This document shows, piece after piece, positions 1 through 39,808 of a stretch of DNA of 39,808 nt. Position 1 is the stretch's first letter, and each line of letters starts with the position of its first letter. Source of the DNA: Gammaproteobacteria bacterium (GTDB taxonomy: Bacteria; Pseudomonadota; Gammaproteobacteria; UBA6429; Thiohalophilaceae); assembly GCA_029881995.1 (NCBI GenBank), contig JAOULO010000030.1, positions 1 to 39,808 on the forward strand. The letters are read 5' to 3'. The notes under the pieces were generated by a model that saw only the letters and a program-made list of their open reading frames with translations, searched no databases and was not told the origin of the DNA. The position numbers were made by a program, and so were the translations under genes.

Positions 1-139
1 GGTCAAGGTATCCGAGGCGCAACGAAATTTAAAAAAAGTGCAGTTTGATATTGCCCTGGCCTGGGCAAAACTGGAGGCACTGGTTGGCCAGAATCTGGAT
101 AGACTTTATCCTAAAGTGCAAAGTGAAACATCGCCATGA
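1..139 (+). CDS. TolC-family outer membrane channel, C-terminal fragment
   Basis: Frame 2 is open from the left edge and reads 45 codons to a TGA at 137-139. The peptide contains EAQRNLKKVQFDIALAWAKL followed by EALVGQNLDRL. This heptad-rich pattern, ending in A-x-L-x-L-x-G, is typical of the last helix of TolC/OprM-type efflux channels. The gene is 5'-truncated by the window. Its stop lies 10 bases before the start of a periplasmic adaptor gene, the usual order for outer-membrane channel plus membrane-fusion-protein operons. Family assignment rests on a short piece, so it is likely rather than certain. Confidence 0.65.
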   Translation, partial: VKVSEAQRNLKKVQFDIALAWAKLEALVGQNLDRLYPKVQSETSP

Positions 140-149
140 GACAAGTGAT

Positions 150-944
150 ATGAACACGAAGAAATTTAATACCAGATATTTATCGATGCTCGCGGTTGTT
201 GTGAGTCTACACCTCATTGTAATTGAATATAGCTATGCACTAGATATCAATGCCAGTCTGCAATGGTCCAGGCGCGTGGAACTGGGGACGCCAGTCAGTG
301 GAGTGATTACTTCGGCTCAGGCCAACCCAGGAGATAGGGTAAAACATGGGGATTTGTTGATTAAACTGGATGAAAGGAACTACGTTGCAGCCCTGTTACA
401 GGCTAAAGCCAGGGAAAAAGATCTCAGTGAAAAGCGCAAGGAGGCCCAACGGCAGTTACGCCGAGCACAGGAACTCTATGATAGAACTGTGCTTTCAGAG
501 CATGATCTGCAGACAGCTAAAAACAGAAAAGTTGAGGCCGATTCAGAATATGAAATGGCCAAGTCTGAACTGGTAACAGCCGAACTCAATCTTGAATACA
601 CCAGTATTCGAGCCCCGTTTGATGCCATGGTCATAAGTCGCCATGTTGAGCCGGGGCAAACGGTGGTTTCTCAACTTAAACCCGAGACCATGGTCATTGT
701 GGCAGCAGCTGGCGAAATGGTGGCGAGGGGGCAAATAGATCAGTCACAACTTGATGGCCAGTTACAGGGCCGTCCGGCACAGGTGGTGGCAGCAGGTTTA
801 CGTTATGAAGGCAAGGTTAAATATGTGGGGCTGGAACCCGTCAAAACGGATAAACAGGGTATATACTATGAAATAGCTGTCGTGTTTAACACTGGCGAGA
901 GAATATTACGTGCCGGTCAACAGGTGACTATTAAATTACCATGA
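150..944 (+). CDS. HlyD/RND-type periplasmic adaptor (membrane fusion protein)
   Basis: This 264-residue protein probably bridges an inner-membrane transporter to the TolC-like channel encoded just upstream. An N-terminal hydrophobic segment (about residues 10-30) ending in SYA-LDI looks like a cleavable signal peptide. A biotinyl-lipoyl half-motif follows (VELGTPVSGVITSAQANPGD), then a charged coiled-coil hairpin (about residues 85-150), the second lipoyl half (LNLEYTSIRAPFDAMV) and a beta-barrel region ending AGQQVTIKLP. This is the domain order of RND/HlyD adaptors, although the protein is shorter than most. The open frame reaches back to position 45, but the ATG at 150 follows the channel stop by 10 bases and is directly before the signal peptide. 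No pump gene lies downstream; it may lie before the window or elsewhere. Confidence 0.85.
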   Translation: MNTKKFNTRYLSMLAVVVSLHLIVIEYSYALDINASLQWSRRVELGTPVSGVITSAQANPGDRVKHGDLLIKLDERNYVAALLQAKAREKDLSEKRKEAQRQLRRAQELYDRTVLSEHDLQTAKNRKVEADSEYEMAKSELVTAELNLEYTSIRAPFDAMVISRHVEPGQTVVSQLKPETMVIVAAAGEMVARGQIDQSQLDGQLQGRPAQVVAAGLRYEGKVKYVGLEPVKTDKQGIYYEIAVVFNTGERILRAGQQVTIKLP

Positions 945-1210
945 GTATATGTGTTCGATGTTATATATCTGGTCAGGTACAGGGGGTGTTCTTTCGTGCC
1001 TCTGCCCTGGAACAGGCCCAGATGCTGGGAATTGTTGGGCATGCCAAGAATATGGGGGATGGCCGAGTGGAAGTACTGGCCTGTGGTGATGATCTGGCGA
1101 TTGAAGCCCTGAAACGATGGTTACAGCATGGCCCACCCAATGCCAAGGTCACCGAAGTTGAATGTACTGAAGTTGAGGTGGAAGAGCCTCGAGGATTTAC
1201 GACACTTTAA
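941..1210 (+). CDS. acyP: Acylphosphatase
   Basis: The 89-residue product is the normal size for acylphosphatase, a small cytosolic enzyme that hydrolyses carboxyl-phosphate bonds. The signature loop GQVQGVFFR (residues 11-19) holds the substrate-binding Arg19. The second motif, usually GWVRN-x-x-DGRVE, is present as GHAKNMGDGRVEV with the catalytic Asn37 retained. The start overlaps the adaptor stop by 4 bases (ATGA), which suggests translational coupling to the efflux genes, an unexpected partner. The stop overlaps the convergent transglycosylase gene by 4 bases, so there is no room for a terminator between them. Confidence 0.95.
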   Translation: MSICVRCYISGQVQGVFFRASALEQAQMLGIVGHAKNMGDGRVEVLACGDDLAIEALKRWLQHGPPNAKVTEVECTEVEVEEPRGFTTL

Positions 1211-1767
1211 TTACGCCAGCGAAAATCCAGGGCATTAAAAACCTTGCGGGTATAGCGATAACTCCCCAGGCTACCGTTATAGCGCATCAGGGCCCGAGTC
1301 AGATTACCTTTTTCCTTATCAAGATAATATTTCAAAATGGTACAACCCATGCGCAGGTTAGTATGTATCCGAAACAGGTTGTCTCCGGGACGGCCGATTT
1401 CTTTTAGCCAGAAGGGCATTACCTGCATCAGACCCATGGCACCGGCATGAGAGATAGCAAAGGGGTTGAAATTGCTTTCCACATCAATCACCGCCAGTAC
1501 TAGTTCAGGATGTAATTTAGCGCGTCGGGCTTCAAAGTGAATTTGTTTTAGCAGGCTGATGCGCTGTTTATTTTCCGGGACTTTTTTCTTCAGGCGGTTA
1601 GACATATCCATCAGCCAGACTTCGGCTTCAAAGCGATCGGTAAAACTGTCACTTTCAGAAATGGCTTCTTTGAGCAGCTGGCGAAGCTGGGGATCGGAAC
1701 TATTTTGAGCAAATGCATCAAAGGCAAATAGCATAGATACCAAGAGCAGGAAGTTAGATAGTTTCAT
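1207..1767 (-). CDS. Periplasmic lytic transglycosylase, SLT domain
   Basis: The product has 186 residues. An N-terminal signal peptide (about residues 1-20, ending DAFA-Q) directs it to the periplasm. The SLT fold is marked by VIDVESNFNPFAIS, with catalytic Glu97, then GAMGLMQVMPFW and the later Tyr-rich YNGSLGSYRYTRKV. These features match the MltE/Slt-C-like transglycosylases that cleave peptidoglycan with formation of 1,6-anhydro ends. A good ribosome site (GGAGAA) precedes the ATG on the minus strand. It lies 45 bases downstream of proS and may be cotranscribed with it. The domain is short and has no LysM or lipobox. Confidence 0.9.
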   Translation of the reverse strand: MKLSNFLLLVSMLFAFDAFAQNSSDPQLRQLLKEAISESDSFTDRFEAEVWLMDMSNRLKKKVPENKQRISLLKQIHFEARRAKLHPELVLAVIDVESNFNPFAISHAGAMGLMQVMPFWLKEIGRPGDNLFRIHTNLRMGCTILKYYLDKEKGNLTRALMRYNGSLGSYRYTRKVFNALDFRWRN

Positions 1768-1812
1768 AATAACTTCTCCTTTGCGTTACGCACTGCTCCC
1801 AAGACTGATTAC

Positions 1813-3531
1813 TTAAAGTTTAATCTGGGCCTGTAGAAATTCAATCACATTATCAACTGGAACATCCTGGTTATCAGTATCACGACGCCCTTTATATTCC
1901 AGCATGCCTTTGTCCAGGCCACGATCACCAATTACGATTCGATGAGGAATACCGATGAGTTCCATATCCGCAAACATCACGCCAGGACGTTCACCGCGGT
2001 CATCCAGCAGTACATCAAAACCAGCCTGTTGTAATTCTGAATAAAGTGATTCGGCTTTGTCGCGAACAGCATCAGATTTTTTCATGTTCATGGGAATAAT
2101 GACGATCTGGAAGGGGGCGATGGCATCTGGCCAGATGATACCTTTATCATCATGGTTCTGCTCAATGGTCGAGGCGACCACGCGGGAGACACCAATCCCA
2201 TAACAACCCATGGTCATGATACTGTTTTTGCCATTTTCATCCAGAACACTGGCCTTCATGGCTTCGGAGTATTTTTTACCCAGCTGGAAAATATGGCCAA
2301 CCTCGATACCGCGTTTAATGACCAGCTTGCCCTTACCATCCGGACTGGGGTCACCTTCCTGGACATTACGTAAGTCAGCGACCTTGGCTAACTCGAGATC
2401 TCGTCCCCAGTTAATGCCAAAATAGTGTTTACCTTCTATATTGGCGCCGGCACTAAAGTCATTCATTACCGCGACACTACGATCAGCAATTACCGGGACT
2501 GGCAAGTTAACCGGCCCCAGGGAGCCTGGGCCTGCACCTATGGTTTTACGAATTTCTTCCTCACTGGCAAACTGAAATGGGCTGGCCACTTCAGGCAATT
2601 TGTCTGCCTTTATTTCATTTAGCTCGTGGTCACCCCGAACCAGCAGGGCAATCAGATCACTATCACAATCATCACTGGCATGAACCATGAGTGTCTTGAC
2701 TGTTTTCTCAATGGGCTGTTTGAACTGGCTTACCAGTTCATCAATGGTCTTCGCATCCGGGGTATCTATTAGCTCCATCTCCTTACTAGGGGCGGGAGCT
2801 GAATCCGCTGGTGCCACGGCCTCGGCCATTTCCACATTGGCGGCATAATCGCTCTGGTCACTGAAGGCGATAGCATCTTCACCGGAATCGGCCAGGACAT
2901 GAAATTCATGTGAGGCACTGCCACCAATGGCACCGGTATCCGCCAGCACGGGCCGAAATTCAAGGCCAATGCGAGAGAAGATGCTGGTATAGGTCGTATG
3001 CATCACCTGATAGGTTTCTTCCAGAGATGCCTGGTCCAGGTGAAAGGAGTAGGCGTCTTTCATCAGAAATTCGCGGGCACGCATGATGCCAAAGCGGGGG
3101 CGGCGCTCATCACGGAATTTGGTCTGTATCTGATAGAAGTTGGCAGGTAATTGTTTATAGCTTTTAATCTCATGACGAATCAAATCAGTGATAACTTCTT
3201 CATGGGTGGGGCCGAAACAGAAGTCACGTTCGTGACGGTCTTTGAGCCGCAGCATCTCGGCACCCATTTGATCCCAACGGCCGGATTCTTCCCACAACTC
3301 AGCAGGTTGCACAGCAGGCATTAGTACTTCCTGGCCACCGGCTTTGTTCATTTCATCACGAACAATATTCTCGACCTTGTGCAGCACCCTTAGACCCATG
3401 GGTAACCATGTATATAAACCAGCAGCCAGTTTACGGATCAATCCGGCCCGCATCATGAGCTGGTGGCTAATGACCTCGGCATCGGCCGGTGTTTCTTTCA
3501 GGGTGGCAATCAGAAATCGAGTAGCGCGCAT
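1813..3531 (-). CDS. proS: Prolyl-tRNA synthetase
   Basis: This 572-residue class II aminoacyl-tRNA synthetase charges tRNA-Pro. The length matches the bacterial form that carries an inserted editing domain, found here between the catalytic motifs (roughly residues 225-400, with GADxE-like low-conservation sequence and [19 protein letters not shown]). Motif 2 is [11 protein letters not shown] (residues 102-112). Motif 3 and the C-terminal anticodon-binding domain follow, with [10 protein letters not shown] and [20 protein letters not shown]. The reading frame is complete from ATG to TAA. It is the first gene of a probable proS-transglycosylase unit, and the palindromic repeat upstream separates it from the tautomerase gene. 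Confidence 0.98.
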
Positions 3532-3611
3532 GGTTCTCTCTTTTGTTAATTCGTTTATATGAATTGTAAAGCGGAGATTGTAGCGATTTGTAGAGAAGAG
3601 GGATAGCCGAA

Positions 3612-3736
3612 CCTGAGAAACGTCTCAGGTGGTTCCAGACAAGGCAGATATTAGTGAGCAAGCGGAGCTTACACGATTAGTAAGTGAGCATTGTGAGCTG
3701 ATATTTAACGTAGGCTGGAGCCGCCTGAGGCGTTTC
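3612..3736. repeat. Long imperfect palindrome (MITE/REP-like)
   Basis: The 24-base arm at 3617-3640 pairs with 3713-3736 with about five mismatches; the arms begin GAAACGTCTCAGG and end CCTGAGGCGTTTC. The arms enclose about 72 bases that are themselves weakly self-complementary, giving one long imperfect hairpin of about 120 bases. Inside the left end sits a perfect 7-bp stem with a 4-base loop (CCTGAGA-AACG-TCTCAGG, 3612-3629). It occupies most of the proS-tautomerase gap and has no coding potential. It could be a small non-autonomous mobile repeat or a transcript-end structure. No second copy is visible in this window. Confidence 0.6.
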
Positions 3737-3741
3737 CTGCT

Positions 3742-4086
3742 CTAAAAGGTAGCGGCGTTCCAGCCCCACATTGTTCTTTCTGCATTTGCAAACTCGATAT
3801 ATACCCGTTCTTTCCCAACACCAATACTGTCTTCCATTAATTGACAGAGGGCTGCAGATAGTTGTGCTGTTTTGGCTTCGGGCAGGCCAATACTCTTTAG
3901 TTCGAGATAGGCCAATGGTGCATCATCACCGGCAAATAACATGGGAGTACTGTCTTCCAGGGCCACCATGACATAGCTTTCCGGTTTACCCAGTTCGGAT
4001 GCCACCAGGCTGGAGGCCTTTTGTAACAGGTTTTTTCCGTCTGCCTCATCAATGGACTGGTTGGTTTGAATCATCAGGTATGGCAT
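3742..4086 (-). CDS. MIF/tautomerase-superfamily protein
   Basis: The product has 114 residues, the normal size for macrophage-migration-inhibitory-factor-like phenylpyruvate tautomerases. It starts Met-Pro, so processing would expose the catalytic Pro2. The beta-alpha-beta repeats are visible (PYLMIQTNQSID, then SYVMVALEDSTPMLFAGDDAPLAYLELKSIG). The C-terminal stretch RVYIEFANAERTMWGWNAATF resembles the MIF end YINYYDMNAANVGWNxSTF. Gammaproteobacterial members are of unknown physiological substrate. A GAGGCGAC ribosome site lies just upstream of the ATG. It follows the DUF4124 gene in the same direction, 18 bases away. Confidence 0.88.
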   Translation of the reverse strand: MPYLMIQTNQSIDEADGKNLLQKASSLVASELGKPESYVMVALEDSTPMLFAGDDAPLAYLELKSIGLPEAKTAQLSAALCQLMEDSIGVGKERVYIEFANAERTMWGWNAATF

Positions 4087-4104
4087 CGCTGTCGCCTCTT
4101 TAGA

Positions 4105-4551
4105 TTAATCGCAAAAATCCTTGATGGCCTGTTTGGCTTCTTTCAGGCCTGCAGCCTTTTCATCATCAGTGATACGAACATATTCACCTTTGTCATTCTT
4201 TTTACGGCGGTATACCGTGTAAAATCGTAATTGCTCTTTTGCGATGCCACAGTTCTTTTGTCTAAGGGCTAAATTATTTTTATTCTCTTTTGCCAGTTTG
4301 GCGTCGTTTTGCCTTTTGGTAGTGGCATTTTCAAGGAATCGATTTGATTGCTCAGAAGCTGAGTTTCCCGAGCGACTATTACGAGGGGTGGGTTTTACTC
4401 GGATGGATTCAAACTGACCTTCTGGTGGAGGGTGCTGGGAGTAGACAACATTGCCATCCTTATCGACCCACTTGTAAGTACCGGCGGAGGCGTGACCAAA
4501 CACGGCAAGTAGTAAAATCAAAACAGTATTTGTAATTATTCTCTGTGTCAT
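4105..4551 (-). CDS. DUF4124-domain exported protein
   Basis: The product has 148 residues with a signal peptide (hydrophobic residues about 7-20, cleavage after HASA). The mature N-terminus GTYKWVDKDGNVVYSQHPPPEG is the DUF4124 signature, common in gamma- and betaproteobacterial periplasmic proteins of unknown role. The rest is charged (a KRQNDAKLAKENKNNLALRQ-type helix, about residues 75-95) and carries CGIAKEQLRFY plus a C-terminal Cys near the end (DFCD). These two cysteines could form a disulfide. It is the first gene of a probable two-gene unit with the tautomerase. No function can be assigned from sequence. Confidence 0.85.
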   Translation of the reverse strand: MTQRIITNTVLILLLAVFGHASAGTYKWVDKDGNVVYSQHPPPEGQFESIRVKPTPRNSRSGNSASEQSNRFLENATTKRQNDAKLAKENKNNLALRQKNCGIAKEQLRFYTVYRRKKNDKGEYVRITDDEKAAGLKEAKQAIKDFCD

Positions 4552-4712
4552 AATTCAATCCCTCAACTTACTGGCGATATTATGCGGCATTGAGGCTTTT
4601 TCACAAGTCTGTCGGTCACAGAGCCCAACATGTGGCCCAAAAAATCGGGTTAGTTAGCCCAGAATTTGTGAATTTTTCAGTCTTTACGGTGCATTTTTGG
4701 GATGAGACTGAT

Positions 4713-4718
4713 TATAAT
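4713..4718 (+). promoter_or_regulatory. Candidate -10 box for the ilv operon
   Basis: A perfect TATAAT sits 78 bases before the ilvB GTG and about 22 bases before the leader hairpins. No good -35 hexamer lies 16-18 bases upstream (the best is TGCATT), so the promoter would need an activator or could be weak. The start site would fall near 4725, giving a leader of about 70 bases. Confidence 0.45.
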
Positions 4719-4739
4719 GGCTTTTTTCCGAGTAAGTCT

Positions 4740-4774
4740 GGTGTCAACACCCCGCCCGTTCAAGGGCGTTTTTT
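4740..4774 (+). promoter_or_regulatory. ilvB leader: two hairpins, the second terminator-like
   Basis: The first hairpin is GGTGT-CA-ACACC (4740-4751). The second is CGCCC-gttcaa-GGGCG (4753-4768), followed at once by six T (4769-4774), the form of an intrinsic terminator. It lies 21 bases before the ilvB start and downstream of the TATAAT, so in an ilv transcript it would act as an attenuator. No leader peptide rich in Ile, Val or Leu codons fits between the inferred start site and the hairpin, so control might be protein- or RNA-mediated. Alternatively it terminates transcription entering from upstream. Confidence 0.5.
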
Positions 4775-4795
4775 ATCTCTAGAGAGGTAACTTTT

Positions 4796-6514
4796 GTGGA
4801 ACTCAGTGGTGCTGAGATAGTTGTTCAGTTTCTGAAAGATGAGGGCGTCGAACATGTCTTCGGTTACCCCGGTGGGGCCGTACTGCATATTTACGACGCC
4901 ATCTTCAGACAGGATGACGTCAAACATATTCTGACCCGTCACGAGCAGGGGGCCACCCATGCTGCTGACGGTTATGCCCGTGCAACCGGCAAACCTGGCG
5001 TCGCCCTGGTGACCTCAGGTCCTGGTGCAACCAATGCCATCACCGGTATTGCTACGGCCTACCTTGATTCTGTTCCCCTGGTAGTACTGTCTGGTCAGGT
5101 ACCCCGTGCCTTTATCGGCAGTGATGCCTTTCAGGAAGTGGATATGGTGGGCATTTCCCGTCCATGTGTAAAACACAACTTCCTGGTTAAGGACGTGCGT
5201 GAGCTGGCCTCGACCCTGAAGAAGGCGTTTTATGTAGCCAGTACCGGTCGGCCCGGTCCTGTTGTGGTGGATATCCCCAAGGATACGACTGACCCTGGTG
5301 TCAAGATTCCGTATGAGTACCCCAAAGAGATCAGCATGCGTTCTTATAACCCGACGGTTAAAGGTCACCCGGGCCAGATCAAACGAGCCCTGGATCTGAT
5401 TGTCGGTGCCCGTCGTCCCATGTTGTATACCGGCGGCGGTGTGATCCTGAGTGAGGCCAGTGAAGAACTGACAGAATTTACCCAGACCCTGGGTTATCCA
5501 ATTACCAATACTCTGATGGGCCTGGGCGCCTATCCGGGTATGGACAAACAGTTTGTCGGCATGTTGGGCATGCACGGGACTTATGAAGCCAATATGGCCA
5601 TGCATGAATGTGATGTACTGGTGGCCATTGGCGCACGCTTTGATGACCGTGTGACTGGCGATATTAAACAGTTCTGCCCCAACGCAAGAATCATCCACAT
5701 CGACATCGATCCTTCTTCGATTTCAAAGAATGTCCGTGTCGATATTCCTATCGTGGGTGATATCAAGCAGGTCCTTACCGATATGCTCAAGGAACTTAAG
5801 GGGCTGAAGAAGAAGATCGACAGCAAGGCCATCGCCAACTGGTGGCAGCAGATCGATAAATGGCGTGATACTGATTGTCTGCGTTATGACCGTAATAGCG
5901 CCCTGATCAAACCTCAATATGTGGTTGAAAAACTCTGTGAAGTGACTGGGGGCGATGCCTTCGTTACTTCCGACGTAGGACAGCACCAGATGTTCGCTGC
6001 TCAATTTTATAAATTCAACAAACCGCGTCGCTGGATCAACTCCGGTGGGCTCGGCACCATGGGCTTTGGAATGCCTGCCGCCCTGGGTGTACAGGTTGCC
6101 TATCCTGATGCCCCGGTGGCCTGTATCACCGGTGAGTCCAGTATTCAAATGTGTGTCCAGGAACTGGGTATGGCCTTGCAGTATCAATTGCCAATCAAGG
6201 TTATTAATTTGAATAACGGTTACATGGGAATGGTGCGTCAGTGGCAGGAGTTTTTCTATGAGAAGCGTTACTCCCAGTCTGTTATGGAAGTCAATCCTGA
6301 TTTCGTTAAACTGGCTGAGGCCTATGGTCATATCGGTATGCGTATTGATAAACCACAGGACGTGGAGGGGGCCCTGAAAGAGGCCTTTGCTATGAAAGAC
6401 AAGCTGGTATTCCTCGACTTTGTGACAGATCGTGGTGAAAACGTCTATCCCATGATTGCCGCAGGCAAGGGCCAGCATGAAATGCACATGTCACCAGAAT
6501 GGGAGTTGATCTAA
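4796..6514 (+). CDS. ilvB: Acetolactate synthase, large (catalytic) subunit
   Basis: This 572-residue ThDP enzyme condenses pyruvate with pyruvate or 2-ketobutyrate, the first common step to Val, Leu and Ile. The N-terminal domain has FGYPGGAVLHIYDA and the catalytic Glu50 in TRHEQGATHAADGYARATG. The FAD-binding middle domain follows. The C-terminal ThDP domain has GGLGTMGFGMPAALG and the cofactor motif at residues 446-449, which reads GESS where related enzymes have GDGS or GEGS. The motif ends normally with LNNGYMGMVRQWQ. The start is GTG, with AGAGAGG at about the right distance. It overlaps ilvH by one base (TAATG). It could equally be called ilvI by its similarity to the IlvI branch. Confidence 0.97.
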   Translation: MELSGAEIVVQFLKDEGVEHVFGYPGGAVLHIYDAIFRQDDVKHILTRHEQGATHAADGYARATGKPGVALVTSGPGATNAITGIATAYLDSVPLVVLSGQVPRAFIGSDAFQEVDMVGISRPCVKHNFLVKDVRELASTLKKAFYVASTGRPGPVVVDIPKDTTDPGVKIPYEYPKEISMRSYNPTVKGHPGQIKRALDLIVGARRPMLYTGGGVILSEASEELTEFTQTLGYPITNTLMGLGAYPGMDKQFVGMLGMHGTYEANMAMHECDVLVAIGARFDDRVTGDIKQFCPNARIIHIDIDPSSISKNVRVDIPIVGDIKQVLTDMLKELKGLKKKIDSKAIANWWQQIDKWRDTDCLRYDRNSALIKPQYVVEKLCEVTGGDAFVTSDVGQHQMFAAQFYKFNKPRRWINSGGLGTMGFGMPAALGVQVAYPDAPVACITGESSIQMCVQELGMALQYQLPIKVINLNNGYMGMVRQWQEFFYEKRYSQSVMEVNPDFVKLAEAYGHIGMRIDKPQDVEGALKEAFAMKDKLVFLDFVTDRGENVYPMIAAGKGQHEMHMSPEWELI

Positions 6515-7008
6515 TGCGACATATTATTTCTCTTCTCATGGAAAACGAAGCAGGTGCTCTGTCACGTGTTGCCGGTCTTTTTTCAGCCCGTGGCTATAAC
6601 ATCGAATCATTGACCGTTGCGCCAACCGAAGATCCCACCATGTCACGCATGACTCTGGTGACCACTGGATCTGAAGACATCGTGGAACAGATCACCAAGC
6701 AGCTCAACAAGCTTGTCGATATCGTCAAGCTGGCAGATATCACCGAGGGTGAACATATTGAAAGAGAACTGATGTTGATCAAAGTAATGGCCAGCAATGC
6801 TGAGCAACGGGAAGAGGTCAAACGCATGACCGATATTTTCCGTGGCAGAGTTATTGATGTTAAGGATGCCAACTTTACCATCGAGATTACCGGTGACGGC
6901 AACAAGCTGGATGCCTTTATTGATGCTTTGCAACATTCAGACATTATCGAAACCGTGCGCTCAGGTACCACTGGTATCTCGCGCGGTGCCAAGTGTTTAC
7001 ATATTTAA
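6514..7008 (+). CDS. ilvH: Acetolactate synthase, small (regulatory) subunit
   Basis: The product has 164 residues, typical of IlvH/IlvN. It begins MRHIISLLMENEAGALSRVAGLFSARGYNIESL, an ACT domain that senses valine and activates the large subunit. A second ACT-like domain follows from about residue 80 (ELMLIKVMASNAEQREEV). An in-frame ATG lies 15 bases upstream at 6499. The ATG at 6514 is preferred because GGGAG (6501-6505) lies before it, the start overlaps the ilvB stop by one base, and homologues begin MRHIISLL. Confidence 0.96.
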   Translation: MRHIISLLMENEAGALSRVAGLFSARGYNIESLTVAPTEDPTMSRMTLVTTGSEDIVEQITKQLNKLVDIVKLADITEGEHIERELMLIKVMASNAEQREEVKRMTDIFRGRVIDVKDANFTIEITGDGNKLDAFIDALQHSDIIETVRSGTTGISRGAKCLHI

Positions 7009-7038
7009 ATTAAAGAAAGAAGTTTAGAGGAACAATAA

Positions 7039-8055
<1,017 letters not shown>

Positions 8056-8062
8056 AAATGAT

Positions 8063-8092
8063 AAAGGCCGGTTATTGATACCGGCCTTTTTT
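8063..8092 (+). terminator. Rho-independent terminator after ilvC
   Basis: A perfect 7-bp stem GGCCGGT/ACCGGCC (8066-8072 and 8080-8086) with a 7-base loop is followed by TTTTTT (8087-8092) and preceded by AAA. It lies 8 bases after the ilvC stop. It should end most ilvBHC transcripts and set the psd-like gene apart. Confidence 0.92.
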
Positions 8093-8101
8093 ATTTAAGC
8101 T

Positions 8102-8716
8102 ATGGCTGTTTCACGTCATTCCATTATTGCCAGAGAAGGGCAAACGGCAGTGCTGTTAATGTCAGTGATGGCCTTTGCTGCCCAGCTACAGTTTGCCTAC
8201 TGGGCCATATGGTTATGGTTAATAGTGGCTCTACTTGCCTGGCTATATCGCGATCCGGCCAGGAAGATACCATCCAGTCCGTTGACCGTAGTCAGTCCGG
8301 TGGATGGTAAGGTTCTGCAGATTGAACGTTCGACCGATAGATTCCTCAAACGCGATGCCTTACATCTCCAATTGCAGATGTCGATCACTGGGGTGTTCTC
8401 CCTGCGTTCAGTGACCGAGGGCAAGGTGATGCAAATCTGGCAGGAGAACAATGGCCAGGGTAAGTGTCTGGCGATCTGGATACAGACCGATGAAGGGGAT
8501 GATACTGTGTTGGTGATCCGCCCTGGTCGATGGTTGAAAAGAATGTCCTATCAGCTTGCCTATGGTGATAGGGTGGGGCATGGACAGAGAATAGGGCATA
8601 TCCTGTTAGGTGCTTGTATCGATGTCTATCTTCCAGCCAGTTCCCGTACCGCATGTGAAATTGGCCAGAAACTGATAGGTGGCAGTGAAGCTATTGGTGA
8701 GTTTGTCCATGGGTAA
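8102..8716 (+). CDS. Phosphatidylserine decarboxylase-like protein, catalytic serine absent
   Basis: The product has 204 residues and resembles the short PSD family: IAREGQ at the N-terminus, two hydrophobic stretches (about residues 17-45), RDPARKIP, VVSPVDGKV and a C-terminal G-x-x-I-D-V-Y-L-P segment. Active members split themselves at a Gly-Ser bond in that segment to make the pyruvoyl group. Here residues 170-172 are Gly-Ala-Cys, so that serine is missing. The usual HVNR-type block is also replaced (MSITGVFSLRS). It is therefore unlikely to decarboxylate phosphatidylserine, despite lying next to pssA. The ATG starts 10 bases after the ilvC terminator with no evident ribosome site. An in-frame stop just upstream rules out an earlier start. 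Confidence 0.8.
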   Translation: MAVSRHSIIAREGQTAVLLMSVMAFAAQLQFAYWAIWLWLIVALLAWLYRDPARKIPSSPLTVVSPVDGKVLQIERSTDRFLKRDALHLQLQMSITGVFSLRSVTEGKVMQIWQENNGQGKCLAIWIQTDEGDDTVLVIRPGRWLKRMSYQLAYGDRVGHGQRIGHILLGACIDVYLPASSRTACEIGQKLIGGSEAIGEFVHG

Positions 8717-8732
8717 GCGGGAAGGTAATTTA

Positions 8733-8807
8733 ATGGATAGTATTTTTACATCTGACAGGACTTGCGCTAGCATTCGCCTAGTTAACGATAAAAACACTGA
8801 TGATTAA
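8733..8807 (+). CDS. Possible 24-residue leader ORF overlapping the pssA start
   Basis: An ATG at 8733 follows a good ribosome site (GGGAAGG, 8719-8725) and encodes MDSIFTSDRTCASIRLVNDK plus four residues. Its stop at 8805-8807 overlaps the first codons of pssA. The pssA ATG itself has no visible ribosome site, so this ORF could serve for translational coupling. It resembles no family and may be chance. Confidence 0.3.
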   Translation: MDSIFTSDRTCASIRLVNDKNTDD

Positions 8808-9561
8808 AAAAGCGCGCGAAGGCAAACCACGTAGAGGTATTTACCTCTTACCCAACCTGTTTACTACAGCAGCCCTGTTCTTTGGCTTTTTCGCCATTGT
8901 CTCGGCCATGGAAAACCGTTTTGAAGCGGCGGCCATTGGGATTTTTATTGCCATGTTGCTGGATGGTCTGGACGGTCGAATTGCACGCTTGACTAATACC
9001 CAGAGTGATTTTGGCGCTGAATATGACAGCCTCTCCGATATGGTGTCCTTTGGTGTGGCGCCGGCCCTGGTCATGTATGAGTGGGCCCTTCTGAGTATGG
9101 GCAAAATTGGCTGGCTGGCGGCCTTTATCTACACGGCAGGGGCGGCTCTGCGTCTGGCACGCTTTAATACCCAACTGGCTACGGCGGATAAAAATTATTT
9201 TCAGGGACTTCCAAGCCCTTCGGCGGCAGCCATTGTTGCTGGCATGGTCTGGGTGGGTGAGAATTATATGGCGATGGATAAAACTGTGGCCATGTTCTGT
9301 GTGGTGGTCACCATCTGGGCCGGTGTACTCATGGTGAGTAATTTCCGTTATTACAGTTTCAAGGGGATCAACTGGAAAGGTAAGGTCCCTTTTGTGGTTA
9401 TGCTACTGGTGGTGTTGATCATTGTGCTGGTTTCCAGCAATCCACCCGTATTGCTTTTCATTGGATTTCTGGTGTATTCCTTCTCGGGCATCGTCATGAC
9501 CTTACTTGCCATACGCACCCGTCGAAAAGAGCGTAAAACACAACGGGCAGCTGAAAGCTGA
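8800..9561 (+). CDS. pssA: CDP-diacylglycerol-serine O-phosphatidyltransferase
   Basis: This 253-residue integral membrane enzyme makes phosphatidylserine from CDP-diacylglycerol and serine. The CDP-alcohol phosphotransferase signature is complete: Asp58-Gly59, Ala62-Arg63, Gly72, Asp76 and Asp80, in DGLDGRIARLTNT and FGAEYDSLSD. About seven hydrophobic segments follow and the tail is basic (RTRRKERKTQ). The sequence belongs to the membrane-bound type II (Bacillus-like) PssA rather than the E. coli PLD-type enzyme. The start codon lacks a clear ribosome site and is overlapped by a short ORF that has one. It lies between the PSD-like gene and leuA, a common gammaproteobacterial order. Confidence 0.95.
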   Translation: MIKKAREGKPRRGIYLLPNLFTTAALFFGFFAIVSAMENRFEAAAIGIFIAMLLDGLDGRIARLTNTQSDFGAEYDSLSDMVSFGVAPALVMYEWALLSMGKIGWLAAFIYTAGAALRLARFNTQLATADKNYFQGLPSPSAAAIVAGMVWVGENYMAMDKTVAMFCVVVTIWAGVLMVSNFRYYSFKGINWKGKVPFVVMLLVVLIIVLVSSNPPVLLFIGFLVYSFSGIVMTLLAIRTRRKERKTQRAAES

Positions 9562-9649
9562 GCCTCTAATACCCCCCAATCCACCCCTGTTAGGACATCG
9601 GATTTTCCGGTCGGCCGTGTCATAATGGCCATCTGTTTGGAGTTTGAAG

Positions 9650-11197
9650 ATGACTGATCGTTTAATTATTTTTGATACTACCCTGCGTGATGGGGAGCAG
9701 AGTCCCGGCGCCTCCATGACTCGTGATGAAAAGGTTCGTATTGCACGCGCCCTGGAGAAAATGCGGGTCGATGTGATAGAAGCCGGTTTTCCAGTGGCCA
9801 GTCCTGGCGATTTTGAAGCCGTACAGGCAGTGGCAAAGGCCGTGAAGGATAGCACCGTATGTGGTCTGTCCCGGGCGTTGGACAAGGATATTGAAAGGGC
9901 GGGCGAGGCCCTGAAACCGGCCAATTCATCCCGTATTCATACCTTTATTGCCACCTCACCCATCCACATGAAAATGAAGCTCCGAATGGAGCCTGATCAG
10001 GTGGTGGAGCAGGCCGTGAAGGCGGTAAAAAAGGCTCGCCAGTTTACCGACAATGTGGAGTTTTCTCCGGAAGATGCAGGGCGTTCGGAGCTGGATTTTC
10101 TCTGTCGTGTGCTCGAAGCGGTAATCGATGCTGGGGCGACAACCCTGAATATTCCCGATACGGTGGGTTATAACGTCCCAGAGCAATTTGGCAGTTTAAT
10201 TAAAAACCTGCGCGAACGAATTCCTAATTCCGACAAGGCGGTATTTTCTGTCCATTGTCACAATGATCTGGGACTGGCCGTGGCTAACTCCCTGTCGGCG
10301 GTCATGAATGGGGCACGGCAGGTGGAATGTACCATCAATGGCCTGGGTGAGCGGGCTGGTAATGCCTCTCTGGAAGAGATTGTCATGACGGTCAAGACTC
10401 GCAGGGACATCTTTCCCTGTAATGTGGACCACCTGGAAACGACCCAGATCATGAACTGTTCGAGACTGGTTTCCGGTATCACCGGTTTTCCGGTTCAACC
10501 CAATAAGGCCATCGTCGGGGCCAATGCCTTTGCCCATGAATCCGGTATTCACCAGGATGGAGTTCTGAAGAGCCGTGAGACCTATGAGATCATGCGTGCC
10601 CAGGATGTGGGCTGGTCCGCTAACCGCATGGTGTTGGGTAAGCACTCTGGTCGCAATGCCTTCAAGACCCGTTTGAAAGAGCTGGGGGTGGAATTTGAAT
10701 CCGAGGCTGAGTTAAACGAGGCTTTTGGTCGTTTCAAGGATCTGGCGGACAAGAAACACGAGATCTACGATGAAGATCTCCAGGCCCTGGTGACCGAGGC
10801 CAATATTGAGGCTGGCAATGAGTGGTTGAACCTGGTTTCACTCAGAGTGTGTTCAGAAACCGGTGAAACACCAGATGCGGCTATCACCCTGCGTTTGAAT
10901 GAAGAAGAAATCAGTGCCCAGTCTGAGGGAAGTGGCCCGGTGGATGCCTCTTTCAGGGCCATAGAGAAGATCATTGAGAGTGGTTGTAACCTGCAGCTTT
11001 ATTCCGTCAACAATATCACCAGTGGTACCGATTCTCAGGGTGAGGTGACAGTGCGACTGGAGAAGGGTGGGCGAATCGTCAATGGTCAGGGGGCAGATAC
11101 CGATATCGTGATTGCCTCGGCCAAGGCCTACGTCAATGCCCTGAACAAGATTATGGAGCCTGTGGAACGGGCCCATCCCCAGAAGGGAGAGGTATAA
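9650..11197 (+). CDS. leuA: 2-isopropylmalate synthase
   Basis: This 515-residue enzyme condenses 2-ketoisovalerate with acetyl-CoA, the committed step of leucine synthesis. The N-terminal TIM barrel starts [16 protein letters not shown] (metal-binding Asp9, catalytic Arg). It carries the [16 protein letters not shown] metal site and [11 protein letters not shown], followed by a linker with HQDGVLK and GKHSGRNAF. The C-terminal regulatory domain (from about residue 390) includes the leucine-binding-type end [18 protein letters not shown]. The frame opens at a TTG two codons earlier, but GGAG at 9639-9642 fits the ATG at 9650. Together with ilvB/H/C it supplies Leu synthesis in this region; leuBCD are not in the window. 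Confidence 0.97.
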
Positions 11198-11200
11198 CTC

Positions 11201-11941
11201 GTGTCGGCAAGACAGCAGGCATATCTCAAAGCAATGGGTATCGATGTCTGGGTTCCACGGCTGCAGGAAGATGTGGAAGAGTCTCCTCCTGTTGAAGCGG
11301 CGATGGTCCAGCCAGAACCTGTGGCTCGGCAACCAGATTCCCCAAAAGTAGATCAGGCCTCTGATATTGACCAGATGGACTGGTCGGCCCTGCGGGCCAG
11401 AGTCAGTACCTGCTCACTCTGCGAGCTTCAGCAGGGACGTACCCAGACCGTGTTTGGGGTGGGCAATCAGCAGGCCGATTTACTGGTGATTGGGGAAGCC
11501 CCTGGTGCTGAGGAAGACCGCCAGGGCGAACCCTTCGTGGGACGTGCCGGGCAGTTATTGACTGCCATGCTCAAGGCCATTCACCTGTCCCGGCAGGAGG
11601 TCTATATCGCCAATATCCTCAAATGCCGCCCTCCCGATAATCGTGATCCCAGACCAGAAGAAGCGGCCCTGTGTAGCCAGTATTTGAAACGGCAGATTGA
11701 GCTTATTCAGCCCCGGTTGATCCTGGCTGTGGGGCGTATCGCTGCACAACGCCTGCTACAGACCGACCAAAGCCTCAGTAAAATGCGCGGCCAGCTACAT
11801 GAATATTCTCTGACCAGCATCCCGCTTATCGTGACCTATCACCCTGCTTATCTGTTGAGAACCCCCTTAGACAAACGTAAGGCCTGGCAGGATCTCTTAT
11901 TTGCCCAAAATACCCTTGGGAATTTATCCGAAGCTGGCTAA
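11201..11941 (+). CDS. Uracil-DNA glycosylase, family 4 (Fe-S)
   Basis: This 246-residue protein would excise uracil from DNA. Four cysteines suited to a [4Fe-4S] cluster are visible: Cys71 and Cys74 (CSLC), Cys142 (LKCRPP) and Cys158 (AALC). Motif A is GEAPGAEEDRQGEPFVGRAG (residues 99-118), and the catalytic-side motif HPAYLLR lies near the C-terminus. The first 65 residues are a variable acidic linker, as in many family-4 proteins. The start is GTG, supported by AAGGGAGAGG eight bases upstream. It begins 3 bases after the leuA stop, so it is probably cotranscribed. Confidence 0.93.
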   Translation: MSARQQAYLKAMGIDVWVPRLQEDVEESPPVEAAMVQPEPVARQPDSPKVDQASDIDQMDWSALRARVSTCSLCELQQGRTQTVFGVGNQQADLLVIGEAPGAEEDRQGEPFVGRAGQLLTAMLKAIHLSRQEVYIANILKCRPPDNRDPRPEEAALCSQYLKRQIELIQPRLILAVGRIAAQRLLQTDQSLSKMRGQLHEYSLTSIPLIVTYHPAYLLRTPLDKRKAWQDLLFAQNTLGNLSEAG

Positions 11942-12000
11942 ACTCAATAGATACTCTAATAATAATCAGGATATGAAGTCGTTAGTCGATAATTAAGCTT

Positions 12001-12489
12001 ATGGTCGCAGTTCTTAAACCCGGAAACAGTGGCATTCGCCCCATGCTGGAAACCGATCTCGATGAGGTTATTAGTGTGGAAGAGGCTGCCTACGAGTTTC
12101 CCTGGACCCGGGGTATTTTCCACGATTGCCTGCATGTGGGTTATAACTGCTGGGTGTATGAGGAAAATGGCCAATTACAGGCCTATGGCGTGATGTCCAC
12201 GGGAGGCGGTGAAGCCCATATTCTGACTGTCGTGGTGAGAAAAGAGGCCCGTGGCAGGCAACTGGGACGTAAAATGATCCTCCATTTGTTAAACGTCGCC
12301 TCTAAACACAAAGTGGACACCGTGTTATTAGAAGTTCGTCCATCAAACAGTATTGCGATTGGTCTTTATGAAAGCGTTGGTTTTGGTGAAATCGGCCGGC
12401 GCAAGGATTATTATCCTGATGCTAACGGGCGTGAAGATGCCCTGATCATGGGACTGGATCTGCAACAGTTTAAAAACAACAACTGGTAA
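12001..12489 (+). CDS. rimI: Ribosomal protein S18 alanine N-acetyltransferase (GNAT family)
   Basis: This 162-residue GNAT enzyme would acetylate the N-terminal alanine of S18. RimI features are the EEAAYEFPWTRGIFHDCL segment, the acetyl-CoA motif VVVRKEARGRQLGRKMI, LLEVRPSNSIAIGLYESVGF and the terminal GRRKDYYP with the conserved Tyr. The N-terminus is about ten residues longer than E. coli RimI. No strong ribosome site precedes the ATG and no better start is seen. It lies 59 bases after the glycosylase gene. The pairing with the family-4 glycosylase and IMPase genes is common in sulfur-oxidising and related gammaproteobacteria (recalled, not checked). Confidence 0.9.
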   Translation: MVAVLKPGNSGIRPMLETDLDEVISVEEAAYEFPWTRGIFHDCLHVGYNCWVYEENGQLQAYGVMSTGGGEAHILTVVVRKEARGRQLGRKMILHLLNVASKHKVDTVLLEVRPSNSIAIGLYESVGFGEIGRRKDYYPDANGREDALIMGLDLQQFKNNNW

Positions 12490-12514
12490 TTTCATCGTTT
12501 TATTTCATCGTTTT
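12489..12514. repeat. Perfect 13-bp tandem duplication
   Basis: ATTTCATCGTTTT occurs twice back to back (12489-12501 and 12502-12514), right after the rimI stop. It could be a slippage product. No function is evident. Confidence 0.7.
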
Positions 12515-12562
12515 TTCTAACATCACTTTTCTTATCCATTATTTCACGACAGGATTCTGTTC

Positions 12563-13354
12563 ATGCAAGACATGTTAAAAAGCCTTGTTTCACTCTTAAA
12601 GCCAGCCAGTCAGGAAGAACTCATGACGCGTTTTCGAAGAGTGAGTCATGAATTCAAGGCTGACGGCAGTCTGGTCACAGAGGCCGACCTGGCCATGCAA
12701 CAGCGCATGCAAACTAAATTGAATCAGCGCTGGCCAGAGTACACCTTTTTGGCTGAAGAGATGTCGGTCTCGCAACAACAGGCCTTGCTGGATGATGCTG
12801 ACAAGGGCATGTGGTGTCTGGATCCCCTGGATGGCACCAGTAATTACGCCATGGGTATTCCCTATTTTGCTCCTTCATTGGCCTTCATTCAGGGAGGTGA
12901 GGTTCAGCTGGGGGTGGTTTATGATCCCCTGCGTGATGAATGTTTTACTGCAATTCGAGGACAAGGGGCCTGGTTAAATGACCAGGCACTGAAATTAGAG
13001 TCAAACTCTTTTCCAGAACAGCCTGCCATCGCCATTATTGATTTTAAACGCCTGCCTGCCCGGCTTGCTGCCAGCATTGCCAGTGATCCACCTTATAAAT
13101 CACAGCGCAGCTTTGGTTCCGTGGCACTCGACTGGTGCTGGATGGCAGCCGCAAGAAGTCATATCTATTTACACGGGCGGCAAAATATCTGGGACTATGC
13201 GGCTGGACAGCTGGTTTTCAGTGAGGCTGGCGGTTATTCCTCCACTCTGGATGGGGAAGATGTGTTTAACCACCAACTCTCAGCACGTTCTGCCGTAGCA
13301 GCAGTCAATAAAAACTTGTTTGAAAACTGGTACGCCCGTTTACAGCAGGCATAA
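12563..13354 (+). CDS. Inositol-monophosphatase-family phosphatase (SuhB/CysQ-like)
   Basis: The product has 263 residues with the full Mg-dependent phosphomonoesterase signature: the FLAEEMS glutamate pair (residues 65-66), CLDPLDGTSNYAMG (metal ligands Asp87 and Asp90) and WDYAAG (Asp211) near the C-terminus. The substrate cannot be told from sequence; inositol-1-phosphate, 3'-phosphoadenosine-5'-phosphate and fructose-1,6-bisphosphate enzymes share this fold. The ATG has an AGGA site about 8 bases upstream. The gene stands alone after rimI and ends just before a hairpin shared with the opposite strand. Confidence 0.92.
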   Translation: MQDMLKSLVSLLKPASQEELMTRFRRVSHEFKADGSLVTEADLAMQQRMQTKLNQRWPEYTFLAEEMSVSQQQALLDDADKGMWCLDPLDGTSNYAMGIPYFAPSLAFIQGGEVQLGVVYDPLRDECFTAIRGQGAWLNDQALKLESNSFPEQPAIAIIDFKRLPARLAASIASDPPYKSQRSFGSVALDWCWMAAARSHIYLHGRQNIWDYAAGQLVFSEAGGYSSTLDGEDVFNHQLSARSAVAAVNKNLFENWYARLQQA

Positions 13355-13382
13355 AAAAAGAGGGAACCGGTGCGGTTCCCTC
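13353..13382 (-). terminator. Rho-independent terminator, minus-strand polarity
   Basis: A 9-bp stem GAGGGAACC/GGTTCCCTC (13360-13368 and 13374-13382, 5-base loop) has seven A on its left side (13353-13359). On the minus strand this reads hairpin then TTTTTTT. The T-run serves only minus-strand transcripts, from the membrane-protein gene 200 bases away or a small RNA between. On the plus strand it would be a weak 3' hairpin for the IMPase gene. Confidence 0.8.
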
Positions 13383-13512
13383 AATAAATACCAACCTGTG
13401 GTAGAGGATATAAAGCAACTTGCATATTGCATTGGGTAGCATAGGAAGAGACAAAGTTGCCTTGAGAGCTAGTCTCTCAGAATGTTGCGGTGTGACAATT
13501 GATCCATGTCAA
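13353..13512 (-). ncRNA. Candidate small RNA in the IMPase/membrane-protein gap
   Basis: The 199-base gap has no ORF but holds ordered structure: a minus-strand TTGACA (13507-13512), a dyad TGACA-n9-TGTCA (13493-13511), a GAGAG/CTCTC hairpin, a GCAACTT/AAGTTGC pairing (13415-13421 with 13454-13460) and a strong minus-strand terminator. No convincing -10 box was found 17 bases from the TTGACA, so a separate transcript is a guess. The alternative is a long structured 3' UTR of the membrane-protein gene. Confidence 0.25.
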
Positions 13513-13581
13513 CTACATGATGGGTTATGAAAAAATATTTTTTTACTAATCAACTTATACGGGTAAAGCTTAAGTTAATAA

Positions 13582-14430
13582 TTAAGATGTCTGAACTGGA
13601 TTACGTTTTAGCAATTCCATGTAAAAAGGGATGATGAGGGCCACAAACAGGGGTACCAGCATCACAATCAGGGCATAACGGGCAATATCCAAAATACCAT
13701 GTAGCATGGGCAGGTTTGTAGTCAGGTAGGTCAAAAACAGTCCCAGTGGATATAGCGTTATAAAATACAATCCCAAAGTGATGCCTGCCGAAACCAGAAG
13801 ATAAAACAGTGTCACCCGTAAATATGGCCAGACCATTTTATGACTGGCCCGAAAGGCATGTGGTACCGAATGATGATCCTGAATAATTAATGCGGCACCC
13901 ATGAACAGGGTGGTACCAAGGATTATTCCTGGAACGAATAATAAAAATAGTCCAGTCCAGATTATCAGTACATAGAGCAGTAGCCATATTAATAAAGGCA
14001 GCGCTTTTTTAATACCAATACCATAGGCATGGGATGATGTTGAGTGATGACCATGGGCAATGGCCCAGAACTTGGTTGTAAATGATGCAATAAAGCCAAG
14101 CTGGACCAGAAGAATGATCAGGATAGAGGCAAACAGACTGACAACAAATTCTGTTGGCAGGGTGGTGATTGAACTGCCTCCAAAGAATGAGATGGTGATA
14201 CCAAACAGTACGACAAATAAAACAAGTAGGCTGAGGGTTTGGGTCAATAAAATGGTCCATATCTCACGAAAGCCGGTTTTAAACAGTTTAAAACCTGTAG
14301 CAAGCAGCTGTTGAGTGTCGATGTGGGAACTGGGTTGGTTTATCAATGTCAATTCCGTTTTATTGTTCTCATTATTATTAGCGGACAGCTCTGTCAGGAA
14401 TTTGAATTCTACCAATAATGCTGTGAACAA
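13582..14430 (-). CDS. Polytopic membrane protein, YciC/DUF-like
   Basis: The product has up to 282 residues with about six hydrophobic segments. The central stretch LFVPGIILGTTLFMGAALII followed by QDHHSVPHAFRASHKMVW resembles the YciC/UPF0259 and related membrane families (PG-x-I-x-x-x-x-x-x-x-A then an amphipathic HAFRAS helix). Its function is unknown. The start is uncertain: the longest frame begins with TTG at 14430, no ATG occurs in the first 150 residues, and the first 30 residues are polar and Asn-rich. TTG codons near residues 28-30 are alternative starts. It is transcribed divergently from prfC, and a minus-strand terminator lies 200 bases downstream. Confidence 0.75.
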   Translation of the reverse strand: MFTALLVEFKFLTELSANNNENNKTELTLINQPSSHIDTQQLLATGFKLFKTGFREIWTILLTQTLSLLVLFVVLFGITISFFGGSSITTLPTEFVVSLFASILIILLVQLGFIASFTTKFWAIAHGHHSTSSHAYGIGIKKALPLLIWLLLYVLIIWTGLFLLFVPGIILGTTLFMGAALIIQDHHSVPHAFRASHKMVWPYLRVTLFYLLVSAGITLGLYFITLYPLGLFLTYLTTNLPMLHGILDIARYALIVMLVPLFVALIIPFYMELLKRNPVQTS

Positions 14431-14512
14431 CGTGGAAATTTTTCATAAAAAAAGAATTTTTCCGGTACAATATCGTGCTTTGTTGTAATTATTTCATGGG
14501 TATTCTGTCCGT

Positions 14513-16093
14513 ATGTCATCATTTTTAGACGAAATGCGCCGTCGGCGTACCTTCGCCATTATTTCCCACCCGGATGCCGGTAAAACCACTCTCACCGAAA
14601 AACTCCTGTTGTTCGGTGGTGCCATACAGCTGGCCGGTACCGTCAAGGGACGTAAGGCCGATCGCCATGCCACTTCTGACTGGATGGAGCTGGAAAAACA
14701 ACGTGGTATTTCGGTGACATCAGCGGTGATGCAGTTTCCCTATCGCGACTGCATAATCAACCTGCTTGATACTCCGGGCCACGAAGACTTTTCTGAAGAT
14801 ACCTATCGAACGCTGACTGCAGTGGACTCGGCCCTGATGGTGATCGACAGTGCCAAGGGTGTAGAAGATCGTACTATCAAACTCATGGACGTCTGCCGAC
14901 TGCGCAGTACACCCATCCTGACCTTTGTCAACAAGTTGGATCGTGAGGGTCGTGACCCCGTTGAACTGCTGGATGAAGTGGAAGATATACTGAATATTCA
15001 GTGTGCCCCTATTACCTGGCCGATTGGCATGGGCAAAGGTTTCAAGGGTGTGTTCCATATTTATCATAATCGTGTACACCTGTTCAGTCCTACCCATGGA
15101 GGTAAGGTTCAGGAAGGGGAGACCATAGAAGGACTGGATAATCCTCGTCTCGATGAAGTACTGGGTAACCTGGCCGATGAATTGCGTGAAGAGATCGAAC
15201 TGGTTAAAGGTGCCAGTCATGAATTTGATAAACAGGCCTTTCTCGATGGCAAACTAACCCCGGTGTTCTTTGGTTCCGCGATCAATAACTTTGGTGTTGA
15301 TGAATTGCTGGAATATTTTGCCGAAGTGGCCCCCATTCCCCTGGCGCGTGAAACCGCCACCCGCGAAGTTTCACCCGAAGAAGAAAAGTTCTCTGGTTTT
15401 ATTTTTAAGATCCAGGCCAACATGGATCCCCAGCATCGGGATCGTATTGCCTTCCTGCGGGTCTGTTCCGGTAAATATGAACGGGGCATGAAAATGCATC
15501 AGGTGCGTATCGGTAAGGATGTCAAAGTCAGCAATGCCCTGACCTTTATGGCCAGTGAGCGTGAACATGTGGAAGTAGCCTATCCCGGTGACATTATCGG
15601 GCTACATAACCACGGCACGATCCAGATCGGCGATACCTTTACCAATGGTGAAGACCTCAAGTTCACCGGCATCCCCAACTTTGCGCCTGAATTATTCCGG
15701 CGTGTACGTCTGAAAGATCCCATGAAGATGAAGGCCCTGCAAAAGGGACTCGATCAGTTGAGTGAAGAAGGTGCCACCCAGGTGTTTCGTCCCTTAACCC
15801 GTAACGATGTTATCGTCGGTGCCGTGGGTATCCTGCAGTTCGACGTAGTCGCCCATCGCCTCAAGGCCGAGTATGGTGTTGAATGTGGTTTTGAAGCTGT
15901 TAACGTCAACACCGCCCGCTGGGTAGAGTGTGATGATGAAAAAATGTTGGGTGATTTCAAACGTAAGGTGGAAGAGAATCTTGCTCTGGATGCCGGAGGG
16001 AGTTTGAGTTATCTGGCACCAACGAGGGTGAATCTTGATTTGACTCAGGAGAGATGGCCGGAGGTTGATTTTCGGGCTACCCGTGAACATTGA
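14513..16093 (+). CDS. prfC: Peptide chain release factor 3
   Basis: This 526-residue GTPase removes RF1/RF2 from the ribosome after termination. The P-loop is SHPDAGKTT (residues 18-26). It is followed by LAGTVKGRK, the switch region [16 protein letters not shown] with its RF3-type variation, and NKLDRE for guanine recognition. Domains II and III follow to the end. The length matches RF3 rather than EF-G. The start at 14513 has no strong ribosome site but encodes the usual N-terminus ([20 protein letters not shown]). A TACAAT at 14466-14471 is a possible -10 box. It is the last core gene before the repeat island. Confidence 0.97.
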
Positions 16094-16102
16094 TTTTCTT
16101 TT

Positions 16103-16123
16103 CCCCCTCTTTGAAGGAGGGGG
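16103..16123. repeat. Hairpin after prfC, beside a G-rich tract
   Basis: CCCCCTC (16103-16109) pairs with GAGGGGG (16117-16123) around a 7-base loop, 10 bases after the prfC stop. There is no T-run on either strand, so it is not a standard intrinsic terminator. A run of eight G follows (16126-16133). It may act as a 3' mRNA end structure. Confidence 0.5.
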
Positions 16124-16169
16124 TAGGGGGGGGTGGTGATTAGATGGGTAGTTGGTCTTTTCTTTTATT

Positions 16170-16485
16170 TGGAATCGCTATTGCGATGCTGGATCTAAGT
16201 CAGGTCTCGTCCTGACAGACGAGTTACTTTTGTTTCGGCAATAGTAACCAAAACCATTGCCTCCAATGATGGCGCAAACGTGTGTTTGGGTTTTGGTTTT
16301 TTGTTGAGCATTGGCAGAAGGGGCAGTCGCTCCCGGCATCCATGCCTCCCGCGACACTAGTACATCCCTGTACGTCGTCCCAGCCCCTCTGCCAATGCGG
16401 CGACATCCCTGTCGCCACCTATCTATATTTTAAAAAACCAAAACCCAAACACGCGCCATCGAAGTCGGCACAACCCCGAAGCGAA
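16170..16485 (+). repeat. Hairpin element, copy A
   Basis: This 316-bp element shares its order of parts with copies B and C. From the left: a short hairpin (ATCGC/GCGAT), the overlapping pair GTCAGG/CCTGAC and CTCGTC/GACGAG, a hairpin GTTACT/AGTAAC, then outer arms starting GATGGCGC (16268-16302) and ending GCGCCATC (16432-16460). These arms enclose a GCATTGGCAGA-type stem and a GGCGACA/TGTCGCC hairpin (16399-16416). Here the loop of the main stem is enlarged and carries two extra hairpins (GGCAT/ATGCC at 16335-16346 and GTACA/TGTAC at 16360-16373). It ends with GAAGTCGGCA and CGAA. Short ORFs inside are products of the repeat. Confidence 0.9.
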
Positions 16486-16540
16486 TTGGCAGTCGTGAAA
16501 TTTGTTCAGGGAATAGTAATTCAGCAAGCTTAATTCAAGA

Positions 16541-17122
16541 CTACTCTGTCTTTGGTTCAGCTTCTCCGTCAGGCTCTGTAACTTTTGCAGCCTGTTTTTT
16601 GGGAAGTTTTCTTGCACATTCTTCATATGCATTTCTTAGCTCAACGACCTGTACATTGGCCGTTTTAAGTTTGCTCGAAAGATTTTTCAGAATTCGCAGG
16701 GAAAGCTCGGGGATAGTGATGACGGCCTTGATAAAGTTTTCGCCGGTGAATTCAAGTAGCAGGGCATCTTCGGTTACGCGTACTGAAGTACTTCTGGGTT
16801 CATTCAGAAAAATACTCATCTCACCAAGAATAACGCCACCTTCATTGAAACTGGCAACGACTTTCGGCTTCCCGGTTTGATCATCATTTTTCAGAACCTC
16901 AACAGCACCCTGGAGAAGAATATAAACCGTCTTGTCCATATTCCCTTCGTGGATGATAACTTTACCACTGCTGTAGCGTTGCTTACGACCATACTTGAAC
17001 AGGTAACTCGATACATTCGAGACTATGCCCTTTTTCTTCGTTGGCTGGGCAGTCTTTTGATTCATTTCAGACTGGGAAGAAATGTTGTCCTGAGAGACGA
17101 TTTTGGCTTCGGCATTCGACAT
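16541..17122 (-). CDS. Cyclic-nucleotide-binding-domain protein without DNA-binding domain
   Basis: The product has 193 residues. Residues about 45-150 form a cNMP-binding beta-roll: SSGKVIIHEGNMDKTVYILL, GAVEVLK, and a phosphate-binding-cassette-like GEMSIFLNEPRSTSVRV with Gly-Glu and Arg conserved. The polar N-terminus (KTAQPTKKK) and acidic/basic C-terminus (KKQAAKVTEPDGEAEPKTE) have no helix-turn-helix, so it is not a Crp-type regulator. It may sense cAMP or c-di-GMP and act through a partner. An ATG five codons earlier (17137) lacks a ribosome site. GGAG nine bases before the ATG at 17122 decides this start. The gene lies between direct copies A and B of the hairpin element. Confidence 0.85.
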   Translation of the reverse strand: MSNAEAKIVSQDNISSQSEMNQKTAQPTKKKGIVSNVSSYLFKYGRKQRYSSGKVIIHEGNMDKTVYILLQGAVEVLKNDDQTGKPKVVASFNEGGVILGEMSIFLNEPRSTSVRVTEDALLLEFTGENFIKAVITIPELSLRILKNLSSKLKTANVQVVELRNAYEECARKLPKKQAAKVTEPDGEAEPKTE

Positions 17123-17245
17123 CGCACTACACTCCATATATGGTCGTTTAATTTTCTAATAAGCACAGTAAACTTATGTTTTATTCGTCCAGAGAGGCTT
17201 TTGTGGTTGATTTGTGATGTGGTTTTGTGAACTGGGTCACAGTAT

Positions 17246-17274
17246 GGGGTTGGGTGGGGTTTTGGAGGGGGGGG
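17246..17274 (+). other. G-quadruplex-forming tract beside repeat copy B
   Basis: The plus strand has G4-TT-G3-T-G4, a seven-base spacer TTTTGGA, then G8. This satisfies the four-run G-quadruplex pattern and ends 4 bases before copy B. G-rich sequence also lies just outside the equivalent end of copies A and C. Whether it folds in the cell is unknown. Confidence 0.55.
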
Positions 17275-17278
17275 TAAA

Positions 17279-17546
17279 TGGAATCGACTATCGTCGATAC
17301 TGGATCTAAGTCAGGTCTCGTCCTGACAGACGAGGTACTTTTTGAAGGACCAAAAAGTACCCAAAAAGTCCACCTCCTGAGATGGCGCAAGCGTGTGTTT
17401 GAGTTTTGGTTTTTTGTTGAGCATTGGCAGAAGGGCTGTCCATAGCCCTCTGCCAATGCGGCGACATCCTTGTCGCCCCTTATTGATATTTAAAAAACCA
17501 AAACCCAAACAAGCGCCATCGAAGTCGGCACCAACCCCAAAACGAA
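17279..17546 (+). repeat. Hairpin element, copy B
   Basis: This 268-bp copy has the same plan as A. The first hairpin is ATCGAC/GTCGAT. The third is GGTACTTTTT/AAAAAGTACC. The outer arms run from GATGGCGC (17381) to GCGCCATC (17520). Inside are the GCATTGGCAGA(A)GGGC / GCCCTCTGCCAATGC stem with one bulged A and the hairpin GGCGACATCCTTGTCGCC. It is nearly identical to inverted copy C and in the same direction as A. Confidence 0.92.
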
Positions 17547-17616
17547 TTAGCTATCTTGTTGAAACAAAGAATTATTGTTAAGTTTAAACATATCAATATT
17601 CAAAGTTATTTACTGC

Positions 17617-18507
17617 ATGAGATTAAACGCAATTTATTTCCGCATTATTCTAGTAGCCCTATGTATTTCTTTGTCTCCAGTTGCTAAAGCTGGCTTATAT
17701 CAGTTACATGCTGAGCTTACGGAAGCTATCTTAAAGAAAATTAATAACAAATATCCTTTACCAGAAAAAATCTTATGGAGTAATCTTAACTTTGAAACAA
17801 AGTCATACGAACAAGAGAAACAAAAACTAAAAAATGTATTACACAGAATTAGAACTAACACCAGTAAAGAAGCAATATCATGTCAGTTATTATTACTACA
17901 CGTTAATCTTCTAGATTATCGAAATTTTGCGACAGGATCTTCTGACTTATCTAAAATACCCCCCGGTTGGTACACGAAAGCAAATCAGCTTACCGATATG
18001 GGTGTAAAAATCATTTATTCAGGTGCACCAGAAGCCATATCATTTTACTATTTTGGGAGCTTAGGTAATGAAATCGTAAAATTTACTGGTACTTACTGTA
18101 GTCAGATATATAAGCTATTTAGTATTCAAAATGAACAATGGCATTATCGAAGTAATATGTCGGATTATGAGTGGATCAACCTTAAAAGTAAGAAATTACA
18201 CAATTTATTGAAAAATAGAAGCTGGGAAAAAGAAGAAAAGGCGCTTTTTAGATTTTATGAACTTACTTTGTTGTTAGATCAATGGACAAACTGTGGTTTA
18301 TTTGATCCCACGCCTGAGGAAATCAACCAATTCTGGGAAATGCGATATAAAAACGAAACAAAAATTAAGCAGGTTGTTTCTAAAATAAATCAATTAAAAA
18401 ATCTTGTTAAAAGCGCTAATCAAAATGATGAAATATTATATTATATTGAGAAAAAACTTCCGGTCGAAGATAACTGGCCTAATTCATGTGCGCCAAAAGA
18501 TGTATAA
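17617..18507 (+). CDS. Orphan AT-rich gene, predicted exported protein
   Basis: The product has 296 residues and no family I recognise. The ATG at 17617 is chosen over the TTG at 17575 because it begins a clear signal peptide (MRLNAIYFRIILVALCISLS, then PVAKA-G). The mature protein is mostly helical-looking and charged and carries four cysteines (SCQLLL, TYCSQI, TNCGLF, NSCAPK) that could form two disulfides, consistent with a periplasmic or secreted location. Aromatic clusters (EAISFYYFG, EQWHYRSN) stand out. The base composition is much more AT-rich than its neighbours, with codons such as AAA, TTA and ATA prominent. It sits between inverted repeat copies B and C, which suggests acquisition by horizontal transfer. 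No function is assigned. Confidence 0.8.
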   Translation: MRLNAIYFRIILVALCISLSPVAKAGLYQLHAELTEAILKKINNKYPLPEKILWSNLNFETKSYEQEKQKLKNVLHRIRTNTSKEAISCQLLLLHVNLLDYRNFATGSSDLSKIPPGWYTKANQLTDMGVKIIYSGAPEAISFYYFGSLGNEIVKFTGTYCSQIYKLFSIQNEQWHYRSNMSDYEWINLKSKKLHNLLKNRSWEKEEKALFRFYELTLLLDQWTNCGLFDPTPEEINQFWEMRYKNETKIKQVVSKINQLKNLVKSANQNDEILYYIEKKLPVEDNWPNSCAPKDV

Positions 18508-18542
18508 CTATCAGTTAACACTGAATTAAATATGACAGCTTG

Positions 18543-18808
18543 TTCGTTTTGGGGTTGGTGCCGACTTCGATGGCGCGTGTTTGGGTTTTGGTTTTTTAAA
18601 TATCAATAAGGGGCGACAAGGATGTCGCCGCATTGGCAGAGGGGCTGGGATGCCCCTTCTGCCAATGCTCAACAAAAAACCAAAACTCAAACACACGCTT
18701 GCGCCATCTCAGGAGGAGGACTTTTTGGGTACTTTTTGGTCCTTCAAAAAGTACCTCGTCTGTCAGGACGAGACCTGACTTAAATCCAGCATCGCATCAG
18801 CGATTCCA
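18543..18808 (-). repeat. Hairpin element, copy C (inverted)
   Basis: This 266-bp copy lies on the minus strand and matches B almost throughout, including the GGTACTTTTT/AAAAAGTACC hairpin, the bulged main stem with a different loop, and GGCGACA/TGTCGCC. Outer arms span 18569-18708. Its first hairpin is ATCGC/GCGAT as in A. With B it forms inverted repeats around the orphan gene. Confidence 0.92.
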
Positions 18809-18901
18809 AATTAAAACCAACAAGACAACCCCCAACCATTCCGACTACAATTACCCCCAACCACAATAAAAAATAACCATAAAATACCAAGGATCCGACG
18901 C

Positions 18902-20176
18902 ATGTTCAAAAAACTCGACCGACAGGTGATTTCCTGGGCCTTGTACGACTGGGGAAATTCTGCCTTTGCGGTGGTGATGTTAACGGCTTTTTTCCCACCT
19001 TTTTTTAAACAGTTTCTGAGTGCGGATCTGGATGCGACGACCAGTACTTTCTGGTTGGGTATTGCCAATGCCTCGGCGAGTATGATTATTGTTTTACTGG
19101 CCCCGATTATGGGGGCGATTGCGGATGCGAGTTGTAGTAAGAAACGTTTTTTGATCAGCTTTGCGATATTGGGAATTGTGACCACATTCATGCTGGTGTT
19201 TGCTGATAAAGGGGAGTGGCAGTTTGGCTTGCTGTTATATGTGATGGCGACTGTGGGTTTTATGGGGGCCAATGTCTTTTATGATTCACTGATCGTGATT
19301 GTGGCACCGGAGGATAAGCTGGATGTGATCTCCGGGCTGGGTTATGCACTGGGTTATCTGGGGGGTGGGCTGTTACTGGCGGTTGATGTCGCCATGTTCC
19401 TGATGCCTGAGAAGTTTGGTTTTGATAATGCGACTCAGGCGATCCAGGCCAGTTTTATCAGTGTGGCGATATGGTGGGCCCTGTTTAGTCTGCCGTTGAT
19501 CTTTTTTGTAAAGGAAAGAAAAGCAAACAAGAATCAGCCAGCAGGTCAGGCTGTGGTGATGGGCTTTCGACAGTTAAGAGATACTTTACGAGAAATTAAA
19601 AAACTAAAAGTGGTCATGCTGTTTTTACTGGCCTACTGGTTATATATAGATGGTGTCGATACCATTATTCGTATGGCGGTGGATTATGGGCTGTCTATTG
19701 GCTTTGATACGGGTAATCTGATCACGGCCATTCTTATTACCCAGTTTGTTGGTTTTCCTGCCGCGATTGCCTTTGGGCTGCTGGGACAACGCATTGGAGC
19801 AAAGAAAGGTATTCTGATTGCCATTGCAGTTTATATTATGGTGACAGTCTGGGCCTTCTGGATGGATAATGTTTATGAGTTTTATGGCCTGGCGATTGTG
19901 GTGGGTCTGGTGCAGGGGGGTGTGCAGTCTTTGAGTCGATCTTTTTATGCGCGTATTATTCCTTCCAGTAAGTCGGGCGAGTTTTTCGGATTTTATAATA
20001 TGCTGGGCAAGTTTGCGGCGGTACTGGGCCCCTTGATCATGGGTGTGGTGAGTTTATTAACCAAAGATCCACGGCTTTCTATTCTATCGGTCGTAGTATT
20101 GTTTGTGGCCGGAGCAGTTTTACTCTGGTTTGTCGATGAAGAAAAGGGACAACGTATGGCACAGGAGTTGAATTAA
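18902..20176 (+). CDS. MFS transporter, UMF1/Atg22-like family
   Basis: This 424-residue inner-membrane protein has about twelve hydrophobic segments. The N-terminal SWALYDWGNSAFAVVMLTAF is the hallmark of the UMF1 (vacuole effluxer Atg22-like) branch of the major facilitator superfamily. Later blocks GLVQGGVQSLSRSFYARIIP and GEFFGFYNMLGKFAAVLGP also match that branch. The substrate is unknown; amino-acid efflux is reported for the yeast relative, which is a weak guide. It is the first gene after repeat copy C and probably cotranscribed with the amidohydrolase 8 bases downstream. Confidence 0.92.
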   Translation: MFKKLDRQVISWALYDWGNSAFAVVMLTAFFPPFFKQFLSADLDATTSTFWLGIANASASMIIVLLAPIMGAIADASCSKKRFLISFAILGIVTTFMLVFADKGEWQFGLLLYVMATVGFMGANVFYDSLIVIVAPEDKLDVISGLGYALGYLGGGLLLAVDVAMFLMPEKFGFDNATQAIQASFISVAIWWALFSLPLIFFVKERKANKNQPAGQAVVMGFRQLRDTLREIKKLKVVMLFLLAYWLYIDGVDTIIRMAVDYGLSIGFDTGNLITAILITQFVGFPAAIAFGLLGQRIGAKKGILIAIAVYIMVTVWAFWMDNVYEFYGLAIVVGLVQGGVQSLSRSFYARIIPSSKSGEFFGFYNMLGKFAAVLGPLIMGVVSLLTKDPRLSILSVVVLFVAGAVLLWFVDEEKGQRMAQELN

Positions 20177-20184
20177 ATAATTAT

Positions 20185-21414
20185 ATGAAACGCAGGACGG
20201 TATTGAAGTTATTAGGGGCGGGGGCCATTGGGGGAACACTGGGTGCGTACTGGCCCGATGAAGGGATTTGGAACCCCTGTCCAGTTGAAAGCATTCCGGA
20301 TAGTTTGTTAAACCATGAACTGGTCCAACAGGCCTGGCAGGGTATCGATCCTTCACTTTATATTGATAGTCATTTTCATATCGTAGGCACCGGTGACACG
20401 GATTCAGGTATCTGGTTGCATCCGCATATGCAAAACCCACTGCAAATTGCACAGTATGTCCGATTCAAGTTTTATATGAATGCGACCTGTATGCGCGAAG
20501 GTCAGCCGATTGATTCCCAGTACATTGACTACCTGTTACGGCTCAACAAAGATTTTTCGGCTGGGGCAAAGTTTATGTTGCTGGCCTTTGATTATCGTTA
20601 TGATGAACAGGGCAAAGTGATTAAAGATAAGTCACCTTTTGCCATTCCCAATGAATATGCTGCAAAAATAGTAAAACAACATCCTGATCAGTTTGAATGG
20701 GCCGCTTCGATTCATCCTTATCGTAAGGATGCGGTTGAACAACTGGCCTGGTGTGTCAAGCACGGGGCACGGGCCGTGAAGTGGTTGCCACCCATGATGG
20801 GGATCGATCCGGCTTCTAAACTGTGTGAGCCATTTTATGAGGCCCTTGTTAAAAATCAGATACCGCTGGTGACCCATGCAGGGGATGAACATGCCGTTGC
20901 CGGGGTGGATGCGCAAAAATTAGGAAACCCATTATTGTTAAGAAAACCACTCGATATGGGTGTGAAGACCATCGTGGCGCATTGTGCAACAATGGGGCAT
21001 AACCGGGACATCGATCAAGGGCCAAACGGTCCAGAACAAAGTAATTATAAGTTGTTTGCCCGGCTGATGAATGAAAAGCGATATGAGGGGTTACTGTATG
21101 GTGATATTTCTGCCGTACCGCAGGTTAATCGTGATGGCTATGCAATAGCCGATATTATTGAACAACAGGACTGGCATCATCGTTTATTAAACGGATCTGA
21201 TTTTCCTTTGCCTGGTGTGATGCCTATCTTTTCTACACAACGAATCGTTGAGCTGGGTCTTTTAGATAAAAATATGGCAAAAGTCATTAAACAGATACGC
21301 ACTTTCAACCCGGTACTGTATGACTTTGTGTTAAAGCGCAGTATGCGATATAAAGGCCTGAAATTATCAGAACGTGTTTTTGAAACAGGCCGAATCCTAA
21401 GGCAACGGGCTTAA
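20185..21414 (+). CDS. Tat-like exported amidohydrolase (amidohydrolase-2 type)
   Basis: The product has 409 residues. The N-terminus MKRRTVLKLLGAGAIGGTLG has the twin-arginine pattern R-R-x-V-L-K plus a moderately hydrophobic core, suggesting Tat export or membrane anchoring. The metal-dependent TIM-barrel hydrolase motifs are present: DSHFHIVG (His63 and His65), WAASIHPYRKDAVEQL, the central THAGDEHAV, AHCATMGH and NGSDFPLPG with the catalytic Asp. Family members are varied hydrolases or decarboxylases, and the substrate is unknown. The gene follows the transporter by 8 bases, so its substrate may be linked to what that transporter carries. A DUF2970 peptide gene follows. Confidence 0.88.
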   Translation: MKRRTVLKLLGAGAIGGTLGAYWPDEGIWNPCPVESIPDSLLNHELVQQAWQGIDPSLYIDSHFHIVGTGDTDSGIWLHPHMQNPLQIAQYVRFKFYMNATCMREGQPIDSQYIDYLLRLNKDFSAGAKFMLLAFDYRYDEQGKVIKDKSPFAIPNEYAAKIVKQHPDQFEWAASIHPYRKDAVEQLAWCVKHGARAVKWLPPMMGIDPASKLCEPFYEALVKNQIPLVTHAGDEHAVAGVDAQKLGNPLLLRKPLDMGVKTIVAHCATMGHNRDIDQGPNGPEQSNYKLFARLMNEKRYEGLLYGDISAVPQVNRDGYAIADIIEQQDWHHRLLNGSDFPLPGVMPIFSTQRIVELGLLDKNMAKVIKQIRTFNPVLYDFVLKRSMRYKGLKLSERVFETGRILRQRA

Positions 21415-21434
21415 GCGATTATGAGAATAATAAA

Positions 21435-21608
21435 ATGAGTGATCAGGATAAACAGCAACCCAGCCTCTGGCAGGTAGCCCAAAGTGTGGGGGCGGCATTA
21501 TTTGGTGTGCAGACCAGTAAGAACTATGAGCGGGACTTCAGCCATGGAAAGCCTTCGCAATACATTATTCTTGGATTGATTGCAGTGGGGATTTTATTGC
21601 TACTGTGA
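21435..21608 (+). CDS. DUF2970-domain small membrane protein
   Basis: The 57-residue product begins MSDQDKQQPSLWQVAQSVGA and continues with ALFGVQTSKNYERDF, HGKPSQYI and a single hydrophobic C-terminal helix (ILGLIAVGILLLL). This is the DUF2970 pattern, a short proteobacterial inner-membrane family of unknown role. The ATG lies 20 bases after the amidohydrolase stop, so it is probably the last gene of the unit. Confidence 0.8.
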   Translation: MSDQDKQQPSLWQVAQSVGAALFGVQTSKNYERDFSHGKPSQYIILGLIAVGILLLL

Positions 21609-21650
21609 TCGGTGTGGTAAAGCTGGTGATGTCACTGGCTGGCGTGTAAA

Positions 21651-22049
21651 TTAACCAAGCAGGCTATTTAATTCTTCTGGTATCTTTGGGCGACCATTTG
21701 GATTTAGGGCCGTGCCAACGATTTTACCCTTAACCATCACTTTCTCATCAGCCAGACGAATAATGTCCTGGTGAAAGGCAAACTTGATCTTGGATTCTCG
21801 TTCCATGTTCAGGCCCACTTTAAATTTGTCTCCGCTCATCAGGGGGAGTTTATAATCCAGTTCAGCACGAACGACGACCAGATTGATTCCATTACGTGCC
21901 AGTTCCGCAAAATCTACCCCGACCTGTTTCAGGTATTCATGGCGGGCGTGTTCCAGATAGTTCTGGTAGACCGCATTATTGACGATACCCTGGATATCAC
22001 ATTCATAGTCCCGGACATCCATATCGATAGTGAAGGCGTAGTCACTCAT
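21651..22049 (-). CDS. Hot-dog-fold acyl-CoA thioesterase (4HBT, YbgC-like)
   Basis: The product has 132 residues. The 4-hydroxybenzoyl-CoA thioesterase motif VRDYECDIQGIVNNAVYQNY holds the catalytic Asp18, and the following EHARHEYL belongs to the long central helix. The five-strand end (KIKFAFHQDIIRL, KVMVKGKIVGTAL) is complete. The substrate is an unknown acyl-CoA or acyl-ACP. It lies 18 bases downstream of valS and is probably the last gene of that operon. Convergent DUF2970 ends 42 bases away. Confidence 0.9.
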   Translation of the reverse strand: MSDYAFTIDMDVRDYECDIQGIVNNAVYQNYLEHARHEYLKQVGVDFAELARNGINLVVVRAELDYKLPLMSGDKFKVGLNMERESKIKFAFHQDIIRLADEKVMVKGKIVGTALNPNGRPKIPEELNSLLG

Positions 22050-22067
22050 TAATTCATTTCCCTGTTG

Positions 22068-24827
22068 TTATAGTTTTTCAATCTTGCCTTTTTGTTCACT
22101 CAGGTTGTCCAGTGCCGATTTAAAATCGGCCAGTTTGTCACGTTCTTTCTGGACTACGGCCTCAGGTGCCTTATCGACAAACTTGCTATTACCCAGTTTG
22201 CCTTCGGTACGTTTGATATCATTCTGTAGTTTATCGATCTCTTTATTCAGACGAGCCAGCTCTGCATCTTTATCGATAAGACCCGCCATGGGAACCAGTA
22301 CTTTCATCTCACCCACCAGTGCTGTGGCGGACTCTGGGGCATCATCGCTGTCGAGCCAGGTAATGGATTCGGTTTTGGCCAGTGATTGAATGAAGGTGTC
22401 GTTTCGATCCAGTCGTTGCTTATCCAGACTACTACCATTCTGGATTAAAACAGGCAGCACCTGGCTGGGTTTGATATCCATGCCGCTGCGAATCTGACGA
22501 ATGCCGATGATGAAGTGTTTGATCCACTCCAGTTCATCAATGGCTTCCTGATCAAACAGGTTCTCATCATAGGCAGGATAAGCCTGACGCATAATTGTCT
22601 TGCCATTGATCCCTGCGAGCGGACCGACCTTCTGCCAAATCTCTTCAGTGATGAAAGGCATGATCGGGTGGGCGATACGTAACAGGCTTTCTAAAACACG
22701 AACCAGTGTTTGTCTTGTGCCACGTTTGGCTTCCTTGCTGCTGTCGTTACCCATTAATACTGGTTTGGAAAGTTCCAGATACCAGTCACAATATTCATCC
22801 CAGGTAAATTCATAGATGGCCTGGGCGACACGATCAAAGCGGTATTCTCGAATCGATTTTTCAACCGATTGAATGGTCTGTTGCAGGCGACTCAGGATCC
22901 AGCGATCCGCTACCGACAGTTCGACTTTGTCACTGCCAACGCCACAGTCTTCCCCTTCGGTGTTCATTAATACGTAACGGGCTGCATTCCACAGCTTGTT
23001 ACAGAAGTTACGATAACCTTCAGTACGACCCAGATCGAAGTTGATATCTCGGCCGGTGGAGGCCAGCGCTGTCATGGTAAAGCGTAGGGCGTCGGTACCA
23101 AATGCGGGGATGCCATCCGGAAATTCTTTTTTGGTCTGTTTGGTAATTTTTTCTTTGAGATGGGGCTGCATCATACCCGTGGTACGTTTCTCTAGCAGGG
23201 CATCCAGCTCTATACCGTCGATCAGATCGATGGGGTCCAGCACATTACCTTTTGACTTTGACATCTTCTGGCCATGAGCATCACGGATCAGACCTGTCAC
23301 ATAGACTTCTTTGAAAGGCACATCATCCATGAACTTCAGGCCCATCATGATCATACGCGCGACCCAGAAGAAGATGATGTCAAAGCCTGTTACCAGTACT
23401 GACGTAGGATAAAAGGTTTTCACTGCTTCGGTATCTTCTGGCCAGCCTAAAGTGGAGAAGGGCCACAGGGCAGAAGAGAACCAGGTGTCGAGAACGTCTT
23501 CATCCTGGCGCAGGTTGCGGTCGCCCAGATTGTTTTTAGAGCGAACATCTTCTTCACTCCGGCCAACATAGACATTACCTTCATCGTCATACCAGGCAGG
23601 GATGCGATGACCCCACCAGATCTGACGTGAGATACACCAGTCCTGGATGTTACGCATCCAGTCGTAGTATGTGTTCTTCCAGTTATCGGGCACGAACTTG
23701 ATGGAACCGTTTTCCACTGCCTCAATGGCCGGTTTGGCCAGGGGTTCGATTTTCACGTACCACTGATCGGTCAGATAGGGTTCGATTACGGAACCGGAAC
23801 GATCACCACGGGGCACCATGAGTTTATGGTCATCAACCTTTTCTAAAAGATCAGCCGCTTCCAGATCGGCGACAATTTTCTTACGAGCATCATAACGATC
23901 CATACCGCGATAGGCTTCTGGTGCCTCGTCATTGATACAGGCATCGATGGTGAAGATATTGATCATGGGCAGGTTGTGACGTTTACCCATGTCATAGTCG
24001 TTGAAGTCGTGGGCCGGGGTTATCTTGACGCAACCGGTGCCAAACTCCATGTCCACATAGTCATCGGCAATGATGGGTATCTGGCGACCGACCAGGGGCA
24101 GGGTAATGGTTTTGCCAATATAGTCTTTATAACGTTCATCTTCCGGGTTTACTGCCACAGCAGTATCTCCCAGCATGGTTTCAGGACGGGTGGTGGCCAC
24201 CACCAGTTGACCGGAACCATCGGTGAGGGGATAACGCATGTGCCAGAGGTGGCCGTTCTCTTCTTCGGAGATGACTTCAAGATCGGAAACCGCAGTGTGT
24301 AGAACCGGATCCCAGTTCACCAGGCGTTTGCCACGGTAAATCAAGTCCTCTTCATAAAGGCGGACAAAGACCTCTTTTACAGCATCGGACAGACCCTCGT
24401 CCATGGTGAAACGCTCGCGGGTCCAGTCGACCGAGGTACCCATACGTCGCAACTGGCGAGTGATGGTACCACCGGAGTGTTCTTTCCAGTCCCAGACCTT
24501 GTCGATAAAGGCATCACGCCCCAGGTCATGACGGGTTTTGCCTTCGGCCGACAATAATCGTTCGACCACCATCTGGGTGGCAATACCGGCATGATCGGTA
24601 CCGGGTTGCCAGAGAGTGTTATGGCCCTTCATGCGATGGTAACGGGTCAGGGCATCCATAATGGTGTCCTGGAAGGCATGACCCATATGTAGACTGCCCG
24701 TCACATTGGGCGGTGGGATCATGATGCAATATGAGTCACCTTCTCCCGAGGGGGCGAAGTGATTTTGCTTTTCCCAGGATTCGTACCAGCGTTGTTCGAT
24801 TGCGTGAGGATTGTAAGTTTTGTCCAC
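22068..24827 (-). CDS. valS: Valyl-tRNA synthetase
   Basis: This 919-residue class I synthetase charges tRNA-Val. The HIGH-type motif is [13 protein letters not shown] (HMGH at residues 47-50) and the KMSKS loop is at residues 521-525. The CP1 editing domain contains the [20 protein letters not shown] block and [14 protein letters not shown]. The C-terminal coiled-coil arm ([20 protein letters not shown] onward) is intact. The frame is complete. Gammaproteobacterial operons commonly run pepA-holC-valS, as here, with one extra small gene between holC and valS. Confidence 0.98.
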
Positions 24828-24904
24828 GGATGCCTTGCTTATCTAATAGTTAGTCATTTTGCTGGGGGATTATACAGAACAGCCGGGCATCAGGCACCCG
24901 CGGA

Positions 24905-25336
24905 TTAACTGTCGTGGCGAGATATAAAGGCCTCGATCCTGGCCTTGAGTTCTTCTTCCAGTTTTTGAGTGTAGGCGGTGAGTTTTTCCTTCATTTCCTG
25001 TTCCAGTTCGGTCCTTAGTTGGGCCAGATCCAGTTGAATGTCTTTTTCTTTCGTTTTGGGTTCAACGGTGGGCTCAGCCTTGTCTTTCTGTTCAGCATCA
25101 TTTGTCTGAGGAGAATCACCCGAGCTGGCTTTTTTGCCCGGTATGATGACCTCATCCAGTACTGGTACATCACGGGTCATTTTCAATGAATGGGCGCTGG
25201 CCTGGCTAATACTCTGGCGGGCCTGATTCAGCTTGGTCTCGCTGGTGGCCAATAAGGTTTTGATAGACTCCAGTGCCCTGACCAGATTTTCATTGTCATC
25301 TACCGGCTTATCAGAATTGTCAGACTCATTTGTCAT
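24905..25336 (-). CDS. Small coiled-coil protein between holC and valS
   Basis: This 143-residue acidic protein has no catalytic motif. The N-terminal half has a short helix (NLVRALESIKTLLATSETKL) and the segment MTRDVPVLDEVIIPG, which resembles the IPVLT-D-V-V motif of betaproteobacterial DUF2486 proteins found near related genes. A low-complexity Lys/Glu/Thr linker follows, and the C-terminus (about residues 100-140) is a strong coiled coil. It starts 9 bases after the holC stop. Its place suggests a partner of the chi subunit or a regulator of the operon, but this is inference. The VPVLDEVI block would be the part to compare. Confidence 0.75.
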   Translation of the reverse strand: MTNESDNSDKPVDDNENLVRALESIKTLLATSETKLNQARQSISQASAHSLKMTRDVPVLDEVIIPGKKASSGDSPQTNDAEQKDKAEPTVEPKTKEKDIQLDLAQLRTELEQEMKEKLTAYTQKLEEELKARIEAFISRHDS

Positions 25337-25345
25337 AGGCCAATT

Positions 25346-25777
25346 TTAGCCAGCCAGCTTATGAGTTTCTATCGGGTAACCGCGATCTCGGTAATATTTA
25401 AATCGGGCCCGAGCTTTCTCCCGGGTGGGCTCATCACCAGTGACCAGTTCAATAACTCGTTCAAAGCGGCTATAAAAACTGGGTACGGTATTGGCCAGAT
25501 TAATGAGGACATCGGTTTTATCATCGGGTTCGTGATCATGACCAATAACAATCGGTGTGTCAGTGGATTCTTTGGCCTGGTGCTGACAGTGGGGTAGAAA
25601 GCTACCATCCTGATAGGCCCACATGAACTGATCCAGGCCGTCACTCTGGCCTTGATCATTGGTGTGGATATAGACATGCTGTTGTTTATCGTATGCCTTG
25701 TTGGCGATACGACAGGCCAGCATGTTCTGGGCCTGAACCCCGCTGTCATCCAGCACATAAAAATCAATTCGAGTCAT
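25346..25777 (-). CDS. holC: DNA polymerase III, chi subunit
   Basis: The 143-residue product matches chi in size and layout: an N-terminal MTRIDFYVLDDS strand, the CRIANKAYDKQQHVYIHT helix-strand, DQFMWAYQDGSFLPH and IVIGHDHEPDDKTDVLINLA. The end ARFKYYRDRGYPIETHKL matches the chi C-terminus (R-x-x-Y-x-x-x-G). Chi links the clamp loader to single-strand-binding protein. The gene begins 2 bases after the pepA stop. The order pepA-holC-valS is classical for gammaproteobacteria. Confidence 0.94.
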   Translation of the reverse strand: MTRIDFYVLDDSGVQAQNMLACRIANKAYDKQQHVYIHTNDQGQSDGLDQFMWAYQDGSFLPHCQHQAKESTDTPIVIGHDHEPDDKTDVLINLANTVPSFYSRFERVIELVTGDEPTREKARARFKYYRDRGYPIETHKLAG

Positions 25778-25779
25778 AC

Positions 25780-27270
25780 TTAGCCTTTATTACATCTGTC
25801 CAGTAAATACTGACTCAAGAGAGGGACTGGGCGACCTGTGGCCCCTTTGGTTGCACCTGATTCCCAGGCAACACCGGCAATATCCAGGTGAGCCCATTTT
25901 AATTTTTTGGTAAAGCGGGCCAGGAAACAGGCTGCAGTGATCGTTCCGGCATCACGTCCACCGATATTGGCCATATCGGCAAAATTACTCTTGAGTTGCT
26001 CGTCATATTCTTCCCACAGCGGTAATTGCCAGACCCGATCTTGACTGGTGCTGGCCGCAGCTTTGATATCTTCTACCAGTTCATCACTATTACTTAACAG
26101 GCCAGCGGGGTGTTTACCCAGGGCAATGACACAGGCACCGGTCAGGGTCGCAACATCGATCACCGAGGCAGGTTCATATTTTTCACTGTAAGTCAGAGCA
26201 TCACAAAGTATCAGTCGACCTTCTGCATCGGTATTGAGTACTTCAATGGTCTGGCCAGACATACTGGTCACCACATCACCCGGTTTATTGGCCAGCCCAT
26301 CGGGCAGGTTTTCACAACTGGGAACAATGGCTACCACATTGAGGTCTGGTTGTAGTTCAGCAATGGTTTTCATGGTGCCAATGACACTGGCGGCACCACA
26401 CATATCAAATTTCATTTCATCCATGGCCTGACCGGGTTTTAATGAAATTCCACCAGAATCAAAAGTAATGCCTTTACCGACCAGGACATGGGGTTTGTTG
26501 TTCTTATCGGCACCGGAATATTCGAGAATAATCAGTTTTGGGGCCTCACGACTGCCCTTGGCAACAGAAAGAAATGAGCCCATGCCCAGTTTCTCCAGCT
26601 CTGTTTGTTCCAGGATCGTGGCCTTGATATTTTTATAATCATCGGCAATCTGTACCGCCTGTTTGGCGAGATAGGTAGGAGTACAAATGTTGCCGGGCAG
26701 GTTACCCAGTTCCCTGGCGAGATTAACACCCAGGCCAATGGCATTGGCTTCCTTGATGGCTTCCCGATTAGAGACTGACTCAGTATCCGCAGAGATAAAA
26801 ACTGTTTCCAAGGGATGTTTTACCGGTGTCTTTTCACTTTTGGTTTCCTCAAACCGGTAATCGGTGTAATGGGCTGATTCCACCACCTGGCGTATTTTGC
26901 GATGGGTCCCCATACCGGGGACTTCCAGCTCAGTCAGGCAAATAAAAACAGATTGACTGGCGGAGGAATTAACAAATTTTAAAGAGGTGTTGCAGATTTT
27001 CCGAAACTGACTGGCAGTGAGTTTGTCTTTTTTACCACATCCAACTAACAGGACACGTTTGGCAACAACCTCAGACAATTGGTGCAATAACAGGGTTTGG
27101 CCTGACTTGCCCTCAATATCACCCTGTTTGACCAGATTTGTTATGAATCCCTGGCTAATCTTATCAAGTGCTGAGGCCGACGGGCTCAATTCATTGTTTT
27201 CAAATACACCAACAATGACACAATCAACGGAAACTTTATCCGGGCTTTGATTGTCAAGAGAAAAATCCAT
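25780..27270 (-). CDS. pepA: Leucyl aminopeptidase (cytosol aminopeptidase, M17)
   Basis: This 496-residue enzyme removes N-terminal residues from peptides. The two-metal centre is seen in VGKGITFDSGGISLKPG, MDEMKFDMCGAASVIG and NTDAEGRLILCDAL, with the signature NTDAEGRL complete. The N-terminal regulatory domain (about residues 1-160) is typical. In E. coli PepA also binds DNA; whether this one does is unknown. The ATG on the minus strand follows an AGGAG-type site (CTCAAGGAG just upstream). It is divergent from lptF with 144 bases between, an arrangement conserved in E. coli. Confidence 0.97.
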   Translation of the reverse strand: MDFSLDNQSPDKVSVDCVIVGVFENNELSPSASALDKISQGFITNLVKQGDIEGKSGQTLLLHQLSEVVAKRVLLVGCGKKDKLTASQFRKICNTSLKFVNSSASQSVFICLTELEVPGMGTHRKIRQVVESAHYTDYRFEETKSEKTPVKHPLETVFISADTESVSNREAIKEANAIGLGVNLARELGNLPGNICTPTYLAKQAVQIADDYKNIKATILEQTELEKLGMGSFLSVAKGSREAPKLIILEYSGADKNNKPHVLVGKGITFDSGGISLKPGQAMDEMKFDMCGAASVIGTMKTIAELQPDLNVVAIVPSCENLPDGLANKPGDVVTSMSGQTIEVLNTDAEGRLILCDALTYSEKYEPASVIDVATLTGACVIALGKHPAGLLSNSDELVEDIKAAASTSQDRVWQLPLWEEYDEQLKSNFADMANIGGRDAGTITAACFLARFTKKLKWAHLDIAGVAWESGATKGATGRPVPLLSQYLLDRCNKG

Positions 27271-27340
27271 GCAAACTCCTTGAGGGTTATGATTTTACGG
27301 GAATAACCAAATAAGCATGAGTGCTTACTGGGCATACCTA

Positions 27341-27346
27341 TATAAT
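27341..27346 (+). promoter_or_regulatory. Candidate -10 box for lptF-lptG
   Basis: A perfect TATAAT lies 69 bases before the lptF start in the AT-rich pepA-lptF gap. No good -35 box is seen at normal spacing. The dyad-rich gap must also hold a pepA promoter on the other strand. Confidence 0.35.
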
Positions 27347-27414
27347 GGTATTACAATTAAAAAATTATAGATAGATACTCGAATAGGCTTTCAAATTGTG
27401 GTTGAGACAATAAT

Positions 27415-28509
27415 TTGCGACTCATCAATAAATATCTGACAAAAGAGATATTTTCTTCCTTGCTGGGGGTTGCAGCCGTCCTGCTATTAATCCTCATTAG
27501 TGGCCAGTTGGTTTCCCTTTATTCAAAGGCAGCAAGCGGTGCTGTACCTGTCGATACTATTTTGATCGTTTTAGGTCTGAAAAGCTTGAGTAATATTGCA
27601 ATCGTTCTACCCCTGGCTTTTTATCTTGCTGTCTTACTCGCCTTTAGTCGACTCTACCGGGACAATGAAATGGCCGTTCTGGCAGCCTGTGGCATTGGCC
27701 AGTGGCGATTATTACGACCAGTTTTAAAGCTGACTTTCTTCTTTGCCATTTTTATTGGTGCACTGACCCTCTATGTATCCCCCTGGGCTCTGGACAAAAC
27801 CCGTCAACTGGTTCAGATATCAGAGTCTAAAACTGATATTAAAGCTATTGGTACGGGCAAGTTTCAGGAAACACCCAGTGGCGAAGGAGTGATTTATATT
27901 GAAGAAACTAAGGAAGGTTCTGAGGAACTGCAAAATATTTTCATTCAACAAAAAAGCGAAAACTCTAATTCAATCATTTCATCTTCCTCCGGTCAGCAGG
28001 TAACAGATGAAAAAACCGGCATAAGATATCTGATTCTTGAAAATGGTTATCGTTATGATGGTCAGCTGGGTAAAGGAGAGTATGTCGAGATACGTTTTAA
28101 AAAACATGGTATTCGTCTTACCGATCAGGAGTTACTTTCAGCCAATCGGCGCCACAAGGAAATTTCTACTTATGAGTTATGGAATACGTGGGAAAGGCAT
28201 GACGTGGCTGAATTACAGTGGCGGATTTCTACGGTATTGTTGTGCATCATCCTGGCTATTCTCGCATTACCATTAAGTAAAACATCATCAAGACAGGGTA
28301 AATATACCAAAGTTGGTCTGGCCTTACTTATCTATATAATTTATACAAACCTGTTAAATGCTTCTCGGGTCTGGATTGAAAGAGGGGAAATTCCTTATTC
28401 AATTGGTTTGTGGTGGGTTCATGCCATTATGCTTGTCATTGCAATGTCGTTTTATATTCAACCTGTATATTTCAAACGTCTAGTTTCCCGAAAACGGAGT
28501 GTGCATTAA
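27415..28509 (+). CDS. lptF: LPS export permease LptF
   Basis: This 364-residue inner-membrane protein is a subunit of the LptB2FG transporter that extracts lipopolysaccharide from the inner membrane. It has the YjgP/YjgQ layout: N-terminal LINKYLTKEIFSSLLGV, three transmembrane segments (LLILISGQLVSLYSKAASG, LPLAFYLAVLLAFSRLYRD and the next), a periplasmic beta-jellyroll domain (about residues 130-250), then three more helices. The start is TTG with an in-frame stop just upstream, so it cannot be longer. The ribosome site is weak. lptG follows after 3 bases. Confidence 0.94.
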   Translation: MRLINKYLTKEIFSSLLGVAAVLLLILISGQLVSLYSKAASGAVPVDTILIVLGLKSLSNIAIVLPLAFYLAVLLAFSRLYRDNEMAVLAACGIGQWRLLRPVLKLTFFFAIFIGALTLYVSPWALDKTRQLVQISESKTDIKAIGTGKFQETPSGEGVIYIEETKEGSEELQNIFIQQKSENSNSIISSSSGQQVTDEKTGIRYLILENGYRYDGQLGKGEYVEIRFKKHGIRLTDQELLSANRRHKEISTYELWNTWERHDVAELQWRISTVLLCIILAILALPLSKTSSRQGKYTKVGLALLIYIIYTNLLNASRVWIERGEIPYSIGLWWVHAIMLVIAMSFYIQPVYFKRLVSRKRSVH

Positions 28510-28512
28510 CTC

Positions 28513-29577
28513 ATGAAAATACTCGATCGGTATATTGGGAAGTCTATTATTGGTGGGGTGTTGTCGGTCCTGTTGGTATTGCTGATCCTGGATACCCTGG
28601 TGGGCTTCGCGGGGCAATCACATGTTATTGGTCAGGCAGGATATTCCATGTGGCATGCTCTGGGTTATGTCTTGTTACGTATGCCGCAACAGCTATATGA
28701 ATTATTTCCTATGATAGCTTTGCTTGGTACGATGGTGGGCCTTGGCGGCCTGGCAAATAATAGTGAATTGATTGTGATCCGGGCGGCGGGAGTTTCAATG
28801 ACTCAGTTCATTGTTTCAATTTCTAAAACTGCCTTTTTGGTTGTTCTGTTAGCAATTTTTATTGGTGAGGTTATTGCTCCACCCGCAATACAGTATGCCA
28901 AGTTACAGCGTGTCAAAGCCCTGTCACGTCAGATAACCCTGAATACAGATTTTGGTCTGTGGGTGCGAGATGGTGATTCTTATGTCAATGTGCGTAGGGT
29001 TGAAACAAACGGAATACTGACAGGTATTACCCTGTATACATTTAACGAAATAAACCAACTAAAAAGTTTAACCACAGCAGCCAGAGCAAACTATGATGGT
29101 GAGGACTGGTATCTGAGTAATGTTAATAGAACAGTATTTACAAAAAAAGGCCTAAAGGTATCTCACGTAAAAAAGGAAAAATGGGTAACTCTACTCAGTC
29201 CAAATCTGGTTAATGTGGTGTCTGTGTCACCAGAGAATTTATCCATTTGGAAGCTTGTAAGTTATATTGATTATCTAGAGGAAAATGGTCTTGATAGTTC
29301 AATGTATAAACTATCCTTTTGGACTAAGGTATTTATGCCAATTACGATAACCACCATGATTTTAATTGCCATCCCCTTTGTTATGGGGTCCTTGAGACAT
29401 GCAAGTATAGGGCAACGTATATTGATTGGTTTTATGGGGGGGCTGGGTTTTTACCTTATAAATCGCCTGTCGGGCCAAATGGGTATTGTCTATGGCCTGC
29501 CAGCTATATTAAGTGCTGGATTACCTACCTTGTTAGTTTTAATGTGGAGTCTCCGTGTAACAAAAAAACTTAAATAG
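28513..29577 (+). CDS. lptG: LPS export permease LptG
   Basis: The product has 354 residues and the same permease fold as its neighbour. It starts MKILDRYIGKSIIGGVLSVL, followed by LDTLVGFAGQSHVIGQAGYS, YELFPMIALLGTMVGLGGLA and NNSELIVIRAAGVSM, all LptG-like. The central periplasmic domain is followed by PITITTMILIAIPFVMGSLR near the end. It pairs with LptF to form the transmembrane path. Its stop lies 4 bases from the convergent RDD gene, so no terminator fits between them. Confidence 0.95.
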   Translation: MKILDRYIGKSIIGGVLSVLLVLLILDTLVGFAGQSHVIGQAGYSMWHALGYVLLRMPQQLYELFPMIALLGTMVGLGGLANNSELIVIRAAGVSMTQFIVSISKTAFLVVLLAIFIGEVIAPPAIQYAKLQRVKALSRQITLNTDFGLWVRDGDSYVNVRRVETNGILTGITLYTFNEINQLKSLTTAARANYDGEDWYLSNVNRTVFTKKGLKVSHVKKEKWVTLLSPNLVNVVSVSPENLSIWKLVSYIDYLEENGLDSSMYKLSFWTKVFMPITITTMILIAIPFVMGSLRHASIGQRILIGFMGGLGFYLINRLSGQMGIVYGLPAILSAGLPTLLVLMWSLRVTKKLK

Positions 29578-29581
29578 ATAA

Positions 29582-30109
29582 TTATTTTTTAACTATCATA
29601 TGTGTGCCAGAGATTTTATCTCTCCAGGAAACATCCCAGTGATCTATTACCAGCCATATACTCCCAATAATGAGTAACCATGTTGGGTTTAAACTAATTA
29701 ACCCGGCTGGAAAAAACTTTATCTGAAATGTCTCTGGCACATAGAACCGGACAAGACACAAGACCAGAATTCCCCAGGCCGGGAGTCCTGATAGAAAACG
29801 GATAGATGCCTGTTTCCAGCTTATTAAGGAACCATCAAATTGTTCGATTCGTATATGCCAGACATGCATGCCCAGGGTTTGTCCACCATGTACCCAGAAC
29901 CAGGCGAAAAACAGAAAACATACCAATAATAAATACAGACTGATTAATGGGTTATCCGGGGATATCAGGCCAGCTTGAGTGAGTGGTACAGTGAGGGCGG
30001 TTGCAATCAGCAGAACTGCCAGGAGAAGCAGACCATCATAAAATGATGAGATAAGCTGACGCAATACACCGGCATTAATTTTTTCATTTTTTGTTTCAGG
30101 TTCACTCAT
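29582..30109 (-). CDS. RDD-family membrane protein
   Basis: This 175-residue protein has about four hydrophobic segments. The RDD pattern is seen in the first helix (RQLISSFYDGLLLLAVLLIA), the FWVHGGQTLGMHVWHIRI block and the terminal DHWDVSWRDKISGTHMIVKK. RDD proteins are of mostly unknown function, some proposed as small transporters. Next to lptF/lptG it may be envelope-related, but convergent orientation argues against cotranscription. Its promoter region lies opposite that of the DUF2173 genes. Confidence 0.87.
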   Translation of the reverse strand: MSEPETKNEKINAGVLRQLISSFYDGLLLLAVLLIATALTVPLTQAGLISPDNPLISLYLLLVCFLFFAWFWVHGGQTLGMHVWHIRIEQFDGSLISWKQASIRFLSGLPAWGILVLCLVRFYVPETFQIKFFPAGLISLNPTWLLIIGSIWLVIDHWDVSWRDKISGTHMIVKK

Positions 30110-30183
30110 GATTGAGACTTGCAGTTACCAGGACAATATGTTGATATTGTAGACGGATATATTTACAACATACATATAAGAAA

Positions 30184-30211
30184 TTGGCAATATCAAAATA
30201 TTTTTTAATAC
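30184..30211 (+). promoter_or_regulatory. Sigma-70-type promoter for the DUF2173 genes
   Basis: TTGGCA (30184-30189) and TAATAC (30206-30211), spaced 16 bases, lie in an AT-rich gap 23 bases before the ATG at 30235. The sequence AATACT one base on gives a 17-base alternative. This is the best promoter match seen in the window. Confidence 0.55.
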
Positions 30212-30234
30212 TTGGATAATTTAAATGAGGGGCC

Positions 30235-30591
30235 ATGACTATTATCAATGAGTTAGCCGGTATTAACGGCGTAATTGCTGCAGGTGAATATTCCTACCGG
30301 GGTGACCGGTTTTCCTATCAGGGCCAACTGGATGAAGAAAAAGCCAGAATGGCATCCATTATGTGCAGGGCAACAACCATGGCTGTGCACATGCAAACCG
30401 ACATGATGAAATCACTGAATGCGGATTGTGGCTGTGCACCATCGCGTGGCTGGGTTGTGAGAGGTGCCCAATTCAGTGTTTGTGTTATTGCCAATGTGTT
30501 TTGCTTTATTGACAATAACGCCACATCACTCAATGAAATAATAAAACTTATGCGCGACAAGGTTCCGAATCAGGATGCGCAATTAGTCTAG
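30235..30591 (+). CDS. DUF2173 protein 1 (Roadblock/LC7-like)
   Basis: This 118-residue protein is one of three tandem paralogues. It has an LAGINGVIAAGEYSYRGDRF start, a helix rich in Met and Ala (MCRATTMAVHMQTDMMKS), an internal CGCAPSRGWVVRGAQFSVCV and the end IDNNATSLNEIIKLMRD. These blocks match the third gene closely and the DUF2173 family in general, whose fold resembles Roadblock/LC7 regulators. The four cysteines in the middle (DCGCAP and VCVIANVFCF) are not shared by the middle paralogue. A GAGGGG site precedes the ATG. It has the promoter of the set. Confidence 0.72.
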   Translation: MTIINELAGINGVIAAGEYSYRGDRFSYQGQLDEEKARMASIMCRATTMAVHMQTDMMKSLNADCGCAPSRGWVVRGAQFSVCVIANVFCFIDNNATSLNEIIKLMRDKVPNQDAQLV

Positions 30592-30618
30592 AACAAATCG
30601 GAGTGGAGGATATTATTA

Positions 30619-30954
30619 ATGGCTGATCTCGATAGTTTGATGAAACTGGATGGCGCAGAGGCGGCGTTTAAATTTAGCCCAAGTGGCGAGCTTATTGAAC
30701 ATAAACTGGCAGATGGAAGTAGTTTGAATGAGTCTGCCTTGGATCTTCTGAGTCATGTCTGTGTAGCAAATATGTCCATTGCAACCATGCAGGCCCGTGG
30801 TTGGGAAAATATGACGGGCATGCAGGGTTTCTATCCGATTGAGGGTTTCACCATGGTGGGTTTTGACTGGACGGCCGTAGCCAATGGTGAATACGGTGTG
30901 GTGATCCCCAACGACAAGGTGGATTACGAGAAGGCCTATGCGGCACTGGCTTAA
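30619..30954 (+). CDS. DUF2173 protein 2 (divergent paralogue)
   Basis: The product has 111 residues. It starts ADLDSLMKLDGAEAAFKFSP like the others (L-x-x-L-x-G-x-x-x), has SGELIEHKLADG in place of the D-G-M-L-V-E segment, and a helix VCVANMSIATMQARGWENMT. The C-terminal block differs: GFTMVGFDWTAVANGEYGVV then IPNDKVDYEKAYAALA, without the WVVRG and IDNN motifs. It probably forms a distinct subfamily and may pair with protein 1 or 3. GTGGAGGA (30603-30610) is a strong ribosome site. Confidence 0.68.
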   Translation: MADLDSLMKLDGAEAAFKFSPSGELIEHKLADGSSLNESALDLLSHVCVANMSIATMQARGWENMTGMQGFYPIEGFTMVGFDWTAVANGEYGVVIPNDKVDYEKAYAALA

Positions 30955-30966
30955 GAGGGCTGCATA

Positions 30967-31299
30967 ATGATTAAACGATTAATGGCGCTTGATGGTGTTA
31001 TGGCGGTCTGTCATTTTCGTGATGATGGGATGCTGGTAGAAGGTTATGGCATGCCCCAGCAGGAGATGCTGGCCGGGCTTGCCAAGTTTGCCCATGATTA
31101 CAAACGCATGGTGCAGGGAAATGCCGATCAGCTGGCGATGTTTACCCAGGTCAACGGCTGGACCCCACCGGGCGGTTGGGTTGTTCGTGGGCCAAAAACG
31201 GCGGTCTGCAGCGTGGGAAATGTGGTCTGTGTGATTGATAATAATGGAAGTTCGCTGAATGAGATCATGCAGCAGTTGACTGAGGCCTCGCGCTGGTAG
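30967..31299 (+). CDS. DUF2173 protein 3 (Roadblock/LC7-like)
   Basis: The product has 110 residues. It begins MIKRLMALDGVMAVCHFRDD, then GMLVEGYGM and a helix KFAHDYKRMVQGNADQLAMF. It shares GWVVRG and IDNN-x-x-SLNEI with protein 1 (GGWVVRGPKTAVCSVGNVVC, VIDNNGSSLNEIM). It starts 12 bases after the second gene with GAGGGC upstream, so the three form one unit. purL follows 63 bases on, with a small CGGCC/GGCCG hairpin between (31324-31341) that lacks a T-run. The purL transcript may arise from this unit. Confidence 0.72.
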   Translation: MIKRLMALDGVMAVCHFRDDGMLVEGYGMPQQEMLAGLAKFAHDYKRMVQGNADQLAMFTQVNGWTPPGGWVVRGPKTAVCSVGNVVCVIDNNGSSLNEIMQQLTEASRW

Positions 31300-31362
31300 A
31301 AAAGCCCGTCTTCCAGTATCATTCGGCCTTTCTATTGGCCGGACCCCAGGTGGTAATCTGAC

Positions 31363-34300
31363 ATGCTGCAAATCAGCGGTAGTGCTGCATATTCTCCTTT
31401 TCGCTTAGCCAAATTGCTCGATGCCTTACAGGCCATCGAACCTGCTATTCAGGCCATACACACCGAATTTGTCCACTTTGTAGAGACTGAGCTCAAATTA
31501 TCTGGCGATGAAATATCCATTCTTGAGCAGTTGCTTGATTATGGTGAAAGCTCAATAGTGGAATCATCACATCAAGGTCGTCTGATAATTGTGGCACCAC
31601 GGCCGGGTACTATCTCTCCCTGGTCCAGTAAGGCGACTGATATTGCCCATAATTGTGGCCTGGCATCGGTTAAACGAATTGAACGTGGAATCGCCTTTTA
31701 TATCTCGACCACTCAAAATCTTTCAGATCAGACGGTCAACGCAATTAAACCCTTGCTGCATGATCGCATGACAGAGGTTGTGATGTTTGGCTTTGATGAA
31801 GCTGAGGCCCTGTTTGTTCAGGCTGAACCGAAGCCGTTTACAGCGGTTGATATCCTGGGGGGAGGTCATGAGGCCCTGATAAGAGCCAATTCAGAGCTGG
31901 GTCTGGCTCTGGCAGATGATGAAATAGATTATCTGGTTGAGAATTTCATCGCACTGAATCGAAACCCAAGCGATGTTGAACTGATGATGTTTGCCCAGGC
32001 TAATTCAGAACACTGTCGTCACAAAATTTTCAATGCCGACTGGATCATCGATGGCAAGGCTCAGGAAAAATCCCTGTTCAAGATGATTCGTAACACCCAC
32101 GAAGTGACTCACAAAGGGATTTTGTCTGCCTATAGCGACAACTCTGCTGTGATGGCAGGGTTTAAAGCGGGACGTTTTTACCCAGATGCCAAGACCCATG
32201 AGTATGACTATCATGAACAGGATATTCATATCCTCATGAAGGTAGAAACCCACAACCATCCCACCGCGATTTCTCCCTTTCCGGGTGCAGCAACCGGTTC
32301 GGGTGGAGAGATCCGTGATGAAGGGGCGACGGGGCGTGGTTCCAAACCCAAGGCCGGTCTGTCGGGTTTCAGTGTCTCCAATCTGAAAATTCCAGGTTAT
32401 GAGCGTCCCTGGGAAACCGATCACGGTAAGCCAGATCGCATCGTTTCCTCCATGGACATCATGCTGGAAGGGCCAATTGGTGCGGCGGCCTTCAACAACG
32501 AGTTTGGCCGACCCAATATCTGCGGTTATTTTCGAACCTATGAAGAAACCGTCGCCGGTCCCTCAGGGGATGAAATTCGCGGCTATCACAAGCCCATTAT
32601 GTTGGCCGGTGGGGTCGGTAACATCATGGGCCAGCATGTCGACAAGGGTGATATTCCGGTGGGAGCTCAATTGGTGGTGCTGGGTGGCCCGGCCATGCTG
32701 ATTGGTCTTGGGGGCGGGGCAGCCTCTTCCATGGCCACTGGCGAAAGTCACGAAGATCTGGATTTTGCCTCAGTACAGCGCGGTAACCCTGAGATCGAAC
32801 GGCGTGTGCAGGAGGTCATTGATCGTTGCTGGCAACTAGGTGATGCCAACCCTATCGTATCTATTCACGATGTGGGTGCTGGCGGTCTGTCCAATGCCTT
32901 ACCGGAATTGGTGCATGACAGCGATCGGGGGGGACGCTTTGAGCTGCGCACCATTCCCAATGATGACCCCGGTATGTCACCCATGGAAATCTGGTGTAAC
33001 GAATCCCAGGAACGATATGTGCTGGCAGTCAAAGCCGAAGACATGTCCCTGTTCAGTTCACTGTGTGAGCGTGAGCGCTGCCCTTATGCCGTGCTTGGTG
33101 AGGCTACTGAAGAAAAGCAGTTGGTGGTGGGTGATGCTCATTTTGATAATAAGCCTATCGATCTGCCGCTTGAGGTGTTACTGGGCAAACCACCCAAGAT
33201 GCTGCGGGATGTTCAGCATCGACCCTTCCACAAGCCCGAATTTAATAGCAATTCCATCAGTGATCTCCAGGAAGCAGCAGAAAGGGTGCTGAGTCTACCT
33301 ACCGTGGCCTCAAAGAATTTTCTGATCACCATCGGTGATCGATCGGTGACGGGGCTGGTTACCCGTGATCAGATGGTGGGCCCCTGGCAGGTACCGGTGG
33401 CCGATGTGGCCGTCACCGCCAGCAGTTTTGATACGTTTACCGGTGAGGCCATGGCCATGGGTGAACGCACTCCCGTAGCTTTATTACATCATGCCGCCAG
33501 TGCGCGCATGGCGGTAGGTGAAGCCATTATGAATATTGCCGCAGCCAGAATTGGTGAGTTAGGTGATATGGTCTTGTCCGCTAACTGGATGGCACCTGCT
33601 GGGCATCCTGGTGAGGATGCTGGTCTCTATGAAGCAGTAAAAGCGGTTGGCATGGAGCTTTGCCCGGCACTCGGTATCGCCATACCCGTGGGTAAGGATT
33701 CCATGTCCATGAAGACGGTCTGGCAGGAAGAAGGTCAGCAACGAGAAGTTACAGCACCCCTGTCGCTGATTATTTCGGCCTTTGCCCGAGTACTGGATGT
33801 GCGTAAGACCCTGACACCTGAGCTCAAAACCGACCAGGGTGATACGGATCTAATCCTGATTGACCTTGGTAAGGGTAAGAATCGCCTGGGTGGCTCCAGT
33901 TTGGCCCAGGTGTATAAGCAGATTGGCCATCATCCTGCTGATCTTGATGATCCCAATGCCCTGAAACAGTTTTTCTCTGCCATCCAGACCCTGAACGAAA
34001 AGGGCCGACTACTGGCCTACCATGATCGCTCTGATGGGGGGCTGTTTGCCACGATATGCGAAATGGCCTTTGCAGCCCATTGTGGTGTGGATATTCGACT
34101 GGATGGTCTGGGAGAGGATTATACGGCTAGCCTGTTTACTGAAGAACTGGGTGCTGTCATTCAGGTCCGACACCAGGATACCGATGAGGTCCTGGCCTGG
34201 TTACATGATTCAGGACTGGGTCATTACAGCCATGTCATCGGTCAGTTAAACCAGGAAGACCGAATTCGTTTTACCTTTGATAAACAGGAAGTCCTGCTCG

Positions 34301-35259
34301 AGGATAGGGCCAACTGGCAACGGGTCTGGGCTGAAACAAGCTATCGCATGCAGGCCATCAGGGACAATGCAGATTGCGCTCAGCAGGAATTTGATAGCCT
34401 GCTTGATCGCGATGATCCAGGCATAAACGTCAAACTGAGTTTTGATCTGGACGAAGACATCACTGCACCATTTATCAATACGGCAAAACCCAAAATGGCT
34501 ATCCTGCGTGAACAGGGGGTCAATGGTCAGATTGAGATGGCCGCAGCCTTTGATAAGGCCGGGTTCAATAGTGTTGATGTCCACATGAGCGACATTATTC
34601 ATGGCCGTGTCAAACTGGAAGAATTCAAGGGGCTGGTCGCTTGCGGTGGATTTTCCTATGGTGATGTACTGGGGGCCGGTGGCGGTTGGGCTCGTTCCAT
34701 CCTGTTTAATCAACGAGCCCGAGATGCTTTCGAGGCCTTTTTCCATAGGGATGACAGTTTTGGGCTTGGGGTCTGTAATGGCTGTCAGATGATGTCACAC
34801 CTTAAGGCTTTGATACCCGGTGCAGAACACTGGCCTCGGTTTTTACGCAACCACTCTGAACAGTTTGAGGCCCGTTTTTCACTGGTCGAGGTACAGTCTT
34901 CTCCTTCCATTTTGCTTTCAGGAATGGAGGGCTCCCAAATGCCGATAGCCGTTGCCCATGGGGAAGGCCGGGTCGTCTTTGATTCAACCGAAAAACAACA
35001 ACAGGCTATGACAAGTGGCCTGGTGTCTCTGAACTATGTCGACCACTATGGAAAGCCAACAGAAACATATCCATTCAATCCCAATGGCTCACCTGATGGT
35101 ATTACTGGCCTGACAACTGAGGATGGACGATTTACCATCATGATGCCTCATCCTGAACGTGTCTTTAAGGCAGTCCAGCATTCCTGGCATCCTCAGGATT
35201 GGGCCGAGGATGGCCCCTGGCTGAGACTGTTTCGAAATGCCCGTAACTGGGTGGGCTAA
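31363..35259 (+). CDS. purL: Phosphoribosylformylglycinamidine synthase (single-chain)
   Basis: This 1298-residue enzyme of purine synthesis turns FGAR and glutamine into FGAM. It is the long fused type: an N-terminal domain (about 1-160), a linker, two AIRS-like ATP-binding halves, the signature [20 protein letters not shown] near residue 300, and the C-terminal glutaminase. There the catalytic Cys1138 lies in GVCNGCQMM, with [15 protein letters not shown] before it and the [15 protein letters not shown] end. AGGTGGT precedes the ATG. The gene is complete and shows no odd residues in the motifs listed. Confidence 0.98.
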
Positions 35260-35355
35260 TACGTAAAATAAACCTGTCATATTCGGTGACCCTTAACATT
35301 CCGGTGCTATGCTTTTCTGAGGTTGTTCAGATTGCTTCAGGGGCCATACCGGCTG

Positions 35356-36609
35356 ATGTCTCTAAAAAAAATAAAAATCACTGTCCACGATCTTGAATTG
35401 GGGATGTATGTCTCTGAACTGGATCGCCCCTGGCTGGAATCACCATTTTTGTTTCAGGGTTTCATTATTGAGACTGAAGAGGTATTACAACAGCTTAAAG
35501 AGACCTGTGAATTTGTCTTTATCGATGTTGAAGAATCTGAACCGGTCGTTCGAGAACGCTTACAAACCATTTCTTCCCAACAAAATGAGTTAGAGATGAC
35601 TGCAACTGAAATGGAGCTAGTCAGCGATGATTCGACTGAGCTGGATTTTCATGAACAGTTACGTCAGGCCAAGCTGATTTATGATCGGACTCGGGGTTAT
35701 ATCGATCAGGCGCTCAATGATGCACGTATAGGCAACAGTATTGATACCAAACAGGCTAGGGTCCTGGTTAAGGAAATGGCAGAAAATATTGCCCGTAGTC
35801 CAAATGCCATGGTCTGGTTGACGCACCTGAAAAACAGGGATGAGTATACCTCAATACATTGCATGAATGTCTGTATCCTTGCGCTGAGTTTTGGTCGTTT
35901 TGTCGGTCTGGAAAAAAATGATCTTGAGCTGTTGGGTTTAGGGGCGCTACTACATGATCTAGGTAAGATGTATGTACCTGATGAGATATTAAATAAACCC
36001 GGTAAACTGACTGAGGCAGAATTTGAGATTATCAAACGTCATCCTGTAGATGGTCATAAATTACTAAGCACTAAAGATGATATGCCCCAGCTATCACTGG
36101 ATATCGTGCTACATCACCATGAGCGAACAGATGGAGCCGGGTATCCTGCAGGGCTGAAAAACTCGCAAATTCATCAACTGATAAAAATGGCTTCTATTGT
36201 AGATGTCTATGATGCGATCACCAGTGATCGTTGTTACCATGAAGGTATGTCGCCCTATGAAGGGCTTAAAAATATGTATAACTGGACAGAAGGAAATTTC
36301 GATCCTGAATTAATCCAGGAATTTATTAAATGTCTTGGAATCTATCCTATTGGTAGTATTGTGGAACTTAATCAAGGCCAGATAGGTGTGGTTGTGGGTA
36401 TCAATGAACATACCAAATTAAAACCCGTTATATTGCTTGTGATGGATAAAGATAAACAGTACCTAAAAATGCGGAAACTGATAAACCTGGCCAGCCCAAA
36501 ATGGGAAACAGAAGGTCATGTGCTTAGAGTGAGTCGAATATTGCCAGCAAGTGAATATGATATTGATATCAAGGCAATCATTGAGCGGGAAACTAATACA
36601 GCTAGCTGA
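35356..36609 (+). CDS. HD-GYP c-di-GMP phosphodiesterase with DUF3391 domain
   Basis: The product has 417 residues. The N-terminal part (KITVHDLELGMYVSELDRPW and FQGFIIETEEVLQQLKETC) is a DUF3391 sensor-like domain. The C-terminal HD-GYP domain carries His200-Asp201 (HDLGKMYVPDEILNK), the HPVDGHKLL region, HHHERTDGAGYP (residues 253-264, GYP complete) and DVYDAITSDRCYHEGMSPYE. All expected metal ligands appear present, so it is probably an active c-di-GMP hydrolase. The frame begins at a TTG 11 codons earlier, but ATG 35356 starts the domain. The ribosome site is weak. Possible roles in motility or biofilm are inference. Confidence 0.93.
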   Translation: MSLKKIKITVHDLELGMYVSELDRPWLESPFLFQGFIIETEEVLQQLKETCEFVFIDVEESEPVVRERLQTISSQQNELEMTATEMELVSDDSTELDFHEQLRQAKLIYDRTRGYIDQALNDARIGNSIDTKQARVLVKEMAENIARSPNAMVWLTHLKNRDEYTSIHCMNVCILALSFGRFVGLEKNDLELLGLGALLHDLGKMYVPDEILNKPGKLTEAEFEIIKRHPVDGHKLLSTKDDMPQLSLDIVLHHHERTDGAGYPAGLKNSQIHQLIKMASIVDVYDAITSDRCYHEGMSPYEGLKNMYNWTEGNFDPELIQEFIKCLGIYPIGSIVELNQGQIGVVVGINEHTKLKPVILLVMDKDKQYLKMRKLINLASPKWETEGHVLRVSRILPASEYDIDIKAIIERETNTAS

Positions 36610-36665
36610 ATATCAGATATAATTATCTATCAATAACCATATTAACATTTTGTTCATCAAATCAT

Positions 36666-37583
36666 ATGTACGCTTTATCAATTCGAGATTTAACGAAAAC
36701 CTATAAAGGTGGAATCCAGGCTTTAAGAGGAGTCGATCTGGATATTCCAGAGGGAGATTTTTTTGCATTACTAGGTCCAAATGGAGCTGGAAAATCTACC
36801 ACCATTGGTATTATTTGTTCACTGGTAAATAAGTCATCTGGTACAGTGAAAGTGTTTGAGCATGATATTGATACTGATCTGGAACTGGCCAAGTCGTGTA
36901 TCGGGCTTGTTCCCCAGGAATTCAATTTTAATCAGTTTGAACCTGTGGAAGAAATCGTGGCTGGCCAGGCAGGTTATTACGGTATCGATAGAAAAACCGC
37001 GAGCCAACGAGCTGAAAAATATCTAAAACAACTCAGCCTGTGGGATAAGCGGCGTTCCATGGCCCGTGAATTGTCGGGGGGAATGAAGCGACGATTGATG
37101 ATAGCCCGCGCCCTGATACATGAACCAAGACTGTTGATTCTTGATGAGCCTACCGCTGGGGTAGATATTGAAATACGTCGATCTATGTGGAAATTTCTGA
37201 AAGAGATCAATCAACAGGGAACGACCATCATTCTTACCACTCACTACCTGGAAGAAGCTGAAAACCTGTGTCGAAATATCGCCATTATCAACAATGGTAA
37301 AACGGTTGAAAGCACCGAAATGAAGTCCTTACTCAAGCAGTTACATGTTGAAACATTTATTCTCCAGTTACGAGGTCCCCTTTCGAAAGTTCCGAACATT
37401 GATGGATTTGAAATACGTCAACTTGATGAGCATACGCTTGAAATAGATGTTAAACAGGAAAAAACTATCAATGAAGTATTTTCAGTCTTGATGCAGGAAG
37501 GCATTGTTGTGGAGAGTATGAGAAACAAGTCCAATCGACTCGAAGAGTTGTTTATTAATATGGTTGAGAAACAGACACTATGA
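36666..37583 (+). CDS. ABC-2-type exporter, ATP-binding subunit (YadG-like)
   Basis: The product has 305 residues. The Walker A motif is GPNGAGKST (residues 37-45), the signature is ELSGGMKRR (residues 135-143) and Walker B is LLILDEPT (Asp160, Glu161). The switch His is in LTTHYLEEAE. A C-terminal domain of about 85 residues follows. The sequence most resembles YadG, partner of the permease YadH. Its stop overlaps the permease start by 4 bases (ATGA), so the two are translationally coupled. The cargo is unknown. Confidence 0.95.
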   Translation: MYALSIRDLTKTYKGGIQALRGVDLDIPEGDFFALLGPNGAGKSTTIGIICSLVNKSSGTVKVFEHDIDTDLELAKSCIGLVPQEFNFNQFEPVEEIVAGQAGYYGIDRKTASQRAEKYLKQLSLWDKRRSMARELSGGMKRRLMIARALIHEPRLLILDEPTAGVDIEIRRSMWKFLKEINQQGTTIILTTHYLEEAENLCRNIAIINNGKTVESTEMKSLLKQLHVETFILQLRGPLSKVPNIDGFEIRQLDEHTLEIDVKQEKTINEVFSVLMQEGIVVESMRNKSNRLEELFINMVEKQTL

Positions 37584-38353
37584 ACCTGCAGCAGCAATAT
37601 ATCGCGCTGAATGTAATTTTAGTTAAGGAAATTCGGCGCTTTATCCGTATCTGGGTGCAAACCATATTACCCGCTGTTATTACCATGAGTTTATATTTTG
37701 TGATATTTGGTAATCTGATCGGCTCACAGTTAAATGATATACATGGTTTTAAATACATCGACTATATTGTGCCAGGCATTATCCTGATGGCTATTATCAA
37801 TAACTCCTATGCCAATGTGGTATCTTCATTTTTTAGTGCTAAGTTTCAACGGCATGTAGAAGAGCTTCTGGTTTCACCCATGCCAAATTATCTGATCATT
37901 ATCGGTTATGTTTCTGGTGGTGTGGCAAGGGGGTTGATAGTCGGACTGGCTGTCACTGTGGTAGCGACGTTTTTTATTCAAATTCCATTTGCCAATATAC
38001 CTGTTACCCTATTGGCAGTTGTTCTAACATCAGTTCTTTTTTCGCTGGGAGGGTTTATCAATGCGGTCTATGCTAAAAGTTTTGATGACATCAGCATTAT
38101 TCCAACGTTTGTTTTAACACCATTAACTTATCTTGGTGGAATATTTTATTCAGTCGATATGTTACCTGGTTTCTGGCAATCAGTTTCCCTGGTTAATCCC
38201 ATTCTTTATATGATCAATGCGGCTCGTTATGGGATGTTGGGTGTGTCTGATATCAATATTGATATCGCACTGGGCATGATTATTTTATTTGTAATATTAC
38301 TGTTTTTATTGGCCCTTTATTTATTGAATAAAGGTGTAGGGATTAGAAGCTGA
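37580..38353 (+). CDS. ABC-2-type exporter, permease subunit (YadH-like)
   Basis: The 257-residue product has six hydrophobic segments and the ABC2_membrane pattern: KEIRRFIRIWVQTILPAVI, DYIVPGIILMAIINNSYANV, RHVEELLVSPMPNYLIIIGY and LTPLTYLGGIFYSVDMLPGF, then a last helix ending LLNKGVGIRS. It is the membrane partner of the preceding ATPase. It converges on the FHA gene with 9 bases between the stops. Confidence 0.94.
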   Translation: MNLQQQYIALNVILVKEIRRFIRIWVQTILPAVITMSLYFVIFGNLIGSQLNDIHGFKYIDYIVPGIILMAIINNSYANVVSSFFSAKFQRHVEELLVSPMPNYLIIIGYVSGGVARGLIVGLAVTVVATFFIQIPFANIPVTLLAVVLTSVLFSLGGFINAVYAKSFDDISIIPTFVLTPLTYLGGIFYSVDMLPGFWQSVSLVNPILYMINAARYGMLGVSDINIDIALGMIILFVILLFLLALYLLNKGVGIRS

Positions 38354-38362
38354 ATAGCCAAG

Positions 38363-39409
38363 TTACTGGCAGGAAAAATATATAATATGTTCATTATCCA
38401 CAGTGACTGATTTACCCAGACTAATAAAGCCAGAGCCTGATAGTGGCAGTTCTTCTCTTTGTACGTAGACTTCCTTTCCACCCTGAGTTTTTACAAATGT
38501 GCCATTGGTGCTGGTATCAATTAGAACATACTTACCTTTACGGTACACAATTTTTGCATGTTGACGTGACGCAAGATCAGAGTTAACAACTATGCCACAT
38601 TGCCGCGAACGGCCAATGATAAACTCATCTGAACTTGGAGACATCTCCTTGATCGAATTATGATAAGTCAGATAGAGCTGAACCTCTTTGCTAAACAGGG
38701 AGCGTACTCTGGAAATGTCCAGTTCCTGAGTATGTATACCTGAGTCAGTTTCTTCCAGATCTTCATCTCCATCAGGACCTTGCTGCTCCGGGAGAGCTGA
38801 CGAAACAATATCAATAAAGTTATTTTCACGGTGAAGCAGGAAACGACCAAACTGGTCAAAAAAATTCTCATTAATTAATTTTTCATCGACAGCATAGCGA
38901 CGTTTTCCCAGACTGATAAAATTATTCAGAATTAAAATAATATTGTTATCATCAGGATTGATACAGAATGAAATTGAGCTGCTGATATTTCCAGCTAAAA
39001 CCAGCGTTCTATTATTGATTTTGTAATCAGCACCAGCATTCTTAACCAGTTTCTCAGTTTCATAATCATCACTATTGTTTAAGTCGATACTGCAAATATC
39101 TCGTATCGAAGATTTGAAATTCAAATGGACGTTGTTCTGTTTAGAATTGTTTTCCCAGACCAAATTGTAATTAACCTGTCCCAGGTTTGAAATACTACCA
39201 AGTTGGGGTATTAGCATCTCGACATTGGTGTCAATGTTTAGCTGATTCAGATTATTGGTGAGTTCGTGCAGATAATCGTGGATTTTTTTTAGAGCGCCGA
39301 CAAGTATCGAGTACTGATAACTACTAATGCTACTGGCGGTGGCCTCAGAATCAGGCGTGTGTTCCTGTAGAGCCTCTTTTTGCTGTTTCAGTTCTTCTAA
39401 AATATCCAT
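38363..39409 (-). CDS. FHA-domain protein with uncharacterised N-terminal region
   Basis: The product has 348 residues. The C-terminal ~95 residues form a forkhead-associated domain that binds phosphothreonine: FIIGRSRQCGIVVNSDLASR with QHAKIV and DTSTNGTFV, so the Gly-Arg, Ser-Arg-x-His and Asn-Gly residues are all present. The N-terminus starts with a coiled-coil-like helix (MDILEELKQQKEALQE). About residues 60-240 are not recognisable (a mix of beta-rich and Asn/Asp-rich segments, with a DGDEDLEETDSG linker). No kinase or phosphatase gene is adjacent, so it may act with one elsewhere. Confidence 0.85.
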   Translation of the reverse strand: MDILEELKQQKEALQEHTPDSEATASSISSYQYSILVGALKKIHDYLHELTNNLNQLNIDTNVEMLIPQLGSISNLGQVNYNLVWENNSKQNNVHLNFKSSIRDICSIDLNNSDDYETEKLVKNAGADYKINNRTLVLAGNISSSISFCINPDDNNIILILNNFISLGKRRYAVDEKLINENFFDQFGRFLLHRENNFIDIVSSALPEQQGPDGDEDLEETDSGIHTQELDISRVRSLFSKEVQLYLTYHNSIKEMSPSSDEFIIGRSRQCGIVVNSDLASRQHAKIVYRKGKYVLIDTSTNGTFVKTQGGKEVYVQREELPLSGSGFISLGKSVTVDNEHIIYFSCQ

Positions 39410-39482
39410 GATACGTTCCGTCGATTTGATTTTGTGGGCTATTTTAACAATTTATGGGGCAATATGGAATGAATACGAGCTC

Positions 39483-39808
39483 TTAAACTGCTTTAATCAA
39501 TAACTTATCCAGCCATCTGACAGGTAGAATACGTCTTAATGTGCCAAACAGATAGGTTGGGAATGTGACGTAATAGCGAGGTTTTGGGAATGGATTCTCA
39601 AGGGCGAGGATGACCTTTTTCAGGACCGCTTCAGGTGGCAGGGTAAACTTTACTGCGGCCCCTTCTTTTTTCAACCTCTCTGACATTTTCGCATAGTGTT
39701 CTTTATGTGGGCTGTTTTCGAGGTTAATATTTTTTTCAAATGCATTGAAGGCATTTTCGCGAAAACGGCTAAGAATGGGGCCTGGTTCAATCAGGCTGGT
39801 ATAGATAC
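39483..39808 (-). CDS. Short-chain dehydrogenase/reductase, C-terminal part
   Basis: The minus-strand frame is open to the right edge and gives 107 residues, so the 5' part lies outside the window. It begins within a TSLIEPGPILSRFRENAFNA segment, where I-E-P-G-P-I matches the strand after the SDR active site. It continues with NSPHKEHYAKMSERLKKEGA and VKFTLPPEAVLKKVILALEN, then PFPKPRYYVTFPTYL and a hydrophobic tail. This C-terminal layout matches SDR enzymes of the glucose/short-chain alcohol type. The catalytic Tyr-x-x-x-Lys is not in view. A 73-base gap separates it from the FHA gene start. Confidence 0.8.
   Translation of the reverse strand, partial: IYTSLIEPGPILSRFRENAFNAFEKNINLENSPHKEHYAKMSERLKKEGAAVKFTLPPEAVLKKVILALENPFPKPRYYVTFPTYLFGTLRRILPVRWLDKLLIKAV

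Follow-up and report, generated by a model that had tools for sequence, protein, structure and literature searches.

The window, by which we mean the whole 39,808-nucleotide stretch that we analysed (contig JAOULO010000030.1 of a gammaproteobacterial genome from the Thiohalophilaceae), holds ordinary neighbours around the feature described here: RF3, a cNMP-binding protein, an MFS-type transporter, an amidohydrolase and ValRS. Among them lies a gene on the forward strand (17617-18507) that encodes a protein of 296 residues with, by eye, a signal-peptide-like start. An earlier note on this DNA had called this gene an AT-rich orphan, with base composition unlike its surroundings, and both points were borne out. 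Its GC content is 0.316 against 0.466 for the window, and just 3 of 779 windows of the same length, taken in steps of 50, are equally AT-rich. The protein has no relatives in Pfam, NCBIfam, plasmids, phages or viral contigs and no match in 368 other genomes of the class, its own genome being the one positive of 369; against the PDB there was a single, chance-level match (E 0.85). AlphaFold2, run without an alignment, gave a poor model (mean pLDDT 52, pTM 0.54). The signal peptide in the note's description is matched by the start that we see, but the cysteines number five in total, and the count of four applies to those after the AKA site. Promoter-like sites are not in excess in the stretch that contains the gene (7 against 6.3 expected).

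The gene is enclosed by two inverted copies of one element, whose recognisable limits in the window are 17279 and 18800. The left arm, copy B (17279-17563, plus strand; z -9.6 for its fold as single-stranded DNA), ends towards the gene in an inner tail that we call type 1 (about 17521-17563). The right arm, copy C (18526-18800, minus strand), is inverted with respect to B, and also carries a type-1 tail. As had been claimed, the two are nearly identical: 17295-17563 and 18526-18794 align without gaps over 269 nt, with 252 identities (94%; BLAST E 6e-114 for C against B), and each is the closest copy of the other among those aligned. A third and more diverged copy, A (16163-16485, plus strand), lies downstream of RF3 and runs from outer to inner end on the plus strand; its core (16268-16464) scores 154 bits with R1, one of the two models of the arm used here. 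The central loop of copy A contains an extra hairpin insert at about 16325-16385. Small extra hairpins are likewise nested inside the loops of copies on contigs C43, C108 and C113, and some of these insertions have loops of the ATCC/GGAT type. At the gathering threshold, Rfam gave zero matches in the whole window.

The arm is about 270-300 bp long and is made of three outer hairpins followed by a long stem around two further hairpins. In arm B, the predicted outer hairpins (17283-17361) are HP1 (17283-17298), HP2 (17310-17327) and HP3 (17334-17361), in a module order that can be seen by eye in other copies; the core (17381-17524) consists of the enclosing stem and two inner hairpins with TCC loops, which read GGA on the opposite strand. 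The cores of arm B and arm C (18565-18708, minus strand) score 159 and 168 bits with R1, a model of which both sequences are themselves part. The core spans 145 nt and has 43 consensus pairs. Among 28 closer sequences, 25 of the 43 pairs have changed on both sides, against 9.1 in shuffles, and covariation is 0.244 against 0.085 (0 of 500 shuffles); 96% of the cells that should pair do so, compared with 41-49% when the partners are slid. In a wider set of 48 arms, most of them taken from genomes at a greater distance, covariation reaches 0.747 against 0.185 (0 of 500), with 0.08-0.10 for slid partners, and 42 of 43 pairs have changed on both sides against 34.9 in shuffles, in an alignment fitted to the structure. 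The TCC/GGA loop is kept in 47 of the 48 arms for each inner hairpin, and in 26 and 28 of the 28 closer sequences. G-U pairs make up 2.1% of the standard pairs. Because repair between inverted repeats can also keep stems paired, covariation of this kind is by itself no proof that selection acts on an RNA or a single-stranded DNA form.

When copy B was compared with its own genome by BLAST, 40 matches were found, some of them pieces of one copy. The inverted pair around the window gene is thus real, but it is not alone: it is one of ten convergent pairs in the own-genome loci that we fetched, the others lying on contigs C130, C116, C111, C16, C52, C17, C117 and C43, with a second pair, 5.8 kb apart, on C16. 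Neighbouring arms within 7 kb of each other in these loci are convergent in 10 cases, tandem in 2 and divergent in 0 (p 4e-5 against one quarter). Within eight of the ten pairs, the arms are 68-84% identical. Arms without a detected partner exist too, several of them near contig ends. Base composition follows the orientation of the arm: the inner side has the lower GC in 28 of the 29 own-genome arms measured with the second model, R2, with means of 0.367 inside and 0.500 outside, though the 29 cases are not independent, because paired arms share their inner region.

The same polarity is seen to varying degrees in other genomes, with a lower inner GC in 2/2 arms of G001, 2/3 of G004, 6/8 of G010, 7/8 of G009, 4/5 of G160, 5/5 of G161, 4/4 of G283, 1/3 of G171 and 13/25 measurable arms of G008. 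Pooled over ten genomes, neighbouring arms are convergent 33 times, tandem 13 times and divergent twice, a figure biased by the choice of G010 loci where pairs had already been seen. For the arm counts, 59 of 61 and 69 of 102 rows of two arm listings were kept, and the remainder were dropped as opposite-strand shadows of listed arms. In G008 the arms look like plain dispersed repeats. The sole pair in G008 at a distance of 1.1 kb encloses what appear by eye to be core genes, lspA-like and FKBP-like, at a GC of 0.50. R2 matches number 74 in G008 and 41 in G009, and many are unpaired in the loci fetched (for example L198-L225).

What the arms enclose differs from pair to pair. Cargo is unrelated between the pairs of the own genome, and many of the proteins start, by eye, like lipoproteins or exported proteins. 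Ten cargo proteins were searched against Pfam: an S41 peptidase (C17), an AAA_13 protein (C117), a Porin_7 (C14) and a DUF5128 beta-propeller (C116) passed the cut-off, those of C130 (DUF2971) and C16 fell under it, and four had no match.

Among relatives, R1 detected the arm in 15 of 40 genomes of the family (E 0.001), and a scan of 369 genomes of the class under stricter filters found it in 12 (E 1e-5); by eye, the order HP1-HP2-HP3-core recurs in several other families. An exact pattern of the core matched five contigs of three named genomes, one of them a Chromatiales MAG, and had no match in viral contigs. Some relatives carry the pair without a gene. In nine convergent pairs of G010, the cores are 77-80 bp apart, and by eye each spacer is one type-1 tail joined to one tail of a second type, type 2; such empty units occur in two more genera, with 79 bp (L106) and 76 bp (L108) between cores. 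Spacers of intermediate length are found as well: 145 bp in L140, 234 bp in L145 and 145-248 bp in four G008 pairs. Filled units are present in L142 and L141 (G010), L143 (G004) and L144 (G001), and G161, from another family, has two pairs that each enclose a single ORF (91 and 125 aa; GC 0.32 and 0.41, with flanks of 0.51-0.55). Wherever a type-2 tail adjoins a gene, in 8 of 8 units examined, the gene reads away from the tail.

At the position of the window gene itself, five relatives that keep both neighbours have neither the gene nor a detectable arm between RF3 and the MFS gene, which are about 110 bp apart in G019; the absence is weak evidence for four of the five (G003, G019, G020 and G024), as those genomes have few arms or none anywhere. 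The comparison with an empty site that the earlier note had proposed worked at the distance of genus or family only, not at strain level. Two genomes of the same genus have, by eye, a different upstream neighbour of the MFS gene; G002 has an arm some 2.1 kb upstream of that gene.

Several units also have features of integrons. The own genome encodes one integron integrase over the cut-off, intI on C88 (443 bits, cut-off 265), adjoined by attC sites and by a site that we read as attI; intI is over the cut-off in 32 of the 40 family genomes, and no arm was found at nine intI loci. The C88 gene (10688-12094, L100) lies in a frame of 468 aa from the first start codon, or 472 from stop to stop, against 315 positions in the model, and several relatives have similarly long frames. 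Our home-made attC scan produces many false positives, and the sites counted here are those that by eye show canonical boxes together with a long paired stem. No intI lies in the array of the C16 island, whose first part has four attC and whose last three ORFs have none; attC sites were also found by the scan in the C43, C45 and C60 islands.

Sequences resembling attI were found in 8 of 15 own-genome stretches that separate an arm from the gene next to it, namely on C16, C113, C26, C43, C117, C17, C52 and C111 (the C82 stretch is on the 3' side of its gene; C60 and C108 were left out). For each of the eight, none of 500 mononucleotide shuffles did as well in one or more of the comparisons with C88, C16 and C113. 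Against C88 alone, C52 is a marginal case (score 25, with 24 as the highest among the shuffles), and the C43, C26 and C117 sites do not match C88 itself. No such site was found in the other seven stretches, nor in L142 and L144 of the relatives. The 3' end of attI has three exact copies in the genome, one at C88 and the others next to two type-2 arms; copies with one mismatch lie at C103 and at C52, the latter a short way upstream of where the cargo begins. C111 is among the matches with two mismatches, which mean little alone, since all matches with up to two mismatches number 30 against 22 in the control. Type-2 tails may hold a promoter, with TGATC, 17 nt and TAGGCT in 7 of the 12 full tails (13 listed); this is suggestive, but the spacing proves little because the tails are homologous. 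The window gene has no attI-like site (142/500, 294/500 and 291/500 shuffles in the three comparisons), and the home-made scan found no attC in its islet. The window islet is consequently neither a CALIN, defined by at least two attC without an adjacent intI, nor an integron, defined by intI and attI beside a cassette.

On balance, we lean towards reading the window feature as a filled unit within a cassette platform that is dispersed, non-autonomous, bounded by arms and akin to integrase-less integrons. A unit would be ordered arm, inner tail, cargo, inner tail, arm, with the same arm end facing the cargo on both sides, and in the empty form the two tails would meet to leave 76-80 bp between the arm cores. 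The cargo would be AT-rich and foreign-looking, of one or several genes, and often (by eye) for exported or membrane proteins; in some units it would sit behind an attI-like site, and a few would hold attC. Because attI-like sites occur in part of the units and attC in a few, at least part of the cargo may have been loaded in trans by an integron integrase encoded elsewhere in the genome, or may have arrived as an intI-less piece of an integron. The arms and their covarying fold, the polarity in the own genome, the empty and filled forms and the attI-like or attC sites of some units are observed at the level of sequence. From them we infer that the arms spread as mobile ends and that IntI would load cargo in trans; the window gene would have arrived by the same route as other cargo, although it has neither attI nor attC, which may have been lost or never have been there. 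Several observations count against the platform reading. Besides the missing attI and attC, both window tails are of type 1, whereas each of the nine empty G010 units pairs a type-1 with a type-2 tail; no obvious target duplication was seen at ten units, no arm at nine intI loci, and no transposase tied to the arms. Seven of the 15 stretches lack an attI-like site, the later ORFs of the C16 array lack attC, and the polarity is not general (13/25 in G008, 1/3 in G171).

The earlier note had named two layouts for this locus, a composite mobile cassette and an invertible segment. The first is broadly supported by the fixed arm end that faces AT-rich cargo at many loci, by the empty units and by the gene-free RF3-MFS interval of five relatives, weak for four of them. 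A rival reading, in which each arm is an independent, MITE-like, non-autonomous transposable element and nearby copies carry the DNA between them, as in TIME-COMP or in MITE-flanked integrons, seems to us doubtful. Arms without a detected partner, the unrelated cargo and the identity of 68-84% in most pairs all suit such composites, for which class 1 integrons flanked by MITEs are a precedent (PMC10969869). Chance pairing, however, would not yield 10 convergent and 0 divergent neighbours in the own genome, nor a polarity in 28 of 29 arms, and spacers of 76-80 bp in empty units point to the pair, not the single arm, as the unit. Composites of the TIME-COMP type have terminal inverted repeats with a target-site duplication; the inverted arms are present, and there is no obvious target duplication at the ten units: the longest direct word shared near the outer ends, where the boundary is not sharply defined, is 6 bases in the window and 6-8 over all ten. 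An invertible segment, in which recombination between B and C would flip the gene, is highly improbable. Its inverted repeat of 269 bp at 94% identity is there, and B and C are each other's closest match, a pattern that gene conversion or inversion could produce; beyond the repeat, nothing supports it. No recombinase-like ORF lies between the arms, no promoter-like site is listed within arm B or C, the arms are only 68-84% identical in eight of ten pairs of the wider family, and the gene keeps one direction in 8 of 8 examined units with a type-2 tail.

The arms could also be read as RNA. The closest described element is TwoAYGGAY (RF01731), and its model matches the arms over the whole model length, with scores of 42.8 for B (minus strand), 40.8 for C (plus strand) and 28.8 for the third window copy, just short of the cut-off of 43 for B and C. 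In eight other own-genome loci, 7 of 16 arms reach the cut-off, all on the outward strand. Rfam types the family as Cis-reg; the part of a 2010 survey that treats it considers it a probable RNA, probably not cis-regulatory, and makes no link to CsrA there (PMC2864571), and CsrA binding has been proposed for it elsewhere (PMC4333381). In the literature that we found, its function is given only as a proposal. The arms might be TwoAYGGAY-type RNA elements, transcribed outward, that bind CsrA/RsmA through their GGA loops, or terminators that insulate foreign genes, with mobility incidental. The kept loops, the scores, the proposed CsrA binding and an excess of terminator-like sites between 16100 and 18900 (10 against 3.2 expected) agree with this. 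Nevertheless, no arm passes the cut-off in 12 loci from other genomes, and the low share of G-U pairs may suit DNA hairpins or inverted-repeat repair better. RNA function alone leaves the empty pairs and the capture of cargo unexplained, and we judge this reading distinctly unlikely.

Several known systems come close to these units. In contrast to the Rfam family, the TwoAYGGAY-like core is here one part of a longer element that has further hairpins and encloses cargo. With integrons and CALINs the units share AT-rich orphan cassettes, attC (C16, C43, C45 and C60), attI-like sites and an intI elsewhere in the genome; they differ in being bounded by structured inverted arms, in that several hold one gene and no attC, and in that the attI-like sites have no intI beside them. 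The portions of two accounts of CALIN origin that bear on this make no mention of such arms (PMC12444791, PMC8618304), and we found no open-licence paper that joins TwoAYGGAY, or arms of this kind, with integrons. MITE-flanked integrons are the closest functional analogue; in them, as in TIME-COMP and the integron mobilization unit, short inverted elements flank integron material. In the reviewed MITE-flanked integrons, the flanking MITEs are identical copies (PMC10969869), and TIMEs are described as derived from Tn3 transposons (PMC13367494), whereas the arms described here are diverged, with covarying stems, and no target duplication was found. The REP and REPIN sequences of RAYT transposases resemble the empty unit in that hairpin elements form inverted pairs around a short spacer. 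The arms are several times the length of a REP, and the own genome has one RAYT (Y1) transposase match over the cut-off (C91) and one under it (C122), neither in the window.

As the element borders other AT-rich islets, several with integron-type sites, it may be part of a gene-cassette system of which we found no description. It is possible, and we put it forward tentatively, that TwoAYGGAY-type arms are the ends of a widespread family of mobile docking units, which would distribute orphan attI platforms over a chromosome so that one integrase loads many sites in trans. If this is true, the Rfam RNA TwoAYGGAY would be the arm of a DNA element in at least some Gammaproteobacteria. The islets also offer a possible genomic context for an RNA family listed since 2010. 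By what route gene cassettes and lone orphan genes end up outside integrons is an open question. It becomes testable, by alignment and by recombination assay, where a single covarying element, seen both empty and filled and accompanied by orphan attI-like sites, marks the islet borders.

Some copies in the own genome have unusual forms or surroundings. On C14 (L043, 1843-3299), an arm is apparently split by transposase-like ORFs, which by eye is an IS insertion into the element. On C130 (46433-46772; L040, 2934-3273), two inverted outer halves share one core, giving a near-palindromic form without cargo or tails. Many arms, for example in L048, L050 and L052, have directly outside them a GC-rich hairpin repeat (CCCCCTCC...GGAGGGGG...AGGGGGTGGTGATC), often on one side of the unit only, and a related repeat adjoins intI on C88. 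The islet on C117 (L051, 3829-6637) encodes the AAA_13 protein, of 720 aa, together with an ORF of 190 aa. The AAA_13 domain occurs in some anti-phage nucleases, and this resemblance makes a defence role possible for that islet.
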